Of a stretch of 64,000 bases of DNA, positions 1 to 64,000 are shown in pieces; within the stretch, counting starts at the first letter, position 1, and each line of letters opens with the position of its first letter. Position numbers and translations under genes: made by a program. Source of the stretch: Nocardia araoensis NBRC 100135 (GTDB lineage: Bacteria; Actinomycetota; Actinomycetes; Mycobacteriales; Mycobacteriaceae); contig NZ_BAFR01000212.1 in assembly GCF_000308435.1 (NCBI RefSeq), positions 1 to 64,000 on the forward strand, given 5' to 3'. A model generated the notes under the pieces. The model saw only the letters and a program-made list of their open reading frames with translations. It was not told the origin of the DNA and did no database searches.

Positions 1-495
1 CCGGTCAAGGGGTTGGGCATGAAGGGCGGCGCGAAGGCGCCCGGCGGTGGTCTCGCCATGAAGGGCGCGGCCAAGGCTCCCGGCGCGAAGGCCACGACCG
101 CTGAAGCGTCGGCCGCTCCGGCAGCCGAGGCAACGCCCACCGAGACGGCTACGGAACCGGCCGAAGCAACGACCGCAACCGCGCCGACCGAGACCAAGCC
201 CACGGTGCCCGCCAAGGGTTTGGCCATGAAGTCGGGCTTCAAGCGGCCCGGCCCCAAGGCCCCCGGCAAGGCAACCCCGGCACCGGCCCCGAAGGATGCG
301 GCTCCCGCCGAGCCGGCGTCGGCGGAGCAGTCTCCCGCTGCGGAAGCCCCTGCGGCAAAGCCCGAACCCGCTGCCGAACCGGAGCAGTCGAATGGCGTGA
401 GCGGCAACGGCGCGAGCGAAGTCGCGCCGCCCACCGCCAAGCCCGGCGGTCTCGGCTTCAAGGCCGGTGCGAAGGCGCCGGGCCGCAGAAGCTGA
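1..495 (+). CDS. C-terminal part of a protein with a Gly/Lys-repeat tail (possibly a membrane Fe-S reductase)
   Basis: The reading frame is open at the left edge, so only the last 164 codons are present. The sequence is low complexity, rich in Ala, Pro, Glu and Thr. It is punctuated by four copies of a short motif of the form G-L-A/G-M/F-K-x-G-x-K-x-P-G: two near the left edge, one in the middle and one at the C terminus (GLGFKAGAKAPG). No catalytic domain is visible. From memory, the mycobacterial iron-sulfur reductase Rv0338c ends in a similar Ala/Pro-rich tail with GLG..AGA+RPG motifs and lies beside aspC; an aspC homologue is found 9 kb away here. That identity is a guess. A strong hairpin follows the stop. 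Confidence 0.6.
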   Translation, partial: PVKGLGMKGGAKAPGGGLAMKGAAKAPGAKATTAEASAAPAAEATPTETATEPAEATTATAPTETKPTVPAKGLAMKSGFKRPGPKAPGKATPAPAPKDAAPAEPASAEQSPAAEAPAAKPEPAAEPEQSNGVSGNGASEVAPPTAKPGGLGFKAGAKAPGRRS

Positions 496-520
496 GCCCA
501 CAACAACTCCATACCGACAT

Positions 521-548
521 CGGCCGGGTCCGTGGACGGACCCGGCCG
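521..548 (+). terminator. Hairpin terminator after the repeat-tail gene
   Basis: A perfect 11-bp stem (CGGCCGGGTCC and its complement) closes a 6-nt loop 25 nt after the stop codon. The T tract is weak, as is usual in high-GC actinobacteria. Confidence 0.75.
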
Positions 549-824
549 AGTCATATCCGGGGCAGGTATACGCTTCGAACTCGCACTGGTCTCCGCAGGA
601 GTCGAAGGAGGTCGATGATCTCCCGGACCTTGACCGCCCGCTTGCGCTGCTCGATGTCATTGCCCGACACGGTGATCCGAGAATTGAACAACGGACACAG
701 CCGCACTCGTTCGCGGTCAGCAGTTGAATGGGAAGCACGGCTTCGGCGGGGCAGTCGGCTGCGCGGGCGCGACAGTCGCGGGCACCACGGCGGTGTCGGT
801 CGGCGTATGGACATGGCCGCTCGG
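549..824. other. Intergenic, no gene seen
   Basis: Frames here give only Arg-rich shadow translations. No RNA, repeat or promoter could be supported. Confidence 0.5.
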
Positions 825-1265
825 TCACGCCGAACGCCACGGCAGGAGCCGACGAACCGCCTTCCGTCCCGAGGTGATGTGCGGGGGTTGCGACATCAGG
901 GAATCCTTGCCCCGGATACACCACCCGAACGCCACCCACCGGTCGTCGTCATCGGTGATCACATACTCTTCGGCGCCCCCGAGAATGATCGCCTCGACCG
1001 CCGCGGCCGCCTGGGACGGCTTGTCCTCGAATTGGATTTCGTAGTCGGCGATGGCGCGGACGCACCAGCCCGTTTCGATGCGCACCGCGGCGTCGCCCAT
1101 ATCCACCAGTTTGATGTGTGGATTGACCCCGCGCGCTTCGGCTTCCGTGGACGAGGACCCGCTGGAGAGCACCAGGGTGCCGGGATTCGAAAACGTCTGG
1201 ATGGCGTAACGCTCGGCGATGGCAAACACCTCCGAGCAGAACATCTCCCATTCCGTCCCACTCAC
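825..1265 (-). CDS. Hypothetical protein, 146 aa
   Basis: No family is recognised. Composition is that of a real soluble protein: a mixed helical N terminus, a central stretch with alternating hydrophobic residues (HIKLVDMGDAAVRIETG, then AIADYEIQFEDKPSQA), an acidic DDDD cluster near residue 112, and a basic C terminus. There is no signal peptide or membrane segment. The GTG at 1265 is preferred because GGGAGG lies 5 nt upstream; a GTG at 1283 would add six residues but has no ribosome site. It sits alone, about 340 bp downstream of the FadE pair on the same strand. Confidence 0.6.
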   Translation of the reverse strand: MSGTEWEMFCSEVFAIAERYAIQTFSNPGTLVLSSGSSSTEAEARGVNPHIKLVDMGDAAVRIETGWCVRAIADYEIQFEDKPSQAAAAVEAIILGGAEEYVITDDDDRWVAFGWCIRGKDSLMSQPPHITSGRKAVRRLLPWRSA

Positions 1266-1609
1266 CCCGGCCTCCCAGCCCACTCGAAATTTTGCCCCGC
1301 ATCGGCACTACTTACCGCACGGATTCACCACCGTGTCCGAGTATTTCCACGCCGAGGATTGCGAGGGTACTCCCCCGTACACGCCGCCCCCGCGAGCAGC
1401 CGTCCGGTACTCCCCGTCCGCGCAGGTGGTGGCGCCTTGGGCAACGACAGTAGTGCCGGAGAAAGGTCGCCTCGTCGAACCTGGCAATTCCCGAGAAGGT
1501 TGCGACAGCTTCGACTCAGCGAGACGGATCTCTCAGCGGAGGCGATGAAGGATGCGTGGCACCCGGACCCGGTCTGACCAGGGTTGCGGGCCCCGGTCAA
1601 GGACTCGAA
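1266..1609. other. Intergenic, no gene seen
   Basis: This 344-bp stretch lies between the FadE operon end and the hypothetical gene, both on the minus strand. It presumably holds the promoter of the latter and the terminator of the former. An imperfect GACC...GGTC inverted repeat near 1577-1600 is the only structure noticed. Confidence 0.4.
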
Positions 1610-2758
1610 TCACGGCCTGGTCAGTGCCGCAAAACGAGCGAGGTGCTCGTCGGTGGAGCCGAATTCGTGCTCGATCACGGTGAGCCGCTTGAAGTAGTGG
1701 CCGATGGCCAGTTCCTCGGTCATGCCCATCGCGCCGTGCAGTTGCACCGCGTTCTGGCCGATGAACCGCGCCGCCCTGGCGACGGTGACCTTCGCCGCCG
1801 AGATGGCGCGGGCACGGTCGTCGGCGGAGGCGCGCAGCGAATGGACAGCCAGGTGGACGGCCGCGATGGCCTGCTCGAGCTCGATGTACATGTCGACCAT
1901 GCGGTGTTGCAGCACTTGGAAACTGCCGATCGGCTGACCGAACTGCTCGCGCTGCTTGGCGTAGTCGATGGTGTCGGCGAGCACCTTGCGCATGCAGCCG
2001 ACCGCCTCGGCGCAGATCGCCGCGGTGGCCTCCGCGATGGTCGGCTCGATGACGGTCCAGCCGTCGGACTCCGTGCCCAGCAGAGCGTCGGCGGGCAGAC
2101 GCAAGCCGGTGAACACGAGATCGGCGGCGGTCCGGTCGTCGATGGTGCGGTAGGCGTGCACCTCGACTCCGGCGGGCGGAGCGCTCGCGTCGAATTCCAG
2201 CCGGAACAGGGAGATCCCCGCCTTGTCGCGCCGCTCGCCCGACGTGCGGGCGGTGATCAGCAGATCGGTGGCCAGTGGCGCGCCGGTCACCACGGTCTTG
2301 GCGCCGTCGAGCACCCAGGCGTCGCCGTCGCGGCGGGCGGTGGTCGAGACGTCGTGCAGCGTGTGCCCGGAGGCCGGTTCCAGCGCGGCGAACGCGATGC
2401 GCGCGTCGCCGGAGACGATCCGGCGCAGCACGGCGTCGGCCTGTTCGCCACCGGAACGCTCGAGCAGACCGGCGCCGAGCACGACCGTGTCCACGAACGG
2501 CTCGACCACCAGCGCACGGCCGAGTTCTTCGGCGATCACCATGAGTTCGACCGGGCCGCCACCGGTGCCGTCCACCCGCTCGGGCAAGGTCGCGCCGAGA
2601 ATCCCCAGTTCATCGGCGAAGCCGCGCCAGATGGCGGGCTGCCAGCCCGACTCCGATTTCGCCGCCGCGCGGCTCTTCTCCAAGTCGTAACGCGCCCCGA
2701 GGTAGCCGGCGATCGCGGAGCGGAGCATTTCCTGCTCGTCGGTAAGCGTGAAGTCCAT
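1610..2758 (-). CDS. Acyl-CoA dehydrogenase, short FadE subunit (382 aa)
   Basis: An acyl-CoA dehydrogenase-fold protein, expected to bind FAD and oxidise an acyl-CoA to the 2-enoyl-CoA. The N-terminal helical domain opens MDFTLTDEQEMLRSAI; a middle beta domain includes TVVTGA; the C-terminal helical domain carries YAKQREQFGQPIGSFQ (about 266-281) and LHGAMGMTEE. Aligned by eye, the position of the usual catalytic Glu near the C terminus (YEGT in relatives) reads EFGST, and the alternative helix-G site has no Glu-Arg. It may therefore be the non-catalytic partner of the upstream FadE, as in the two-gene ChsE-type alpha2beta2 enzymes of steroid side-chain oxidation. The start codon shares one base with the upstream stop (TGATG), so the two are translationally coupled. 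Confidence 0.88.
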   Translation of the reverse strand: MDFTLTDEQEMLRSAIAGYLGARYDLEKSRAAAKSESGWQPAIWRGFADELGILGATLPERVDGTGGGPVELMVIAEELGRALVVEPFVDTVVLGAGLLERSGGEQADAVLRRIVSGDARIAFAALEPASGHTLHDVSTTARRDGDAWVLDGAKTVVTGAPLATDLLITARTSGERRDKAGISLFRLEFDASAPPAGVEVHAYRTIDDRTAADLVFTGLRLPADALLGTESDGWTVIEPTIAEATAAICAEAVGCMRKVLADTIDYAKQREQFGQPIGSFQVLQHRMVDMYIELEQAIAAVHLAVHSLRASADDRARAISAAKVTVARAARFIGQNAVQLHGAMGMTEELAIGHYFKRLTVIEHEFGSTDEHLARFAALTRP

Positions 2759-3987
2759 CAGAGTCCCAATGCTGCTTTGGCGAGGATGTTTCGCTGAATC
2801 TCGTTGCTGCCCGCGTAGATCGAGCCCGCTCGGTCGTTGAAGTACTTCAGCGGCGCGACGGCCTGCCAGTCCGCGCCGCTGTGGTAGCCGTCGGCGGGCG
2901 GTGTGAACTGGGCGATCGGGCCGCCCGGCTCGGTGGCATGCGGCTGGTAGACGCGACCGCGCGGTCCCGCCGCCTCCAGCGCCAGTTCGGTGAGCTTCTG
3001 GCTGAGTTCGGTGCCGAGGATCTTGAGTATGGATGACGCCGGCCCCGGGTTCTTGCCCTGCGCCATCGCCGAGATAGTCCGGTATTCCAGGACCTCGAGC
3101 ACCTCGGCGCGAATCCGCAGGTCCGCCAGCTTCGCAGCGAACGCACGATCGTCGATCAGCGGATTGCCGTCCGGCCCCGGCTGCTGCGCCGCGTTCGCGG
3201 CGATGTCCTGGGCCATGACCTGCAGCCACGGCGCCGCCGCTCCGCCCCGCTCGTGCACCAGCAGGTACTTCGCGACGGTCCACCCGTCATCGATCCGGCC
3301 GAGCACGTTGGTCTTCGGCACCCGCACGTTGTCGAAGAAGACCTGGTTCTGCACCTGCTCGCCCGAAGTCATCACCAGCGGCCGGATCTCGATGCCGGGC
3401 GCGGTCATGTCGATCAGCAGGAACGTGATGCCCTGCTGCTTCTTACCCGTGCGCGAGGTGCGCACGAGGCAGAAGATCCAGTTCGCCTCGGTGGCGTGGG
3501 TGGTCCAGATCTTGCTGCCGGTGCACACGAAATCCTCGCCGTCGTCGACGGCGGCCATGGTCAGCGCGGCCAGGTCCGATCCGGCCTCGGGCTCGGAGTA
3601 GCCCTGGCAGAAGAAGACCTCGCCGGTGAGGATGCGCGACAGGAAGAACGCCTTCTGCTCCGGGGTGCCGAACGCGATGATCGCCGGGGCCACCATCTTG
3701 ATGCCCATCGGCGACAGCGCGGGCGCGCCTGCCAGTGCCGATTCCCGTTGGAAGATGTAGTGCTGAGTCAGGCTCCAGTCACATCCGCCGTGTTCCACCG
3801 GCCAGGCGGGCGCCGCCCAACCGCGCTCGTGCAGGATGCGCTGCCATTCCATGCTCGCCTCGTGGTCGGGATACACGCTCGTCGCCAAGCGCCCGGCCCG
3901 CCGCAACTCCGGCGTCAGCTTCGCGTCGAGGAACGCGCGCACCTCGTCCCGAAACGCCAGATCCTCCGCTGACCAGTCGTAATCCAT
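2758..3987 (-). CDS. Acyl-CoA dehydrogenase, long FadE subunit (409 aa)
   Basis: First gene of a coupled FadE pair. The family signature is clear: CQGYSEPEAGSDLA (127-140), KIWTTHA, a hinge DGWTVAKYLLVHERGG, and the C-terminal SIYAGSNEIQRNILAK. The usual catalytic Glu of YEGT is Ala392 here. Glu246 in the helix-G VHERGG segment corresponds by eye to the alternative base used by isovaleryl-CoA dehydrogenase and steroid-type FadEs. The substrate is probably branched or cyclic, but this is inference. ATG 3987 has GGGAGGGCGG just upstream. A longer ORF back to 4071 adds 28 unlikely residues. Confidence 0.9.
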   Translation of the reverse strand: MDYDWSAEDLAFRDEVRAFLDAKLTPELRRAGRLATSVYPDHEASMEWQRILHERGWAAPAWPVEHGGCDWSLTQHYIFQRESALAGAPALSPMGIKMVAPAIIAFGTPEQKAFFLSRILTGEVFFCQGYSEPEAGSDLAALTMAAVDDGEDFVCTGSKIWTTHATEANWIFCLVRTSRTGKKQQGITFLLIDMTAPGIEIRPLVMTSGEQVQNQVFFDNVRVPKTNVLGRIDDGWTVAKYLLVHERGGAAAPWLQVMAQDIAANAAQQPGPDGNPLIDDRAFAAKLADLRIRAEVLEVLEYRTISAMAQGKNPGPASSILKILGTELSQKLTELALEAAGPRGRVYQPHATEPGGPIAQFTPPADGYHSGADWQAVAPLKYFNDRAGSIYAGSNEIQRNILAKAALGL

Positions 3988-4233
3988 CCGCCCTCCCAGA
4001 GGGTGTGCACCGTTGCTTCCATGGCGACCATCCCGCCACCACGCGACAGAATGTACGGCTGTCTCTCTCACGCCGTCAAACTGACGTCATATGCCCGCAC
4101 ATACCCGGCCGGCGACGACCGATCCCTCCGGTCGCCGGACCCACAGCACCGGCCCGGCAACCGGTCCATCCGCCTCGATCGGTCGCCGCCGACCTCAGCC
4201 GCAGGTGTTGGGTTCGCCGATAACCGGAACCGT

Positions 4234-4770
4234 TCAGCAGTCCTCGACGAAGGCCTTCAGGTAGCCCACCGATTGGTAGACGTAGTCGTAGGCCCAGCGG
4301 GGGATGGAGAGGGCGGGTTCTGGGTCGGTGAAGAGGAGTTCTCCGTCCCAGCACTTGTGCAGGACGTAGCGGGATCGGGAGATGTGGGGGGTGAAGGTGA
4401 CGACGATGACCCGGCGCCAATCGTGGGCGCGGGCGAGGCGGGCGAGTTCGCGGCCTTCGCCGCGGGTGGTGCGGGGGGACGGGTCGAAGCACAACACCTC
4501 GAAGCTGTAGCCGCCGTGACAGATGCGGTTGAGCATGGCGCTGTTCTCATAGGGGTTGGAGAACACCACCCGCGGCGCGTACCCCTCGCGCGCCAGGCGC
4601 AGGCCCAGTTGTTCGCGGCCGTCGTGCGCCCCGCCGAGAACGAGAACGGCGTCCGCCCGCGCGGGCGGATCGGTCCGCGGACGCACGTAGACCGGCCACA
4701 GCGCCACCGTGGCGACAACCACCGCCAGACCCGCGCCGAGCGCGATCCAGGCCAACCGACGACGTCGCAC
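4234..4770 (-). CDS. YdcF/SanA (DUF218) family membrane-anchored protein
   Basis: A 178-aa protein with a basic N terminus and one membrane segment (about residues 6-25, AWIALGAGLAVVVATVALWP). A DUF218 domain faces outward: ADAVLVLGGAHDGREQLGLRLAREG (about 38-62) is the usual first strand-loop with GG and a Ser/Arg-rich helix, and RVIVVTFTPHISRSRYVL is the second conserved segment. Members of this family are linked to envelope integrity; the reaction is unknown. The start is GTG. It is divergent from udgA with about 146 bp between starts, and may act on the same cell-wall pathway, but only proximity supports this. Confidence 0.8.
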   Translation of the reverse strand: MRRRRLAWIALGAGLAVVVATVALWPVYVRPRTDPPARADAVLVLGGAHDGREQLGLRLAREGYAPRVVFSNPYENSAMLNRICHGGYSFEVLCFDPSPRTTRGEGRELARLARAHDWRRVIVVTFTPHISRSRYVLHKCWDGELLFTDPEPALSIPRWAYDYVYQSVGYLKAFVEDC

Positions 4771-4916
4771 CAGGCCGATGCTAGCCGGGCGCGGCGCGAC
4801 CGTTCCGCCAGGTCACGAGGCCAGGATCGGCGATGTCGCCGCATGTACATCTGCTGTTGCCCGGACCCTTGCCTCGCTGACGTGGCGTGGCCACCGGCGG
4901 GGCTTACCAATCGATC

Positions 4917-6239
4917 ATGCGATGCACAGTCTTCGGAACCGGGTATCTCGGGGCCACGCACGCGGCGTGCATGGCCGAACTCGGGCACGACGTCATCGGA
5001 GTGGACGTGGACCCGGGCAAGGTCGCGAAACTGTCCGACGGAGTGGTGCCGTTCTACGAACCGGGCCTGGAGGATGTGCTACGCCGCAACCTCGATGCGG
5101 GCCGATTGCGGTTCACCACCTCCTACGCCGAGGCGGCCGCGCACGCCGATGTGCATTTCCTCGGTGTGGGCACGCCGCAGAAGAAGGGCGAGTACGCCGC
5201 CGACTTGAAATACGTGCACGCGGTGGTGGATACGCTCGCCCCGCTGCTGGAACATCCCTCGGTGATCATCGGCAAGTCGACCGTTCCGGTCGGTACGGCC
5301 GCCGCCCTGGGAACCCGCGCCCGCGCACTGAGTTCCACCGACGTCGAAGTGGCGTGGAACCCGGAATTCCTCCGGGAAGGCTTCGCGGTCAAAGACACCC
5401 TGCGGCCGGACCGATTGGTCCTCGGGGTCGACCGGGAACGCGCCGCTGCCGGTTGGGTCGAGGATCTGGTACGTGAGATCTACGCCGACCTGATCGCCGC
5501 CGAGGTCCCGTTCCTGCTGACCGACCTGGCCACAGCGGAATTGGTGAAGGTCTCCGCGAACGCGTTTCTGGCGACGAAGATCTCGTTCATCAACGCGGTA
5601 TCGGAAGTGTGCGAAGCGACCGGCGCCGATGTGACCATGCTGGCCGACGCGCTCGGCTACGACGCGCGCATCGGCCGTCGATTCCTCAACGCCGGACTGG
5701 GTTTCGGCGGCGGATGTCTGCCGAAGGATATCCGGGCGTTCATGGCCCGCTCCGGCGAGCTCGGCGCCGACCACGCCGTCGCCTTCTTGCGCGAGGTGGA
5801 CAACATCAATATGCGCCGCCGGACCAAGGTGGTCGACATGGCCGCCCGCGCCTGTGGCGGCTCATTGCTCGGGGCCAACGTCGCGGTGCTCGGCGCCGCG
5901 TTCAAACCGGAGTCCGACGATGTCCGCGACTCCCCCGCGCTGAACGTGGCGGGCATGATCCAGCTACACGGGGCCGTGGTGACCGTCTACGATCCCAAGG
6001 CACTGGAGAATTCGCGCCGGGTGTTCCCCACGCTGAACTACGCGACCTCGGTCGCCGAGGCGTGCGAACGCGCCGACGTGGTGCTCGTGCTCACCGAGTG
6101 GAACGAGTTCACCGCGCTGCGCCCCGAGGACCTCGACCGGGTGGTGCGCGCCCGCTCGATCATCGACGGCCGGAACTGTCTCAATCGTGCCACCTGGAGA
6201 GCAGCCGGATGGGTGTACGCGGGACTCGGCACACCGTAG
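4917..6239 (+). CDS. udgA: UDP-glucose 6-dehydrogenase
   Basis: Oxidises UDP-glucose to UDP-glucuronate with two NAD+, supplying uronic acids for envelope polysaccharides. The N-terminal Rossmann motif GTGYLGATHAA is at residues 6-16. Also visible are the VGTPQKKGEYAADL loop, KSTVPVGT, WNPEFLREG, the central helix LVKVSANAFLATKISFINA, and the active-site segment GFGGGCLPKD with catalytic Cys267. The C-terminal UDP-binding domain has AFKPESDDVRDSPA and VLVLTEWNEF. About 440 residues is normal. ATG 4917 is chosen because it begins directly at the Rossmann strand; an in-frame GTG at 4887 would add ten residues. M. tuberculosis has udgA next to dcd; here dcd is 6.6 kb away. Confidence 0.95.
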   Translation: MRCTVFGTGYLGATHAACMAELGHDVIGVDVDPGKVAKLSDGVVPFYEPGLEDVLRRNLDAGRLRFTTSYAEAAAHADVHFLGVGTPQKKGEYAADLKYVHAVVDTLAPLLEHPSVIIGKSTVPVGTAAALGTRARALSSTDVEVAWNPEFLREGFAVKDTLRPDRLVLGVDRERAAAGWVEDLVREIYADLIAAEVPFLLTDLATAELVKVSANAFLATKISFINAVSEVCEATGADVTMLADALGYDARIGRRFLNAGLGFGGGCLPKDIRAFMARSGELGADHAVAFLREVDNINMRRRTKVVDMAARACGGSLLGANVAVLGAAFKPESDDVRDSPALNVAGMIQLHGAVVTVYDPKALENSRRVFPTLNYATSVAEACERADVVLVLTEWNEFTALRPEDLDRVVRARSIIDGRNCLNRATWRAAGWVYAGLGTP

Positions 6240-6390
6240 AGTTGCGGAGCGAGGCGGGCTACTGCCAGACAGACGACCAGTCCTGCCTTAAGCACAGCTG
6301 ATCGCCGGCGGTAGGGTCCGTCCAGCGGGTCTCCGCCGACGGACGGCGCAGGCTCGCATGTCGTGAAGTGTGAAACGAGATGGGCAGCTG

Positions 6391-7698
6391 ATGAGTTCGG
6401 TACTGGGAGTTTCGGTGGGGGCCGGCGCTGTCCGTATGGCGCGACCACACGCCGCGAACCCCCACGGGCATGTCTCCCCGCATTCCTTCGATCTGCAGAC
6501 CGTTCCGGTCGTCGATCAAAGCGTGGAAGAGCTGGCGGCAGAGGCCATCGGAGTCACCCTGGAGGCCACGCCGGGTATCGGCGCCACCGCGATCGCCTAC
6601 CGCAGTGAGCAGCACGCCCGTGGCATCCGCGCCGCCATGGCGCGCCAGCAGCTGACCAATTACGAACTGGTACCCGAGATCGCGGCCGCGCTCGAGTTCG
6701 CGCAGGCCACCGGTGATATCCGGGGCATCTCCTCGCTGGTCGTCTACGACCTGGGCAGCTCCGGTCTGACGGTGAGCGTGGTCGATACGCAGACTCGCGA
6801 GGTCCGGCACAGCGAGCGCACCAGCGACATCAGCGGCGACTACCTCGACTCGTTGATCCGGGAGCAGCAGATCGCCTCGGGGCGGATCGCCCACCCGCCG
6901 AACGCCGCCGGTCTGGCCGCCTTGGACGCACTGTGCCGCGAGGCCAAAGAGCAGCTCACCAGCAACACCGCCGTGGCGCTGCCGAGCGAACAGGGTTTGG
7001 TCCTGCTCGCGCAGGAGAACTTCGAATCGCTGATCATGCTGGCCATCGAGTCGTCGGCGCGCATGGCGCGCGACGTGATCGTGCGCTCGGACCGCCCGGT
7101 GCACGGTGTGCTCGCCATCGGCGGTTGCGCCCGGATCCCCTTGGTGGCCAAGGTGCTCGAACGCTGGATGGGCGTGCCCGTCATCGTGCCGGACAGCCCG
7201 GAGACCGTGATGGCTCGCGGCGCCGCGCTGCTGGCCAGACCGGTCCGCAAGGAGACCTCCACGGCGAGCGCCGCGCTGGACGACGAGCTGTCACCCGCCT
7301 GGTTGTCGGCTCCGGCCCAGCGCGGCAAGCGTGAGATCAGCGGCGCGGTGCTGACCGTCAGCGCGCTGGCCGTCGTCGCCGCGATCGGGCTCGGCCTCGG
7401 TTACGGACCGCAGGTGCTGGAACGGGATTCACACACCAGCGAGGGATCACCGTCGCTGTCGCCGACCACCGCACCCCGCACGACCACCTTGGATCCGCAG
7501 ATCGCGGTCGCGCCGGGCACCACGGAGTCGCCCGCGCACGAATCGGTCGCCGCGCCACCGCCCAACCGGCGGCAGACCACCAGCGAGGCGCCGCCGACGC
7601 CCGGCCCGAACACCATCGTGGTGCCGGGCCTCCCGCCGATCGTGGTCCCCACGATCCCGCCGGAGGTCTTCCCCTTCCCTCCACCGCCGCAACGCTGA
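6391..7698 (+). CDS. Membrane-anchored Hsp70-like (DnaK nucleotide-binding fold) protein
   Basis: A 435-aa protein with an actin/Hsp70-type ATPase fold but no substrate-binding domain. The phosphate-2-like loop VVYDLGSSGLTVSVV (about 118-132) and the adenosine-site segment VLAIGGCARIPLVAKVLERWMGVPV (about 236-260) are recognisable. The first phosphate loop (VLGVSVGAGAV) is degenerate. A single membrane helix follows (about 316-337, VLTVSALAVVAAIGLGLGY). The last 100 residues are Pro/Thr/Ser-rich and should be outside. This layout suggests an ATP-dependent envelope sensor or chaperone-like protein; the function is unknown. ATG 6391 is preferred; an in-frame GTG lies at 6370. It is convergent with the YibE gene, 10 bp apart. 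Confidence 0.75.
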   Translation: MSSVLGVSVGAGAVRMARPHAANPHGHVSPHSFDLQTVPVVDQSVEELAAEAIGVTLEATPGIGATAIAYRSEQHARGIRAAMARQQLTNYELVPEIAAALEFAQATGDIRGISSLVVYDLGSSGLTVSVVDTQTREVRHSERTSDISGDYLDSLIREQQIASGRIAHPPNAAGLAALDALCREAKEQLTSNTAVALPSEQGLVLLAQENFESLIMLAIESSARMARDVIVRSDRPVHGVLAIGGCARIPLVAKVLERWMGVPVIVPDSPETVMARGAALLARPVRKETSTASAALDDELSPAWLSAPAQRGKREISGAVLTVSALAVVAAIGLGLGYGPQVLERDSHTSEGSPSLSPTTAPRTTTLDPQIAVAPGTTESPAHESVAAPPPNRRQTTSEAPPTPGPNTIVVPGLPPIVVPTIPPEVFPFPPPPQR

Positions 7699-7708
7699 CG
7701 GGAATAAT

Positions 7709-8986
7709 TCAGACCCTCGCGTGCCGCGCGCGACGCGTCCGCGGCGCGGGGGTGGGTTCCTTCGTCGTGAACGGGCGGGCCAGCAGCACCGCGATACCGG
7801 TGGTCAACGGCACCGAAAGCGCCAGCGCGATACCGCCGACCGCCGACCGCGCGATCTCGATGGCCACGGCGTCACCGGTCAGCACGTCGCGGATGGACCG
7901 CCCCGCCACGCTGAACAGCAGCAACAACGGCAGCGCCCCGCCGGCGTAGGCGAGCACCAGCGTGTAGACGGTACTGGCGATGTGATCGCGCCCCACGCGC
8001 ATCGCGGCGGCGAAAACCTCGCGCCGGGATGCCGACTGGTCGAGGGCGGCCAGCTCGAAGGCGGCCGACGCCTGGGTGATCGTGACGTCGTTGAGCACAC
8101 CGAGCGAACCGATGATGAATCCGGCCAGCAACAATCCGGTGATGCTGACGTGCTCGATGTAGGTCGCGACGTTCGTGTTCTGTTCCTCGGAGAGCCCGGT
8201 GAGCTGGGTCATCTCGATGGTGAGCCAGGACAGCGCGGCGGCGAGCAGCATCGAGGTCAGCGTGCCGAGCAGCGCCGAACTGGTGCGCAGGTTCACCCCG
8301 TGCGCCAGATACAGCACCGCGTAGAGGATCAGGGAGCCCGCCACCAAGGCGACCGGGATCGCCGGTTTGCCGTCCAGCAGGGCGGGCAGCAGGAACAGCA
8401 CCAGGACCGCGAAGGCGAACACCAGGCCCAGCAGCGCACGGACGCCGCGCCAGCGCGCCACCGCGATGATCACCACGACGAAAGCCACGACGATCAGGGT
8501 GAGCGGCAGGCCGCGCGAGTAGTCCTCGAACGAGTACAGCGGCGTCCCGCTCGGATCGGTCTGGCGGACCAGCCGGAGTTCGTCACCGGCGTGCAGATCG
8601 GGTTGTCCTGGGCCGGGCGCGATTTCCAGCAGCGTGCGGTTGCCCTTGTGCGGTCCGGATTCGATCTCGATCAGGCTGCGCTGGCAGGTGTAGGCGTTGT
8701 TGCGCGGCGCTTGGGGCTGGTCGACGAACACCTTGCCCAGCGACGGGCTGCCGCACGGCCCCACATCCTGGAGCACCACGGTGCCCGCCTCGGTCTGCAC
8801 CGCGCCGCCGCCCGCGTTCTGCATCGGCAGCGGGATGTCGATGTGCTGCTTGCTCGGCCACAGCGCGATCGCGCCGATGACGACGACGATCCCGATCGCG
8901 GTGAGTAGCCCGACGACCACGCGCGCCGCGGTCGCGCCGATCGCGATCGGCCCCGAATGATCGTGGTGATGGTGGTGGTCGCTCAC
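7709..8986 (-). CDS. YibE/F family multispanning membrane protein with a His-rich N terminus
   Basis: A 425-aa YibE/F-like protein. The N terminus contains five consecutive His and one more (SDHHHHHDHSG), then a membrane helix (about 18-45). An extracytoplasmic domain follows with two Cys in CGSPS and CQRSL, then about seven helices. The conserved YibE/F core is visible: EHVSITGLLLAGFIIGSLGVLNDVTITQASA, ending FSVAGRSIRDVLTGDAVAIEI. The biochemical role of the family is not established; it may be a transporter. The His cluster could bind metal. The GTG start has TAGGAGCG upstream. Confidence 0.85.
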   Translation of the reverse strand: MSDHHHHHDHSGPIAIGATAARVVVGLLTAIGIVVVIGAIALWPSKQHIDIPLPMQNAGGGAVQTEAGTVVLQDVGPCGSPSLGKVFVDQPQAPRNNAYTCQRSLIEIESGPHKGNRTLLEIAPGPGQPDLHAGDELRLVRQTDPSGTPLYSFEDYSRGLPLTLIVVAFVVVIIAVARWRGVRALLGLVFAFAVLVLFLLPALLDGKPAIPVALVAGSLILYAVLYLAHGVNLRTSSALLGTLTSMLLAAALSWLTIEMTQLTGLSEEQNTNVATYIEHVSITGLLLAGFIIGSLGVLNDVTITQASAAFELAALDQSASRREVFAAAMRVGRDHIASTVYTLVLAYAGGALPLLLLFSVAGRSIRDVLTGDAVAIEIARSAVGGIALALSVPLTTGIAVLLARPFTTKEPTPAPRTRRARHARV

Positions 8987-9124
8987 CGCGCTCCTACCTG
9001 TCCGATGTGTTTCCGCCGGGAGCGAGCCTAAAGGATTTCATTTTCAAGACTGTCGCGGCGGTTACCGAACACAGCGGATACACGGTCGATGCGAACCGAT
9101 CAGGAGAAAGAAGGAGTTAGAGGG

Positions 9125-9226
9125 GGGCGGCGGAGAGCAGGGGGATGTCTCCGCCGCCCGCAGGGCAGGCGGCCCAGGGGGGTAGGCGGCCTAACCCAAG
9201 GCCGGATATGCCCAGGGGGGGTAGGC
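9125..9226. repeat. Hairpin and two G-run repeats in the aspC/yibE intergenic region
   Basis: The 393-bp gap 8987-9379 has no gene. It contains a perfect 12-bp inverted repeat (GGGCGGCGGAGA, 9125-9136 with 9148-9159). It also contains two copies of GCCCAGG(n)TAGGC with runs of 6 and 7 G (9172-9187 and 9210-9226), 38 nt apart. On the minus strand the hairpin is followed by a pyrimidine-rich tail, so it could terminate aspC transcripts or form the yibE leader. An AT-rich element with AAAAGTACTT lies near 9268-9282. Confidence 0.5.
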
Positions 9227-9379
9227 AATCCGACCGGGCACTCTGAGTGCCGAGGACCACTGTACACAAAAGTACTTCTTTTGCGCTAGCTAGTCGCCAA
9301 ATCCGACAGGTATCCATACATCGGGTTTGTTTCCGGGCCGGAAGCGGGGCGATTCTATTGTCCGCCGCCGACCTTCCCA

Positions 9380-10633
9380 CTATTGGCGGTAGCTGGACAG
9401 GAAGTTGCCGAAGCGTTCGATAGCGACGGCGAGATCCCGGGCCCAGGGCAACGTGACGATCCGCAGATGGTCGTGGTGCGGCCAGTTGAAGCCGGTGCCC
9501 TGCACCATCAGGATCTTCTCCTGCAGAAGCAGATCCAGGACCAGCTTCGCGTCGTCGTGGATCTCGTACACGTTCGGATCCAGCTTCGGGAACGCGTAGA
9601 GCGCGCCCTTCGGCTTCACACACGACACGCCGGGGATCATGTTCAACCGCTCCCAGGCGACGTCACGCTGTTCGAGCAGCCGTCCGCCGGGCAGGATCAG
9701 GTCCTCGATGCTCTGATGACCGCCGAGCGCGACCTGAATCGCGTGCTGCGCGGGCACATTCGGACACAACCGCGAGGAGGCGAGCAGGTCGATGCCCTCC
9801 AGGAACCCGGCCGCGTGATCCTTCGGGCCGGTGATCGCCAGCCAGCCCGACCGGTAACCCGCGACCCGGTAGGCCTTGGACAGCCCGTTGAAGGTCAGGC
9901 ACAGCAGGTCGGGGGCCACGCTGGCCAGCGAGATGTGCTTGGCGTCGTCGTAGAGGATCTTGTCGTAGATCTCGTCGGCGAGCAGCAGCAGCTGATGCTT
10001 GCGGGCGAGGTCGGCGATCTGCTGGAGCACCTCCGCGGAGTACACCGCGCCGGTGGGGTTGTTCGGATTGATCACCAGCAGCGCTTTGGTCTTGTCGGTG
10101 ATCTTGGATTCGATGTCCGCGATGTCGGGCTGCCAGCCGTTGGCCTCGTCACACAGATAGTGGACCGGGGTGCCGCCCGCCAGGCTGGTCATGGCGGTCC
10201 ACAGCGGGTAGTCCGGCGCCGGGATCAGCACCTCGTCGCCGTTGTCCAGCAGGGCCTGCATGGTGATGGTGATCAGCTCGGAGACGCCGTTGCCGAGATA
10301 GACGCCGTCCACGTCCAGCTCGGGGAAGCCGGGCACGAGTTCGTAGCGGGTCACGATCGCGCGCCGCGCCGAGAGGATGCCTTTGGATTCGGAGTAGCCC
10401 TGGGCGTGCGGGAGCGCCGCGATGATGTCGCGCATGATCACGTCCGGCGCCTCGAAACCGAACGGAGCGGGGTTGCCGATATTGAGCTTGAGGATGCGGT
10501 GGCCCTCGGCCTCCAGCCGTGCCGCGTGCGCGTGTACCGGTCCACGGATCTCGTAGACGACGTTCTGCAGCTTCGTGGACTGCTCCAGAACACGCGGGGG
10601 GCGGTGCGGATGTTGAGGACTCACCCGTCCCAT
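9380..10633 (-). CDS. aspC: Aminotransferase AspC/AlaA type (class I/II, PLP)
   Basis: A fold-type I aminotransferase of 417 aa matching the actinobacterial AspC (Rv0337c-like) group. It is expected to transfer the amino group between alanine or aspartate and 2-oxoglutarate. Visible are the N-terminal EIRGPVHAHAARLEAEGHRILKLNIGNP, GNGVSELI, the PAPDYPLW segment, INPNNPTG (188-195), DEIYDKI, and the Schiff-base lysine Lys253 in NGLSKAYRVAGYRSGW. The C-terminal Arg for substrate carboxylate is in HLRIVTLPW. An ATG start gives the usual length. It is alone on its strand between intergenic regions. Confidence 0.92.
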   Translation of the reverse strand: MGRVSPQHPHRPPRVLEQSTKLQNVVYEIRGPVHAHAARLEAEGHRILKLNIGNPAPFGFEAPDVIMRDIIAALPHAQGYSESKGILSARRAIVTRYELVPGFPELDVDGVYLGNGVSELITITMQALLDNGDEVLIPAPDYPLWTAMTSLAGGTPVHYLCDEANGWQPDIADIESKITDKTKALLVINPNNPTGAVYSAEVLQQIADLARKHQLLLLADEIYDKILYDDAKHISLASVAPDLLCLTFNGLSKAYRVAGYRSGWLAITGPKDHAAGFLEGIDLLASSRLCPNVPAQHAIQVALGGHQSIEDLILPGGRLLEQRDVAWERLNMIPGVSCVKPKGALYAFPKLDPNVYEIHDDAKLVLDLLLQEKILMVQGTGFNWPHHDHLRIVTLPWARDLAVAIERFGNFLSSYRQ

Positions 10634-10733
10634 GGTGCCATCCGTCGCAACCGGATAAACCGCCTGTCCGAGCTCCCCACATGCCGCTACGCCCGCGACG
10701 GCGGCGGCTGCCGCGCCGGGTGTGACGTGTCAC

Positions 10734-12125
10734 TCAGTGGGCCGCGCCGCCCGGCGGGATGCCCTTGGCCGCCGTCGAGCCGCAGAATTCCTCGATCTGC
10801 TCGTCCAACCGGCGCGCTTCGACCGAGTCGCGGAAGGCCGGAGCCGCGATCCGCCTGCGCACGCCGGTCAGCCGCTCCTCGAGCTGCGCGATGCGTTTGT
10901 CCTCGTCGAGCCCGAGCACCGGTTGCAGCGCCTCGGCCGCACCGTCCAGGCTGCCGTTGATCAGGTGGGCGGCCGCGCAGTCGACCCTGGCCAGTGCCTC
11001 GGCGCCGTAGGAGCGCTGTTCGGACGGCCCGTTCGAATACAGCTCGATGGCTCGCTGGGTGGCGCCGAGCGCGGGCTCGGCCTGGCCGAGGTGGATGTAG
11101 GTGGCGCCCGCGTAGTAGTTGGCCTTCGCGTCGTTGAAGCCGAAGACTCCGCCCACTTCGTCGTGCAGCGTGTCGGTCGCGGCGATCTCACGGGCGTCGT
11201 CGGCCGCGCGGACGCAGCGATCGGTGTCGGCGGCGCTGCCCAGCGCCGACCAGATGCGCGCCTCGATATTGAGCAGGCGCACCTGCGCGGTCGCGGACTC
11301 GGCGAATTCCTGCCCGCTCTGGGCGAGCTGGACCGCCCGGCGGGGCCGCTGTGACCAGTACTCGATCAGCGCGTGCATGCCGCGGGTCCAGGCTCGAAGC
11401 CCGTTGTGCCCGCACAGCTCCGCGTAGGCCCAGGCGGCGCGGACCTGCTCGCCCGCGGCGTCGTAGTAGCCGAGGTCGGTACTCGCGTTGGCGAGCAGGC
11501 CCGAGAGCGTGCCCGCCAAGAGATACAGATGACCGGTATCGGCGGGCCGCTGATGGCCTTCCAGCAACCGATACACCCGGCGCCGCACCCGCACCATCTC
11601 CACCATCATCGGAACCGGCGGAATGCGCACGTAGTCGTTCGCGATGCGCACGACATCCGCGTCGAGCTGTTCCAAAGTGCTCGCACCGACATTGGTGCTC
11701 TCGGCCTTGCCGGCGTGCTCGCTGGCCTCGTGGGCAGCCGCCATGATCAGATCCCTCTCCGAAATCGCCGCCAACGCAGCACCTCTCATCGCACCAGCGT
11801 CAATGAGAGCCAAAAGATCCGCGTCGCTCGAATAATGAATGCGCGCCGAGGCGTCGGCAGCATCGAATCCCGGCGGGACGGCTCGATCGATCGCGGGCTG
11901 ATCGATCAATGCCGCGAACCGCGCCCGCACCACATCGTCGGACCGGGCCAGTGAGGTATCCAGAGCGGCTTGGTTGATCGGTCGTGGGTGAACCCGGACG
12001 CCCCCGGCTTCCCACTTCGACACCAAGCGTTCGTGCACGCCCAGATGGGCGGCGAATTCCCTGATGCTCATCCGCTTGGCATCGCGAAGGGCACGGGCCT
12101 CTTTGCCTGACCAATGCGTGACCAC
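10734..12125 (-). CDS. HTH transcriptional regulator with TPR-like C-terminal domain
   Basis: A 463-aa cytoplasmic regulator. Residues about 8-42 form an XRE-like helix-turn-helix (REFAAHLGVHERLVSKWEAGG). From about residue 150 the chain is a series of helical Ala/Leu-rich repeats with the spacing of TPR motifs (LYLLAGTLSGLLANASTDLGYYDAAGEQ..., AGATYIHLGQAEPALGATQRAIEL). Such proteins are common in Nocardia and Streptomyces, where the repeats are thought to sense a partner or peptide. The GTG start has GGAAGGA upstream. It is divergent from the small gene at 12301 with a shared 175-bp promoter region, which suggests control of that gene. Confidence 0.85.
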   Translation of the reverse strand: MVTHWSGKEARALRDAKRMSIREFAAHLGVHERLVSKWEAGGVRVHPRPINQAALDTSLARSDDVVRARFAALIDQPAIDRAVPPGFDAADASARIHYSSDADLLALIDAGAMRGAALAAISERDLIMAAAHEASEHAGKAESTNVGASTLEQLDADVVRIANDYVRIPPVPMMVEMVRVRRRVYRLLEGHQRPADTGHLYLLAGTLSGLLANASTDLGYYDAAGEQVRAAWAYAELCGHNGLRAWTRGMHALIEYWSQRPRRAVQLAQSGQEFAESATAQVRLLNIEARIWSALGSAADTDRCVRAADDAREIAATDTLHDEVGGVFGFNDAKANYYAGATYIHLGQAEPALGATQRAIELYSNGPSEQRSYGAEALARVDCAAAHLINGSLDGAAEALQPVLGLDEDKRIAQLEERLTGVRRRIAAPAFRDSVEARRLDEQIEEFCGSTAAKGIPPGGAAH

Positions 12126-12300
12126 GGTGTCATCCTTCCGAACGAACTCCTTCCAGAGTACGAGCGGTTTGTGAGCGCGGCCACAGCTGAAATGCGGCCC
12201 GTATCAATGGCAGCGGAAGGGCAGCGCAAGGCGGGTGAGCGGGCGATGCCGAATCACGCGGCGGGCCGCGACCATTGAGTCGGAAGGCAAGGAGTTCGCC

Positions 12301-12750
12301 GTGAATGTCGAGAAACTCAGGACCGTGGACGATTGGGTGGCGTTCTATCGGCACGAGTTCGGACTGCCGGTCACCGAGCGTGGCGGTTTCGCCATGCTGC
12401 CGATCACCGGACGCGTTTGCGTCGTCCACCTGCCGACCGCGCGTGCCGAGAAGGTGCGCGCCGCACTGGAACAGCAGGGAACGAGGGGTCCCATGTTGGC
12501 CAGGCAGATCCGATGGAGTTTCCTCGCCGAGCCCGACAGCCGACCGGGACCACAGGTGCTCGAGGCGCTCAATCGGCTGGATATCGGCCTGCCCGCCGTC
12601 GGCAGCGCCGTGATGTTGCCGACCGGCCTCGGCCGCTGGACCCGGGAAGGGTGCTTCTGGGTCAGCCCGCCGAGCCGCGGTGACACGCTTCCACCGCTGT
12701 CCGTAATCCTCACAACGGCGCTGGCGGTGGGAGCGGGCGGTGGGGACTGA
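12301..12750 (+). CDS. Small protein of unknown function (149 aa), paralogue of the protein at 15771-16283
   Basis: No family is recognised with confidence. It opens with a helix and YRHEFGLPV, continues with a VVHLPTARAEKVRAAL segment, then GPMLARQIRWSFL, LPTGLGRWT and a C-terminal WVSPP. The same order of elements occurs in the protein encoded at 15771-16283 (YYRRTCGLPV, VTMPTRLGQSV, GPIVG....WTFLI, ALPSPS, WIVPP), so the two look homologous. The opening resembles the first strand of Prim-Pol-like domains, but no metal-binding motif is seen. GTG 12301 has AAGGAG 7 nt upstream. It is divergent from an HTH/TPR regulator. Confidence 0.75.
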   Translation: MNVEKLRTVDDWVAFYRHEFGLPVTERGGFAMLPITGRVCVVHLPTARAEKVRAALEQQGTRGPMLARQIRWSFLAEPDSRPGPQVLEALNRLDIGLPAVGSAVMLPTGLGRWTREGCFWVSPPSRGDTLPPLSVILTTALAVGAGGGD

Positions 12751-12782
12751 TCACCTCCGCGGTCAGGTCCCCACCGCTGTCC

Positions 12783-12825
12783 GCCGGGTCCGCTTCTCCC
12801 GCACAGTCGACGAAGCGGACCCGGC
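12783..12825. terminator. Bidirectional terminator between convergent genes
   Basis: A perfect 14-bp inverted repeat (GCCGGGTCCGCTTC) with a 15-nt loop lies between the small unknown gene and dcd. A second, slightly imperfect stem (GGTGGGGAC) covers 12739-12778. Confidence 0.8.
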
Positions 12826-12830
12826 CCCGG

Positions 12831-13430
12831 TCAGCGTGATTCGGCGGCGTCGATCGCGGCGGCCGGAATCGGGAAGTTGAGGTAGGACCGCGAGGGAGTC
12901 GGTCCGCGCTGGCCCTGGTACTTCGAGCCCGCCACGGCGCTGCCGTACGGGTGCTCGGCCGGGCTGGTCAGCCTGAGCAGGCACAACTGACCGATCTTCA
13001 TGCCTGGCCACAGCGTGATCGGCAGATTGGCCACGTTGGACAGCTCCAGCGTGATGTGCCCGCTGAACCCGGGATCGATGAAGCCAGCGGTCGAGTGGGT
13101 CAGCAGGCCCAAGCGGCCCAGGCTGGACTTGCCCTCGAGGCGGCCGGCCAGATCGTCCGGCAGCGTACACACTTCGAGAGTGGAGCCGAGCACGAACTCG
13201 CCGGGATGCAGCACGAACGGCTCGCCCTCGGCCGGCTCGACCAGACTGGTGAGCTCGTCCTGCCGCTGCGCCGGATCGATGTGGGTGTAGCGGGTGTTGT
13301 TGAACACCCGGAACATCCGGTCCAGGCGCACGTCGATGCTCGACGGCTGGATCAGGTTCTCCAGCAGCGGCTCGACGCCGAGACGCCCAGCGGCGATCTC
13401 CGCGCGGATGTCACGATCGGAAAGCAGCAC
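12831..13430 (-). CDS. dcd: dCTP deaminase, dUMP-forming
   Basis: Converts dCTP to dUMP, combining deamination and pyrophosphate release, and so feeds thymidylate synthesis. The protein is 199 aa. Key motifs are [26 protein letters not shown] with [19 protein letters not shown], the [17 protein letters not shown] strand, and the C-terminal lid [15 protein letters not shown]. The [14 protein letters not shown] block matches the bifunctional deaminase/dUTPase of M. tuberculosis rather than the monofunctional enterobacterial enzyme. The ATG start opens directly on [12 protein letters not shown], as in relatives. It is divergent from an SDR gene. Confidence 0.95.
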
Positions 13431-13543
13431 GCGACGAGCGTAGCGCCTGCTCGCCGTGGCTCCTCAGCCGCACAGTGATATGGAGAGAACGATATCCTCG
13501 CATTCATTCGGGCGGCGCCGCCCGCGATCGAAGGGATGAACCG

Positions 13544-14317
13544 ATGACCGAGGGCTCGCTGTTCGACCTGACCGGCCACGTCGCCGTCGTCACCGGAGGC
13601 AATTCCGGCATCGGTCTCGGATTCGCCCGCGGGCTCGCGCGAGCCGGGGCCGACGTGTGTGTCATCGGCCGCAACACCGAGCGCAACGAAGCCGCCGCCG
13701 CCGAATTGCGCGCGTTCGGCGGGCGGGTGCTCGCGCTGAGCTGCGATGTCGGCGAGGAACAGCAGGTGATCGACACCATCGGCCGGGCGGCCGCCGAACT
13801 CGGACGCATCGACTCCTGCTTCGTGAACGCCGGTGTCAGCCAGGGGTTCATCCCGTTCGTGGAGACCGATCTCGCGGAATTCCGCCGGGTCACCTCGCTC
13901 AACCTCGACGCCGCGTTCGTGACGCTGCGCGAAGCGGCGAAGGCGATGCTCGCCCAGGGCGAGGGCGGCAGTCTGGTCGCCACCGCCAGCCTGGCCGCTC
14001 ATCAGGGCGTTCCGCGCGGGCAGTCCTACGCGGCCAGCAAGGCGGGGTTGATCGCCATGGTGAACTCGATCGCGGTGGAACTGGCCAAGCACGGCATCCG
14101 CGCGAACTCGGTGCTGCCGGGCTGGGTCGAGACGCCGATGACCGAGGACGCCTTCGCCTGGGACCGTTTCCGCGAGCGCGTCCACCCGAGAATCCCGGTT
14201 CGCCGCTGGGGGTTGCCGAGCGATTTCGAATCCGTCGCCGTCTACCTCGCCAGCCCCACCAGCGCCTACCACACCGGAGACACCCTGCTGATCGACGGCG
14301 GTTACAGCAAGTTCTGA
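13544..14317 (+). CDS. Short-chain dehydrogenase/reductase (SDR)
   Basis: A classical SDR of 257 aa. The cofactor loop is TGGNSGIG (17-24), and Arg43 after the second strand suggests NADP(H). The NAG motif is at about 95-97. The catalytic Ser149, Tyr162 and Lys166 lie in TASLAAH and SYAASKAG, and PGWVETPM is the substrate-loop segment. The substrate cannot be read from sequence. The ATG has AAGGGA upstream; the longer frame to 13475 has no ribosome site. It is followed 80 bp downstream by a PAP2 phosphatase on the same strand. Confidence 0.9.
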   Translation: MTEGSLFDLTGHVAVVTGGNSGIGLGFARGLARAGADVCVIGRNTERNEAAAAELRAFGGRVLALSCDVGEEQQVIDTIGRAAAELGRIDSCFVNAGVSQGFIPFVETDLAEFRRVTSLNLDAAFVTLREAAKAMLAQGEGGSLVATASLAAHQGVPRGQSYAASKAGLIAMVNSIAVELAKHGIRANSVLPGWVETPMTEDAFAWDRFRERVHPRIPVRRWGLPSDFESVAVYLASPTSAYHTGDTLLIDGGYSKF

Positions 14318-14397
14318 CGCGCTTCGGCCACGGCGGTGTCGTTCCAGCTGGTAAGGAGCCGGTTACCTTCGAGCGTCGGAGATGGCAACGTGGAGGA

Positions 14398-15111
14398 GTG
14401 ACCTCCCTTCGCATTCGCGGCATCATCGGGGTGCTCACCGCGTTGCTGGTGGTGTGCGCCGCGGCTCTCACGGCGGGCGTGGTCGGGAATCACGGTCCCG
14501 GCGGGTTCGATCGCGGCATCACCGATTGGGCCGTCGCGCACCGCAACGGCACACTCACACCGGTCGCGGTGACGGTCAGCGTGCTGGGCGGCACGCTCGC
14601 CATGACCGCCCTGGCCACTGCCACCTGCCTGGTCCTTTCCTGGCGGCGGCGCTGGACGGCGGCGGCGCTCGTCGCGATCACCGGGCTCGGCGGCGGGCTG
14701 CTCGTGCGCGGCGGCAAGCGACTGACCGACCGGGACCGCCCGCCCGTCGAGGAACACCTGATCAGCGTGTCCAACCAGGCGTATCCCTCCGGGCACAGCA
14801 TGGGCTCGTTCGTCGTGGTCGGCATCGTCCTCGCCGTCGCGCTCCCCGGCATCCACGGCCCCGCCCTGCGCGCCTGGACCGCGATCGCCGCCGCGCTGTT
14901 CGTCGTCGCGGTCGGCCTGTCGCGGATCTACCTCGGCGTCCATTGGGCCACCGACGTCCTCGGGGGCTGGTGCTTCGGGGCGCTCTGGCTCATCTTCTGC
15001 CTCACCGGCTACCGGTACGTGGCATCCGCCGACCGGGACAAAGCCGGAAACCACCCACCCCTTAGGGAGCCGGACGAGACCGTGACCTCTTCCAGCCATC
15101 GGACGAAATAG
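14398..15111 (+). CDS. PAP2-family membrane phosphatase
   Basis: A 237-aa integral membrane phosphatase of the type-2 phosphatidic acid phosphatase superfamily, likely to remove phosphate from a lipid phosphate or undecaprenyl pyrophosphate at the outer face of the membrane. All three signature motifs are present: K107-x6-R113-P114, PSGH (130-133), and S175-R-x5-H182-x3-D186. About six hydrophobic helices surround them. The GTG at 14398 is the only in-frame start near the first helix, although GGAGG sits only one base upstream, so the start is uncertain. Confidence 0.88.
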   Translation: MTSLRIRGIIGVLTALLVVCAAALTAGVVGNHGPGGFDRGITDWAVAHRNGTLTPVAVTVSVLGGTLAMTALATATCLVLSWRRRWTAAALVAITGLGGGLLVRGGKRLTDRDRPPVEEHLISVSNQAYPSGHSMGSFVVVGIVLAVALPGIHGPALRAWTAIAAALFVVAVGLSRIYLGVHWATDVLGGWCFGALWLIFCLTGYRYVASADRDKAGNHPPLREPDETVTSSSHRTK

Positions 15112-15218
15112 TTCGGATCCCATGTCGTTCGGCTGTCGTAAGGTTTGACGCGGTCGATGATCAGCCCGAACCCAGCCGGAACACTGGAGTGGATACGGCT
15201 CGATCATCCGGCCGGAGG

Positions 15219-15521
15219 TCATCGGCTGCGACGCCCATATCGTTCCGCCTCGGCAATTTCCAGAGACAAGCGCGCGATCCCGGCCTCCGCGATCTCTTTC
15301 GCGCGCCCGATGTCGTCGGTCGTCTCGGGATACGCGCGGATCAGCTTGCCCTGGTCGTCACCCAGCGTGACGCGTAACGTGCCATCGGCCTCGATGACCC
15401 GGATGACGGCACGGCCACCGTCGAAGGGCTTCGTCAACCAGTGGTCGGCGGCTGGGCCGCTCAGCACCCAACCGTCAGTTGCGTCGATCGCGCGAATCCG
15501 TGACCACCCGAAGTGCTCCAT
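15219..15521 (-). CDS. Hypothetical protein, 100 aa, last gene of a three-gene operon
   Basis: No family is recognised. It has a beta-rich first half (IRAIDATDGWVLSG, RAVIRVIEADGTLRVTLGDD) and a C-terminal amphipathic helix (IGRAKEIAEAGIARLSLEIAEAE). There is no signal peptide. The ATG lies one base after the stop of the small membrane protein, so it belongs to the same transcript. Confidence 0.65.
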   Translation of the reverse strand: MEHFGWSRIRAIDATDGWVLSGPAADHWLTKPFDGGRAVIRVIEADGTLRVTLGDDQGKLIRAYPETTDDIGRAKEIAEAGIARLSLEIAEAERYGRRSR

Positions 15522-15522
15522 G

Positions 15523-15771
15523 TCAGCTCGCCATCACGGTCAGCTGATGCGGGGCGCGGGGACGCTCGCCGTTCGTCTTCGGCCACACGCTCACGCCCTC
15601 CGCTACCTGCGAACGCTCCGTGGCCGTCATGGAAGACCGCCGGCGCAGGCACTGTGCGCAGCGAGAATCCTGAGCTTCCCCAGCGATTGGATGAGCCAAC
15701 AGCCTCATCCCGCCGAAGTAGCACGCCATCGTCCAAACGGCGGCGGCAACGGCCGCGACAGTCGCGGCCAT
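15523..15771 (-). CDS. Small membrane protein with a CxxC motif (82 aa)
   Basis: An N-terminal hydrophobic helix (about residues 2-23, AATVAAVAAAVWTMACYFGG) is followed by a basic cytoplasmic segment containing CAQCLRRR, a lone CxxC that could bind metal. The function is unknown. The start ATG overlaps the upstream stop (TGATG) and its own stop is one base before the next ATG, so the three minus-strand genes are translationally linked. Longer frames through this region (back to 16407, and another from 15859) are Arg-rich shadows. Confidence 0.6.
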   Translation of the reverse strand: MAATVAAVAAAVWTMACYFGGMRLLAHPIAGEAQDSRCAQCLRRRSSMTATERSQVAEGVSVWPKTNGERPRAPHQLTVMAS

Positions 15772-16283
15772 CAGTAGTCGTTCCTGTTCGTGCGGCCATC
15801 CGGCATTGCCCACCGAGTTGTCCGCTTCTCGTGTGCTCGATCCGCCCAAGCGCGCACACCGGCGATCACTACTTGCCCGGAGGGCCGAAACGGATTGCGC
15901 GGAGGGACTATCCAATGACGGATCGCTTCCGCCGAGGGCGATGGAAGCGCGATACTCGCCCCGGTCCGCGCGACGTTGACGTCCAGGCGAAACATCTCGG
16001 CGAACAACTTCACGTCGCTCACGTCGATGTCGGGCCGAATCAGGAAAGTCCACCTTCCGGAGCGCGGGTGCCCAACGATCGGCCCGACCGCGTGCCCGCC
16101 ATTGTGCAAGTAGGCCTTCACCGATTGACCGAGCCGCGTCGGCATCGTGACTCCCCACACGCTGCCCGCGCGAAGAACGATACGGCCCAGTTCGGGTGGA
16201 TCGATGACGACGGGTAGACCACAGGTCCGCCGGTAGTACTGACAACGGGACAGCAGGGTGTCCCCGAACGCTCCTTCGTCCAT
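15771..16283 (-). CDS. Unknown protein (170 aa), paralogue of the 12301 gene product
   Basis: First gene of the three-gene unit. It shares with the protein at 12301-12750 the ordered blocks YYRRTCGLPV, a short beta segment, VTMPTRLGQ, GPIVG, WTFLIRPD, ALPSPS and WIVPPRNP. The extra C-terminal 30 residues are basic. The catalytic function is unknown and no membrane segment is visible. It is divergent from an XRE regulator of the Scr1 type with a 213-bp AT-rich gap. Both paralogues therefore face an HTH regulator, which suggests that this family works with such regulators. Confidence 0.7.
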   Translation of the reverse strand: MDEGAFGDTLLSRCQYYRRTCGLPVVIDPPELGRIVLRAGSVWGVTMPTRLGQSVKAYLHNGGHAVGPIVGHPRSGRWTFLIRPDIDVSDVKLFAEMFRLDVNVARTGASIALPSPSAEAIRHWIVPPRNPFRPSGQVVIAGVRAWADRAHEKRTTRWAMPDGRTNRNDY

Positions 16284-16407
16284 CAGTAGACCTCTGCTCG
16301 TATCGAAGACGGTGGTTGGGCGCCAGAGCCTCGGTGGGCCAGCCGAAACGGCATCCCCACCGGCGCGTAACTAGGAGACCACCAGGCAGATACCACTGCC
16401 CTATCAC

Positions 16408-16483
16408 TCTGAAATTTTCAGACTATTCCTTCAAACTTCCAGTAGAACTCTCAATCGAAGTACTAATATCTTTCAATCTGAAA
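16408..16483. promoter_or_regulatory. AT-rich divergent promoter with two TGAAA/TTTCA inverted repeats
   Basis: The 213-bp gap between the unknown operon and the XRE gene is unusually AT-rich. It contains TCTGAAATTTTCAGA (16408-16422), a 7-bp inverted repeat around one base. TTTCA-ATC-TGAAA (16471-16483) repeats the same half-site in the opposite order and ends just before the ribosome site AGGAGG. These are plausible operators for the adjacent XRE protein. Confidence 0.5.
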
Positions 16484-16496
16484 CATAGGAGGCGCG

Positions 16497-17381
16497 ATGG
16501 GCCGCGAAGGCACACCCCCACCCCCGTCTCTGCCGAGACGTCGGTTCGGCAATCACATCCGCGACGCCCGGCACGCGGCGAACCTCAAGCAGCCAGATGT
16601 GGCCAAGGCGATGCGCTGGAGCGTGCCGACTCAATCACGCATCGAACGTGGCTATCTCGGCACGTTGAACGATCGGGACGTGCGCGACCTGTGCACCGTT
16701 CTCGGGATCGAAGACGAGGACGAGGTCGCGGCTTTGATCGGCATGCTCGAAGAGGCGACCGCGCAACCCAAGAAGTGGTGGCAGCAGCAGTACGGCGAGG
16801 TCATGCAGGAACGGTTCGACGTCTACGTAGGGCTGGAGTACGAGGCTCGCACAGTCGACATCTACCGCTCCGAGTTGGTGCCCGGCTTATTCCAGACCGC
16901 CGACTACGCACGGGCGCTGAATCACTTGTTCTTCCCCCATGAATCCGAGGAACAGCAAGCGCGCCGGATAGAACTGAAGCTGAAGCGTCAGGCAAGTTTG
17001 ACCAGGAAGACCAAACCTCTGGTAGCAACCATGGTTATGGACGAAGCGATCTTGCGGAGGGTCGTCGGCAACGAACGAACGATGGGCGCTCAGATGCATC
17101 ATCTCGCCGACATGAGTACGCGAGACAACATCGACATCCGCATACTGCCGTTCACTGCCGGATATCCCGTGGGGACAGCTACAGGCGCGTTCTCGATACT
17201 CACCTTCGAAGCCGATCCCCCCGTGGTGTACGTCGAGTCCTTCACAAGCAACATGTACCTTGAGGAAGAGACGGAGGTCGCGACGTACCGGACCGCGTCC
17301 ACGATTATCCGCCGCTCCGCGTTGGATGCGACAGCGAGCAGGAATCTGCTGCGGCAGATGATGAAGGAGTTTGCAAGGTGA
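16497..17381 (+). CDS. XRE-family regulator with DUF5753 (Scr1-type) C-terminal domain
   Basis: A 294-aa regulator. The helix-turn-helix spans about residues 17-70 (GNHIRDARHAANLKQPDVAKAM...QSRIERG). The rest is the DUF5753 domain common in Streptomyces and Nocardia: WWQQQYGEVMQERFDVYVGLEYEA, then the signature SELVPGLFQTADYARAL (about 125-141), and a late PFTAGYP...GAFSILTFE...VVYVES. Such proteins are paired with a small DUF397 protein, as here, and some pairs behave as antitoxin and toxin. AGGAGG lies 6 nt before the ATG. The stop overlaps the DUF397 start by four bases (GTGA). Confidence 0.93.
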   Translation: MGREGTPPPPSLPRRRFGNHIRDARHAANLKQPDVAKAMRWSVPTQSRIERGYLGTLNDRDVRDLCTVLGIEDEDEVAALIGMLEEATAQPKKWWQQQYGEVMQERFDVYVGLEYEARTVDIYRSELVPGLFQTADYARALNHLFFPHESEEQQARRIELKLKRQASLTRKTKPLVATMVMDEAILRRVVGNERTMGAQMHHLADMSTRDNIDIRILPFTAGYPVGTATGAFSILTFEADPPVVYVESFTSNMYLEEETEVATYRTASTIIRRSALDATASRNLLRQMMKEFAR

Positions 17382-17593
17382 GCACCGATCTATCGGGGGC
17401 GCGGTGGTTCAAAAGCAGCCACAGCGGGGGCCACGGCGATTGTGTCGAGGTCGCATTCCTCCGAGGGGGCATGATCGGAATCCGCGACTCCAAAGATCCA
17501 GGTGGTTCGGCGCTGGTGTTCACCCCCAGCGAGTGGGACGCCTTCACCGCTGGCGTAGTGGCTGGGGAGTTCGACCGGAACCAGCGGCCCTAA
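17378..17593 (+). CDS. DUF397 domain small protein
   Basis: A 71-aa partner of the XRE/DUF5753 protein. The DUF397 signature is complete: WFKSSHSGGHGDCVEVA, then IGIRDSKDPGGSALVFTPSEWDAFTAGVVAGEF. Proteins of this family are thought to be the effector or toxin-like half of the pair, or a co-regulator. It starts with GTG inside the last codons of the regulator, so expression is coupled. Confidence 0.93.
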   Translation: MSTDLSGARWFKSSHSGGHGDCVEVAFLRGGMIGIRDSKDPGGSALVFTPSEWDAFTAGVVAGEFDRNQRP

Positions 17594-17687
17594 TCGACCC
17601 ATCGGCCCAGCTCACCGGCATCTAGCTGGACTTTTCCCACCCCGCGCGCGGCTTCTGCTACAGTCTCGGTTGGCACATCTGCCTCCA

Positions 17688-17761
17688 GCCGATGTAGTTC
17701 AATGGTAGAACTTCTGCTTCCCAAGCAGACAGCGCGGGTTCGATTCCCGTCATCGGCTCCA
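17688..17761 (+). tRNA. tRNA-Gly(CCC)
   Basis: A complete cloverleaf of 74 nt. The acceptor stem is GCCGATG/CATCGGC, with discriminator T and encoded CCA. The anticodon stem is TCTGC/GCAGA with loop TTCCCAA, so the anticodon is CCC. The T arm contains GGTTCGATTCC. A tRNA-Gly also lies near dcd in mycobacteria. Confidence 0.97.
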
Positions 17762-17765
17762 CCAG

Positions 17766-17797
17766 AAACCCGCCCTGACCAGGGCGGGTTTTGCTTT
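17766..17797. terminator. Intrinsic terminator after tRNA-Gly
   Basis: An 11-bp stem (AAACCCGCCCT and complement) with loop GACC is followed by TTGCTTT. It also lies at the end of the convergent TetR gene. Confidence 0.9.
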
Positions 17798-17803
17798 GGG
17801 TTC

Positions 17804-18415
17804 TCACGTCGCCGAATTCGCTTCGGCGAGATGGTCGAACATGGTCATCGCCGGAGCGATCAGGGCGAGGAGTCGTTCCCGGGGGATACCGTCACGCGCC
17901 TGAACAGACAGGCCGTGCAGGAGTGCGGCGACGGCATCACCCAGTGCCCGGGCGTCGGTGCCGGGTGGCAGCTCGCGCTGCGCGACGGCAACCCTTACAC
18001 GTTCGACAATCGAGGCGGTACGTTCGCGCCGACGCTGTTCCAGCCATTCGCGGACAGCGTGGTTGTCGGTGGAGCAGTTGGTTGCCGCACTGACCACCAT
18101 GCAGCCCAGCGGCTTCCCCGGCCGGGTGTAGACATCGACCGCCTCGCGCAGCATCCGCTCGACCGCTCGACGCGCCGTCGGCTCTTGCGCGAGGGCGCGG
18201 TCGGCGAACCCGCCCTCCTCCCCTTCGTACAGTTCGATCGCTTCCCGGAACAGCTTCTCCTTGGACCCGAACGCCGCGTAGAGACGCGCTGATGCCAGAC
18301 CGGTGGCCTCGACCAGGTCCGCCATGGAGGCCCCTTCGTAGCCGTGGGCCCAGAAGACCGCTTGCACCTGCCGCAGCGCCAGCTCGCGATCGAATTCCCT
18401 GGGCCGTCCTGCCAT
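17804..18415 (-). CDS. TetR-family regulator
   Basis: A 203-aa repressor of the TetR family. The N-terminal helix-turn-helix is clear: FDRELALRQVQAVFWAHGYEGASMADLVEATGLASARLYAAFGSKEKLFREAI (about 8-60). The ligand domain contains GCMVVSAATNCS. It lies 32 bp downstream of the alcohol dehydrogenase gene on the same strand, so the two probably form one operon that the TetR controls through the long palindrome at 19521. Confidence 0.92.
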   Translation of the reverse strand: MAGRPREFDRELALRQVQAVFWAHGYEGASMADLVEATGLASARLYAAFGSKEKLFREAIELYEGEEGGFADRALAQEPTARRAVERMLREAVDVYTRPGKPLGCMVVSAATNCSTDNHAVREWLEQRRRERTASIVERVRVAVAQRELPPGTDARALGDAVAALLHGLSVQARDGIPRERLLALIAPAMTMFDHLAEANSAT

Positions 18416-18447
18416 GATCCGCCGTCACTCCTCTCGCCGGGGCGAGT

Positions 18448-19509
18448 TCAGAACCTGTCGATGACGACAACGCCGGTCGTGTCGTAGGTTTCCATCGCCT
18501 TCAATATGTCGCTCACCTCGTGCAGACCGATGGTGCGGGACACTACCTTCCCCGGCTGCAGCCGCCCGGCCTCGATCATGTTGAGCATCGTGCCGAACCG
18601 CTGGGCCTGCATACCAAACGCGCTCGAGAACTCCAACTCCTTGATCATCATGATGTCGATCGGTAAAGCCACCTCGCCGCGTTCGGCCTGCGTAGTGTGT
18701 CCGAGTTGCAGGTGGCGTCCCCGGATGCCCAACGACAGCACCGATGCGCGACAAGCTTCGGCGGTTCCCACCGCATCCACGGATACGTGCGCCCCGCCGC
18801 GAGTCAACTCGCGGATGGCTCCGATCGGATCGGCATGTGCGGCATTGACCGTGTGAACCGCGCCCAATTCACGCGCTCGTACCAGCTTCTCGTCATCGAT
18901 GTCGACGGCGATGACATTCGCGCCGATAGCGGCCGCGATCTCCACCACGGACAACCCCATTCCGCCGCAGGCACCGTGGACCGCGACCCATTCCCCGCCA
19001 CGAACTCGGGCCTGGTCGACAACCCCGTGGAAGGCGGTCATGTATCGGCACGCCAGGCTCGCGGCATCGACGAAGCCGATCGATTCCGGCAACGCCACCA
19101 AGTTCGTCTCCGCGTGGCGCACGGCGACGTACTCCGCGAAAGCTCCCCAGTAGGACACTCCCGGCACCAGGGAATCGAAATGCTCGCACACGTTCTGGTA
19201 GCCGCTGCGACACGTCGGGCATGATCCGTCCCCGGGGTTCATCGGAAACGTCACGCGGTCACCCTTTCGCCACCCGGTGACCTCGGTTCCCACTTCCTCG
19301 ATCGTCCCGGCGAACTCGTGCCCCAACACGAACGGCGGACTCACCTGCGGTCCCCCCACCCAGAAATTGCCGGCCCACAGTGCCCAATCGGTCCTGCACA
19401 CGCCGTTGGCCCCGACCCGCACGATCGCGCCGTCCGGCGGGCATACGGGATCGGGCACCTCGCGAACCGTCAACGGCATACCCAACTCTTCGATCACTGC
19501 CGCACGCAT
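18448..19509 (-). CDS. Zinc-dependent alcohol dehydrogenase (MDR family)
   Basis: A 353-aa medium-chain dehydrogenase. Catalytic zinc ligands are Cys38 (GVCRTDW) and His64/Glu65 (GHEFAG). The structural zinc loop reads D94-x2-C97-x2-C100-x7-C108, so the first of the usual four Cys is Asp. The cofactor domain has HGACGGMGLSVVEIAAAIGANVIAVDID, whose Asp at the end of the second strand favours NAD. The substrate is unknown. A perfect 34-bp palindrome lies 12 bp upstream of the ATG, and a TetR gene follows. Confidence 0.92.
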   Translation of the reverse strand: MRAAVIEELGMPLTVREVPDPVCPPDGAIVRVGANGVCRTDWALWAGNFWVGGPQVSPPFVLGHEFAGTIEEVGTEVTGWRKGDRVTFPMNPGDGSCPTCRSGYQNVCEHFDSLVPGVSYWGAFAEYVAVRHAETNLVALPESIGFVDAASLACRYMTAFHGVVDQARVRGGEWVAVHGACGGMGLSVVEIAAAIGANVIAVDIDDEKLVRARELGAVHTVNAAHADPIGAIRELTRGGAHVSVDAVGTAEACRASVLSLGIRGRHLQLGHTTQAERGEVALPIDIMMIKELEFSSAFGMQAQRFGTMLNMIEAGRLQPGKVVSRTIGLHEVSDILKAMETYDTTGVVVIDRF

Positions 19510-19520
19510 ACCATGCCGCC

Positions 19521-19554
19521 TTCCTATTCTTTGTCGATCGACAAAGAATAGGAA
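19521..19554. promoter_or_regulatory. 34-bp perfect palindrome, probable TetR operator
   Basis: The left arm is TTCCTATTCTTTGTCGA and the right arm is its exact reverse complement with no spacer. It is placed immediately upstream of the alcohol dehydrogenase start, where it would cover the promoter or transcript start. Chance occurrence of a perfect 17-bp arm is negligible. The likely binder is the TetR at 17804-18415. Confidence 0.85.
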
Positions 19555-19742
19555 GATCGCTTACCGCGCGTCAAGCGGAGGCTCGTCCCGATGCTCGGCT
19601 CGATGGTCGAGCGATGCCGACAGGTGGCCACAGCCAGGAAATTTCTTGAAACGCAGCCGATTCCGAGAAGAGCTTGATCGTCGGCGGACGACGGCACGGA
19701 CAGCCGCATGCGCTCGCCGTTGCGACGGTCGACCCCACCGGA

Positions 19743-20633
19743 TCAGGCATCCAGGGGATGCCAGGCGGGGCCGTCACCGTCCCGGCGGACCCGCCCGAAC
19801 ACGACGTCGGCGAAGTGGACACCGAATCCGATCGTGTCAGGCTCTTCCAACTCGGCGACGAGACGGCGGCGGTGGTCGGCGGCCCGGACAGGGTCGTGGT
19901 CGTATACGCAGGACCAGTCGGGATGATCCACCTGGAACGGTGTATGCAGGGCATCACCGAAGGCGATCAGCCGCTCACCGCCCGATGTGACGATGTACTC
20001 GGCATGCCCCGGCGTGTGACCAGCAGCGATCCGGACCCGCACGCCAGGGAGTATCTCCTGCCCGTCCGTCACAGTACGGACGCGCGGCTCCAGGGCGGCG
20101 ATCATCTCCCCCGTCGGGTCGGACGCCTCCAGCAAGTCGCGCCGAGCCCATTCCGGTTCGGCCACCAGATATTCGGCATGGGCGAACGCAAGCTGGTCAC
20201 CGCCCGGAACCGCATGCCAGGCCCAGCCGAGGTGGTCGGAGTGCAAGTGCGTGAAGGCCACCGCCTCGATGTCCTCCGGTCTGCGACCGAGCTCGGCCAG
20301 GCTCTCCAGCAGCAGTCCACCGTGAATGGCGCCATTCGGCGTTCCCGGTTCGGCCGGCAGCGACTGCGGACCGAACCCCGCATCGATCAATACCGCACGG
20401 TCACCGCGCTCCACCAGCAATCCACCGATACTCGCCACGAGATAGCCGGAGGCATCCAAATACTCCGGATGAGCGGCCCAGATCTCATCAGTCGAGTCCG
20501 GCAGCCAGCTACTCGGCCTGCCCTGCACAGCCCCGTCCGGCACGAACGACACCTTTACGTCTCCCAGACGCAACGATCGGGTGCTCGACGGCCGTCGCAG
20601 CCGCTCGCCCAAGTCAACCGCGGAGTTCGCCAT
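19743..20633 (-). CDS. Metallo-beta-lactamase-fold hydrolase
   Basis: A 296-aa MBL-fold enzyme. The zinc motif is H129-x-H131-x-D133-H134 (THLHSDHLGW). Further ligands are in the AAGHTPGHAEYIV segment and in FGDALHTPFQ, with a final His in GVHFADVVFG. The N-terminal part has SWLPDSTDE and GGLLVERGDRAVLIDAGFG. This resembles AHL-lactonase or quinolone-lactonase-like members, but the substrate cannot be assigned. The ATG has AAGGAA upstream. It is divergent from a MarR regulator that probably controls it. Confidence 0.9.
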   Translation of the reverse strand: MANSAVDLGERLRRPSSTRSLRLGDVKVSFVPDGAVQGRPSSWLPDSTDEIWAAHPEYLDASGYLVASIGGLLVERGDRAVLIDAGFGPQSLPAEPGTPNGAIHGGLLLESLAELGRRPEDIEAVAFTHLHSDHLGWAWHAVPGGDQLAFAHAEYLVAEPEWARRDLLEASDPTGEMIAALEPRVRTVTDGQEILPGVRVRIAAGHTPGHAEYIVTSGGERLIAFGDALHTPFQVDHPDWSCVYDHDPVRAADHRRRLVAELEEPDTIGFGVHFADVVFGRVRRDGDGPAWHPLDA

Positions 20634-20703
20634 AGTCCCGTTCCTTCTTCGGTATCAGGTTTCCCGCCGGAACCGTCGGCGGCCATCCCACCATAAGCAT
20701 CAA

Positions 20704-20753
20704 GCTAGAAACATTCAAGCTTTAAATTTTCTAACCTGATGCAGTTGCTAGAA
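20704..20753. promoter_or_regulatory. AT-rich divergent promoter with repeated GCTAGAA boxes
   Basis: Between the MBL and MarR starts lie two direct GCTAGAA boxes (20704-20710 and 20747-20753) with an inverted-type TTTTCTAAC between them, plus AAGCTT at 20717-20722. The local AT content is far above the flanks. These are plausible MarR binding sites; the exact operator is uncertain. Confidence 0.4.
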
Positions 20754-20760
20754 TCTGGAC

Positions 20761-21189
20761 ATGACGACGTCACCGGAACCGCGGGCCATCGCCGAGCGGG
20801 AGCTCTGTGGCCTGGTGAACGGATTGGCCCAGCAGATCGCCGAACACGTGCGCGAACGCGCTCTCACGCTGGGCCTCACGGCTGCCCAAGCGACCGCCCT
20901 GCGGGAGATGACCGGACCGATGACCATGGGAGAGCTCGCCGAACGCATGAGCTGCGAGCCCTCGAACGCCACGTTCATCGTCGACAAGCTCCAGCGACAA
21001 GGTTTGATCGAGCGACGTCCGCACCCCACCGACCGCCGCGCGAAGCACCTCGTCCTCACCGCAGAGGGCGCCGCCCTACGCGAGCGGCTCCTCGAACTCC
21101 TCACCCAGGACTCACCATTGGGCGGCCTGACGCCCGCTCAGCAGCGCGTACTTCATGGCCTGCTCGAGCAAGCCCTCATCCGTCCATGA
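20761..21189 (+). CDS. MarR-family regulator
   Basis: A 142-aa winged-helix regulator. The recognition region is LGLTAAQATALREMTGPMTMGELAERMSCEPSNATFIVDKLQRQGLIERRPHPTDRRAKHLVLTAEG (about 37-104), with the DRRAKHL wing typical of MarR. It probably represses the divergent metallo-hydrolase and itself in the absence of a small ligand. Confidence 0.93.
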   Translation: MTTSPEPRAIAERELCGLVNGLAQQIAEHVRERALTLGLTAAQATALREMTGPMTMGELAERMSCEPSNATFIVDKLQRQGLIERRPHPTDRRAKHLVLTAEGAALRERLLELLTQDSPLGGLTPAQQRVLHGLLEQALIRP

Positions 21190-21260
21190 GCCGAGCCGAT
21201 GCACATCACTGAAGCGATCGGCGAGTAGGACTCCGTCGATGCGTTACTCGACGAGCGGTG

Positions 21261-21500
21261 TCACAGACAGTAGACGGCGCCGCTGGACAGGGCGTGCACG
21301 AGGCACACCAACGACTTCTCGTCGCTCGAGCCCGGAGCCACGCCGACAGGAGTCGCCTGGGCGCCGACGAGAGCCGATTGGGGGCTCGACATGGGCTCCA
21401 AAGGTATTCCGCTGGGTGTAACCGCGGCGTTCGCCGCTCCTGCACCTGCCGCAAGCGAAAATGCTACGGCGGCAATTACTTTTAACGTCATTCGGTTCAT
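21261..21500 (-). CDS. Small secreted protein (79 aa)
   Basis: A Sec signal peptide (MNRMTLKVIAAVAFSLAAGAGA, cleavage probably after ANA near residue 25) is followed by about 54 residues with two Cys (SLVCLVHALSSGAVYCL) that could form a disulfide at the C terminus. No family is recognised. AGGAG lies 8 nt before the ATG. Confidence 0.75.
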   Translation of the reverse strand: MNRMTLKVIAAVAFSLAAGAGAANAAVTPSGIPLEPMSSPQSALVGAQATPVGVAPGSSDEKSLVCLVHALSSGAVYCL

Positions 21501-21684
21501 CTGACAACTCCTGCGTCGCGGATGGGATCACCCGTCACGCTAACCGGCAGGCCTGCCCTCGGCATGCCCCTGATGCCGCTGGCCGCAGTTCTGATGGGGC
21601 CATCACGTCCTACGGAAGATCAGTTCCGACGGTGCGAGATCGACTGTCACGTCGTCATCCGTGGAGTGATCCAGCTCACTGGGC

Positions 21685-21711
21685 TGTCACAGTGTTCGCT
21701 CGCACGGTGTC
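21685..21711 (+). promoter_or_regulatory. Putative ECF41-type promoter upstream of doxX-sigma
   Basis: TGTCACA (21685-21691) is followed after exactly 16 nt by TGTC (21708-21711), one mismatch from the TGTCACA-n16-CGTC consensus known for ECF41 sigma factors. It lies 36 bp before the DoxX-like start, so the sigma factor downstream could drive its own operon. Confidence 0.55.
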
Positions 21712-21746
21712 TGTATGCCGACACGCTAGAAACGGAGGAGTTTCCG

Positions 21747-22130
21747 ATGAACATCGCACTGTGGATCGCTACGGCGCTGTTGGCCGCGCTCGCCCTCTTC
21801 GGCGGCATCACCAAAGCGTTCGTTCCGCGGGAGAAGCTTGCCGCGTCGCCCGGCGGGGAATGGACCGCGACGGCCGGCGACGGCTTCGTCAAGGGCCTGG
21901 GCGTCTTGCAGATCCTGGCGGCGGCCGGTCTGATTCTGCCCGCTGTGCTCGACATCGCCCCGGTGATGGTGCCGGTCACGGCCGTCTGCTGGGTCGGGCT
22001 CATGGTCGGCGCGATGATCACCCACGGCCGGCTCGGGGAGTACAAGTTCGTCGTGCTGAACTCGGTGTATCTCGCGGTGGCGGTGTTCATCGCGTGGGGC
22101 CGGTTCGCCATCGAGCCTTTCACGAGCTGA
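21747..22130 (+). CDS. DoxX-like family membrane protein
   Basis: A 127-aa protein with four membrane helices (IALWIATALLAALALFGGITK; FVKGLGVLQILAAAGLILPAVL; VMVPVTAVCWVGLMVGAMITH; FVVLNSVYLAVAVFIAWGRF). This is the DoxX/DoxD-like four-helix fold seen in thiol and quinone redox proteins. GGAGGAG precedes the ATG by 7 nt. It is followed 47 bp later by an ECF41 sigma gene; DoxX-like proteins are one of the standard partners of that sigma group. Confidence 0.88.
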   Translation: MNIALWIATALLAALALFGGITKAFVPREKLAASPGGEWTATAGDGFVKGLGVLQILAAAGLILPAVLDIAPVMVPVTAVCWVGLMVGAMITHGRLGEYKFVVLNSVYLAVAVFIAWGRFAIEPFTS

Positions 22131-22177
22131 CCGCCCGGACCGAGCGCAGCCGACCACCGAGGAGAAGGGCCGAGAAG

Positions 22178-23062
22178 ATGAGCGACCACGCGACCGACAC
22201 TTTCGTCGCCCACCGCGACCTGTTGTTCACCGTCGCCTACGAGATGCTCGGCTCGGCCGCCGACGCCGAGGATGTTCTACAGGAGACCTGGCTGCGCTGG
22301 GTGAAAGCCGACCTGGAGCAGGTGAGCGACGAACGCGCCTACCTGGTCCGGATCACCACCCGGCAGTCGCTCAACAGGCTGCGCACGATGAAGCGCCGCA
22401 GAGAGTCATACGTCGGCCCCTGGCTGCCCGAGCCGATGCTCACCACACCCGACGTCGCCGAGCACGTCGAGCTCGCCGAGAACATGTCGATGGCGATGAT
22501 GCTCGTCCTCGAGACGCTCTCGCCCACCGAACGTGCCGTCTTCGTGTTGCGCGAGGTCTTCGACCTCGGCTACGACGAGATCGCGGCCGCGGTCGGCAAG
22601 ACCCCGCCGACAGTCCGCCAGATCGCGCACCGCGCCCGTCGCCACGTCGAGGCCCGCCGCCCACGGTCGGTCGTATCGCCCAGCCAGGCCCGCGCGTCGG
22701 TGGAGGCGTTCCAGCGCGCGCTCGAATCCGGGGATCCACAGGGCCTGCTCGACGTGCTCGCCCCGCATGTCGTCCTGATGAGCGACGGCGGCGGCATCAA
22801 GCGAGCCGCACTACAGCCGGTCATCGGCGCCGAGAAGGTCGCCCGCTACATCACCGGCGGCACCGGCAAGGTCCAGGCCGAGCTCAGTTGCGAAACCATC
22901 CTGATCAACGGACACCCCGCGCTGGCGCTGAGCCTGGACGGCGTGCTCGACGGCATCATGGCCTTCCACCTCGAGGACGACCACATCACCGGCCTCTACT
23001 TCGTCCGCAACCCGGAAAAACTGACCCGCGTCGCCTCCGCGACCCCTCTCACCCTGCGCTGA
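22178..23062 (+). CDS. ECF41-type RNA polymerase sigma factor with SnoaL-like C-terminal domain
   Basis: A 294-aa extracytoplasmic-function sigma factor. Region 2 is at 7-72 (FVAHRDLLFTVAYEMLGSAADAEDVLQETW) and region 4 at about 105-160 (ETLSPTERAVFVLREVFDLGYDEIAAAVGKTPPTVRQIAHRAR). The C-terminal NTF2/SnoaL-like domain (about 170-285) replaces an anti-sigma factor. The ECF41 hallmarks are present: WLPEP linker (82-86), SDGGG (202-206) and NPEKL (278-282, usually NPDKL). In this group the C-terminal domain both activates and restrains the sigma. The cotranscribed DoxX-like protein is the likely target or sensor. Confidence 0.93.
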   Translation: MSDHATDTFVAHRDLLFTVAYEMLGSAADAEDVLQETWLRWVKADLEQVSDERAYLVRITTRQSLNRLRTMKRRRESYVGPWLPEPMLTTPDVAEHVELAENMSMAMMLVLETLSPTERAVFVLREVFDLGYDEIAAAVGKTPPTVRQIAHRARRHVEARRPRSVVSPSQARASVEAFQRALESGDPQGLLDVLAPHVVLMSDGGGIKRAALQPVIGAEKVARYITGGTGKVQAELSCETILINGHPALALSLDGVLDGIMAFHLEDDHITGLYFVRNPEKLTRVASATPLTLR

Positions 23063-23085
23063 CCACGACCCGGCAGGAGAACACC

Positions 23086-23145
23086 GTTGAGTGGCACAAG
23101 ACGGAGGCAAATCGCGAGTGACCTCTCCGTCATGTGCCACTCAAC
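23086..23145. terminator. Large inverted repeat between convergent genes
   Basis: A 21-bp stem with a single A-A mismatch (GTTGAGTGGCACA then GACGGAG, mirrored on the right) encloses an 18-nt loop. It lies between the sigma factor stop and the methyltransferase stop and overlaps the last codon of the latter. It is probably a bidirectional terminator, though it lacks a T tract. Confidence 0.6.
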
Positions 23146-24253
23146 GAGGTGCGAGGCGGTAGAGAGAGGTGGTTTCGCGGGTGCGGGCGTGGTGGAGGGG
23201 GGAGGTCGGGTTGTGGGCTCGGTGGTGGGTGGGGCGGGTGGTCAGTTGGGCGGTGATGTGGAGGCCTGCGGTTGTGATGCGGTGGAGGAGTTCGTCGTGG
23301 GGGCGCAGGCCGAGGTGTTCGGGGAGGTCGGAGAGGATCAGCCAACCTTCGCCACCAGGGTTCAGGTGGGCGGGGAGGCCGGTGAGGAAGGCGTGCAGCA
23401 TGGACGAGTTCTCGTCGTAGACGCCGCTTTCCAGTGCCGAGGTGGGCGTGCCGGGGAGCCAGGGCGGATTGCATACCACCAGGTCGGCCTTGCCATCCGG
23501 GAAAAGAGCCGGGCCTCGCACGTCGACGGATGACATGCCCAGCCGGTCCAGATTGGCGCGGGCGCAGGTGAGCGCACGAAGACTGTTGTCCGTAGCGGTA
23601 ATTCGACGGAAGCCACGACGGTCCAGGATGGCGGCGAGCACGCCGGTGCCCGTGCCGAGATCGAAGGCCGTCTCGGCCCGCGCGGGTAGCGGCGCGGACG
23701 CGACGAGATCGACGTACTCGCCGCGGACCGGGGAGAACACGCCGTAGTGCGGATGGATGCGGTCGCCGAGCGCGGGCACGTGAACGCCCTTCTCCCGCCA
23801 CTGCGCCGCACCGAGCACGCCGAGCAACTCGGTGAGCGCGACCACCATGCGCCCGTGCGGCGCGCCGTACGCCTCGGTGCACGCGCGCCGCACATCGGGA
23901 GCGCGCCGCAACGCCAGCGAATAGTCGTCTTCCAAGAGCACGAGCAACTTGCCGAGCACCTGCGCGCGCCGACGACGCGACGCGCGATACCGCTGGAACG
24001 CTTCGGCCGGTCCGTCGCCGACCGAAACCCTCCGATCGATTCGCCGCCCCATCGCACGCAGCAGTTGCCGCGCATTGTGGAAATCACCGCGCCACAGCAG
24101 ACCGGTCCCGGCTCGCGCCATTCGGCAAGCCGCGTCAGCGGTGATCCAGTCGTCCACCACCACAAGGGATTCGGGCGGCGGCGCGCCGTTCTCGGAATAC
24201 CAGCGGGCGGTCGGGCAGGTGTTGTGGTCTTCGGTCCAGCAAACGGCGGACAT
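23141..24253 (-). CDS. Class I SAM-dependent methyltransferase with NPPW motif
   Basis: A 370-aa protein. The N-terminal half (about 35-165) is a helical domain (WITADAACRMARAGTGLLWRGDFHNARQLLRAM) of the type seen in some actinobacterial methyltransferases. The C-terminal half is a Rossmann methyltransferase with SAM loop FDLGTGTGVLAA (198-209), acidic ribose residue in TATDNS, and catalytic NPPW at 262-265 (VVCNPPWLPG). NPPW/NPPY enzymes methylate the amide or amino nitrogens of Gln, adenine or guanine, so the target is likely rRNA, tRNA or a release-factor glutamine. The gene is preceded by a leader peptide and a terminator, which suggests induction by translation inhibitors. Confidence 0.88.
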   Translation of the reverse strand: MSAVCWTEDHNTCPTARWYSENGAPPPESLVVVDDWITADAACRMARAGTGLLWRGDFHNARQLLRAMGRRIDRRVSVGDGPAEAFQRYRASRRRRAQVLGKLLVLLEDDYSLALRRAPDVRRACTEAYGAPHGRMVVALTELLGVLGAAQWREKGVHVPALGDRIHPHYGVFSPVRGEYVDLVASAPLPARAETAFDLGTGTGVLAAILDRRGFRRITATDNSLRALTCARANLDRLGMSSVDVRGPALFPDGKADLVVCNPPWLPGTPTSALESGVYDENSSMLHAFLTGLPAHLNPGGEGWLILSDLPEHLGLRPHDELLHRITTAGLHITAQLTTRPTHHRAHNPTSPLHHARTRETTSLYRLAPR

Positions 24254-24312
24254 CGTGTACTCCTCGTGATCGAACGTGCATGGGCACGACGAGCACTTCG
24301 CCGCGGAGTCGC

Positions 24313-24340
24313 GAAAAGACCTGTGCGGCTAGCGCACAGG
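24313..24340 (-). terminator. Attenuator terminator between leader ORF and methyltransferase
   Basis: On the minus strand an 8-bp stem (CCTGTGCG with CGCACAGG, loop CTAGC; 24320-24340) is followed immediately by TCTTTTC. It begins two bases after the leader stop codon, so a ribosome stalled on the last leader codons would block its folding. The distance to the methyltransferase ATG is about 65 nt. Confidence 0.75.
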
Positions 24341-24342
24341 GA

Positions 24343-24411
24343 TCACCGGAGGTTCGTCTGGACCCGCGCCGAAGTGCGCGGGAAGTCGCCGAGAACCATG
24401 CCGAGCGTCAT
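24343..24411 (-). CDS. Leader peptide (22 aa) of the methyltransferase gene
   Basis: A short ORF with ATG at 24411 and TGA at 24345-24343. A good ribosome site, GAAAGG, is placed 7 nt upstream of the ATG. The peptide begins MTLGMVLGDFP and ends ARVQTNLR. An intrinsic terminator begins two bases after its stop. Leader ORF, terminator, then rRNA-type methyltransferase is the classic arrangement for antibiotic-induced attenuation in Gram-positives. Peptide expression and sensing are inferred; the ORF and the hairpin are directly visible. Confidence 0.7.
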   Translation of the reverse strand: MTLGMVLGDFPRTSARVQTNLR

Positions 24412-24610
24412 GACCGGACCTTTCCGTAGAGAGACACCAGAGTCTCCCACAGCGCTGCCCCAGTGAGAACTCCGGACCATGAGGCGACGAGCACCGCATG
24501 CCAGTCGCCTCAGGATCCGGACCGCCGCCCGATATGGCGGCTACGCGCACACCGGGCTCTGAAGGCCCACGAGCACGTGCGTCAGCTACGGAGGAAACGC
24601 GTCGGCTACT

Positions 24611-25126
24611 TCACGCCGCGCCGTTCGCCGGTTCGGCGTGCAACCGGCGGAACTTGCTGCCGTGGAAGACCAGCGGATCCACGTCGGTGCGGGTGGCGAT
24701 GCGGTGGATGCGCAGGATGACGACCGCGTGGTCGCCTGCCGGGACGTGGGCCTCCTGAACGCCCTCGATCCAGGCCGTCGCGCCGTCGATGAAGACGGCG
24801 TCACCGGAACCGCGGTGCAGCTGGATGTCACGGAAGCGATCGCCGTCGCGGGTGCCCAGCGAGCGGGCAGCGGCCTGCTGGTCGGTGCCGAGCAGGCTGA
24901 GGCCGAGGTGGCTGGCGGCGGCGAGCTTGGGCCAGGTGGCCGAGGAGTTCTGCACGCAGAACGAGACCAGCGGCGGATCGAGGGAGACGGGAACGAACGT
25001 GCTCACCGCCAGACCGTGCGGAGTTCCGTCGATTTCGGCGCACACCGCGACGACGCCGCTGGGGAAATTGGCGAACGCGCGACGCAGACCGGCTCCGTCG
25101 GCGGGGAATTCGAACAGGTCATGCAT
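24611..25126 (-). CDS. Flavin reductase-like FMN-binding protein
   Basis: A 171-aa flavin reductase domain protein, expected to pass electrons from NAD(P)H to free FMN or FAD for the monooxygenases upstream. Typical segments are FANFPSGVVAVCAEIDGTPHGLAVSTFVPVSLDPPLVSFCVQNSSATWPKL in order (split here only for reading) and the late GDHAVVILRIHRI...PLVFHGSKFRRL. ATG 25126 starts 8 bases inside the end of the preceding gene (ATGCATGA overlap). It is the last gene of the sulfur operon that starts at 29497. Confidence 0.9.
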   Translation of the reverse strand: MHDLFEFPADGAGLRRAFANFPSGVVAVCAEIDGTPHGLAVSTFVPVSLDPPLVSFCVQNSSATWPKLAAASHLGLSLLGTDQQAAARSLGTRDGDRFRDIQLHRGSGDAVFIDGATAWIEGVQEAHVPAGDHAVVILRIHRIATRTDVDPLVFHGSKFRRLHAEPANGAA

Positions 25127-25634
25127 GATTCGCAGCCTTCGAGCTGTGGGCCAGTGCCTGGGCGACCGAACGCCACCGACCACTGTACCGGTCGATGACG
25201 CCGTCCTCGGCGAAAGTGCGATCGGACAGGTAGAGCCCGGGCAACGCGGCGGTGGCCCCGATTTCGACGAGCACGGGCTTGAGCAGCAGGTCGGGAGCGA
25301 GGGCGTGGGCCGGTCCTGCGCCGAGCATCACCGGGACCGCGAGCACGCCTTCCAGGCCCGTCCCGCCCTCGAATTGTTCGAGGAACAGCTTCAGCAGACC
25401 GGTGTAGGTCGCCTTGAAGGTAGGGCTGGCGAAGACGACGAGTTCCGAACCCGCCACGGTGCGCACCGCTTCGGCCACGGCCGCGTCACCCCAGCTGAGC
25501 AGGGCGGGGCCGAACTCGACCAGGTCGACCACGGTGGGCTCCACCTCCGGCCGCAATCCCCGCGCGACCAGGGTGGCCGCGGTGAGCGTGCGTGACGCGG
25601 GTTTCGGATTTCCGACGACGACAGTGACCGTCAT
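25119..25634 (-). CDS. NADPH-dependent FMN reductase (SsuE/MsuE-like)
   Basis: A 171-aa flavodoxin-fold reductase. The N-terminal FMN loop is VVVGNPKPASRTLTAA (about 5-20). The second site is LVVFASPTFKATYTGLLKLFLEQ (about 65-87), the PxxxxxxPGxLK-type region of this family. It would supply FMNH2 to the SfnG and SfnB-like enzymes. The start ATG is at 25634 with AAAGGAG upstream; longer frames are shadows. It overlaps the flavin reductase gene by eight bases and follows the SfnB-like gene by 11 bp. Confidence 0.9.
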   Translation of the reverse strand: MTVTVVVGNPKPASRTLTAATLVARGLRPEVEPTVVDLVEFGPALLSWGDAAVAEAVRTVAGSELVVFASPTFKATYTGLLKLFLEQFEGGTGLEGVLAVPVMLGAGPAHALAPDLLLKPVLVEIGATAALPGLYLSDRTFAEDGVIDRYSGRWRSVAQALAHSSKAANHA

Positions 25635-25645
25635 TTCGTCTCCTT

Positions 25646-26863
25646 TCAGATCACACCGTGTAGCGGTGGCGCGGCGTCGTGCAGCAGTGCCCTGCCGATG
25701 TGCTGGTACTTCCAGCGCACCGGATCGTGCAGGGTGTGCGTGCGCGCGTTGCGCCAGAAGTGGTGCAGGTTGAGATCCGCCGCCGCGCTGCGCGTTCCGG
25801 CGACTTCGAACAGCGCGGCCGACACGTCGTTGGCGGCGCGGTCGGCGAGCACTTTGGCGGTCGCCACGGCCAGCGACGCCTGGGCGATGTTCGCGGCGCT
25901 GGGATCGATCCTGATGGCCGCGTCCAACGCCCATCCCGCCGACGAGAGGGTCGCCTCCGCGGCGGTCACCGCGACGGACAATTCGCCGAAGCGCTGGATC
26001 AACAGCGGGTCGTCCACCGCGTTCGCCACCCCCGCCTCGAACCACGGACGACTCTTCGTGCGCACGAATTCCGTCGCCGCGCTGAGCGCGCCCCTGGCGA
26101 TACCGGTGTCGATGGCGGCGTGCAGCAACTGTGCGAACGCGCCGTAGCCGGTGGGTGCGCGCACCGCGCCGGAGCGGGGAATCACCTGGTCACGATCGAC
26201 GAGCACGCCGTCGAACGACACCGTTCCACTGCCGGTGGTGCGCTGCCCGATCCCGTTCCAGTCGTCCACGACGCGCACGCCGGGAGTATTGGCGGGCAGG
26301 TAGACGATGTACTCACCGGGTTCGAGACCGCTGCGCCCCTCCGGGTCGTCCAGCCGGGTCAGCACCGCGAACAGATCGGCGAACAGCGAGCCGGTGCAGT
26401 AGTACTTCACGCCGTCCACCCGGAACCGATCATCGACCGGCCGCAAGGTGGTCGCGATGTCGGCGACGGTCGCGCCGCCGCGCTCGGACTGCGCGTTGGC
26501 GATGCGCCCGCCGTCGAGCACCCGCCCGAAGTACCGCTCCTGCTGCTGCGCCGTACCCGCGAGCCGGAGCAGGTTCACGTACACGAAGTGGCTGTGCGGG
26601 ATCTGCGCGATATTGGGATCGGCGGTGGCGAGAATGCGCGTCACTTCCGCGACCGCGCTCGGCGGCAGATCCGCGCCGCCGTGCGCGGCGGGCACGGTGA
26701 TCGCGAGCAGACCGCTGGCCGCCAGCCGATCGACCTGCGCGTACGGCAGCGCGCGCTCCCGGTCGCGTTCGGCGGCTCCCGGCGCGAAATCCGCCGCGAG
26801 CCGCTGGGCGACCGCGAACGCCTGTGCCGCCGACAGGATGCGATCGGCGGCGACCGCGGTCAT
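25646..26863 (-). CDS. SfnB/DszC-like flavin monooxygenase (acyl-CoA dehydrogenase fold)
   Basis: A 405-aa member of the acyl-CoA-dehydrogenase-fold monooxygenases used in sulfur scavenging. The N terminus has DRLAASGLLAITVPAAHGGAD. The middle has AQSERGGATVADIATTL and DGVKYYCTGSLFADLF, as in SfnB and DszC. The C-terminal LNLHHFWRNARTHTLHDPVRWKYQHIG is diagnostic of this subgroup (HxxWRNxRTHTLHDP). It would oxygenate an organosulfur compound using reduced FMN from its neighbours. Its ATG overlaps the sfnG stop (TGATG). Confidence 0.9.
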   Translation of the reverse strand: MTAVAADRILSAAQAFAVAQRLAADFAPGAAERDRERALPYAQVDRLAASGLLAITVPAAHGGADLPPSAVAEVTRILATADPNIAQIPHSHFVYVNLLRLAGTAQQQERYFGRVLDGGRIANAQSERGGATVADIATTLRPVDDRFRVDGVKYYCTGSLFADLFAVLTRLDDPEGRSGLEPGEYIVYLPANTPGVRVVDDWNGIGQRTTGSGTVSFDGVLVDRDQVIPRSGAVRAPTGYGAFAQLLHAAIDTGIARGALSAATEFVRTKSRPWFEAGVANAVDDPLLIQRFGELSVAVTAAEATLSSAGWALDAAIRIDPSAANIAQASLAVATAKVLADRAANDVSAALFEVAGTRSAAADLNLHHFWRNARTHTLHDPVRWKYQHIGRALLHDAAPPLHGVI

Positions 26864-27978
26864 CAGTTCACCGCCGCGACGGGCCGCTGCGCGGCTTCCA
26901 GCTCGCGCACCAGCGGGAGCACCTTCGCGCCGAAGTACTCGATCTCCTCCTGGAAGTCCAGGAAGCCGCCGAGGATCAGGTCGACGCCGAGCTGCTTGTA
27001 GGCGACGATCCGTTCGGCCACCTGCTCCGGCGTGCCGATCAGCTGGGTGCGGAAACCGTCGTTGTACTGCACCAGGTCCTCGAACGTGGAATCGGCCCAC
27101 ATGCCCTTGCGGTCCTTGGTGGACGCGCCCGCCTGCTGCACCGCGTCGCGGAAGCCCTCCACCGCGGGCTTGTTCGCCTTCTCGATGATCTCGCGCAAGG
27201 TGTCGCGGGCTTCGGCCTCCGTGTCGCGGGCGATGATGAAGCCGTTGAGCCCGAATTTCACCTCGCGGTCGTGCGCGCGGGCGACGGAGCGCAGGTCGTC
27301 GAGTTGTTCGGTGACGCCGTCGAAGTCCTTGCCGTTGGAGAAGTACCAGTCGGCGTAGCGGCCGCCGTTGCGCCGAGCGGCGGTCGAGTTGCCGCCTTGG
27401 AACAGTTCGGGGTTCGGCCGCTCGGGGGTGTTCAGCGGCTTCGGCTTCAGGGTGAAGTCCCGGATGCGGTAGAAATCGCCGCCGTAGTTCACGTTGTCCT
27501 CGGTCCAGATCTTGCGGATCACCTCGAGGAATTCGGCGCTGCGCCGGTAGCGCTCGTCGTGCTCGAGCCACGGCTCGCCGAGCGCGGTGAACTCGCCCGC
27601 GAACCAGCCGGACACGACGTTGATGGCGAACCGGCCATTGGAAAGGTGGTCGGCGGTGGCGCCGAATTTGGCCAGCACCGCGGGGTGCCACAGCCCGGGA
27701 TGCACGGCCGCGATGACCTTCAGCCGCTCGGTCGCGCCGAGCAGCGCGAGGCTGAACGAGGTCGATTCGTGCTGGTATTCCGCGCCGTAGGAGGCGGTGT
27801 AGCGCACCTGGGACAGCGCGTAGTCGAAGCCGTTGTTCTCCGCGGTCTGCGCGAGCTTCTTGTTGTATTCGAAATCCCAGCTGGTGCGCTGTTCGATATC
27901 GCTGGTGACCAGTCCCCCGCTGACATTGGGCACCCAGTAGGCGAATCGGATCTGCTCGGCGATCTGCTCCGTGGTCAT
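26863..27978 (-). CDS. sfnG: Dimethylsulfone monooxygenase-type LLM flavin oxidoreductase
   Basis: A 371-aa bacterial-luciferase-fold monooxygenase. It carries the SfnG signature FAYWVPNVSGGLVTSDIEQRTSWDFEYNKKLAQ in its first 45 residues, then GAEYQHESTSFSLALL, VIAAVHPGLWHP, NGRFAINVVSGWFAGEFTALGE and LEHDERYRRS. SfnG converts dimethylsulfone to methanesulfinate with FMNH2 and O2. The match to that subfamily is strong by eye, but the true substrate could be another sulfone. The ATG has GGAG 7 nt upstream. It is followed without a gap by the SfnB-like gene and the reductases. Confidence 0.9.
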   Translation of the reverse strand: MTTEQIAEQIRFAYWVPNVSGGLVTSDIEQRTSWDFEYNKKLAQTAENNGFDYALSQVRYTASYGAEYQHESTSFSLALLGATERLKVIAAVHPGLWHPAVLAKFGATADHLSNGRFAINVVSGWFAGEFTALGEPWLEHDERYRRSAEFLEVIRKIWTEDNVNYGGDFYRIRDFTLKPKPLNTPERPNPELFQGGNSTAARRNGGRYADWYFSNGKDFDGVTEQLDDLRSVARAHDREVKFGLNGFIIARDTEAEARDTLREIIEKANKPAVEGFRDAVQQAGASTKDRKGMWADSTFEDLVQYNDGFRTQLIGTPEQVAERIVAYKQLGVDLILGGFLDFQEEIEYFGAKVLPLVRELEAAQRPVAAVN

Positions 27979-28105
27979 AGCTGCTCCATGGTTATCGGGG
28001 GTAGCCGTCGGATCGGAGGCCGGACGCCACGCATGCGTCCGGCGCTCCTTCCACTCCAGCACCGGCCCCCGGTCGGGACGAGGTTTTGAATCTGCGCGAT
28101 TCGGA

Positions 28106-29497
28106 TCAGGCGTCGGCCAGCGCGGGCGAGTAGCCCGACCTGGCGAACTTGCCCGCGGGCGCGAACCGGCCCAGTAGCGCGGCGGCGTCCTCGCCGGTGA
28201 CCCGCGTGATGAACTCGTTGACCGCTTCCGGCGAGTCGACGGGCAGGAACGGCTGCGGGCGGTGCAGCAGGCCGACCAGCGCCGACGCGAACGCCGGGTC
28301 GACGGCCGCGGCGGCGAAGAACGCGTTGCCGACCTCGGCCAGCTCGGGATCGCTGAGGAACAGCCTGGTCACCTTGTTCGCCGCGTCGGCGCGCGCGGCG
28401 AGGAACGCGGCGTACTGCCGCGCGATCCACGCCTCGTCGAACGGTCCTTCGTGCACGGCGGCCGCCGCGACCAGCCGCTGGGCCTGGATCAGGCCGCTCT
28501 GCGCGCCCTGCCCGGCGATCGGGTCGTAGGCGATGGCGGTGTCACCGAGCGCGGCGACCACATGCCCGCCTGTGGTGCGCCCGACCCCCGACCGCACGAC
28601 CGGGCGCACCGCGCCCTTCAGCCACGAGTGCGGGTCCTCGGGAATGGTCTTGGTGGCCAGCACCTCCGGCAGATCCCACTCGATGTAGTCGCGGTAGAGG
28701 TCCTGCACGATCCGGTGCGCCGACTCGGCGGAGTCGGCGCCGGCGAATCGCTTCTCCCAGTCACTGCCGGGGCGCGCCCAGCCGAGGAATGCCCAGCTCG
28801 GCCCCGCATCCTTGTGCAGGTACGGGCCCCACCACCCCTCGCCCTGATCGGCGAGGATGGAGAAGCCGCTGTGCGCGCCGCCCGCCACGCTGCGATGAGC
28901 GAAGACGTTCTCGTCGTGGCCGAGTCCGGTGACTACGACGGTGAGCAACGACCGCTGCGGCGCGTCGTAGGGGGTGCGCTGCGCGTCGACGGGGAACAGG
29001 TCCGACAGACCGCCGCGACCGGTCGCGACCAGGGTGAGGTCGTTGGCGGCGGCGATGCCGTCGAGCGTCTCCGGCGTCACCTGCTCCACCACGAACCGGC
29101 CGCCGCGCTCCAGGAACGCGGTGAGCCGCTCGTCGGCCTTGAGCCGGGTGTCCACCGCGACGCCGACGTATCCGTCGAAATGCCCGTCGAATTGGATCAA
29201 TTCGGGGCGGTCGGGACCGGGGCCCGCGATGCGAACGCTCAAGCCGGTGTGCCGGGGCGCACGCGCGGTATAGCTGTCCAAGCCGAGCGCGGCCTCGGCC
29301 TGCTGGGTCTCGCCGAATTCGAGCGCGGTGCCGGTGGCGGGCACGTCGTCACGCAGAGCGCGCTGATCACGCTCGCTGTAGAGGCTGACGTCGAAACCGG
29401 CGTCGAGAAGTCCTAGCGCCGCAGTGACGCCGGTCTGTCCGGCACCGATAACCGCGGCCGAACGAGTGGAACGGGATACGGATTGCTGCGAAGTCAT
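28106..29497 (-). CDS. Styrene/indole monooxygenase-like flavoprotein (StyA type)
   Basis: A 463-aa single-component FAD hydroxylase. The FAD-binding Rossmann loop is AVIGAGQTGVTAALGLLDAGFDVSLYSE (about 15-42). The StyA family features are RFVVEQVTPETL, TLVATGRGGLSDLFPVD, EGWWGPYLHKDAGPSWAFLGWARPGSDWEKRF, and the second FAD motif ALGDTAIAYDPIAGQGAQSGLIQA. StyA enzymes need reduced FAD from a separate reductase, which the flavin reductase at 24611 could provide. In this setting the substrate may be a thioether, since StyA relatives also oxidise sulfides. It lies 127 bp upstream of sfnG. There is no clear ribosome site at 29497. Confidence 0.85.
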   Translation of the reverse strand: MTSQQSVSRSTRSAAVIGAGQTGVTAALGLLDAGFDVSLYSERDQRALRDDVPATGTALEFGETQQAEAALGLDSYTARAPRHTGLSVRIAGPGPDRPELIQFDGHFDGYVGVAVDTRLKADERLTAFLERGGRFVVEQVTPETLDGIAAANDLTLVATGRGGLSDLFPVDAQRTPYDAPQRSLLTVVVTGLGHDENVFAHRSVAGGAHSGFSILADQGEGWWGPYLHKDAGPSWAFLGWARPGSDWEKRFAGADSAESAHRIVQDLYRDYIEWDLPEVLATKTIPEDPHSWLKGAVRPVVRSGVGRTTGGHVVAALGDTAIAYDPIAGQGAQSGLIQAQRLVAAAAVHEGPFDEAWIARQYAAFLAARADAANKVTRLFLSDPELAEVGNAFFAAAAVDPAFASALVGLLHRPQPFLPVDSPEAVNEFITRVTGEDAAALLGRFAPAGKFARSGYSPALADA

Positions 29498-29595
29498 GCA
29501 GGAATGATGCGATGGCCGCACGATGCTCGCCGAGTGTTGCGATCACCGAGAATCAATGGGCAGACAGCGAATTCCCGGCGCGTACCATTCGGCCC

Positions 29596-30078
29596 ATGTC
29601 GTTTGTCGTCGCCGAACTCACCGGAGACCGCACGGAACAGTACCGTCAGCTCGCCGCTCAGGCCGAAGCGCTGGTCGCGGGTGAGACCGACCGCATCGCC
29701 AACGCCGCGAATCTGTCCGCGCTGGTATTCCATGCATTATCGGATGTGAATTGGGTGGGTTTCTATTTCTACGACGGGCGAGAACTCGTAGTCGGCCCGT
29801 TTCAGGGCAAACCCGCCTGTGTGCGCATCGCGTTGGGGAAAGGCGTGTGCGGCACGGCTGCACAGACCAGAAGCACCCAACTCGTACCCGATGTGCACAC
29901 CTTCGAGGGACACATCGCGTGCGATGCCGATACACGTTCGGAAATAGTCGTGCCGTTGGTCCGCGACGATTCGCTGATCGGAGTATTCGATCTCGACAGT
30001 CCGCGCCCCGAGCGCTTCGACGACATCGATCGCGCGGGGCTGGAAGCGGTAGCCGAGATATTTCTCGCGGCGATCTGA
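29596..30078 (+). CDS. msrC: Free methionine-(R)-sulfoxide reductase (GAF domain)
   Basis: A 160-aa GAF-fold enzyme reducing free L-methionine-(R)-sulfoxide to methionine with thioredoxin-type reductants. The fRMsr signature is complete: NWVGFYFYDGRELVVGPFQGKPACVRI and GKGVCGTAA, then VHTFEGHIACD and SEIVVPL. The three redox cysteines are Cys75, Cys85 and Cys109. It is divergent from the StyA-like gene and convergent with the DszA-like gene, so it sits inside the sulfur locus on its own transcript. Confidence 0.95.
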   Translation: MSFVVAELTGDRTEQYRQLAAQAEALVAGETDRIANAANLSALVFHALSDVNWVGFYFYDGRELVVGPFQGKPACVRIALGKGVCGTAAQTRSTQLVPDVHTFEGHIACDADTRSEIVVPLVRDDSLIGVFDLDSPRPERFDDIDRAGLEAVAEIFLAAI

Positions 30079-30095
30079 TTCGTCGGCCGGAAAGC

Positions 30096-30133
30096 CGGAC
30101 GGCGCCGGGCCACGAAGGCTTCGGCGCCGTCCG
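30096..30133. terminator. Bidirectional terminator between msrC and the DszA-like gene
   Basis: A perfect 12-bp inverted repeat (CGGACGGCGCCG) with a 14-nt loop lies between two convergent stops. Confidence 0.8.
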
Positions 30134-30139
30134 AGCACA

Positions 30140-31573
30140 TTACGAGTTCGCCTCGACCGTCGCTCCCGGCCGCGAAACAGTATCCGGCAGGGCCGTCGAT
30201 CCCTGGCCGCCCAGCCGGTAGCTCGCGCCGCGATGGTCGGTGGGCAACCGGTCACCCGCGCCGAACAACGCGTTGCGCAGCGTGCCCGGCGTGTACTCCG
30301 GGGCGTACGCGCCTCGGGCGGTCAATACCGGGACCACGTGCCGGACGATGTCTTCGAACGTTCCCGGCGTGATCGCGTAGGCCAGGTTGAAGCCGTCCAG
30401 ATCGGTTTCGGCGGCCCACTCCTGGAGCAGGTCGGCGACCGTTTCCCCGGAACCGACGAAAACCGGGCCCATGCCGCCGATGCCCGCCCACTTGCCGATG
30501 TCGCGCACGGTCCATTCCCGCCCGTCGTCATCGAATTCCTGGAACGCCGCCACCGCCGACTGGATCGCGTTGCTTTCGACCTGGCCGATCGGGTCGTCGA
30601 GGTCGTAGCGGGACAGGTCGATGCCCATCCAGCCGGACATGAACACCAACCCGCCCTCGACGCTCGCGTAGGACAGGTACTCCTCGTGTTTGCGCCGCGC
30701 CGCCTCGTCGGTCGCGTCGGTGACGATCGTCGCCAGTGCGTAGACGCGTGCCGCGTCACGGGCGCGGCCTGCCGCCTCCAGCGCGTCCCTGATCCGGGAA
30801 ACGGTCTGCGCGAGCACGCGTTTCGACGGACCGGCGATGAAGATGGCCTCGGCGTTCTCGGCCGCGAACCGCACGCCGCGTGGCGACGCGCCCGCCTGGT
30901 AGATCACCGGCGTGCGTTGTGGCGACGGCTCCGACAGGTGGATGCCCGGCACGGCGTAGTGCGTGCCGTGATGACCGATGTGGTGCACTTTGGCCGGGTC
31001 CACGTAGACGCCCGCGGCCGCGTCGCGGACCACCGCGTCGTCCTCCCACGAGCCCTCCCACAGCTTGTACAGCACCTCGAGGTACTCGTCGGCCTGGTTG
31101 TAGCGCTCGTCGTGGTCGAGTTGGTCGGCCGCGCCGAAATTGCGCGCGGCGGAAGGCAGATAGCCGGTCACGACGTTCCAGCCGAGCCTGCCGTTGGTGA
31201 GATGGTCGAGCGTCGACAGCCGCCGCGCGAACGGGTACGGGTGCTCGAATCCGGTGCCGGTGGTGATGCCGAACCCGAGATGCTCGGTCACCGCGGCCAT
31301 GGCGGAGACCAGCAGCAGCGGGTCGGCCACCGGGATCTGCGCGCCTTGGCGCAGCGCGGCGATGTCGTTGCCGCCGTAGACGTCATAGGTACCCAGGACG
31401 TCGGCGATGAAGATGCCGTCGAAGCGGCCGCGTTCCAGCAGCTTCGCCAGCTCGGTCCAGTAGCCCAGCTCCTTGTAACGGTGCGACTGGTCTTCGGGGT
31501 GTCGCCACAGGCCCGGGGACTGATGGGCGACGCAATTCATGTCGAAGGCGTTGAACCGGATCCGGCGGGTCAC
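30140..31573 (-). CDS. DszA/NtaA-type LLM flavin monooxygenase
   Basis: A 477-aa FMNH2-dependent monooxygenase of the NtaA/SnaA/DszA subfamily. Diagnostic segments are CVAHQSPGLWRHPEDQS, LLERGRFDGIFIADVLGTYD, LDHLTNGRLGWNVVTGYLPSAARNFG, LDHDERYNQADEYLEVLYKLWEGSW, YVDPAKVHHIGHHG and PVIYQAGASPRGVRFAAENAEAIF. DszA opens dibenzothiophene sulfone; other members attack nitrilotriacetate or sulfides, so the substrate is not fixed. The GTG start overlaps the DszC-like stop by four bases. Reduced flavin probably comes from the two reductases at 24.6-25.6 kb. Confidence 0.88.
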   Translation of the reverse strand: MTRRIRFNAFDMNCVAHQSPGLWRHPEDQSHRYKELGYWTELAKLLERGRFDGIFIADVLGTYDVYGGNDIAALRQGAQIPVADPLLLVSAMAAVTEHLGFGITTGTGFEHPYPFARRLSTLDHLTNGRLGWNVVTGYLPSAARNFGAADQLDHDERYNQADEYLEVLYKLWEGSWEDDAVVRDAAAGVYVDPAKVHHIGHHGTHYAVPGIHLSEPSPQRTPVIYQAGASPRGVRFAAENAEAIFIAGPSKRVLAQTVSRIRDALEAAGRARDAARVYALATIVTDATDEAARRKHEEYLSYASVEGGLVFMSGWMGIDLSRYDLDDPIGQVESNAIQSAVAAFQEFDDDGREWTVRDIGKWAGIGGMGPVFVGSGETVADLLQEWAAETDLDGFNLAYAITPGTFEDIVRHVVPVLTARGAYAPEYTPGTLRNALFGAGDRLPTDHRGASYRLGGQGSTALPDTVSRPGATVEANS

Positions 31574-32793
31574 TGTGCGGCTCCGGCAGCCGGTGTGCGT
31601 TCGCCCGCGCTCCACGCGAACGGCAGATCAGCGCCGTTGAGCAGGTGGTCGCCGATCGCCCGCGCCTTCTGGATCGCCGGGTTGTGCACCGAGATGGTGC
31701 GGGCGTTGCGCCAGTGCCGATCCAATCGCAGCCGTTCGGAAACGACCGAAGCGCCGCCCACTTCGAACAACAACGAGGTCGCGGGCAGCACCAGATCGAT
31801 GACGGCGAGCTGGGCCCGAGCCGCCGCGAGTTCGGCCGCCACCACCGCGCTCTCGTCCTTCGCGCCACCCGCGAGCACCCCGTCGAGCACGTCGGCGACG
31901 GCGAGCACGCTCGCTTCGGCGGCGAACGCGGCCGCCGACAGGCGTCCGATCACCTGCTGCACCAGTGGGTCGTGCCGCGGCAGGTCGGCGGCGGAATGCG
32001 TGTAGCCGCGGGTGCGCGCCGCGACCCACTCCCGGACGTCGCGCTCGGCGCGCTTGGCGATGCCCGCCAGCACCGCGAGCTGGACCAGTTGCAGGTAGGA
32101 GGTCGCGTAGGTCGGGCCAGGCGCGCCGTAGCCGGGGCCGAGAATGCGATCCTCGGTCACCACCACATCGGTGAATTCCGTTGTTCCGCTGGCCGTCAGC
32201 CGCTGGCCGAAGCCGTCCCAGTCGTCGTGCTGACGCACTCCCTCGGCATTCGCGTCCACCAGCACCCCGACGCGCTCACCGTTCCGGTCGGCGGCGGCCA
32301 GGATGTAGTCTGCGTACAGCGATCCCGTGCTGTAGTACTTCACACCGTTGAGCAGCCACCGCCCGCCGTCCTCGGTCAGCGTGGTGCGGTAGCGGTCCAC
32401 CGCGCCGACACCGGGTTCGGTGATCGCGTTGCCCACCAGCGTGCCCTCGGCCACCGCGCGCAGCCACCGCTCCCGCTCGGGCCCCTGCTCCGCCAGCAGT
32501 TGATCCTCGACGAACGAGAAGTGCACCCGCAACGCCTGCGGCAGATTCGATTCCGCGGCGGCGAGCTCGATGAGCAGCCGGAACAGCTGCCGGACGGTGA
32601 CGCCGTACCCGCCGAACTCGACCGGAACGCGCAGCGCGCCGAACTTCGCCGCGCGCAGCAGTCCGACCTCGTCGTAAGGCAGCGTGCGATCGATTTCTCG
32701 CGTCACGGCTCCCTGGGCGATCCGGTCGAAGATCGGGCCGAAGATCGCATCCAGTTCGGAATCGGTAGTGGATTTCGCCTCGGTGGTCGTCAT
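31570..32793 (-). CDS. DszC/SfnB-like flavin monooxygenase (acyl-CoA dehydrogenase fold)
   Basis: A 407-aa protein homologous to the one at 25646. It contains FGALRVPVEFGGYGVTVRQLFRLLIELAAAESNLPQ, NAITEPGVGAVDRYRTTL, NGVKYYSTGSLYADYI, HDDWDGFGQRLTASGTTEF and the diagnostic C-terminal DRHWRNARTISVHNPAIQKARAIG. It would perform S-oxidation ahead of the DszA-like enzyme, with which it is translationally coupled. The start is ATG 32793; the frame to 32811 adds six residues. Confidence 0.88.
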   Translation of the reverse strand: MTTTEAKSTTDSELDAIFGPIFDRIAQGAVTREIDRTLPYDEVGLLRAAKFGALRVPVEFGGYGVTVRQLFRLLIELAAAESNLPQALRVHFSFVEDQLLAEQGPERERWLRAVAEGTLVGNAITEPGVGAVDRYRTTLTEDGGRWLLNGVKYYSTGSLYADYILAAADRNGERVGVLVDANAEGVRQHDDWDGFGQRLTASGTTEFTDVVVTEDRILGPGYGAPGPTYATSYLQLVQLAVLAGIAKRAERDVREWVAARTRGYTHSAADLPRHDPLVQQVIGRLSAAAFAAEASVLAVADVLDGVLAGGAKDESAVVAAELAAARAQLAVIDLVLPATSLLFEVGGASVVSERLRLDRHWRNARTISVHNPAIQKARAIGDHLLNGADLPFAWSAGERTPAAGAAQ

Positions 32794-32922
32794 CAGCCCA
32801 CCATCGCGCAACCCGTCCGGTCACTCACGGTTTGCCATCAGCGCGATCGAAATAGTCGCTGCCGCCCGCGCCGTCGCGCTCGACGCGGTATCGGTGTCGG
32901 TGCCCACCGCTACAGTCGCGGC

Positions 32923-33225
32923 GTGACTGGTTCGCGGTACTCGTTCACGGCGGAAGTGTGGGAGCACCAGGGAGATGCCGCTTGGCATTTCGTGTCGCTA
33001 CCCGAGGACGTGGCCGATGAGATCGAGGAACGGTACGCGCATCGTTCCGGCGGCTTCGGCGCGGTGCGGGTGCATGTGGTCGTCGGCGGCTCCCGATGGT
33101 CCACTTCGCTGTTTCCGGACAAGTCGCGAGCGACCTATGTCCTGCCGATGAAGAAGGCGGTGCGGGTCGCCGAGGGGCTCGAAGCCGGATCGGCCGCGCG
33201 GATAGAGCTCACCGTCGCGCTGTGA
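32923..33225 (+). CDS. DUF1905 domain protein
   Basis: A 100-aa single-domain protein. DUF1905 features are FTAEVWEHQGDAAWHFVSLPEDVADEI near the start, then FGAVRVHVVVGGSRWSTSLFPDKSRATYVLPMKKAVRVAEGL. The family is small and beta-rich with unknown function. The GTG start lacks a strong ribosome site. It is divergent from the DszC-like gene and convergent with a membrane protein. Confidence 0.85.
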   Translation: MTGSRYSFTAEVWEHQGDAAWHFVSLPEDVADEIEERYAHRSGGFGAVRVHVVVGGSRWSTSLFPDKSRATYVLPMKKAVRVAEGLEAGSAARIELTVAL

Positions 33226-33241
33226 CGGCGCCCGCGCACGT

Positions 33242-33874
33242 TCAGTATTCGACCGGGCGCCCCGCGAATCCCGCCGGAATACCGCGCCTGCTCGCACTGC
33301 GCTTGACCGCCACCACCACGAGCACGAGCACACCGAGCACGACGCCGCCGAAACCCAACGCGAGCGCACCGAGCAGCGTGCCGACGAACGAGGAGCCGAG
33401 ACCCTGTCCGATGGCGACCGTCACCTCGGAACTACCTGCCGTGGTCACGCGATAGGCGCCCGGCTTCGCGGCATCGAACGAGAACCCGGCCCGTCCCTCG
33501 TGGCTACCGAAGGAATAGGTGACGGTCGCGTCGTACTTCCGCAACTCCGCATGCTTGCCGTCCGGATCGAGCACTCGCAGGTTGACCGTGCCGGCGGGGC
33601 CCCGGGACGACGCCCCGGAGTACTCGAGGTACACGGTGTAACCGCCGGACTCCGCCAAGTTCACCACCCCGGAGCCGGGCACCTTGACCCGCTGGAAGTC
33701 GTCGATCCGGCCCGAGGTCTGCAAGAAGCCGAACGCGCCGAGGATGATCCCGCCGAGGATGCCGATGCCGATCAGCGCGCCACCCAGCGCGAACCAGCGA
33801 CCGGACGGGGTGATCGGTCGCGTCGCGGGTGATCCCACCGGGCTCGGCGATGTCGGGAAAGGCGGCTGTGACAC
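33242..33874 (-). CDS. Membrane protein with two helices and an external beta domain
   Basis: A 210-aa protein. A Pro-rich cytoplasmic N terminus precedes one helix (about 28-50, ALGGALIGIGILGGIILGAFGF). An extracytoplasmic domain of about 110 residues (SGGYTVYLEYSG, GRAGFSFDAAKPGAYRVTTAG) looks like a beta sandwich. A second helix (about 163-188) and a basic tail end the chain. No family is recognised. It starts with GTG and lies upstream of nothing obvious on its strand. Confidence 0.75.
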   Translation of the reverse strand: MSQPPFPTSPSPVGSPATRPITPSGRWFALGGALIGIGILGGIILGAFGFLQTSGRIDDFQRVKVPGSGVVNLAESGGYTVYLEYSGASSRGPAGTVNLRVLDPDGKHAELRKYDATVTYSFGSHEGRAGFSFDAAKPGAYRVTTAGSSEVTVAIGQGLGSSFVGTLLGALALGFGGVVLGVLVLVVVAVKRSASRRGIPAGFAGRPVEY

Positions 33875-33982
33875 GGTCGGATCCTCGGCTTCTGGTCGAC
33901 ACCCGCGTCGACGTAGCGACAGCGTACGGTCTGCCTCATCGCCTCGCTACGCGAATCGTGGACCGCCCCGGCGTGCCGGAAC

Positions 33983-34324
33983 TCAGCGCGTCTGGGCCGC
34001 CGACATGCACTCGCTCGCGATGCGACCGCTGGCAGCGCGCGCCTTGTCCGCGTCCTCCTTGCTCATCCCCAGCGTTTCCTGGTTGGGAGACTTGGTGTCG
34101 TACTCGTCGCTGATCATGATCCGCAGTCCGGCCTGCGAGATGCCCTGGTCGACGAACACCTTCGCGGCGCATTCGGCCAATTGCTTGTTCTTGAGGCCCT
34201 TGTCCTGCAGTGACTTGGCGAGATCGGCCTGCGTCACCGTTGGCGCCGCCGTGTCCTTGTCGCTGCCGCATGCCGCGAGCACCGGCAGCGCGATCAGCGC
34301 CGCGGCGATCATGCAGATCCGCAC
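33983..34324 (-). CDS. Putative lipoprotein (113 aa)
   Basis: A type-II signal peptide with lipobox LAAC (MIAAALIALPVLAACGSD) is followed by an acidic helical domain with DLAKSLQDKGLKNKQLAECAAKVFVDQGISQAGLRIM and a late SECMSAA. It has two further Cys that could pair. The function is unknown. GTG 34324 has GAGGAAGAGGAG upstream. An in-frame ATG lies four codons later. Confidence 0.8.
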   Translation of the reverse strand: MRICMIAAALIALPVLAACGSDKDTAAPTVTQADLAKSLQDKGLKNKQLAECAAKVFVDQGISQAGLRIMISDEYDTKSPNQETLGMSKEDADKARAASGRIASECMSAAQTR

Positions 34325-34449
34325 CTGACTCCTCTTCCTCGACTGACCACTGTGGGTGGCGTGGCCACCATAATGCCGTCCGGCGTTCAGCGGTAGTCCG
34401 CAGTGACATGAGTGCGCCGAGAACGAGCGGCCCGGGACGGCGGTCGCGG

Positions 34450-35427
34450 TTACAACTCCACGAATCGGCCGGGCCGGGAAGTGCCGTCGGTGCCCTTTTC
34501 CGGCAGCACATAGAGCGACGCGCCGGAGGGATCCGGATCCCATGCGACGCCGCCGTGGACGTTCTTGTCCGGACGCGCCAACGGCAGGCCGGACTCATCG
34601 GTGGCATGCGTGACGGTTAGGCCGGTACCCCCGTACATCGGCACATCGACCCCGTGACCGCGCAGGCGCGCGCCGACGAGCCTGCCTGCGGTGCCTTGCT
34701 CGGCGGCGATACCGCAATTGTGGAACAGGATGTCTCCGCCACGAGACCGCAACAGCGACCAGAAGTCGGGGTTGGTGGCGAGAAAGTCCGCCATGACGTG
34801 CCCGTTGACGGCCACCTTCAGGTACTTCGGTTCTCCGGTGGGCTCTCGACCCACCTGGACGTTCCAAGTGAACTTGTGCTTGTTTCCGTGCCCGCGAATA
34901 TGTATCGGCTTATCGTTCGGTCGATCGGGGTGGTACCACTGCGCACGCACGAGCGTTGTGTACTCGCGCTCGAACCACATGCCCTGTCCCTCCCAATCTC
35001 GAAGGGCGTCGTCGTTCGCCACCTCGTACTCTCGCTCGAGCCTGAGGTCGCGGGCCCTGGCCCAGGTGCTGTGCTGTGCGTGATCCGGGGGTTTCGAGTT
35101 GAACGACAGTCCGCTGGGCAGCCCTTCGACATCCCGCAGTATGTCGTAGGACACGGCATCGGAGCGAAACCACAGTCTGGGCTTGGGAATTTCGCCGCGC
35201 GCGATGCGCGCCCGCCGTTCGGCCTCCGGTACCCACTCGACACCGGGAAACCACAGGATGCGCTCGCCGCCGGCCCGATCGGCTTCGGCCAGAGCCCTGG
35301 CGCTTTCCCGGGCTCGCAACGCCGCTTCCCGCAGAAGATCGCCATAAGAGCGACTGGACGAGCAGATGTCTCGCGCGAGCCGAGAGGCGATGCGGCAGAA
35401 GGTTTCCGCAGGCGGGACCATCGACAC
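34450..35427 (-). CDS. Unknown protein with a caspase-like His/Cys arrangement (325 aa)
   Basis: No close family is recognised. The first 60 residues are helical, with LLREAALRARESARALAEADRAGG. The second half has the layout of caspase-fold proteases: a strand ending in HIRGHGN (His180), about 58 residues, then a strand ending in DILFHNCGIAAEQGTAGRLVGARL (Cys238), then DVPMYGGTG. Similar GHG and xxC motifs occur in the CPD and lonely-Cys domains of actinobacterial polymorphic toxins. GTG 35427 has GAGAGG 6 nt upstream; the frame extends to 35499. No signal peptide is seen. It lies next to a toxin-antitoxin pair. Confidence 0.6.
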   Translation of the reverse strand: MSMVPPAETFCRIASRLARDICSSSRSYGDLLREAALRARESARALAEADRAGGERILWFPGVEWVPEAERRARIARGEIPKPRLWFRSDAVSYDILRDVEGLPSGLSFNSKPPDHAQHSTWARARDLRLEREYEVANDDALRDWEGQGMWFEREYTTLVRAQWYHPDRPNDKPIHIRGHGNKHKFTWNVQVGREPTGEPKYLKVAVNGHVMADFLATNPDFWSLLRSRGGDILFHNCGIAAEQGTAGRLVGARLRGHGVDVPMYGGTGLTVTHATDESGLPLARPDKNVHGGVAWDPDPSGASLYVLPEKGTDGTSRPGRFVEL

Positions 35428-35630
35428 GGCGCACCTCTCGAGATCTGCGGCTCTTACAAGGTGGGGTGCCACATTACCAGTGCTCGACAGCCGATCCACC
35501 GATGAGAACAGGGTCGGACGAACCGCTGGATCCGTTGTGCCCGAACCACCTCGGACCGCACACTCGCCTCACCCGGTACGAGGAAGTCACCTGTCGGGCG
35601 AGCACGTCGCGGCACCGGGCAGCAACTTCA

Positions 35631-35927
35631 TTACAGGTCCATCGCAGCGCGCAAGGCGGTGTCGAGCCGTTCCAGCGTGTCGGTGTCCACCACGTCCACC
35701 CGCTCGGCCAGCCAACCGCGGAAGATACGCCCGATGTTCCCGGCATGCACCCAGCCGTATTTCTCCACCGGAACCGCGAGGATGTCGCGCGGATCGTCCT
35801 CGATCACCTCGGCCGCGATCAGCCAGGGGCGCGGCGATTCGTTGATGCCGTCGCTGCTGATGAGCACGACCGTTCGACGACGGGGCGAACCATGCGGGTT
35901 GTAGATCCACAGTTCACCCCGACGCAC
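35631..35927 (-). CDS. MazF/PemK-like toxin
   Basis: A 98-aa protein with the MazF-type start RGELWIYNPHGSPRRRTVVLISSDGIN (residues 3-29), then WLIAAEVI and ILAVPVEKYGWVHAGNIGRIFRGWL, matching the beta-barrel of CcdB/MazF endoribonucleases. The expected activity is sequence-specific mRNA cleavage. The GTG start lies 14 bases inside the antitoxin gene, behind GAGGAGG. Confidence 0.8.
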   Translation of the reverse strand: MRRGELWIYNPHGSPRRRTVVLISSDGINESPRPWLIAAEVIEDDPRDILAVPVEKYGWVHAGNIGRIFRGWLAERVDVVDTDTLERLDTALRAAMDL

Positions 35928-36138
35928 GCATCGCCTCCTCGGCGGCCGCCAGCTCGGCCGCGTCCGCGGCGGCCTCGGCGGTCACATCCGGCACCGGACC
36001 CACGCCGGTGCGCACGGCCTCCCGTCGCGCGGCCTTCGAGATCCAAGCCGACGGCGACATTCCCGCTCGGGCGGCCGCTTGTTCGGCATACGACCAAGCG
36101 GCTTCGTCCAGCGAAAGGGTGACCTTACGCGTTGCCAT
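35914..36138 (-). CDS. Antitoxin of the MazF-like pair
   Basis: A 74-aa protein. The N-terminal ribbon-helix-helix-like region is TRKVTLSLDEAAWSYAEQAAARAGMSPSAWISKAARREA (2-40). A flexible acidic Ala-rich tail (about 50-74) is suited to bind the toxin. The order antitoxin then toxin with overlapping frames is standard for type II systems, which are autoregulated through the antitoxin. Confidence 0.8.
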   Translation of the reverse strand: MATRKVTLSLDEAAWSYAEQAAARAGMSPSAWISKAARREAVRTGVGPVPDVTAEAAADAAELAAAEEAMRASG

Positions 36139-36249
36139 ACCAATTATCCTACCGACACCGCGAGGGCCGGCACCAGCCCTCGGCGGCGACCGGCCGAACG
36201 GCCCGCGTGATACCAACTGATGACAGGTGACTGCTGTTAGGGTTGGCGC

Positions 36250-37041
36250 ATGACGACGTTGCACCATCACCGCGTCGGCGCGGGCGACCCGCTCGTGCTG
36301 GTACACGGGGTCGGAAGCCGCTGGCAGGTGTGGGAGCCGATCATCGACACCCTGGCCGCGTCGTACGAAGTGATCGCCGTCGACCTGCCCGGATTCGGCG
36401 GTTCCACGCAGCCGCTTGCGCACAACACGGTGCCCAACCTCACCGACGCGCTCGCCGAATTCCTCGCCGCGCAGGGGATCGAACAACCGCATCTCGCGGG
36501 CAACTCCATGGGCGGGCTGATCACGCTGGAGTTGGGTTCGCGCGGACTGGCTCGCTCGGTGACCGCCTACTCCCCGATCGGGTTCTGGGACACCGCCGGT
36601 CGCATGTGGTGCCAGCAGTCGCTGGGCAAGTCACGGGCGCTGGCGCGCAGATTGCGCCCCGCCCTGCCGTCCGTCCTCGGTACGGCCGCGGGCCGGACCG
36701 TCTTCCTCTCACTGGTCTTCGGCAAACCATGGGCGCTGGACCCGAAGGTGGCGCTCGACACCGCCATCGGCGCGGCGGACGCGGCCGGATTCGACGAGGC
36801 GATCGCGTCGTTCACCGACGTCCGGCTGCCCGAAATGGGCGCGCTCGCCGACATTCCGGTGACCATCGCCTGGGGCAGCCGCGACATCCTGCTCACCTAC
36901 GCGACCCAGAGCCGCAAGGCGCGCAGCGTGCTGCCGGACGCCGAGCACGTCACGCTGCACGGCAGCGGGCACACGCCGTTCTTCGACGACCCGGCCGGGT
37001 GCGCGCAAGTGCTGCTCGAGACGATCACCCGCAAGCGATAG
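36250..37041 (+). CDS. Alpha/beta hydrolase
   Basis: A 263-aa alpha/beta-hydrolase. The oxyanion strand is LVLVHGVGSRWQVW. The nucleophile elbow is GNSMGG with Ser at about 89, the acid is likely in WGSRD, and the catalytic His is in HGSGHTPFFDDP. The fold resembles esterases and C-C hydrolases; the substrate is unknown. The ATG has AGGG upstream. It is convergent with the TetR/crotonase/thiolase-like operon. Confidence 0.9.
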   Translation: MTTLHHHRVGAGDPLVLVHGVGSRWQVWEPIIDTLAASYEVIAVDLPGFGGSTQPLAHNTVPNLTDALAEFLAAQGIEQPHLAGNSMGGLITLELGSRGLARSVTAYSPIGFWDTAGRMWCQQSLGKSRALARRLRPALPSVLGTAAGRTVFLSLVFGKPWALDPKVALDTAIGAADAAGFDEAIASFTDVRLPEMGALADIPVTIAWGSRDILLTYATQSRKARSVLPDAEHVTLHGSGHTPFFDDPAGCAQVLLETITRKR

Positions 37042-37054
37042 GCGCTGGTCCGTC

Positions 37055-37717
37055 TCACTCCGCGGGCGGGTCGAGCAATGTGTCCGCGGGTGCCGTGCCC
37101 AGCAGGACCCGCACGGCATTACCCCACCGGTGCCGAAGGATCCGGTTGCGGGACAAGTCTCCGGTGAGCAGCACGCGCAGGGCCAGGCCGGTCATGATCT
37201 CGATGGTGAACTCGGTGATCGTCGGCACCCGGGGATCGTCAGGGAACTCGCGCCGGAAGCTGTCGCGAATGCTGGTGTGCATCAGTTCGAACAGTCGAAC
37301 CTCCAGCGGCAGGAACGCCGCCCGCAGTTCCGGATCGGTCCGCGCGCCCACCCACATCTCCAGCGCCGCCCAGAACGACGGACCGCTGAGCATCCGCATG
37401 GTCAGCTCGACGGCCGTCTCCAGCCGGTCCGCATCATCCGGAATCGCCTCGAACTCGCTTGTGAGCTGGTCGAATCGGCGGCGGGCCACGTGCTCGACGG
37501 CACCGGCGAGCAGGTCGGCCCTGGTGGGGAAATAGTGCTGCAAAGTCCCGCGCGGCACCGCCGCCCGCTTCTGCACCTCGAGCGTGGTCGTGCCCGCGTA
37601 ACCGACCTCGACCAGGCTCTCCACCGCCGCGTCCAGCAACCGCGTGCGCATGCGCTCCCTGCGCTGCGCCTGCGGCTGCCGGACGTGTCCCGGCCCGCCC
37701 GTCAGCGGCCCTGCCAC
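37055..37717 (-). CDS. TetR-family regulator
   Basis: A 220-aa TetR protein. The DNA-binding part is RRERMRTRLLDAAVESLVEVGYAGTTTLEVQKRAAVPRGTLQHYFPTRADLLAGAV (about 17-72). The C-terminal domain (SFWAALEMWVGARTDPELRAAFLPLE) is the TetR_C type that binds acyl or hydrophobic ligands. GTG 37717 is the first in-frame start, 16 bases inside the crotonase gene, without a good ribosome site; ATG 37651 is an alternative but would cut into the DNA-binding domain. It probably regulates its own operon through the palindrome at 40010. Confidence 0.85.
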   Translation of the reverse strand: MAGPLTGGPGHVRQPQAQRRERMRTRLLDAAVESLVEVGYAGTTTLEVQKRAAVPRGTLQHYFPTRADLLAGAVEHVARRRFDQLTSEFEAIPDDADRLETAVELTMRMLSGPSFWAALEMWVGARTDPELRAAFLPLEVRLFELMHTSIRDSFRREFPDDPRVPTITEFTIEIMTGLALRVLLTGDLSRNRILRHRWGNAVRVLLGTAPADTLLDPPAE

Positions 37718-38466
37718 TGGGGCTCGCGCTTCTGCGCGAACGCCAGCGCTCCTTCGGCGGCGTCCTTGGAAATCAGTGCGGGCAGTGCGATCTCGCCCTG
37801 CTTGGCGAATCCCTCCGCGACCGGCCAATCCGGCGACTCGTCGATGATGCGCTTGCTGGCGGCCACGGCGAGCGGTGCGGCGGCGACGATCTCGGCCGCG
37901 AGTTCGAGCGCCACCGACAGCGCCGCACCCGGATCGGTCACCCGGTTGACCAAGCCGAGCTGGTAGAGCCGCTCGGCCCCGATCCGACCTCCGGTGAGGG
38001 CGAGTTCGGCGGCGGTGCTGCGCGGCAGCCGCTGGGTCAGGCGCAGCACGCCGCCGCCCGCGGCCACCAGACCGCGCTTGACCTCGGGAATGCCGAACTG
38101 CGCGTCGCGCGCGGCGACGATGAGGTCGCCGGCGAGCGCCAGCTCGAAGCCACCGGCCAGCGCGAAGCCCTCGACCGCGGAGATCATCGGTTTCGCCGGG
38201 GGGTTCGCCGTGATGCCGAGCGGGCCGCGGCGCTGCGTCATCGGCATCTCGCCCTTCGAGGCGGCGACGAGATCCATTCCGGCGCTGAAGGTTCCGCCCG
38301 CGCCGGTGAGCACGAGCACGCGCGCCGCGGCGTCGGCTTCGAATTCGTCGACAGCGGCCTCGATGGCCTGCGCGGTGGCCAGGTTGACGGCGTTGCGCGC
38401 CTCGGGACGGTTGACCGTGAGCACGGTGATCGCGTCGCGCCGCTCGATCAGGACCGAGTCGTTCAT
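37702..38466 (-). CDS. Enoyl-CoA hydratase/isomerase (crotonase)
   Basis: A 254-aa crotonase-fold protein. The oxyanion-hole segments are TFSAGMDL and EGFALAGGFELALAGDL. Candidate acids are Glu in VEGFALAGGFE and in GIPEVKRGL. It would hydrate or isomerise an enoyl-CoA. It overlaps the upstream thiolase-like gene by four bases (ATGA) and is followed by a TetR gene, forming a small acyl-CoA operon. Confidence 0.92.
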   Translation of the reverse strand: MNDSVLIERRDAITVLTVNRPEARNAVNLATAQAIEAAVDEFEADAAARVLVLTGAGGTFSAGMDLVAASKGEMPMTQRRGPLGITANPPAKPMISAVEGFALAGGFELALAGDLIVAARDAQFGIPEVKRGLVAAGGGVLRLTQRLPRSTAAELALTGGRIGAERLYQLGLVNRVTDPGAALSVALELAAEIVAAAPLAVAASKRIIDESPDWPVAEGFAKQGEIALPALISKDAAEGALAFAQKREPQWQGR

Positions 38467-39992
38467 CGGGCGCTCCTCTCGGTGAGCAGGGTGAACGTGT
38501 CCGCGGCGATCTCGGCGTCCGCGCCGAGCGGGTCGCCCGCGGTGAACGCCGCGAGGGTGTCGGCATCCGACGCCCGGACCAGTATGCGCGTGCCCGCCGG
38601 TGTCAGTGCGCTCACCACAACGGCTTCCGGCTCGTCGGCACGGTCCGGCGCGGAGCCCTTGCGGTAGGCGACGGTGTACGCCTCGACCGTGACCGGACCG
38701 GTGTACCCGGGCGCGGGTTCCCGCCGTGCCGCGGGCACCTCCGCCTCGATCGCGCGGAACAGCCGCTGCGGCGGCTCGGTCGAGTACAGCCCGACGCCGT
38801 GCTTGGTGCTGTACCAACCGAGCGCCGTCGCCAGCCCGTACGCGCCGGGGTCCGCGCGAAGGATGCCGGACAACGTCGCGATCGAGTGCGTCGTGTAGTT
38901 GTTCCCCGGCCCGCCCGCGAAGGTGAGGCCGCCGGTGACCGACAGCGGCCGGGCCGGATCGTCGATCGGAAGGCCGAGTTCCTCGGCGGCGATCTGCACC
39001 GCCACCGGGAAGCAGGAGTACAGGTCGACGTGCGCGACATCGTCTATCGCGATCCCCGCCGCGCCGAGCGCCGCCTTCCCCGCCGCGGCGATCGCGGGCG
39101 AGCGGGACATGTCCGCTCGCTCGGAGACGAACCACTCGTCGGTCGCGGTGGCGCCCGCATGCGGGAACACCCATCGGTCCCGCGGCACACCGGCGGCGTC
39201 CGCCGCCGCCGCGCTACACACGATGAGCCCCGCGCCCATATCCACGGTCAGGTTCGCGACCAGCAGCTTCGGATAGGGCGTCGACACCATCCGGTTGGCG
39301 GGAGCGGGCGTCACGAGTTCGGCGGCGGTCTGCGCGGCGGGCTGCCACGCGTACGGATTGCGCGCCGCGATCTCCGACAGTCGCGACCACAGTCCGCCGA
39401 TCCGCTCGCGGTGCGCGGCCTCGCTCGCCCCGAGCCTGCGGCGCAACGCCGTCTCCATGAGCGCGTAGAAGTACACCGGGCCCCACAGGCCGGCGGCTGT
39501 CTCCATGTCGGAGTTCGGCCCGCGATCGGAGCCGACGATCTCGTCGGGAGTCACGTCCTCCGGCTGCTCCGGCCAGTCCACCGGCGTACCCGACCGGGTG
39601 GCCGCGTTCCCGGAGTACACCGCTTCTGCGCCGGTGAGCAGGGCGACATCCGAGCGGCCGTCGGCGATCGCCTGCGCGACGACGTTGAGCAGCCGCTGCG
39701 GAGCGTCGCCGCCGAAGCGCACCGACTGCACGGTCCTTCTCGGGCTGACGCCCAGATCGGCCGCGACCAGTGCGCCCAGGTCGCCGTACGGGCGGCTGAC
39801 CGGAGCGACGGCGGCGATCAGGTCGGTCGAGCGCAGCAACCGGTCGCCGACGCCGCTGTCGGCGCCGGCGCGGCGCAGCGATTCGGCGGCGAGTTCGACC
39901 GGGCCGGGCAGACCCGGCTCCCCCGGTCGGTGTACGACCTGCCCGGCGCCGACGAGCACCGGCGTCCTCGGGTCCATTCCGGCTGGCAGCAT
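38463..39992 (-). CDS. Thiolase-like protein lacking the nucleophilic Cys
   Basis: A 509-aa thiolase-superfamily protein of the longer type often annotated acetyl-CoA acetyltransferase or lipid-transfer protein. The N-terminal thiolase fold begins TPVLVGAGQVVHRPGEPG. The loop that bears the acyl-accepting Cys in true thiolases appears as SVRFGGDAPQRLLN with no Cys. Later conserved parts are VDLYSCFPVAVQIAAEELGL and GGLTFAGGPGNNYTTHSIA, with a His in the usual GGHP-like position. The C-terminal 120 residues form an added OB-like domain. It may be a retro-aldol or acyl-transfer enzyme rather than a thiolase. GGAGG precedes the ATG. Confidence 0.85.
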   Translation of the reverse strand: MLPAGMDPRTPVLVGAGQVVHRPGEPGLPGPVELAAESLRRAGADSGVGDRLLRSTDLIAAVAPVSRPYGDLGALVAADLGVSPRRTVQSVRFGGDAPQRLLNVVAQAIADGRSDVALLTGAEAVYSGNAATRSGTPVDWPEQPEDVTPDEIVGSDRGPNSDMETAAGLWGPVYFYALMETALRRRLGASEAAHRERIGGLWSRLSEIAARNPYAWQPAAQTAAELVTPAPANRMVSTPYPKLLVANLTVDMGAGLIVCSAAAADAAGVPRDRWVFPHAGATATDEWFVSERADMSRSPAIAAAGKAALGAAGIAIDDVAHVDLYSCFPVAVQIAAEELGLPIDDPARPLSVTGGLTFAGGPGNNYTTHSIATLSGILRADPGAYGLATALGWYSTKHGVGLYSTEPPQRLFRAIEAEVPAARREPAPGYTGPVTVEAYTVAYRKGSAPDRADEPEAVVVSALTPAGTRILVRASDADTLAAFTAGDPLGADAEIAADTFTLLTERSAR

Positions 39993-40009
39993 GCGTCCTC
40001 CGCTCCAGA

Positions 40010-40027
40010 ACCGTCAGCATTGACGGT
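40010..40027. promoter_or_regulatory. Palindromic operator candidate upstream of the thiolase-like operon
   Basis: ACCGTCA-GCAT-TGACGGT is a perfect 7-bp inverted repeat, 18 bp upstream of the thiolase-like start and 83 bp from the divergent crotonase. It is a plausible site for the TetR encoded as the third gene of the operon. Confidence 0.55.
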
Positions 40028-40109
40028 AACTCGAGTCCGATTAGAACAGAGCCAACGCACCGCGGCAATAGCGCGCGCCACCTAACTGACCCGTGAGTAA
40101 GATTCGAGA

Positions 40110-40865
40110 ATGGGCACCGACATCGCCGTACGGTTCGACGGCCACCGCGCGTACGTCACACTGGACCGGCCGGACAAACACAACGGCCTGACCATCGACA
40201 TGCTCCACGAGCTGGTTGCCAGCGCGAAGCTAGTGGCCCGAAACGGTGATGTTCGAGCGGTCATCCTGTCCGGCAACGGACCCAGCTTCAGCAGCGGGCT
40301 GGATATTGCCGCAGCAATCAGCAATCCACTGGCAATCATTCGGAACTTCGTGCCGCACCCCTGGCGCGGCACCAACGCCTTTCAAGAGGCGTGCTGGGCT
40401 TGGCGCCGCCTGCCCGTGCCGGTGATCGCCGCGGTGCACGGGCGCTGCTACGGCGGCGGACTTCAGCTCGCGCTCGCCGCGGACGTCCGCTTCGCCGCCC
40501 CCGACGCCGAGTTCTCCGTCATGGAGGCCAAGCACGGCCTGGTCCCGGACATGACCGGCGCGGCAACGCTGTCCAGACTGATCGGCATCGACAAAGCCCT
40601 TCTGCTCACGATGACCGCCGACCTCGTCGACGCGGACTACGCCGCGCGGATCGGCTTGGTCACCGAGCTGACGCCGGACCCCGTCGCGGAGGCCGAGAAA
40701 CTCGCCGACCGCCTCGCGACGCGATCGCCGCATGCGGTCACCTCCGCCAAACGACTCTTCGAGAAGTCGTGGTCAGCATCCACCCGGCGAACCCTCGCCA
40801 TCGAGCGCGCGACCCAACTTCCCCTGATCCTCCGCAAGGCACTCAGCGGGCCTGCCGGAAGATAG
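40110..40865 (+). CDS. Enoyl-CoA hydratase/isomerase (crotonase)
   Basis: A 251-aa crotonase. It shows VTLDRPDKHNGLT, FSSGLDIAAAI, the oxyanion segment VHGRCYGGGLQLALAADVRFA, and FSVMEAKHGLVPDMTGAATLSRLIG. The usual second catalytic Glu region reads EAKHGL. It is divergent from the thiolase-like operon and may act in the same degradative pathway. The substrate is unknown. Confidence 0.92.
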   Translation: MGTDIAVRFDGHRAYVTLDRPDKHNGLTIDMLHELVASAKLVARNGDVRAVILSGNGPSFSSGLDIAAAISNPLAIIRNFVPHPWRGTNAFQEACWAWRRLPVPVIAAVHGRCYGGGLQLALAADVRFAAPDAEFSVMEAKHGLVPDMTGAATLSRLIGIDKALLLTMTADLVDADYAARIGLVTELTPDPVAEAEKLADRLATRSPHAVTSAKRLFEKSWSASTRRTLAIERATQLPLILRKALSGPAGR

Positions 40866-41041
40866 CTGTAAATTTGCTATTCTGCTCGGAACTCTCCGCG
40901 CGACCGGTTGACGCTGCTACCATTTGCACGATTTGCCAGCCAGTCGACTAGTGGTGCGCGGCACACTGCGAAGGGTCTGTGTATCGCGGGACGACCGTGT
41001 TTCGCACCGCTCTCGGGAAGAAACCGGAGGGCTCACAGGCA

Positions 41042-42148
41042 GTGATCAAAACCGTATCCTTCCTACTCTCGGCGCTTGCGGGCGCCTCGGCCCTGCTCTT
41101 CACGGCGACCACCCCCGCCATCGCGAACCCGAACGCCATCAATCCGATCCCGGTGCTCAACGGCTCGACCGGACTGCCGAATCTGCTCGGCCGCACCAAG
41201 GCGGTCTTCCAGGTCACCGGTATGGCCAGCCCGAACAACACTCAGAGCTACAACGTCCTCGGCACCGATCTCGGCATCATGTGGGACAACGGGCACGGCG
41301 AAATGCTCACGGCGTTCGGCGACACCGCGGGCGTCGGTTTCCCGAATCTGCTCGCGGGCAGCATGTGGGCCTGGCGCAGCAATATCCTGGTACGCAGCCA
41401 CACCACCGATCCGGCCGAGGGCATCTATTTCGACAGCGTGGTGCGCGACGTGTTCGGTCAGGCGCGCGATCTGATCGCCAGCCCGAAGATTCCCTTCCTC
41501 GAGATCAGCCGGATTCCCACCGCGGGCATCGCCGTCGACGGCGTGCAGTACATGAGCCTGATGTCGGTGAAGACCTGGGACGACGTCGGCCAGTGGAGCA
41601 CCAACTTCTCCGGCCTCGCCGTCTCGGGGGACAACGGCGAGACGTGGGCCGAACTGCCGGAAACACGGCGGAACAACGAGGGCGGGAACGCCAACTTCCA
41701 GATGAACGCCTTTCTCGCCGACGGCGGATACATCTACGAATACGGCACGCGATCCGGGCGCAATCACACCGCGCACGTCGCCCGCGTGCGCGCGCACGAC
41801 ATCGGGAATCTCGCCGAATACGAATACTGGGACGGCCGAGCGTGGCGGAAGAACGACGTGGATGCCGCCGCCCCCATCATGTTCGGCGTCGGCGAGCTTT
41901 CGGTGATGTACAACGAGTATCTGGGGCAATACATTTCGCTGACCACCGACCGATTCAATTCCGTGGTGATGCGGCGCGCACCCGCCCCGGCCGGCCCGTG
42001 GAGCGAGCCCGAGGTGCTGATCGACACCCGCGAACTGCCCACCGCCTACGCACCCTCGATCTTCCCGTATCAGACCGGGCGCGACCTGTACTTCCTCACG
42101 ACCGTGCACAGCCAGTACAACGTCCTTTTGATGCGCACGACGCTGTGA
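41042..42148 (+). CDS. Secreted DUF4185 protein, candidate endo-D-arabinanase (GH183-like)
   Basis: A 368-aa exported protein. The signal peptide is VIKTVSFLLSALAGASALLF..PAIA, with cleavage near residue 29. The mature chain is a DUF4185 domain: VFQVTGMASPNNTQ, NVLGTDLGIMWDNGHGEML, FGDTAGVG, NLLAGSMWAW, IPTAGIAVDGVQYMSLMSV, and a C-terminal SVMYNEYLGQYISLTTD and YPYQTG-like end. Mycobacterial DUF4185 proteins have been reported as endo-D-arabinanases (family GH183) acting on arabinogalactan. A paralogue lies at 48526. GTG 41042 has GGAGGG 10 nt upstream; an ATG at 40979 would add 21 residues before the signal peptide. Confidence 0.85.
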   Translation: MIKTVSFLLSALAGASALLFTATTPAIANPNAINPIPVLNGSTGLPNLLGRTKAVFQVTGMASPNNTQSYNVLGTDLGIMWDNGHGEMLTAFGDTAGVGFPNLLAGSMWAWRSNILVRSHTTDPAEGIYFDSVVRDVFGQARDLIASPKIPFLEISRIPTAGIAVDGVQYMSLMSVKTWDDVGQWSTNFSGLAVSGDNGETWAELPETRRNNEGGNANFQMNAFLADGGYIYEYGTRSGRNHTAHVARVRAHDIGNLAEYEYWDGRAWRKNDVDAAAPIMFGVGELSVMYNEYLGQYISLTTDRFNSVVMRRAPAPAGPWSEPEVLIDTRELPTAYAPSIFPYQTGRDLYFLTTVHSQYNVLLMRTTL

Positions 42149-42244
42149 CCGGGAACGCGGCGATCCGACGCGGCACTTGACCTCAACAATGGTTCATGTA
42201 TGAGGCTGCACCGCGTTGGATCGTTCACGTTTCCGGGAGGCACC

Positions 42245-43453
42245 ATGCTCAGCACCACCGTCGACGTTCGCGCCTGGTTGCGCGACAACGCCGTCGCGAT
42301 CGAAAGCTCCGATCCGGACTCGCCCGGCACGGAACTCGACGCCTTGATCGCGCGGCTCGCCGCCGCCACGGTGGTCGGGCTCGGTGAGTCGACGCGGTTC
42401 TCCCGGCAGACCTTCGGTGTGCGCGAGCGGCTGCTGCGCGGGCTGGTCGAACGGCACGGCTTCCGGGCACTGGCCATCCAGGACAGCGCGCGTTCCGGCG
42501 AACGCTGGGACCGGTTCGTCACCGCGGGCGCGAGCGACCCCGAGACGGTGCTCGCCGGCGCCTGGCGCCCTTGGCGCACCGAGGAATCGGCGGCCACGCT
42601 GCGGTGGATCCGCGCGTACAACGTGGCGCATCCGAACGACCCGGTGCGGATCTTCGGCGTCGAACCGCCCCGGGCCGAGCCGAGCGACTACGACGCGGTG
42701 CTCGCCTACGTGCGCGACGCGGCTCCCGATCGGTTCGCCGCGATCGAGGCGCACCTGGCGCCGATCCGCACCGCGCACCAGGTCGACGAGCACGTCCAAC
42801 GTCATCAGGGCACCCACCCCGGCCGCCCGTTCGCGGAGCACGCCGAAGACGCCCTCGCGCTGCTCGCGGATTTGCCGGACACCGGCGAGCGCGCGGCGGC
42901 GCTCGCCCACGCCCGCCTGATCCTCGACTTCCACTGGCAGAGCGTCGCGAGCCAAGGGTTCGCCCGTGACGAACGGCCGGCCGCCGAAAGGGTGCTGGAA
43001 TGGCAGCGCTCGACCGGCGCCAAGATCGTCTATTGGGACGGCCTCGCGCACACCACCAGCCTTCCGATCGTTTTCGGGACGGCCGAATTCCGTGGCGCCG
43101 GAAGCCATTTGCGCGCTGAACTGGGGGAAGGATACGTATCCATCGCCATCGGCTTCCATCACGGCGACTTGGGCGCGGCCGTGGCGCCCGACCCGCAGCC
43201 GGACCTGGTCGATGCCGCGCTCGGCGCGGTCGACTTGCCCGCCTACTACGTGGACCTGCACAGCGCGGCACCGGAACCGGTACGCGATCGGCTGACCGGC
43301 CCGGCGAAACTGCGCACGATCAGCGGCGTCTACGACCCGGCCGCCGACGCCACGGCGAACATCCGGTTGTCGTCGCTCACCGAGGCGTTCGACGTGCTGA
43401 TCCACTTCCGCGAGACCACGCCGGTGCATTGGCTCCCGCAGGTATCGGACTGA
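42245..43453 (+). CDS. Erythromycin esterase-family protein with altered active site
   Basis: A 402-aa protein of the Ere/succinoglycan-biosynthesis-like fold. The family opening motif GEATHG appears as GESTRF (residues 48-53), so the ExxH His is Arg51. The later WAHN.H segment reads YWDGLAHTTS. Other family landmarks are kept: SARSGERWDRFV, LRWIRAYNVAHPNDPVRIFGVEPP, AYYVDLHS and FDVLIHFRETTPVH. It may therefore have lost the macrolide esterase reaction or changed substrate. GGGAGG lies 6 nt before ATG 42245. It is followed by a methyltransferase 49 bp downstream. Confidence 0.82.
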   Translation: MLSTTVDVRAWLRDNAVAIESSDPDSPGTELDALIARLAAATVVGLGESTRFSRQTFGVRERLLRGLVERHGFRALAIQDSARSGERWDRFVTAGASDPETVLAGAWRPWRTEESAATLRWIRAYNVAHPNDPVRIFGVEPPRAEPSDYDAVLAYVRDAAPDRFAAIEAHLAPIRTAHQVDEHVQRHQGTHPGRPFAEHAEDALALLADLPDTGERAAALAHARLILDFHWQSVASQGFARDERPAAERVLEWQRSTGAKIVYWDGLAHTTSLPIVFGTAEFRGAGSHLRAELGEGYVSIAIGFHHGDLGAAVAPDPQPDLVDAALGAVDLPAYYVDLHSAAPEPVRDRLTGPAKLRTISGVYDPAADATANIRLSSLTEAFDVLIHFRETTPVHWLPQVSD

Positions 43454-43502
43454 CTCGGGCAACCCGACCGGTCACGCGCCGCGCGATCAATAGACTCGAA
43501 AT

Positions 43503-44177
43503 ATGGATGCGGCCGACTGGGACGAGCGCTACGCGCAAACGGAATTGGTCTGGGGCGCACCGCCGAACAACACCGTGGTGGAGCACGTCTACGGGTTGGA
43601 ACGCCGTGCGCCCCTCCAAGCCGCCACACCCGAGGGCGATGCACCGGAGTTCCCGCGCGCACTCGACTTGGCGTGCGGTGAGGGTCGCAACACCCTGTGG
43701 CTCGCGACGCACGGGTGGCAGGTGCATGCCGTCGACTATTCCCAAGTCGGTATCGACAAAGGCCGCACCGTCGCATCGCGGCTGTCCCGTTCGGTCCGCG
43801 GTCGCATCACCTGGCAATGCGCCGATGTCACCCATCTGGACGAGGCGGGGATCACCGGCCCGTTCGAGCTGGTCTTGATGGTCTTTGTGCACCTGCCCGC
43901 CGAACAGCGCCGCGCGCTGGTCCGCAAGGCGGCCGGGCTGCTGGCTCCGGAAGGCACCCTGCTCGTGCTCGGCCACGACACCACCAACATCACCGACGGC
44001 TGCGGCGGGCCGCAGGATCCGGCCATCCTGTTCACCCCTGACGACATCGTCGCCGACCTCGGCCCCTTGGCGGCGGCGAGCGAGGTGCGCGTGCGCATCG
44101 CCGACCGTGTCTATCGGCCCACTGAAATGGGCGACGCCATCGACGCGCTGGTCATCGCCACCCGACCGGCCGAATAG
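43503..44177 (+). CDS. Class I SAM-dependent methyltransferase
   Basis: A 224-aa methyltransferase. It opens WDERYAQTELVWGAPPNNTVVEHV, then has motif I RALDLACGEGRNTLWLATHGWQVHAVDYS (about 52-80) and a motif-IV-like FELVLMVFVHLPAEQRRALVRKAAGLLAPEG. The start resembles TehB and thiopurine-type methyltransferases, which modify small molecules such as tellurite or thiols. The substrate is not determined. Confidence 0.9.
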   Translation: MDAADWDERYAQTELVWGAPPNNTVVEHVYGLERRAPLQAATPEGDAPEFPRALDLACGEGRNTLWLATHGWQVHAVDYSQVGIDKGRTVASRLSRSVRGRITWQCADVTHLDEAGITGPFELVLMVFVHLPAEQRRALVRKAAGLLAPEGTLLVLGHDTTNITDGCGGPQDPAILFTPDDIVADLGPLAAASEVRVRIADRVYRPTEMGDAIDALVIATRPAE

Positions 44178-44181
44178 GGGT

Positions 44182-44781
44182 TCAGGACCAGCGCTCCAGC
44201 CACGGGGTCACGGTCTCGGCGATCACGTCGAACCCGGCGCGGAAGGCGTGCGGCTGTCCCGGAACGACGCGGACTTCGGCGGCGTCGGCGGGATCGGGAA
44301 TGCCGAACGGGTCGTTGGCCCCGTTGACGACCACCACTTCGATGTCACCGGGCGCGAGCAGCTCGTCCCGGCGCGAGTTCTCCGGCTTCCCCGGCGGATG
44401 CAGCGGGAACGAGAGGGCGAGAACGCCACGGACCCGTGCCGCGACGGCGGTACGGCAAGCCACCCGCGCCCCGTTGCTGCGCCCACCCTGGATCAGCGGG
44501 ATGCGCTTACGCCCGCGCAATCGCGCGACGATCTCCAGCCAAGCCTCGTCCTGCTTGACCGCCGATCCCGGCGCCCGCCGCCCGGCAACCCGATACGGCT
44601 GCACCACCCGCGCGACTCCACCGCCCAGTCGCAATGCGGCGTCACGCACCGCGAGCAGGTCCTCGGCCTCGATCCCGCCGCCCGCGCCATGCGTGAGCAG
44701 CAGCAGGAACGCGGGCCTGCGCGGCTGTTCGAGTTCGACCTCAGCGGGGCCGGCACTGGTCTCGATGAGCATCGTGTTCAT
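44182..44781 (-). CDS. Alpha/beta-family hydrolase (KANL3/Tex30-like)
   Basis: A 199-aa small alpha/beta hydrolase. It has LLLTHGAGGGIEAEDLLAVRDAAL near the start, the nucleophile elbow GGRSNGARVACRTA, LALSFPLHPPGKPENSR, and the acid/His pair in NGANDPFGIP and GQPHAFR. This is the dienelactone-hydrolase-like group sometimes called Tex30/KANL3. The function is unknown. It ends four bases from the convergent methyltransferase. Confidence 0.88.
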   Translation of the reverse strand: MNTMLIETSAGPAEVELEQPRRPAFLLLLTHGAGGGIEAEDLLAVRDAALRLGGGVARVVQPYRVAGRRAPGSAVKQDEAWLEIVARLRGRKRIPLIQGGRSNGARVACRTAVAARVRGVLALSFPLHPPGKPENSRRDELLAPGDIEVVVVNGANDPFGIPDPADAAEVRVVPGQPHAFRAGFDVIAETVTPWLERWS

Positions 44782-44962
44782 TGTGCAGCGACTTCACCCG
44801 CCGCGCGTTCGCGACCCTCTTACGGTCGGCGACCTTTGCCAACCACCGGTGCGATCGCCCGGAAGCGTGCCTGCGTCGCGGACGGGGAGATCGGCGTGGC
44901 GAAGCCCGCGTTTCGCGAGGACACTGAGGACGTAGCGCCCAACTCGTCCTCAGGAGCATGCG

Positions 44963-45355
44963 ATGCCAGACAACGGGCCTTTCGGAATCGATCCGGAAGA
45001 TTTCGAACGCGCACTGCGCGGGGCGGGAACCGAACTGCGCGACCTGCTCGGGAAAGCAGGCGTCTACCTGGATCGCCTCGATCACGCGAGCTTCGGTTCA
45101 CTGGCGTCGCTGCTCGGCCAGTTCGTCCAACCGGAACGGCCACGTCCACCGAAAACCGAGGGCGAGATCACCGGCGAGACCGGCAGCGGGGTGTGGGTGA
45201 TCTACAGCATCGATGACAGCGGCGAGGCCAGGGTCGACCAGGTCTTCCCGAGCGAGCTCGAGGCCTTGCGCGCGCATCGCGACAACACCGACGATCGCCG
45301 TCGAGTGCGATTCCTGCCCTACGGGGTTCCCGCGAGTGTGTTGGATGCGCCCTGA
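44963..45355 (+). CDS. Hypothetical protein (130 aa)
   Basis: No family is recognised. The N-terminal half is helical (DPEDFERALRGAGTELRDLLGKAGVYLDRL, SLASLLGQFV). The C-terminal half has a beta segment GVWVIYSIDDSGEARVDQVFPSELEALRAHRDNTDDRRRVRFLPYG that looks like a small folded domain. It is preceded by CAGGAG at a good distance from the ATG. Confidence 0.8.
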   Translation: MPDNGPFGIDPEDFERALRGAGTELRDLLGKAGVYLDRLDHASFGSLASLLGQFVQPERPRPPKTEGEITGETGSGVWVIYSIDDSGEARVDQVFPSELEALRAHRDNTDDRRRVRFLPYGVPASVLDAP

Positions 45356-45534
45356 CGGCGCCGCCACACTCCACCATCAGCTAGCGGAATTCGATCGGCC
45401 GTGCGTACCCACGGCCGCCCTACCTCTGCGTCTGCTCTCTGATGTGTGAGCCGCACCGGCAGCTTGCTCGACGGAGCGCAACCATCAAACACTGTAAAAC
45501 GCGTCACATTGCCTGCTCATCTCTTTGCGCAGTC

Positions 45535-45576
45535 ATTACCGGCCGGTAATATGTTTCATAAGTTACCCGCGAGTAG
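45535..45576. promoter_or_regulatory. Operator candidates upstream of fadE5
   Basis: The 319-bp gap 45356-45674 has no gene but contains ATTACCGGCCGGTAAT, a perfect 16-bp palindrome (45535-45550). Thirteen bases later comes TTACCCGCGAGTAG (45563-45576), which resembles the TTACTCTGGAGTAA core found at the fadA2/fabG4 promoter. The fadE5 start is about 100 bp downstream. Confidence 0.5.
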
Positions 45577-45674
45577 CATGCGGAAAACCGGCACGACTAC
45601 CCGGTGGAGCGAACAACGGGCGGGAACGGCAACCATACCGACCGCACCAACTCAACGGAGAGTGAGTACTGACA

Positions 45675-47510
45675 ATGGGTCACTACAAGAGCAACGTCCG
45701 CGACCTGGAGTTCAACCTCTTCGAGGTTCTCGGCCTCGGGTCGATCCTGGACAGCGGCGCCTACGGCGATCTCGACACCGACACGGTGAAGGAGATGCTC
45801 AACGAGGTGCGTCGCCTGGCCGAAGGTCCGCTCGGTGAGTCGTTCGCCGACGCCGACCGCAACCCGCCGGTCTTCGACCCCCAGAACCACACGGTCACGC
45901 TGCCGGAGTCGTTCAAGAAGAGCTACCGCACCCTGCAGGACGGCGGCTGGGACAAGCTGGGCATCGCCGAGGAGCTCGGCGGCCTGCCGATCCCGCGCGC
46001 TGCCTACTGGGCCATCGCCGAGCTGATCCTGGGCGCGCAGCCCGCCGCCTTCATGTACGCCGCTGGCCCCGGCTTCGCGAACATCTTCTACAACAACGCC
46101 ACCGACGAGCAGAAGAAGTGGGCGCAGATCGCCGCCGACCAGGGCTGGGGCGCCACCATGGTGCTGACCGAGCCGGACGCCGGTTCCGACGTCGGCGCGG
46201 GTCGCACCAAGGCGATCAAGCAGGAGGACGGCTCCTGGCACATCGAGGGCGTCAAGCGGTTCATCACCTCGGCCGACTCCGACGACCTGTTCCCGAACAT
46301 CATGCACCTGGTGCTGGCCCGTCCCGAGGGCGCCGGACCGGGCACCAAGGGCCTGTCGCTGTTCTTCGTACCGAAGTTCCACTTCGATCACGAGACCGGT
46401 GAGCTGGGCGAGCGCAACGGTGTGTTCGTCACCAATGTCGAGCACAAGATGGGCTTGAAGGTTTCGGCCACCTGTGAGGTCACCTTCGGCGGCCACGGCA
46501 TCCCGGCCAAGGGCTGGCTGGTCGGCGAGGTGCACAACGGCATCGCCCAGATGTTCGATGTCATCGAGCACGCCCGCATGATGGTGGGCACCAAGGCCAT
46601 CGCGACCCTGTCGACCGGTTACCTGAACGCGCGGGACTACGCCAAGGAGCGGGTCCAGGGCGCCGACCTGACCAAGATGACCGACAAGGCCGCGCCGCGC
46701 GTGACCATCACCCACCACCCGGACGTGCGTCGCTCGCTGGCCACCCAGAAGGCGTACGCCGAGGGCCTGCGCGCGGTGTACCTGTACACCGCCGCTCACC
46801 AGAACGCCGATGTGGCCCAGCTGGTTTCGGGTGCGGACGCCGACCTGGCCGCGCGGGTCAACGACCTGCTGCTGCCGATCGTCAAGGGCGTGGGTTCGGA
46901 GCGGGCCTACCAGTACCTGACCGAGTCGCTGCAGACGCTGGGTGGTTCGGGCTTCCTGCAGGACTACCCGATCGAGCAGTACATCCGGGACGCGAAGATC
47001 GACTCGCTGTACGAGGGCACCACCGCCATCCAGGCGCAGGACTTCTTCTTCCGCAAGATCGCCCGTGACCGCGGTGTCGCGCTGGCGCACGTGGCCGGTC
47101 AGGTGCAGAAGTTCATCGACGCCGAGGCAGGCAACGGCCGGCTGAAGGGCGAGCGCAAGCTGCTGGCCACCGCGCTGGAGGACGTGCAGGCCATGGCCGC
47201 CACGCTCACCGGCCACCTGATGGGCGCCCAGGAGCAGCCGAGCGAGCTGTACAAGGTCGGCCTGGGTTCGGTGCGCTTCCTGCTCTCGGTCGGTGACCTG
47301 CTCATCGGCTGGCAGCTGCTGCGTCAGGCCGAGGTCGCCATCGCGGCCCTCGACAACGGCGCGACCGGCGCCGACGAGGCGTTCTACAACGGCAAGATCG
47401 CGGTCGCGCAGTTCTTCGCCCGCAACATCCTGCCGGAGCTGACCGCCACCCGCGCGGTGCTGTCCAACTTGGACAACGACATCATGGAGCTGGACGAAGC
47501 CGCGTTCTGA
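45675..47510 (+). CDS. fadE5: Acyl-CoA dehydrogenase FadE5
   Basis: A 611-aa long-type acyl-CoA dehydrogenase, the same length as M. tuberculosis FadE5 (Rv0244c). It opens [20 protein letters not shown] as in that protein. The FAD domain has [14 protein letters not shown] and [14 protein letters not shown]. The catalytic base is Glu447 in [14 protein letters not shown]. The C-terminal 150 residues form the extra helical domain of very-long-chain type enzymes. It oxidises a broad range of saturated acyl-CoAs in beta-oxidation. Codon use is strongly biased (few rare codons), which suggests high expression. A strong terminator follows. Confidence 0.96.
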
Positions 47511-47533
47511 CGCTCGCCCCACCGCAACGGCAC

Positions 47534-47562
47534 AACGGCCCGGAGATCTTCTCCGGGCCGTT
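47534..47562 (+). terminator. Intrinsic terminator after fadE5
   Basis: A perfect 13-bp stem (AACGGCCCGGAGA) with a 3-nt loop is followed by GTCGTCTAC. Confidence 0.85.
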
Positions 47563-47703
47563 GTCGTCTACATTTGTCGATTCGTGACGTTCGATCACCG
47601 CTCGACGCCGATCCTCTCCGGTAGATTGCGTGCTCCCGGGGAGCGACAAGAGCCTCCCGCTTCTCACAGTTCGGCACGAGAATTGTCGGCAGAGGTGCCC
47701 GAG

Positions 47704-48438
47704 GTGACGCGCAACGCAACTGGCATCGGCGCTTATCTGCGCGAACGACGCCTCGCCGCGGGGCTGACGCCCGCCCACCTCGCCGAGCGCGCCTGCCTCA
47801 CGGAAGCGGTGCTCGAGCAGATCGAGACAGGTGCCGTGGCGCCCGATCACGCACTGTTGGAGCGATTGTTCGACGCGCTCGAGGTGCCGATCTGGTACCG
47901 CAAACACATCGTCGTGCTGAGCCTGCCCGATTTCTTCGCGGCCGCCTACGGACCCGGCCCCGATGTGCCGACTCCGGACGACCTGGCCGACCTGCACAGC
48001 CTCCCGGACCCGGCCTGCTACCAGCGGATGCCCACCCAGGATCTGGTGGACGTCAACTCCGCGTACGAACGCGCGTTTCCGGGTGCGGTCGCCCGAGGGA
48101 ACGTGCTGGAGTGGATGTTTCTCGACGCCGCGGCCCGGCGGGTGATGGTGGACTGGCCCGTGGAAGCGCACCTGCTCGTCGACGCCTTCCGCATCCTGTC
48201 TCCGCTCGCGCCGCGCGAGCGCGTCGAGGAGATCGCCGAACGCTGCCGCCGCTCCCCCGACTGGGATCGCATGTGGACCACCGAAGTGCGCCCGGCGGAT
48301 CTCCCTCGCCGCCACTTGCAGGTGCGCGACCCGACGACAAGACGGATCCGATCGATGAGCATGCGGGTCTACAGCCCCGAACTCCCGGAACGCCCGTGGT
48401 GGCTCTACCGGCTGGTGACGATCGGCCGAACGCGCTGA
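47704..48438 (+). CDS. XRE-family regulator with MmyB-like ligand domain
   Basis: A 244-aa regulator. The helix-turn-helix is at about 8-60 (GAYLRERRLAAGLTPAHLAERACLTEAVLEQIETG). The C-terminal domain (about 95-240) resembles the MmyB-like PAS/ligand domain: PACYQRMPTQDLVDVNSAYERAFPG, NVLEWMFLDAAARRVMVDWP, and the end RHLQVRDPTTRRIRSMSMRVYSPELPERPWWLYRL. GTG 47704 is preferred with AGAGG upstream; the frame runs open to 47584. Targets are unknown; it precedes the second DUF4185 gene by 87 bp. Confidence 0.82.
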   Translation: MTRNATGIGAYLRERRLAAGLTPAHLAERACLTEAVLEQIETGAVAPDHALLERLFDALEVPIWYRKHIVVLSLPDFFAAAYGPGPDVPTPDDLADLHSLPDPACYQRMPTQDLVDVNSAYERAFPGAVARGNVLEWMFLDAAARRVMVDWPVEAHLLVDAFRILSPLAPRERVEEIAERCRRSPDWDRMWTTEVRPADLPRRHLQVRDPTTRRIRSMSMRVYSPELPERPWWLYRLVTIGRTR

Positions 48439-48525
48439 GTCCACCCCTCGATGTAGGCGACATCGCCGCGGCGAGCGGGCAGAATGACCCGAGCAGACTG
48501 CGTCCCAGAGGAAGGGAATTGCCGG

Positions 48526-49611
48526 ATGACTCGATCGCTGTCCGCACTCGCAGGCGCTGGCGCGCTAGCCGCGGTCCTGGCGCTGGCCGCCGCCACGCCC
48601 GCCGGGGCCGACCCGAACAACGTCATTCCGATACCGGCGATCAACGGCATCCACGGCCTGCCGGACCTGCCCGGCCCGGCCAGAGCGGTGTTCCAGGTGA
48701 CCGGCATGGACAGCCCGAATCGCACCCAGAACGTCAACGTGCTCGGCACCGATCTCGGCATCATGTGGGACGACGGCAACGGCCGCATGATCACCGCCTT
48801 CGGCGACAGCGCGGGCATCGGCATCCCGAATCTCCTCGCGGGCAGCATCTGGGCCTGGACCAGCAATGTGCTGTTCCGCAGCTCCGGGCACGATCCGGCC
48901 GACGGCATCCGCTTCGACGACGTGGTGCCGAACCCGTTGCCGAGCCCCAAGATTCCCGGCATCGAGATCAGCCTGATTCCCACCGCGGGCATCTCGGTGG
49001 GCGGCGTGCAGTACATGAGCTTGATGTCGGTACGCGAATGGGGCGATCACGGGAAGTGGCACACCAACTTCTCCACCCTCGCCGCCTCCGGTGACGGCGG
49101 CACCACCTGGGCCCAGCTCACCCACACGCGCCGCGCCAATGTCGACGGCCACGAGAACTTCCAGCAGAACGCGTTCTTGAAGGCCAATGGCTACGTCTAC
49201 CGCTACGGCACCCCAGCGGGGCGCAACAATCCCGGATTCGTCTCCCGCGCCAAGGAATCCGATATCGCGAATATCGACGCCTACGAATACTGGGACGGCA
49301 GGGAGTGGAAGCCCACCGATGCCAAGACGGCGGCTCCGATCGTCGGCGGCGTCGCCGAGCTCTCGGTGATGTGGAACGACTATCTGGGCCAGTACGTCAT
49401 GCTGACCACGGATCCAGCCAACAGCGTCGTGCTGCGCACGGCACCGGCTCCCGAAGGGCCGTGGAGCGAGCCCCGCGTCCTCATCGACGCCCGCGCCCTG
49501 CCCACCGCGTACGCGCCCATGATCTATCCGTACCAAACCGGTCGCGATCTCTACTTCCTGGTCACCCAGCACACCCAGTACAACGTGCTGCTGATGCGAA
49601 CGCCTCTGTGA
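48526..49611 (+). CDS. Secreted DUF4185 protein, candidate endo-D-arabinanase (GH183-like), second copy
   Basis: A 361-aa paralogue of the protein at 41042, with similar sequence across the mature domain (VFQVTGMDSPNRTQ, NVLGTDLGIMWDDGNGRMI, FGDSAGIGIPNLLAGS, IPTAGISVGGVQYMSLMSV, SVMWNDYLGQYVMLTTD, YPYQTGRDLYFLV). The signal peptide is about 29 residues and ends AGA before DPNN. It is expected outside the cell, with arabinan or a related polymer as substrate if the GH183 assignment holds. AGGAAGGG precedes the ATG. Confidence 0.86.
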   Translation: MTRSLSALAGAGALAAVLALAAATPAGADPNNVIPIPAINGIHGLPDLPGPARAVFQVTGMDSPNRTQNVNVLGTDLGIMWDDGNGRMITAFGDSAGIGIPNLLAGSIWAWTSNVLFRSSGHDPADGIRFDDVVPNPLPSPKIPGIEISLIPTAGISVGGVQYMSLMSVREWGDHGKWHTNFSTLAASGDGGTTWAQLTHTRRANVDGHENFQQNAFLKANGYVYRYGTPAGRNNPGFVSRAKESDIANIDAYEYWDGREWKPTDAKTAAPIVGGVAELSVMWNDYLGQYVMLTTDPANSVVLRTAPAPEGPWSEPRVLIDARALPTAYAPMIYPYQTGRDLYFLVTQHTQYNVLLMRTPL

Positions 49612-49617
49612 GAAAGG

Positions 49618-49654
49618 CGAATCCGCCCCTCCGGTGTGCGGCGGGGCGGATTCG
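49618..49654. terminator. Bidirectional terminator between the DUF4185 gene and the VanW gene
   Basis: A perfect 12-bp inverted repeat (CGAATCCGCCCC) with a 13-nt loop is followed by AAAACC on the plus strand. It separates two convergent genes. Confidence 0.8.
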
Positions 49655-49680
49655 AAAACCGTGCGCTCGGGTCTATACCC

Positions 49681-51579
49681 TCACTCGCACTTGACGATCG
49701 GGATCGGGTCGTACTTCACCGTGCGGGTCTTGCGGGACACTTCGCGGCCGGTTTTGTGGTCGGTGATGACGCGGGTGTCGGAGATGGTGAAGCCGGGGCC
49801 GCCCTCGGAGGCGATGCAGTCCTTGCCCTTGGGCAAGGTGACGGTGGTTGGCTCGGTCGGTTTGGTCTTTTCGCCGGTGATGGATTCGACGTCGACCGTC
49901 TTCGTGCCCCACAGACGCACGGTGATCTCGGAGGCGGTCGCGGAGGTTTCGATGTAGATGCCGGTCTGGGTGTTGTTGCGGAACTTCAGGTCGATCACGC
50001 CGTCGAAGACGGTGGCCTCGCGGGCGGCGGGGTAGCGGGAGATGTAGTAGCTGTGCTCGGTGTGGCCCGCGTCCTCGAGGCCCGCGAAGTACGCCGCGTT
50101 GTAGAGCGTGGTGGCGAACTGGCTGATGCCGCCGCCGACCGCGGTGCTCGGACGGCCGTGGTCGATGATGCCGGACTCGACGTATCCCTCCGCGGTACCG
50201 CGCGGGCCGGTGAAGTCGTTGAGCGAGAACGTTTCTCCCGGCTTCACGATCGCGCCGTCGACCTTCTTCGCCACGGTGCGGATATTGATTCCGGAGGGGC
50301 CGCTGAAACCGCCGGTGGTGAACGATCCGACGGGTTCGATCACGCCGAGCCCCTGCGCAGCCTCGGTGGTCAGTTTCGGTTCGACCCGCTCGTAGACCAC
50401 CTGCGCGGTCCGCTCGCCCGGCGCGGTCAGCAACGCGGTGAACTGTTCGAAGGTCTTGGGCCAGTTGATCTTGTCACCGACCACGGCCGGGACGACCGAC
50501 GCCTTGCCGCCCGCCACCGCGAACGTCGCGTCCTTCGGCTCGACCTCGGTGGTGGCCAGTTGCGGCCCGAGCAGACCGATCGCGGCGTCCTGATTCACCG
50601 ACGCGGCGAGACCGCCCTGCCCGTCCGGGGCGAAGGCCAGCACGGACGCGATCTGCTCCGGATCGAGCCTGCCCGAGCCGCCTTTGCCAGCGAACGAGAT
50701 CGGCGCCCGCACCGCGGGCTGGGCGATCTCGCGCAGGGCCTTGTCCACGGCCTCCGGACGCACCTGCAACGGTGCTGGGACGACGGGAAGGTCCACGGTG
50801 GCGCCGGTGAACCACCGCTCGGCCAGTTCCGTGCGCGCGGCGGCGACGTCGAGCACCCGTCCAGGAGCCGGCGGCACCGCGACGGGTTGGGCTTTGTCGA
50901 AAGTGATGGTGCCCTCGACCGAGGGCCGGTCGTGCACCCGCAGCTCGCTGAGCTGACGATCCAGCGCCGGTTCGTCGATCGCGCTGACGATCGGCACTTC
51001 ACGGGTGGTGAAGAAGGAGGCGAGCCGGGTGAAGGGGTTGAGCGGCTGGGAGCCGATCCGCGACCAGGTGGCGTCCCAGTCCACGGCGAGCCCGGCGGCG
51101 CTCGGCACGACACGGGTCTGCACGTCGCCGATGCGCAGCGGCAGCTCGCGGGCCGCCCGCGGGTCCAGCTCGGCGCGCAGCTCGGCATCGGCGGCCGATT
51201 TGTCCATGCCTCCGACATCGACACCGGCCACGACGGTGCCGCGCGCGACCTCCCCCGAGGACATCACCAAGTCCACCACGTAGCCGAGACCGGCGACTGC
51301 CAGCACGGCGCCCACCGCGATGCCCACCCGACGCACAACGGCGCTGTCCAGGCGTTTCGGTGGCGGGGTCGAGATCGGGCGACGCGCGGGCGTACGGGGG
51401 GGTGGGGGCGGCACGCGCCGCCGCGGCGTAGTTTGCAGGGGCTGGGTGAGCTGTTCGTCGCCGACCCAGGCGACCGACCGGTCCGGTGCCTGGGGGCGCT
51501 CCGCCCCGAGCAACTGGCGCAATCCGACTTCGCCACCAGCCTGTGGGCCGCGTCCTCCGGTGCTCGGCTGGCTCGTCAC
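49681..51579 (-). CDS. VanW family membrane-anchored protein
   Basis: A 632-aa protein. The N-terminal 80 residues are Pro/Arg-rich and cytoplasmic. One membrane helix (about 83-104) is followed by about 300 residues of repeated beta-rich modules of the YoaR/peptidoglycan-binding type (VAGVDVGGMDKSAADAELRAEL). The VanW domain is C-terminal: KPGETFSLNDFTGPRGTAEGYVESGII, GGGISQFATTLYNAAYFAGLE, and YYISRYPAAREATVF. VanW proteins occur with glycopeptide-resistance genes in Firmicutes and probably act in the cell wall; the activity is unknown. GTG 51579 has GGGGAGGA upstream. Confidence 0.9.
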   Translation of the reverse strand: MTSQPSTGGRGPQAGGEVGLRQLLGAERPQAPDRSVAWVGDEQLTQPLQTTPRRRVPPPPPRTPARRPISTPPPKRLDSAVVRRVGIAVGAVLAVAGLGYVVDLVMSSGEVARGTVVAGVDVGGMDKSAADAELRAELDPRAARELPLRIGDVQTRVVPSAAGLAVDWDATWSRIGSQPLNPFTRLASFFTTREVPIVSAIDEPALDRQLSELRVHDRPSVEGTITFDKAQPVAVPPAPGRVLDVAAARTELAERWFTGATVDLPVVPAPLQVRPEAVDKALREIAQPAVRAPISFAGKGGSGRLDPEQIASVLAFAPDGQGGLAASVNQDAAIGLLGPQLATTEVEPKDATFAVAGGKASVVPAVVGDKINWPKTFEQFTALLTAPGERTAQVVYERVEPKLTTEAAQGLGVIEPVGSFTTGGFSGPSGINIRTVAKKVDGAIVKPGETFSLNDFTGPRGTAEGYVESGIIDHGRPSTAVGGGISQFATTLYNAAYFAGLEDAGHTEHSYYISRYPAAREATVFDGVIDLKFRNNTQTGIYIETSATASEITVRLWGTKTVDVESITGEKTKPTEPTTVTLPKGKDCIASEGGPGFTISDTRVITDHKTGREVSRKTRTVKYDPIPIVKCE

Positions 51580-51725
51580 GAACCGTCCTCCCCGTTCGAT
51601 TGAATTGTGGACCCGCACCGCTGCGCGTCCTCACCAACGATAGTGGTCCTCACCGACAGCGGTCGGCGCAGCTCGGGCATAACGCACATCCCGCGCGAAG
51701 AACCGGGTACACCACACAAAGCGGC

Positions 51726-51764
51726 CCGCGCAGTTGCCGGGTCGGGGGTCAGGCAACTGCGCGG
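51726..51764. repeat. 13-bp inverted repeat in the VanW/6PGDH divergent region
   Basis: The 313-bp gap 51580-51892 has no gene. CCGCGCAGTTGCC (51726-51738) is matched perfectly by its complement (51752-51764) across a 13-nt G-rich spacer. It could be an operator, a leader hairpin of the dehydrogenase transcript, or a terminator. Confidence 0.5.
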
Positions 51765-51892
51765 AGCCGATTGGTTTATCGGGCTGTCGCGGGCGGCGTT
51801 ACACCCGCGAGCCGAACCGTGATCGATCCCACGCGGGAGAATCGAGACGAACCCCCGCCGCAAGACTTCGCTACACGAGGGAGATGGATGGC

Positions 51893-52921
51893 ATGCAGCT
51901 CGGAATGATCGGCCTCGGCCGGATGGGCGCGAACATCGTCCGCCGCATCGTCGAGGGCGGACACACCGCCGTCGGATACGAACGTCACTCCTCGAACATC
52001 GATGACCTGCGAGCGGAACTTGGGGACGGCTTCCGCGGCACCACCGATCTCACCGAATTCGTCGGCATGCTCGACACGCCGCGCGTGGTGTGGGTGATGA
52101 TCCCCGCCGGGGCCACGGGGGCGGTGATCGAGCAGGTCGCCGAGCTGCTCGAACCCGGTGACATCGTCATCGACGGCGGCAACAGCCGGTACCACGAGGA
52201 CCTCGCGCGCGCCGAGCGGTTGCGGCCCAAGGGGATCCACTACGTCGACATCGGCACCTCGGGCGGAGTGTTCGGCCGCACCCGCGGCTTCTGCCTGATG
52301 ATCGGCGGCGAGTCCGAGCCGGTGAAGCACCTGGACCCGCTCCTGAAATCCATCGCGCCGGGCCTTGGCGCGGCGGAGCGGACGCCGGGGCGCGCAGGCG
52401 AGCCGTCCACGGCCGAGATGGGTTACCTGCACTGCGGGCCGGCAGGGGCGGGCCACTTCGTGAAGATGGTGCACAACGGCATCGAGTACGGGGCGATGGC
52501 CGCCTACGCCGAAGGGCTGAACGTCCTGCGACGAGCCAACTACGGCGCCGAGCACACGGGTGAGTTCTCCGCGGAGGAGACACCGCTGGAGCATCCCGAG
52601 TACTACCAGTACGACCTGGACATCCCCGAGATCACCGAGGTGTGGCGCCGCGGGTCGGTGGTCGCGTCCTGGCTGCTCGACCTGACCGCGGCCGCGCTGC
52701 ACGCGGACCCGAACCTGGATTCCTACAGCGGCCGGGTGTCCGACTCGGGCGAGGGCCGCTGGACGATCGATGCCGCGATCGACACCGGCGTGCCCGTCCC
52801 CGTGCTGGCTTCCGCCTTGTTCGCGCGATTCTCCTCGCGGGGCGAATCGGTGTACGCGGACAAAGTGCTCTCGGCGATGCGCAAAGCCTTCGGCGGGCAC
52901 CTCGAGCTGCCCGGCGAGTAG
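51893..52921 (+). CDS. gnd: 6-phosphogluconate dehydrogenase, decarboxylating (short NAD type)
   Basis: Converts 6-phosphogluconate to ribulose 5-phosphate and CO2. The 342-aa chain has the N-terminal Rossmann motif GMIGLGRMGANIVRRI, WVMIPAG, VIDGGNSRYHEDLARAERL, the substrate motif IGTSGGVFGRTRGFCLMIGG, the catalytic Lys/His region CGPAGAGHFVKMVHNGIEYG, and the C-terminal WRRGSVVASWLLDL. The short length and YERHSSN after the second strand fit the NAD-preferring GndA-like class. ATG 51893 has AGGGAG at a correct distance; ATG 51884 is too close to it. Confidence 0.92.
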   Translation: MQLGMIGLGRMGANIVRRIVEGGHTAVGYERHSSNIDDLRAELGDGFRGTTDLTEFVGMLDTPRVVWVMIPAGATGAVIEQVAELLEPGDIVIDGGNSRYHEDLARAERLRPKGIHYVDIGTSGGVFGRTRGFCLMIGGESEPVKHLDPLLKSIAPGLGAAERTPGRAGEPSTAEMGYLHCGPAGAGHFVKMVHNGIEYGAMAAYAEGLNVLRRANYGAEHTGEFSAEETPLEHPEYYQYDLDIPEITEVWRRGSVVASWLLDLTAAALHADPNLDSYSGRVSDSGEGRWTIDAAIDTGVPVPVLASALFARFSSRGESVYADKVLSAMRKAFGGHLELPGE

Positions 52922-52927
52922 CGCGAA

Positions 52928-52959
52928 GGTGGTCCGACCGGAATCCCGATCGGACCACC
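52928..52959. terminator. Bidirectional terminator between gnd and fadA2
   Basis: A perfect 10-bp inverted repeat (GGTGGTCCGA) with a 12-nt loop lies between two convergent stops. Confidence 0.8.
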
Positions 52960-52978
52960 GTCGTGAGATGCGACTATG

Positions 52979-54301
52979 TCAGCGCTCGAGAATCGCGACG
53001 ACGCCCTGGCCGCCCGCGGCGCAGATGGAGATCAGCGCGCGGCCGGAACCCTTCTCGGCCAGCAGTTTCGCGGTGGAGGCGACGATGCGGCCGCCGGTTG
53101 CCGCGAACGGGTGGCCCGCGGCCAGCGACGAACCGTTGACGTTCAGCTTGCCGCGATCGATCGAGCCGAGCGCGCCGTCGAGGCCGAGGCGCTCCTTGCA
53201 GTAGGCGTCGGACTCCCACGCGGCCAGGGTGGCCAGCACCACCGAGGCGAACGCCTCGTGGATCTCGTAGTAGTCGAAGTCCTGCAGGGTCAGGCCGTTG
53301 CGAGCGAGCAGGCGCGGCACCGCGTAGGTCGGCGCCATCAGCAGGCCGTCGGGGCCGTGGATGTAGTCGACCGCGGCGACCTCGCTGTCCACCAGGTGCG
53401 CCAGCACGGGCAGCTTGCGCTCGGCGGCCCACTCCTCGCTGGACAGCAGCACCGCGGAAGCGCCGTCGGTCAGCGGGGTGGAGTTGCCCGCGGTCATGGT
53501 CGCGTCGCCCGCTTTGACCCCGAAGACCGGCTTCAGCGTCGCCAGCTTCTCGATCGAGGAGTTCGGCCGCAGGTTGTCGTCGCGGGTCAGGCCGAGGAAC
53601 GGCGTGATCAGGTCGTCGAAGAAACCGCGGTCGTAGGCGGCGGCCATGTTCTTGTGCGACAGGTAGGCCAGCTCGTCCTGCGCCTCGCGCGGGATGCCGA
53701 ATTCCTTGGCGGTGATGGCGGCGTGCTCGCCCATGGACAGCCCGGTGCGCGGCTCGGCGTTGCGCGGGATCTCGATGCCGAGCATGCTCGGGCGCAGCTG
53801 GCCGACCAGCTTGAGGCGGTCCTTGTTGGTCTTGGCGCGGTTGGCGTCGAGCATCCACTCGCGCATGCCCTCGCTCACGCCGATCGGGGCGTCGGAGGTG
53901 GTGTCGGTGCCGCCGCCGACACCGGCTTCGATCCGGCCCGCGGCGATCGCGTCGCCGACGGTGACGATCGCCTGGAGGCCGGTGCCGCAGGCCAGCTGCA
54001 GATCGTGCGCCGGGGTGTAGGGGCTGAGTTTGCTGCCTAGCACGCTTTCCCGGATCAGGCCGTGCTCGCCGACCCGCTTGAGCACGGCGCCGCCCGCGAC
54101 CATGCCCAGGCGCTCGCCCTGCAGGCCGAAACGGCTGACCAGTCCGTCCAGCGCGGCGGTGAACATGTCCTGGTTGGAGGCGTGCGCGTACGCCTTGTCG
54201 GAGCGAGCGAACGGAATCCGGTTGCCACCGACGATCGCGACCGGGCGGAAGGTCTTGCCGGTCTTGGCGGCGCTCTTCGCCGAACGGGCTTTGCTAGTCA
54301 C
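52979..54301 (-). CDS. fadA2: Acetyl-CoA C-acyltransferase (thiolase) FadA2
   Basis: A 440-aa thiolase, the same length as M. tuberculosis FadA2 (Rv0243). The acyl-accepting Cys105 is in DLQLACGTGLQA. The second-half catalytic motifs are EIHEAFA, AAGHPFAATGGR and the proton-donor Cys in SICAAGGQG, so all three catalytic elements are intact. It cleaves 3-ketoacyl-CoA in beta-oxidation. GTG 54301 has GGAG 7 nt upstream; the frame to 54358 adds unlikely residues. It is divergent from fabG4 across a perfect palindrome, suggesting common control. Confidence 0.95.
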   Translation of the reverse strand: MTSKARSAKSAAKTGKTFRPVAIVGGNRIPFARSDKAYAHASNQDMFTAALDGLVSRFGLQGERLGMVAGGAVLKRVGEHGLIRESVLGSKLSPYTPAHDLQLACGTGLQAIVTVGDAIAAGRIEAGVGGGTDTTSDAPIGVSEGMREWMLDANRAKTNKDRLKLVGQLRPSMLGIEIPRNAEPRTGLSMGEHAAITAKEFGIPREAQDELAYLSHKNMAAAYDRGFFDDLITPFLGLTRDDNLRPNSSIEKLATLKPVFGVKAGDATMTAGNSTPLTDGASAVLLSSEEWAAERKLPVLAHLVDSEVAAVDYIHGPDGLLMAPTYAVPRLLARNGLTLQDFDYYEIHEAFASVVLATLAAWESDAYCKERLGLDGALGSIDRGKLNVNGSSLAAGHPFAATGGRIVASTAKLLAEKGSGRALISICAAGGQGVVAILER

Positions 54302-54391
54302 TCGAGTCTCCAAGGTCTCGTGGATGGGTGTCCCGGCGGCCCGGTGGAGCACGGACATTCCGCGCTGCTCGGCGCCCCGTCGCGGTTGTTT

Positions 54392-54423
54392 ACATTAAAC
54401 TTACTCTGGAGTAAGTTTAATGT
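54392..54423. promoter_or_regulatory. Palindromic operator between fadA2 and fabG4
   Basis: ACATTAAACTTACT is followed by CTGG and then its exact reverse complement, giving a 32-bp near-perfect palindrome in an AT-rich island. The core TTACTCTGGAGTAA recurs upstream of the TetR gene at 58823. It lies about 90 bp from both starts, so one regulator could control both directions. Confidence 0.8.
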
Positions 54424-54512
54424 CGACACGTACCCCCGCAAAAGTGCGCACGCAGACCACGCCGGGGCGATACCCCAGACCCGAGAGACAGAACTCAGAA
54501 AAGGTAGGAATA

Positions 54513-55871
54513 GTGGCAGCCAGCAAGAGCAAGGGTGCTCCCAACCTCTACGGATCGTTCGTACACTCCGCGCCTGGCGCGTTCCTGGCCGGCAAACTCG
54601 GCCTCCCGAAGCCGGAGAAGCTGCGCCGCTACGTCAAGGGCGAGCCGCCGCTGTCCGGCCCCGTGCTGATCGGCGGTAAGGGCCGGGTCGCCGAGCCGGT
54701 GCGCGCCCTGCTGTCGGACTACACCTTCGCCGACGCGCCGAGCCAGGACACCAAGTACGGCGCCCTGGTTTTCGACGCCACCGGCATCGGCACCATCGAG
54801 GACCTCTCGCAGCTGTTCGAGTTCTTCCAGCCCGCCATGCGCAGCCTCACCCCGTCGGGGCGCATCGTGGTGATCGGCACCACCCCCGAGCTGGCTTCGA
54901 GCGTGGACGAGCAGATCGCGCAGCGCGCGCTGGAGGGCTTCACCCGCTCGGTGGCCAAGGAACTGCTGCGCGGCTCCACCGCTCAGCTGGTCTACCTGCA
55001 CCCGGAGGCGTCCGCCGCGGCGACCGGCCTGGAGTCGACCCTGCGCTTCCTGCTCTCGGCCAAGTCGGCGTTCGTCGACGGCCAGGTCATCCGCGTCGGC
55101 AAGGACGACGCGAGCGCTCCCGCCGACTGGGACCGCCCGCTCGACGGCAAGGTCGCCGTGGTGACCGGCGCGGCCCGCGGCATCGGCGCGACCATCGCCG
55201 AGGTGTTCGCCCGTGACGGCGCCCAGGTGATCGTGGCCGACATCCCGGCGGCGGGCGAGGCGCTGTCGCAGACCGCGAACAAGGTGGGCGGCACCGCGCT
55301 CGCGCTGGACGTGACCGCGCCCGACGCGGCGGAGAAGCTGGCCGAGTTCGCCACCGAACGTTTCGGCGGCATCGACATCGTCGTGCACAACGCGGGCATC
55401 ACCAGGGACAAGCTGCTGGCGAACATGGACGAGGGCCGCTGGAACGCGGTCATCAACGTCAACCTGGCCGCGCCGCACCGGATCACCGAGGGCTTGGTGG
55501 CCAGGGGCGCGCTGAAGGAGGGCGGCCGCGTGATCGACGTGTCCTCGATCGCGGGCATCGCGGGCAACCGCGGGCAGACCAACTACGGCGCCTCCAAGGC
55601 GGGCGTCATCGGCATGGTGAACGCCGAGGCCCCGAAGCTGGCGGAGAAGAACATCACCATCAACGCCGTCGCGCCCGGTTTCATCGAGACCGCGATGACC
55701 GCCGCCATCCCGCTGGCCACCCGGGAGGCGGGCCGGCTGATGAGCTCGCTCTTGCAGGGCGGCCAGACCGTCGACGTCGCCGAGACCATCGCCTACTTCG
55801 CGAGCCCGGCGTCGAACGCGGTCACCGGCAACGTCGTGCGGGTCTGCGGGCAGAGCCTGATCGGAGCATGA
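54513..55871 (+). CDS. fabG4: 3-oxoacyl-ACP/CoA reductase FabG4
   Basis: A 452-aa high-molecular-weight FabG. It is a two-domain SDR. The N-terminal domain (about 1-205) is a degenerate flavodoxin/Rossmann half ([11 protein letters not shown]). The C-terminal domain is a full ketoreductase with [10 protein letters not shown] (about 215-224), NAGITRDK, and the catalytic Ser, Tyr and Lys in [24 protein letters not shown]. tuberculosis FabG4 (Rv0242c) has this architecture and prefers NADH and acyl-CoA substrates. GTG 54513 has AAGGTAGGAA upstream. It overlaps htdX by four bases. Confidence 0.95.
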
Positions 55872-56758
55872 TGACCCAGGCTCCGGCAGGCAGGGAGAAG
55901 ACCCAGGTGCTCACCCTCACCGAGCCGCCGAAGAACAGCCGCCTGTTCGTCAAGGCGGCGCTCGGCGCGGTGCCGCTGCTGTCGGCGCGCAAGCCGACGC
56001 TGCCCGACCGCGCCGTGCGGCTCGAGGGGCTGCGCGTCGACCCGGATCACTTGGCCGCCTACTGCCGTGCGACCGGTTTGCGGTTCGGCGACGCGTTGCC
56101 GTTGACCTATCCGTTCATCCTCACCTTCCCGCTGGCCATGCAGCTGGTGGTGGCGCGGGACTTCCCGTTCGTCGCGGTGGGCGCGGTGCACGCGCAGAAC
56201 GTCATCGAGCGCACCCGGGAGATCTCGGTGAGCGAGCCGCTGGACATCCACACGCACATCGAGAACCTGCGCGAGCACCCGAAGGGTCTGCTCGTGGACG
56301 CGATCAGCGAGGTGAAGGTGGGACGGGAGCAGGTGTGGCACCAGGTCACCACGTTCCTGCACCAGCAGCGCACCTCGCTGTCGGGCGGGCCGAAGCCCGA
56401 GCCGAAGCCGGAGGAGGTTCCGCCGCCGCCGCTGCGCACCCTGCGGGTGGATCAGAAGACGATCACCCGGTACGCGGCCGCGTCCGGTGACCACAATCCG
56501 ATCCACACTTCGGCGCTGGGCGCCAAGGCGTTCGGGTTCTCACGGTCGATCGCCCACGGCATGTGGTCGGCGGCGACGGTTCTCGGCGCGGTCGAGGGCC
56601 GGATTCCGGAGCAGACCACGTACTCGGTCAAGTTCGGCAAGCCGATCCTGCTGCCCTCCACCGTCAACCTGTACGCCGACCAGGCCGAAGGCGGTTGGGA
56701 TCTCGCGCTGCTGCACCCGAAGAAGGGATACCCGCATCTGACAGCGACCCTGCGCTGA
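55868..56758 (+). CDS. htdX: 3-hydroxyacyl-thioester dehydratase HtdX (MaoC-type)
   Basis: A 296-aa double-hotdog protein matching HtdX (Rv0241c). The C-terminal hydratase-2 motif is intact: [33 protein letters not shown], with the catalytic Asp and His in DHNPIH. The N-terminal hotdog (about 45-170) lacks it. It dehydrates the 3-hydroxyacyl product of FabG4, so the pair forms two successive steps of an elongation or reverse beta-oxidation cycle. The start overlaps the fabG4 stop (ATGA). Confidence 0.93.
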
Positions 56759-56768
56759 ACGATCCGCG

Positions 56769-56813
56769 AGCCGCATCCCGATTTTCCGAACCGGGATGCG
56801 GCTTCGCGCTTTT
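56769..56813. terminator. Terminator between htdX and the DUF5685 gene
   Basis: A perfect 12-bp stem (AGCCGCATCCCG) with an 11-nt loop is followed by TCGCGCTTTT on the plus strand. It serves two convergent genes. Confidence 0.85.
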
Positions 56814-56860
56814 CAGCGAGACCTGCCGCGCCTGATGCCGACTCGCCGCTCCGGCACAGG

Positions 56861-58081
56861 TCAGCAGTCGCAACCGCAGTCGCAGCAGTTGCAGTCCCCG
56901 CAATCACAGCCGCCGCAATCACCGCAATCGCAATTATTGATCCACGCGTCCTTGCGCTCGCCCGTGCACGGTTGCGTGTGGTCGGCGCAGCACGCGTAAC
57001 CGGTGCAGTAGCCGCCCAGGATGAGCGCGAGGGATTCTCCGATACCCGGGCGACGGGTCGGCGGACGGTGGCGGGTTCCGCGCGAGTGCGCGCGGACATC
57101 GGCACGCGGCGATCCCTCGGCGTCCGCCGACACCGAGCAGGTGTGGGCGGCGAACGCGCCGAGCCCGCCGCCGAGCCGCCGCAGCACGGCGGTCAGCGGG
57201 TCGAGCAGCATCCAGCGGACGGTGGGTACCCGGCTCAGTTCGGCCGCCGCTACCGCCGCGCGCAAGCGCGAATCCGATTGCCGCATCAGGTCGTATGCCT
57301 CGGACACGCTGGTGCCGGTGGCCGCGAGCGGGTTGAAGCGGTCGCGGGCGGCGTCGTCGTCGTGGTCGGTCACGGCATCGGCCAGATGCGCGATCCTGCC
57401 GAACTGCCATCCGGCCGCACGCAGCGCGTCGACATTGTCCGGACGGTCGGCCAGAACGGCTGTGTGCGCGAAGAACTCAGACGCGCACAGCTGCGTGGGT
57501 GCGGTCAGGCGGTCGAGCGGGTCGGCCGCCGGCGACATCGCGGAACGCCAATAGGGGGAATCGGCAAGCGATTTCGGCACGAACGCCGGACCGCCCACGG
57601 CGGCGAGCTCTTCCAGGCGCACCTGCGCGTCGAGCGCCGCGACGAGCGGTTCGACGTCCAGACCGATCCGCGCCGCGCTCGCGCGAGCCTGCCGGTTCCA
57701 TCGCGTCGCGGCTTTCGTCAGCGGCCCGCGCGCGAGCGCGGTCACCTCACCGTCGTCCACGTGATCGCGAATCTTGGCCGCCGCCAACAACAGCGACGCG
57801 GTGGTGGCGAGCTGAACGCCGGGCGCGTCCGCGGTCACCACCGACGCCCGGCGCATTCCGCGCAGGGGGCAGGGCGCCGCGATGGTGCGCGCCGCCGACC
57901 CGGACTGCGCCTCGGTGAGCATGCTCAGCACCAGCGCGTCCTTGTTGGTGGTCGCGCGGGCGAGCTGACCGTGCCCGTCGCGCAAGCCGAGACACGAACC
58001 GCACAGATGCGCCTGCCATTCGGCCGCATCGATTCCATACTTCTGAGCGCCGTGCGCACACGGCCTGAGCAACCCGAACAC
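56861..58081 (-). CDS. DUF5685 family protein with an extreme Cys-rich C-terminal tail
   Basis: A 406-aa protein. It opens MFGLLRPCAHGAQ..., then HLCGSCLGLRDGHGQLARATTNKDALVLSMLTEAQ and PCPLRGMRR, which is the DUF5685 pattern with paired Cys that probably bind metal. A helical middle follows (FGRIAHLADAVTDHDDDAARDRFNPL). The end is remarkable: after GYCTGYACCADHTQPC come 25 residues made almost only of Cys, Asp and Gly in CDCGDC-type repeats. This resembles a metallothionein. The function is unknown. The start is GTG. It is convergent with htdX. Confidence 0.88.
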   Translation of the reverse strand: MFGLLRPCAHGAQKYGIDAAEWQAHLCGSCLGLRDGHGQLARATTNKDALVLSMLTEAQSGSAARTIAAPCPLRGMRRASVVTADAPGVQLATTASLLLAAAKIRDHVDDGEVTALARGPLTKAATRWNRQARASAARIGLDVEPLVAALDAQVRLEELAAVGGPAFVPKSLADSPYWRSAMSPAADPLDRLTAPTQLCASEFFAHTAVLADRPDNVDALRAAGWQFGRIAHLADAVTDHDDDAARDRFNPLAATGTSVSEAYDLMRQSDSRLRAAVAAAELSRVPTVRWMLLDPLTAVLRRLGGGLGAFAAHTCSVSADAEGSPRADVRAHSRGTRHRPPTRRPGIGESLALILGGYCTGYACCADHTQPCTGERKDAWINNCDCGDCGGCDCGDCNCCDCGCDC

Positions 58082-58191
58082 TTCCGCCCCGTTTCTCCCC
58101 GGCTCTTCGAACGAGCCGTTCCGCGCTGTGCGAACTCACGCACTTTGGCAGGAGGGCGGCACGGAAGCAACCGGTCCGGGCAAAAGGCGGG

Positions 58192-58791
58192 CTACTCGGT
58201 CTTCTTCCGGCCGGCGAGACCGCGCCACGCCAGATCGTCGAGCAGGTCGACGGCCTCGGCGACCTCGATCCGGCCACTGGCCAGCCGGTCGGCGATGGCC
58301 TCGCCCGCGCCGATCACAGCGACCGCGACCACGTCGAAATTCGTCCCCGGCTCGGCGTGCTTGGCGCTGGACTCCAAAAGTTTGGCGGTCAACTCGATGA
58401 CGCGTTCGCGCGCGTTCTCGATCTCCGAGGCGAACGCCTGCTGGCCGATGGCCTGCCGGTAGAGCACCTGCCAGGAGCGCCGGTTGCGGTCGACGAAGCC
58501 GAGGAAGCCCTCCAGCGCGGTGCGCACCTGTTCGTGCGGCGTGAGCAGCGGGTTGCCCGCGGGCGCGACGGACTCGATGAACCGCATTCCCTCCCGCTGG
58601 ATGCAGGCGCGGAACAGTTCGTCCTTGGAGCCGTAGTACAGATACAGCATCGGCTTGGAGATCTTCGCCTCGGCGGCGATCGCGTCCATCGACGTGTCGT
58701 GGAAGCCTTTACGCGAGAAGACCTCCACGGCGGCGTCGAGCATCTGCTGCTCGCGTACCGCCCGCGGAAGCCGCTTCGTACCGCCCGCCAT
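58192..58791 (-). CDS. TetR-family regulator (Rv0238-like)
   Basis: A 199-aa TetR protein. The DNA-binding domain is PRAVREQQMLDAAVEVFSRKGFHDTSMDAIAAEAKISKPMLYLYYGSKDELFRACI (about 9-64). The ligand domain includes FLGFVDRNRRSWQVLYRQAIG. In mycobacteria the equivalent gene also sits between lpqI and the fadA2/fabG4/htdX group. ATG 58791 has TAGGAG 6 nt upstream. A palindrome resembling the fadA2/fabG4 operator lies 32 bp upstream, so autoregulation and control of those genes is likely. Confidence 0.93.
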   Translation of the reverse strand: MAGGTKRLPRAVREQQMLDAAVEVFSRKGFHDTSMDAIAAEAKISKPMLYLYYGSKDELFRACIQREGMRFIESVAPAGNPLLTPHEQVRTALEGFLGFVDRNRRSWQVLYRQAIGQQAFASEIENARERVIELTAKLLESSAKHAEPGTNFDVVAVAVIGAGEAIADRLASGRIEVAEAVDLLDDLAWRGLAGRKKTE

Positions 58792-58822
58792 CCACACTCC
58801 TACCACAGGTGAATCTCATATA

Positions 58823-58836
58823 TTACTCCAAGGTAA
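58823..58836. promoter_or_regulatory. TetR autoregulation site candidate
   Basis: TTACTCCAAGGTAA is a palindromic sequence upstream of the tetR start, followed by GTT. It shares TTAC...GTAA spacing and most positions with the TTACTCTGGAGTAA core at 54401-54414. Confidence 0.65.
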
Positions 58837-58890
58837 GTTCCGGCGGTCCGATTTGCTCACCAGTCGCCCGACCCGACCGTGCGGCGCGCG

Positions 58891-60051
58891 TCAGCAGCGC
58901 GGCAACGCACCCTTGTACGCGGCCAACCGCAACGCCGACGCATCCACCTGGGCCATCGGCAGTCGCCCGCTCGACACCGCCTGCTCCAGCCGGTCCAGCA
59001 CCTGGGACACCGCGTCGGTGGTGATCCACAAGGCGCTGTCCGCGCCGGCGACCAGGGCGGCCTCGACCGCGTCCGCGATCGACATCCGGCTGGTGATCGC
59101 CGCCATGCCGCCGAGATCGTCGGTGAAGATCGGTCCTTGGAACGGCGCGGCCCCGTAGCCGGTGCCCTCGCGCAGCAACCGCATCGCTTCCGGGCTGATG
59201 CTGGCCGGGACGTTGGGGGTGGTCAGTCCGGGCACGTCGAGGTGACCGACCATCACCGCAGCGCCCGAGCCGATCAGGTTGCGGAACGGGACCAGGTCGG
59301 TGTTCTGCATCTGGTCCAGTGGCGGAGTGCGCACCGCGCCGGTGTGCGAGTCGCCCGACCCGGATCCGTGACCGGGGAAGTGCTTCATCACCGTGCCGAC
59401 GCCGACCTCGCGCATGGCGCGGATATAGGCGTCGGCGTAGCGGGTGACCACCTCCGGATCGTCGGAGAAGGAGCGGTCGCCGATGACGGAGTCGTCCGGC
59501 TGGGAGCTGACGTCGACGTCGGGGGCGAAGTCCACCGTCACGCCGAGATTCTTCAGCGCGCGGCCTCTGGTCAGCGTCGCGTTGTAGAACTCGTCGGGGC
59601 TCATGGTCTGCGCCGTCTCCCGGGCCGATGGCGCGGCGCCGATCAGGTCGCGCACCCGCGAGACCCGGCCGCCCTCCTCATCGATGGTCACCATCAGCGG
59701 CACCTTGGCAGCCTGTTTCACCTGTTCGATCTGTCCGGAGGCGAGCAGCGCCTGGTCGGTCCAGCCGCCGACGAAGATCCCGCCGATCTGCTCGTTGCGC
59801 ACCACGTTCGTGGCGTCGGCCGCGCCGGTGACCCCGACCGTCAGCAACTGGGCGAGCTTCTGGCGAGTGGTGAACTGCGCCAGGTACCCCGCGTTGCAGT
59901 CCGGCGGCGCCGAGCTGGTGACGGGGACCACGGCGGTGGTCGCCTCCGTCGTGGTTGTGCTCGACGAGGCCGACTCGGTGGAGCCGCCGTTCGAGCAGGC
60001 GGTCGCGACGGCGGCGAGTACGGCGAGGACGAGCAGCGGCGTCTTTCGCAT
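58891..60051 (-). CDS. lpqI: Lipoprotein beta-N-acetylglucosaminidase LpqI (GH3)
   Basis: A 386-aa exported lipoprotein. The signal peptide ends in lipobox ATAC (VLAVLAAVATACSN), then a Ser/Thr-rich linker. The glycoside hydrolase family 3 domain has VTIDEEGGRVSRVRDL, VTVDFAPDVDVSSQPDDSVIGDRSF, KHFPGHGSGSGDSHTG (the NagZ-type general acid His/Asp loop), and GPIFTDDLGGMAAI with the nucleophile Asp. M. tuberculosis LpqI (Rv0237) is of similar length and releases GlcNAc from muropeptides in wall recycling. The start is ATG 60051. Confidence 0.95.
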   Translation of the reverse strand: MRKTPLLVLAVLAAVATACSNGGSTESASSSTTTTEATTAVVPVTSSAPPDCNAGYLAQFTTRQKLAQLLTVGVTGAADATNVVRNEQIGGIFVGGWTDQALLASGQIEQVKQAAKVPLMVTIDEEGGRVSRVRDLIGAAPSARETAQTMSPDEFYNATLTRGRALKNLGVTVDFAPDVDVSSQPDDSVIGDRSFSDDPEVVTRYADAYIRAMREVGVGTVMKHFPGHGSGSGDSHTGAVRTPPLDQMQNTDLVPFRNLIGSGAAVMVGHLDVPGLTTPNVPASISPEAMRLLREGTGYGAAPFQGPIFTDDLGGMAAITSRMSIADAVEAALVAGADSALWITTDAVSQVLDRLEQAVSSGRLPMAQVDASALRLAAYKGALPRC

Positions 60052-60411
60052 AGAGGTCAACCGTACTCGCCGCGAGGTGCGCGACCGCAGTCGCTACTTC
60101 CCTACCGAGCGGGTAACTCGCGCACCGGTATCGAATCGTTGTCTCGAGCGGGGACGCTTCGGAGCGACGTGGCATCGACTTGTCGGCGTCGTCTTTCGTC
60201 CGCCGATCGCACTGCTGCCCGGAAGATGTCACGCGGACCGTGGTTGGTGGCCTCCGCCGACGGATCCGCGCGCCGCCACACTGCACGGCTGGGCGGCGAC
60301 GTGTGTCGATGCGTCTATACGCCCAGGTCATCCCGAGGAACAAGCCGATTCTCGCGGCCCTGCGCGGGGTAATCTCGAGGTGTCGCCGTGCGTCCTTTTC
60401 AGGAGGTCATC
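60052..60411. other. Intergenic, divergent promoters expected, no gene seen
   Basis: A 360-bp gap between lpqI (minus) and the universal stress gene (plus). Arg-rich frames crossing it are shadows of the stress protein gene. No repeat or RNA was recognised. Confidence 0.5.
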
Positions 60412-60885
60412 GTGCCCTGCGATCTGGTCCTCATCGCCTACGACGGCTCCGAGAACGCCAAGCGCGCCGTCGAATACGCCGGTCGATTCCTCAGCGCCGA
60501 CCGGGCCGTCGTGCTCACCGCCTGGGAGCCCATGGTGCGGCAGGCCGCGCGCCTGTCCGGGCTGTCGGGTGTCATGCAACCGGAATGGGTGCCGGACGAC
60601 GAGATCGAGGACATCGCCTACGTCGACGCGCGCGCCGTCAACGCCGAGGGCGTGCGGCTGGCCGAACTGGTCGGCCTCAACGCCGAGGCGCGCACCGCCG
60701 AATGCACGACCACCATCTGGAACGCCATCGTCGACTGCGCCGACGAGCTGGACGTCGACATCATCGTGGCGGGCACCCGTGGCGCGACCGGCATCCGCGC
60801 GCTCCTGCACAGCAGCGTCGCCGACGCTGTCCTCAAGCATTGCCACCGCCCCGTGCTGCTCGTCCCGCCCGGCAAGAACTCGTGA
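60412..60885 (+). CDS. Universal stress protein (UspA family)
   Basis: A 157-aa Usp domain. It opens DLVLIAYDGSENAKRAVEYAGRFL and ends with the ATP-binding pattern G-x2-G-x9-G/S in GTRGATGIRALLHSSVADAVLKHCHRPVLLV. ATP-binding Usps of actinobacteria are induced by hypoxia or stress. GTG 60412 is chosen because AGGAGG ends 5 nt upstream; the GTG at 60388 has no ribosome site. Confidence 0.92.
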   Translation: MPCDLVLIAYDGSENAKRAVEYAGRFLSADRAVVLTAWEPMVRQAARLSGLSGVMQPEWVPDDEIEDIAYVDARAVNAEGVRLAELVGLNAEARTAECTTTIWNAIVDCADELDVDIIVAGTRGATGIRALLHSSVADAVLKHCHRPVLLVPPGKNS

Positions 60886-60933
60886 CCGCGCTCGCGTGAA
60901 TTCTGGATCGCTGCACCGCTGTGCGGCGGGGCC

Positions 60934-61100
60934 AGGCGTACCTCCGCCTTCGCTGCGGCCATGCGCCGGCTGAAGACGGACTACGCCCGACCGCACGATC
61001 AGGCGTACCTCCGCCTTCGCTGCGGCCATGCGCCGGCTGAAGACGGACTACGCCCGACCGCACGATCAGGCGTACCTCCGCCTTCGCTGCGGCCATGCGC
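60934..61100. repeat. 67-bp tandem repeat, two full copies and a partial third
   Basis: Copies begin at 60934, 61001 and 61068, each with AGGCGTACCTCCGCCTTCGC. The first two are identical over 67 bp. The third is kept for about 33 bp and then diverges. The unit length is not a multiple of three, so it is not coding. It lies just after the stress-protein gene and before the isochorismate synthase, and contains GCCGGC and a CCGC/GCGG mini-stem. Confidence 0.85.
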
Positions 61101-61135
61101 GGGCTTACGCCCGACGGCACCATTAGGTTGGGGTC

Positions 61136-62230
61136 ATGGATGGGTTCCTGCTTGCTCGGGCCGACGGGGTTGTGCGGAGTCACGGGAGCCGTGTCTTCTT
61201 CGATGACGCGCGACGAGCGGGAGCAGCGCTGCGGGAGGGGCGCGCACGGCTGGTGGTCGGCGCGCTGCCCTTCGATCCACGCCGCCCCGCCGCGCTGAGC
61301 GTGCCGGAGCACGCCGTGCACACCGCGGGCCCGTGGCGGCCCGCCGCGCTACCCGACCTGCCGCCGGTGCGCGTGGTGACCGAGCTACCGAGCCCGGCGG
61401 AGCACGTGGCGCGGGTGACGAAACTGGTCGAGCAGCTCAACGATCCCGCGCAACCGCTGCGCAAGGTGGTCGCTGCGCGTTCGGTGCTGGCCGAGGCGCG
61501 ATCAGCGCTCGACCCGGAGGTCGTCGCCGCGCACCTGCTCACCCGGCATCCGCACGCGAATGTCTTCGCGGTCGACCTCACCCCCGCCGGACGCCCCGGC
61601 GCCACGCTGGTGGGCGCGACGCCGGAAGTGCTGATCGCCCGGCAGGGCGACACGGTGACCCTGCGCCCGCTGGCGGGCACCGCGCCACGGCGGGCGGATC
61701 AGGAAGCCGACGCCGCGGCGGCCAGGGAACTGCTGGCCAGTACCAAGAATCGCGACGAGCACGCCTTCGTGATCGACTGGATCCGGGAGCGGCTCGGACC
61801 GGTGTGCGCCGAGCTGTCGATTCCGGAGGGTCCGGAACTGATGAGCACCCAGGAGGTGTGGCATCTGGCGACGCCCATCACCGGGCGCCTGCGCGACAGC
61901 ACGATCACCGCACTCGACCTGGCGCTGCTGTTGCATCCCACGCCCGCGGTCTGCGGCACCCCCACCGAGCCGGCCCTGGACGCCATCGCGCGCATCGAGG
62001 ACGACCGCGGCTTCTACGGCGGCGCGGTCGGCTGGTGCGACGCCGACGGTGACGGCGCCTGGGTGGTCGCGATCCGCTGCGCGGAAATCTCCGCCGACGG
62101 TCGCACCGTGCGGGCGTACGCGGGCGGCGGCATCGTCGCGGCCTCCGACCCGCAGGCGGAACTCGACGAGACCACCGCGAAACTGCGCACCCTGCTCGGC
62201 GCGCTGCACTGCGCTCTCCCCGCACACTGA
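61136..62230 (+). CDS. entC: Isochorismate synthase (MenF/EntC type)
   Basis: A 364-aa chorismate-utilising enzyme converting chorismate to isochorismate for menaquinone or siderophore synthesis. Visible are QPLRKVVAARSVLAEA with the catalytic Lys, ATLVGATPEVLIARQGDTVTLRPLAGTAPR, the Mg-binding Glu segment TKNRDEHAFVIDWI, THP-like ATPITGRL, and the C-terminal GFYGGAVGWCDADGDGAWVVAIRCAEI then YAGGGIVAASDPQAELDETTAK. The sequence and length match the actinobacterial EntC (Rv3215-like) group. It stands alone, so menaquinone or siderophore use cannot be decided. Confidence 0.92.
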   Translation: MDGFLLARADGVVRSHGSRVFFDDARRAGAALREGRARLVVGALPFDPRRPAALSVPEHAVHTAGPWRPAALPDLPPVRVVTELPSPAEHVARVTKLVEQLNDPAQPLRKVVAARSVLAEARSALDPEVVAAHLLTRHPHANVFAVDLTPAGRPGATLVGATPEVLIARQGDTVTLRPLAGTAPRRADQEADAAAARELLASTKNRDEHAFVIDWIRERLGPVCAELSIPEGPELMSTQEVWHLATPITGRLRDSTITALDLALLLHPTPAVCGTPTEPALDAIARIEDDRGFYGGAVGWCDADGDGAWVVAIRCAEISADGRTVRAYAGGGIVAASDPQAELDETTAKLRTLLGALHCALPAH

Positions 62231-62368
62231 CGCGGCCGCTCTCGGGCGGTCCGTCGAGCGCCCGAGGAGTCCTCCCGCGGAGATTCGGCGGCCTGAACGC
62301 ATACAAATACCGGACGCCCTGCTAGGTTGGCCGGGAACGTGCCTGCATCGACGTATTGGAGTACCGCG

Positions 62369-62539
62369 ATGAAGTTTGCTGTCCCGGGTGTTGCGAGTGC
62401 TGTCGCGGGCGCCGTGCTGGGCGTGCTCAGCGTCTTCCTCATCACCATGGCGGTCCAGCAGAACTCGCGGCCGGAGATCGACCGCAGCGGCGACAAGGAC
62501 TCCTCGCTGCTGAACAACGTTGAGTACGGCAGCCGCTGA
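62369..62539 (+). CDS. DUF2613 small membrane protein (Rv0236A-like)
   Basis: A 56-aa protein with one hydrophobic helix (about 4-28, AVPGVASAVAGAVLGVLSVFLITMAV) and a polar tail RPEIDRSGDKDSSLLNNVEYGSR. This is the DUF2613 pattern found upstream of aftD throughout mycobacteria. Its 3' end overlaps the probable TTG start of aftD by about 20 bases, so coexpression is likely. GGAG lies upstream of the ATG. Confidence 0.9.
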   Translation: MKFAVPGVASAVAGAVLGVLSVFLITMAVQQNSRPEIDRSGDKDSSLLNNVEYGSR

Positions 62540-64000
62540 CCCGCTGACCTCCGCTTCACCCGCCGACTCGCTCGGATCGTCCGGGGCGCCGGGGCAGCAC
62601 AGCACCGCGCCGCTGGGCAGACGCTGGTTCGCCGCGACCGTTGTCGTGGCGTTCCTGCTGACCTTCGTGCAGGCGCCCGGACTCACGGTCGCCGACACGA
62701 AATACGACCTGGCGCAGAATCCGCTCGGCTTCCTGGAACGCGCGAGCCATCTGTGGAGCAGCCAGGCGCCGATGGGCCAGGTGCAGAACCAGGCCTACGG
62801 CTATTTCTTCCCGCACGGCGCGTTCTTCTCGCTCGGCCATCTGCTGGGCGTACCCGCCTGGGTGACGCAGCGGATCTGGTGGGCGCTGCTGCTGCTCGCC
62901 GGGTTCTGGGGGATCGTGCGCCTGTGCGAGGCGCTTGGCATCGGCACGCGCGGGTCTCGCGTCGTCGCCGCCCTCGCCTTCGCGTTGTCGCCGCGTGTAC
63001 TGACCACCATCGGGTCGATCTCCTCCGAGACGCTGCCGATGATGCTGGCGCCGTGGGTACTGCTCGCGCCTGCCGCGCTCGGCGTCGCCGGGCGCGAACG
63101 GCGGCGGGGCGGGGCGGAGTCGCCCGCGGGCAGCGCGCTGGCGCTGGCGCTGATGGGCTCGGTCAACGCGGTCGCCACGGTGGCCGCTTTCCTGCCCGCT
63201 TTCCTGTGGTGGGCGGCTGCCTCGCCGGTACGCGGCCGGAAATCGACCGCGCACGACGGTGGACGTTCCTATCGGCTCGACCGGCGCTGGTGGGGTTTCA
63301 CCGCCGCCTGGGTTCCGCTGCTGGTGCTGGCCACGTTCTGGTGGGTGGTGCCGTTGCTGCTGCTGGGCAAGGTGAGTCCGCCGTTCCTGGACTACATCGA
63401 GTCCTCCGGCGTGACCACGCAGTGGGCTTCGCTCGGCGAGGTGTTGCGCGGCACCGACAGCTGGACGCCGTTCGTCTCGCCGGAACGCATCGCGGGCGCG
63501 GTGCTGGTCACCCAGCCCGCGGCGGTGCTGGCGACCGGGCTGGTCGCGGCGGCGGGCATGGCGGGCCTGGCCCTGCGGTCCATGCCGTACCGGGGCAGGC
63601 TCGTCCTGATCCTGTGCGTCGGACTGGTCGGCATCTGCGCCGGGTTCGTCGGTGAACTGAGCGGACCGTTCGCGGACTCGGTGCGGGTCTTCCTGGACTC
63701 CGGCGGCGCCCCGCTGCGCAACGTGCACAAGCTGGAGCCGCTGATCCGCATCCCGCTGGTGCTGGGGCTGGCGCAGCTGCTCGCCCGGGTCCCGCTGCCC
63801 GCCTCGGTACCGCTGAAGGCCTGGCGCAGCGCGTTCGCGCATCCGGAGCGGGACCGCGCGGTCGCGATCGCGGCGCTGATCCTCACCGCACTGGCCCTGT
63901 CCACCTCGCTGGCCTGGACCGGCAAACTCGCGCCGCGCGGCGCCTACGACCGGGTGCCCGAGTACTGGCAGCAGACCGCGGACTGGCTCGAACACAACGC
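62520..64000 (+). CDS. aftD: Arabinofuranosyltransferase AftD, N-terminal part
   Basis: The first 493 or so codons of a large multispanning GT-C glycosyltransferase, cut by the right edge (the M. tuberculosis protein is about 1400 aa). It transfers arabinofuranose from decaprenyl-phospho-arabinose to arabinogalactan and lipoarabinomannan. Seen here are a first helix (TVVVAFLLTFVQAPG), the GT-C loop TKYDLAQNPLGFLERASHLWSSQAPMGQVQNQAYGYFFPHGAFF with the Asp of family active sites, and then about ten membrane helices. No ATG or GTG is available before the first helix; TTG 62520 is the most likely start. Confidence 0.9.
   Translation, partial: MSTAAADPLTSASPADSLGSSGAPGQHSTAPLGRRWFAATVVVAFLLTFVQAPGLTVADTKYDLAQNPLGFLERASHLWSSQAPMGQVQNQAYGYFFPHGAFFSLGHLLGVPAWVTQRIWWALLLLAGFWGIVRLCEALGIGTRGSRVVAALAFALSPRVLTTIGSISSETLPMMLAPWVLLAPAALGVAGRERRRGGAESPAGSALALALMGSVNAVATVAAFLPAFLWWAAASPVRGRKSTAHDGGRSYRLDRRWWGFTAAWVPLLVLATFWWVVPLLLLGKVSPPFLDYIESSGVTTQWASLGEVLRGTDSWTPFVSPERIAGAVLVTQPAAVLATGLVAAAGMAGLALRSMPYRGRLVLILCVGLVGICAGFVGELSGPFADSVRVFLDSGGAPLRNVHKLEPLIRIPLVLGLAQLLARVPLPASVPLKAWRSAFAHPERDRAVAIAALILTALALSTSLAWTGKLAPRGAYDRVPEYWQQTADWLEHN

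Follow-up and report, generated by a model that had tools for sequence, protein, structure and literature searches.

A methyltransferase gene in the window, that is, in the whole stretch of 64,000 nucleotides of Nocardia araoensis DNA analyzed here, is probably controlled by a ribosome-dependent translational attenuator, in which a short leader ORF (uORF) encodes the sensor LGMV[LV][GW]D and the controlled gene (MT, used for both gene and protein; minus strand, 24253-23141) encodes a methyltransferase other than Erm. Comparisons at the level of sequence revealed a conserved sensor, covariation in two alternative helices of the RNA (2:3 and 3:4), and linkage to MT in all checked matches. In the attenuator model we infer, beyond these observations, a stall, an inducer, and a target of the enzyme. 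At rest, the 1:2 and 3:4 hairpins would form and the ribosome site of MT (SD) would be hidden, and a ribosome passing through the whole uORF would leave 3:4 in place too. The uORF peptide L-G-M-V-[LV]-[GW]-D would stall the ribosome when translation is under stress, most likely caused by an antibiotic in the exit tunnel or the peptidyl transferase center; a ribosome-targeting drug is our best guess for the inducer. Stalled at the point where Gly/Trp occupies the P site and Asp the A site, the ribosome would cover segment 1 and leave segment 2 free to pair with segment 3, which would open the SD. The stress would be relieved once MT had modified the ribosome or, alternatively, a translation factor.

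Table 1. Elements of the leader and of MT in the window, with positions and the basis of each assignment
Feature	Position	Strand	Basis
uORF ribosome-binding site GGAAAGG	24419..24425	-	Sequence; similar purine-rich stretches precede many of 40 listed uORFs
Leader ORF MTLGMVLGDFPRTSARVQTNLR-stop, 22 codons, ATG 24411, TGA 24345-24343	24343..24411	-	Sequence; orthologous uORFs
Sensor codons L-G-M-V-L-G-D	24385..24405	-	Conservation; the predicted stall places Gly in the P site and Asp in the A site
uORF hairpin, segments 1 and 2, CCCGCGC-ACTTCG-GCGCGGG	24363..24382	-	Sequence; counterparts in relatives
8-bp hairpin CCTGTGCG-CTAGC-CGCACAGG, two bases after the stop, terminator-like, optional element	24320..24340	-	Terminator scan
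TCTTTTC tail of the 8-bp hairpin	24313..24319	-	Sequence
Segment 3 (GACTCCGCGGCGAAGTGCTC), predicted partner of segment 2 (ON) or of the MT ribosome site (OFF)	24291..24310	-	Duplex energies
Segment 4 ACGAGGAG, MT ribosome-binding site	24260..24267	-	Duplex energies, folding
Class I SAM methyltransferase of 370 aa with a distinct N-terminal domain and NPPWLP in its C-terminal MTS domain	23141..24253	-	PF05175; AlphaFold2

The initial annotation listed a ribosome site, a 22-codon ORF, a stop, an 8-bp hairpin followed by TCTTTTC, and an NPPW-type methyltransferase gene, and this order was confirmed on the minus strand; only the distance between the T tail and the start of MT, given there as 65 nt, came out differently, at about 60 nt. 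A short putative uORF with its own predicted ribosome site is hence placed just 5' of MT, as in attenuators of the Erm type. At the leader site, no Rfam family reached its gathering score in the window, nor in three other leaders (L035, L054, and L013). Elsewhere in the window, positions 51718-51773 of the minus strand matched the F6 sRNA of Rfam with 54.1 bits. The genes upstream of the leader (24614-31615, minus strand) had no evident link to it; one of them resembles a flavin reductase (PF01613), and others are, by their ORF translations, presumably FMN-dependent monooxygenase-like.

Conservation of the peptide was analyzed in 71 motif-bearing loci, which yielded 55 distinct leaders selected by the sensor motif. 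Gly was found in 55 of the 55, followed by Met in 53, Val in 55, Leu or Val in 55, Gly in 43 or Trp in 12, and Asp in 54 (one leader had Glu), with a sensor pN/pS of 0.23; both the residue counts and this ratio are partly by construction, because the leaders were picked by the motif. In the same set, pN/pS was 1.17 over the six codons that follow Asp, whereas the other two frames gave 0.80 and 1.75. When actinobacterial loci were instead selected for homology of MT and for presence of the downstream RNA element, with the sensor disregarded, the sensor was present in 33 and lacking in four of the 37 loci, and its pN/pS was 0.37, a value that includes the poor alignments of L007 and L081. The conserved residues of the uORF end at Asp. 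Additionally, the stretch ahead of the sensor contains a duplication or an insertion in three leaders (L046, L057, and L182), and the distance from the start codon to Asp is therefore not fixed. The C-terminal RVQTNLR, which the initial annotation proposed to look for in orthologues, proved not to be shared: the leaders of the 10 other members of the subclade to which the window belongs all stop inside it, and VQTNLR is private to the window genome, where it exists because the TAG of the other 10 reads CAG.

Among 40 genomes searched for orthologues of MT, 17 of the 24 from the same genus, its own included, gave strong matches (E 2e-53 or better), one of which was cut by a contig end (L015) and one split in two pieces (L017). 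The 16 genomes of other genera contained catalytic-domain matches at most, and six of them contained none. The leader motif was present at 15 of the 17 Nocardia MT loci. The two loci without the sensor were L007, where it is not recognizable, and L009, where the attenuator is absent and the leader start is fused directly to the gene (VTMGM-ESVVHWTED). In a named collection, the MT family also included members from Streptosporangium, Nonomuraea, Streptomyces, and Proteobacteria. From at least 552 relatives in this collection, 80 were kept (42 actinobacterial by title and 38 proteobacterial), and the sensor motif was found within 300 bases upstream of MT in 25 of the 42 actinobacterial loci, in contrast to none of the 38 proteobacterial loci. 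Scans of these same 80 detected neither the sensor nor a truncated form in 15 of the 42 (nine of the 15 were read), although the downstream RNA element is retained in one of the 15, L081. In L078 and L080, a stop occurs at the Asp codon (VTLGMVLP-stop and VTLGMVVG-stop, respectively) and the RNA elements are retained.

Searches for the leader itself led back to the same gene. The pattern GGCATGGTNNTNGGNGAYN{3,16}CGCNYTTCG occurred once each in 25 of 98 Nocardia genomes and, when reversed, in none, which puts the leader beyond chance, and MT was directly downstream at all 20 of the loci that were fetched; among the 25 genomes, G010 and G023 were known from the orthologue search, and G047, G068, and G103 lay outside the linkage check. 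The leader pattern was also found in seven of 199 Streptomyces genomes, with MT adjoining in all seven, and a sensor-only pattern was found in eight of 295 genomes (four genomes overlap the Streptomyces search), all eight with MT. A class-wide search returned two of 296 genomes, one of which is that of the window, and both have MT. Every match to the leader pattern with a checked neighborhood hence stands before MT. These results bear out the proposal that a conserved leader peptide precedes the methyltransferase gene, and this leader very probably acts through ribosome stalling.

MT was also matched by 15 records of a plasmid collection, which included Streptomyces plasmids, and wherever these matches had a listed feature (five places) it was a class I SAM-dependent methyltransferase. 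Two records of Neisseria gonorrhoeae (H10 and H11) contain a homologue with about 43% identity, which is perhaps broken because it was matched in three pieces. No MT match was found among the phage records. The comparison of gene neighborhoods, where clustering was disturbed by antisense ORFs, pointed to no function of MT. In seven proteobacterial loci (L051:5145-6327 and six further ones of the Thiobacillus/Hydrogenophilales type), an extra gene was found near MT, directly behind it in L051; by its motif, this gene looks S-adenosylmethionine synthetase-like.

The RNA of the leader contains four segments. Segments 1 and 2 are located in the uORF, for example as TCTCGCG and CGCGGGAG flanking CTTCGA, segment 3 is CTCCTCGTCGAAGTGC, and segment 4 is ACGAGGAG, the SD. 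Two pairings compete, one of segment 2 with segment 3 (GCGCTTCGACG with CGTCGAAGTGC) and the other of segment 3 with segment 4. Across 52 canonical leaders, the 2:3 helix was 95.1% paired, compared with 30-51% in slid registers, and its double changes included C-G to T-A and C-G to G-C. The covariation score of 2:3 in these leaders exceeded all 500 shuffles, as did that of 3:4, where in both cases the shuffles do not keep relatedness; for 3:4, the slid register -2 came close to the true one on score (0.110 vs. 0.125). Covariation beyond shuffles was not observed for the uORF hairpin 1:2 (318 of 500 shuffles at least as high), nor for 2:3 within the 26 closer leaders (418 of 500). The mean energy of the 2:3 duplex was -25.9 kcal/mol, compared with -13.1 kcal/mol when shuffled, and the cognate mean was reached by none of 2,000 partner permutations, which ignore relatedness; the same was true of 3:4. 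In the window, the two duplexes had energies of -23.0 (2:3) and -10.6 kcal/mol (3:4). Mutually exclusive helices, one of which hides the SD, were found for 41 of the 52 canonical leaders and, in a weak form, in the window's subclade of 11.

The influence of the ribosome on this switch was modeled by placing it at each codon, folding the RNA downstream, and computing the cost of opening the SD. Among the 41 leaders outside the subclade, the mean cost was 6.8 kcal/mol for early positions, 4.2 at Leu/Val, 3.9 at Gly/Trp, 6.7 at Asp, and 9.9 for positions past the sensor. When the P site held Gly/Trp, and the A site Asp, opening was cheaper than in the past position for 41 of 41 leaders. The mean relief was 6.0 kcal/mol, compared with 1.4 kcal/mol when the uORF tails were shuffled, and it was above the leader's own shuffles in 38 of the 41. 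Whichever was smaller, the Leu/Val or the Gly/Trp value, it was under both sides in 39 of 41 leaders and, once the set had been thinned, in 14 of 14. This dip was robust to the footprint and to the fold length, and the nascent chain predicted at the dip has seven to eight residues in the common forms. The end of the conserved peptide thereby coincides with the best opening of the SD, where the codon before Asp is in the P site.

The prediction differed in the window's subclade of 11 leaders, where opening was cheap at all positions and the mean cost was 5.0 kcal/mol for early positions, 2.8 at Leu, 4.5 at Gly, and 3.7 past the sensor. The Gly value was under the past value in five of the 11, with a relief of 0.84 compared with -0.11 in shuffles, and a dip under both sides was present in nine of the 11. 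In the window, the SD appeared to be hidden by a local hairpin and not by the usual 3:4 lock, with 2:3 still strong. The switch is thus weak in silico in this subclade, which retains the sensor and the 2:3 pairing, and a weak 3:4 lock together with an added T-tailed hairpin suggests that control here may be leaky or partly transcriptional.

A different output was observed in seven compact Streptomyces loci (L044, L050, L088, L173, L174, L177, and L178), where the sensor is kept and the RNA switch, with its uORF hairpin, is absent. In all seven, the uORF has 43-47 codons, crosses the SD out of frame with MT, and stops 56-68 nt past the MT start, and the predicted accessibility of the SD was mixed (0.08-0.55). 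This layout suggests that ribosomes running through the uORF would block the initiation of MT, and that a stalled one would not.

At its C terminus, the enzyme itself carries an MTS domain (PF05175, E 7.7e-13). At E 0.01, Pfam returned MTS and other methyltransferase domains, and no PF00398 (Erm/RrnaAD). MT was under every cut-off among the 25 NCBIfam families listed, including Erm37 (16.8 bits; cut-off 350) and RsmC (21.9 bits; cut-off 295), and an identity as the release-factor methyltransferase PrmC was rejected at 49.5 bits against a cut-off of 199.1. PHROGs gave one weak match, to a family of unknown function, and PADLOC assigned mad2 to the catalytic domain only (residues 176-331, E 5.3e-15). 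We take the NPP[WY]-type motif of MT to be that of PrmC/HemK, RsmC, RlmG, and N6AMT1.

The AlphaFold2 model of MT had a mean pLDDT of 90.2. Its best full-length fold match was chain FE of the mitoribosomal small-subunit assemblosome of Trypanosoma brucei (9hny, 6sga), an assembly intermediate, with a Z of 26.5, an rmsd of 3.5, and 334 aligned positions over MT residues 2-370 at 16% identity. A second chain of the same complex, 6sg9_F4, aligned with residues 49-370 (Z 19.5). The other matches, from Z 20.2 down, mainly involved the catalytic part, from around residue 150 onward (Asc-Orf2, PrmC, N6AMT1, RlmG, and RsmC), and residues 1-144 were barely covered outside the top matches. Sequence profiles (58 matches) reached the catalytic part only, and chain FE was not among them. 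The chain lettering suggests that FE is mt-SAF14, which is called a Mettl15 homologue in the available part of PMC11785013; we infer this identity from the lettering only, because that part of the source does not name the chain.

These likenesses bear on an autogenous reading, in which the sensor would respond to no drug and machinery lacking the modification made by MT itself (the ribosome, or a release or elongation factor) would stall at LGMVLGD. The position of MT behind all checked leader matches would fit such a loop, as would the fold match to an assembly intermediate and the resemblance of the catalytic domain to PrmC, RsmC, RlmG, and N6AMT1, which act on translation components. However, MT looks like an accessory gene, given its presence in 17 of the 24 genomes of the genus, the leader in seven of the 199 Streptomyces genomes, and the homologues on Streptomyces plasmids, and the autogenous reading is considered rather unlikely.

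A transcription attenuator is also unlikely. Here, the T-tailed hairpin would terminate transcription by default, and a stalled ribosome on the uORF would avert this, as the 8-bp hairpin and TCTTTTC of the window could suggest. The terminator scan of 701 bases found this one site where 0.4 would be expected by chance, and the hairpin alone is therefore not beyond chance. A hairpin with a T tract between leader and MT is present in the window and its subclade: at least four T were found in 10 of the 11 members compared with 11 of the 41 other leaders, and at least five T in five of the 11 compared with none of the 41. The T-tailed hairpin is hence confined to the subclade, and a terminator was rejected as the mechanism common to all leaders. 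In addition, L054 has no stable spacer structure, yet it keeps the sensor and the helices. Within the subclade, the predictions were divided. With Gly in the P site, the predicted hairpin fell from 0.97 to 0.02 in L003, which has seven T, and from 0.93 to 0.15 in L033, and it dipped to 0.58 at Leu in L004. In contrast, in the window it remained between 0.95 and 1.00 at all ribosome positions computed, and it stayed at 0.58 or more with the ribosome on the sensor in eight of the 10 members tested (the window included and L032 left out). In the window, the predicted hairpin is thus indifferent to the ribosome, but a lineage-specific terminator in the subclade is possible because in L003 and L033 the predicted loss occurs exactly with the ribosome on the sensor, which the attenuator of the initial annotation would demand. 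Of the ribosome-controlled attenuator of the initial annotation, the leader and the stalling logic are retained, whereas the switch shared by the leaders appears to be translational, hiding the SD, and is not a terminator.

Two further readings are very improbable. An attenuator of amino-acid supply, like the trp, leu, and ilv leaders, would share the short uORF and the alternative helices, but it was rejected on the codon pattern of the sensor, which has no run of one codon and in which several differing residues are kept jointly and synonymous change is free; moreover, the product is a methyltransferase and no biosynthetic enzyme was recognized. The uORF could otherwise be a decaying or chance ORF over a conserved RNA. 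The codons past Asp are indeed not conserved as peptide, and the RASTR codons seem to be kept for the RNA, because L010, L011, and L123 read the same uORF hairpin in another frame. Nevertheless, the sensor pN/pS was 0.37 where it had not been selected for, and the sensor persists in the seven compact loci without that hairpin.

A broader reading of the translational attenuator is offered tentatively. The system may represent a new family of inducible ribosome-modifying methyltransferases in actinomycetes, with LGMV[LV][GW]D as a new arrest peptide and a target site unlike those of known resistance methyltransferases, possibly in the small subunit. As part of the same tentative reading, the sensor may be modular and act, by lineage, through the SD-hiding switch, a uORF over the gene start, or, in the window's subclade, a T-tailed hairpin. 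If this is right, the arrest peptide and the MT family of Nocardia and Streptomyces would join a small set of drug-sensing leader systems, and standard assays could reveal the target of the enzyme and the inducer. The pairing of one sensor with different actuators would be a natural experiment on the evolution of switches, and constitutive expression is predicted for alleles of the L009 type, which have lost the attenuator and join the gene start to that of the leader.

No description of an LGMV[LV][GW]D leader was found in the literature covered, which consisted of titles and the starts of abstracts, with most subscription papers outside its scope; 'MVLGD' had one unrelated occurrence. The available portions of PMC8079986, with its text on Streptomyces lividans leader peptides, and of PMC10219788 do not mention the leader. 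A leader shared with Streptomyces Erm genes of NF000337 was rejected. Of 23 genes over the NF000337 cut-off in 121 genomes, 22 loci were compared over 600 bases upstream (the truncated L153 was left out), and none contained the sensor, the best having four of its seven residues. Upstream of these Erm genes (L143-L162, within 450 bases), RGPGAL occurred in 13 and PGALTG in 12 of the 22 loci, which is a different leader from LGMV[LV][GW]D or a coding remnant.

Among known systems, MT shares the MTS-type C-terminal catalytic domain with PrmC/HemK, RsmC, RlmG, and N6AMT1, from which it differs by some 150-170 additional residues at the N terminus. It has a common fold with the trypanosome chain FE at 16% identity, from which a common function does not follow. 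A second methyltransferase leader, that of yxjB in B. subtilis, presumably differs from the window system in gene family, phylum, and peptide. The tylosin-dependent leader of this 23S rRNA methyltransferase gene is reported to require NusG-dependent pausing of RNA polymerase, and, as far as described in the available part of PMC6851288, control of an rRNA methyltransferase by a drug-stalled leader peptide resembles the model proposed here. The leaders of ermC, ermB, and ermSF are alike in having a short uORF before a methyltransferase and a four-segment switch on the ribosome site of the gene. In the four-segment model of ermC, and in erm attenuators generally, masking segment 1 frees segment 2 for segment 3, the same logic as predicted here. 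The window leader differs from them in its sensor, LGMV[LV][GW]D, and in its enzyme, which is MTS/PrmC-like and not Erm. According to the available parts of the sources, stalling at a length close to that predicted here is described for the ErmDL peptide, after seven residues (PMC8298421), and for ermBL, at its tenth codon (PMC8274638). The decisive position of ermBL is an Asp codon, as in the present leader, which differs in that its Asp is predicted to be in the A site.
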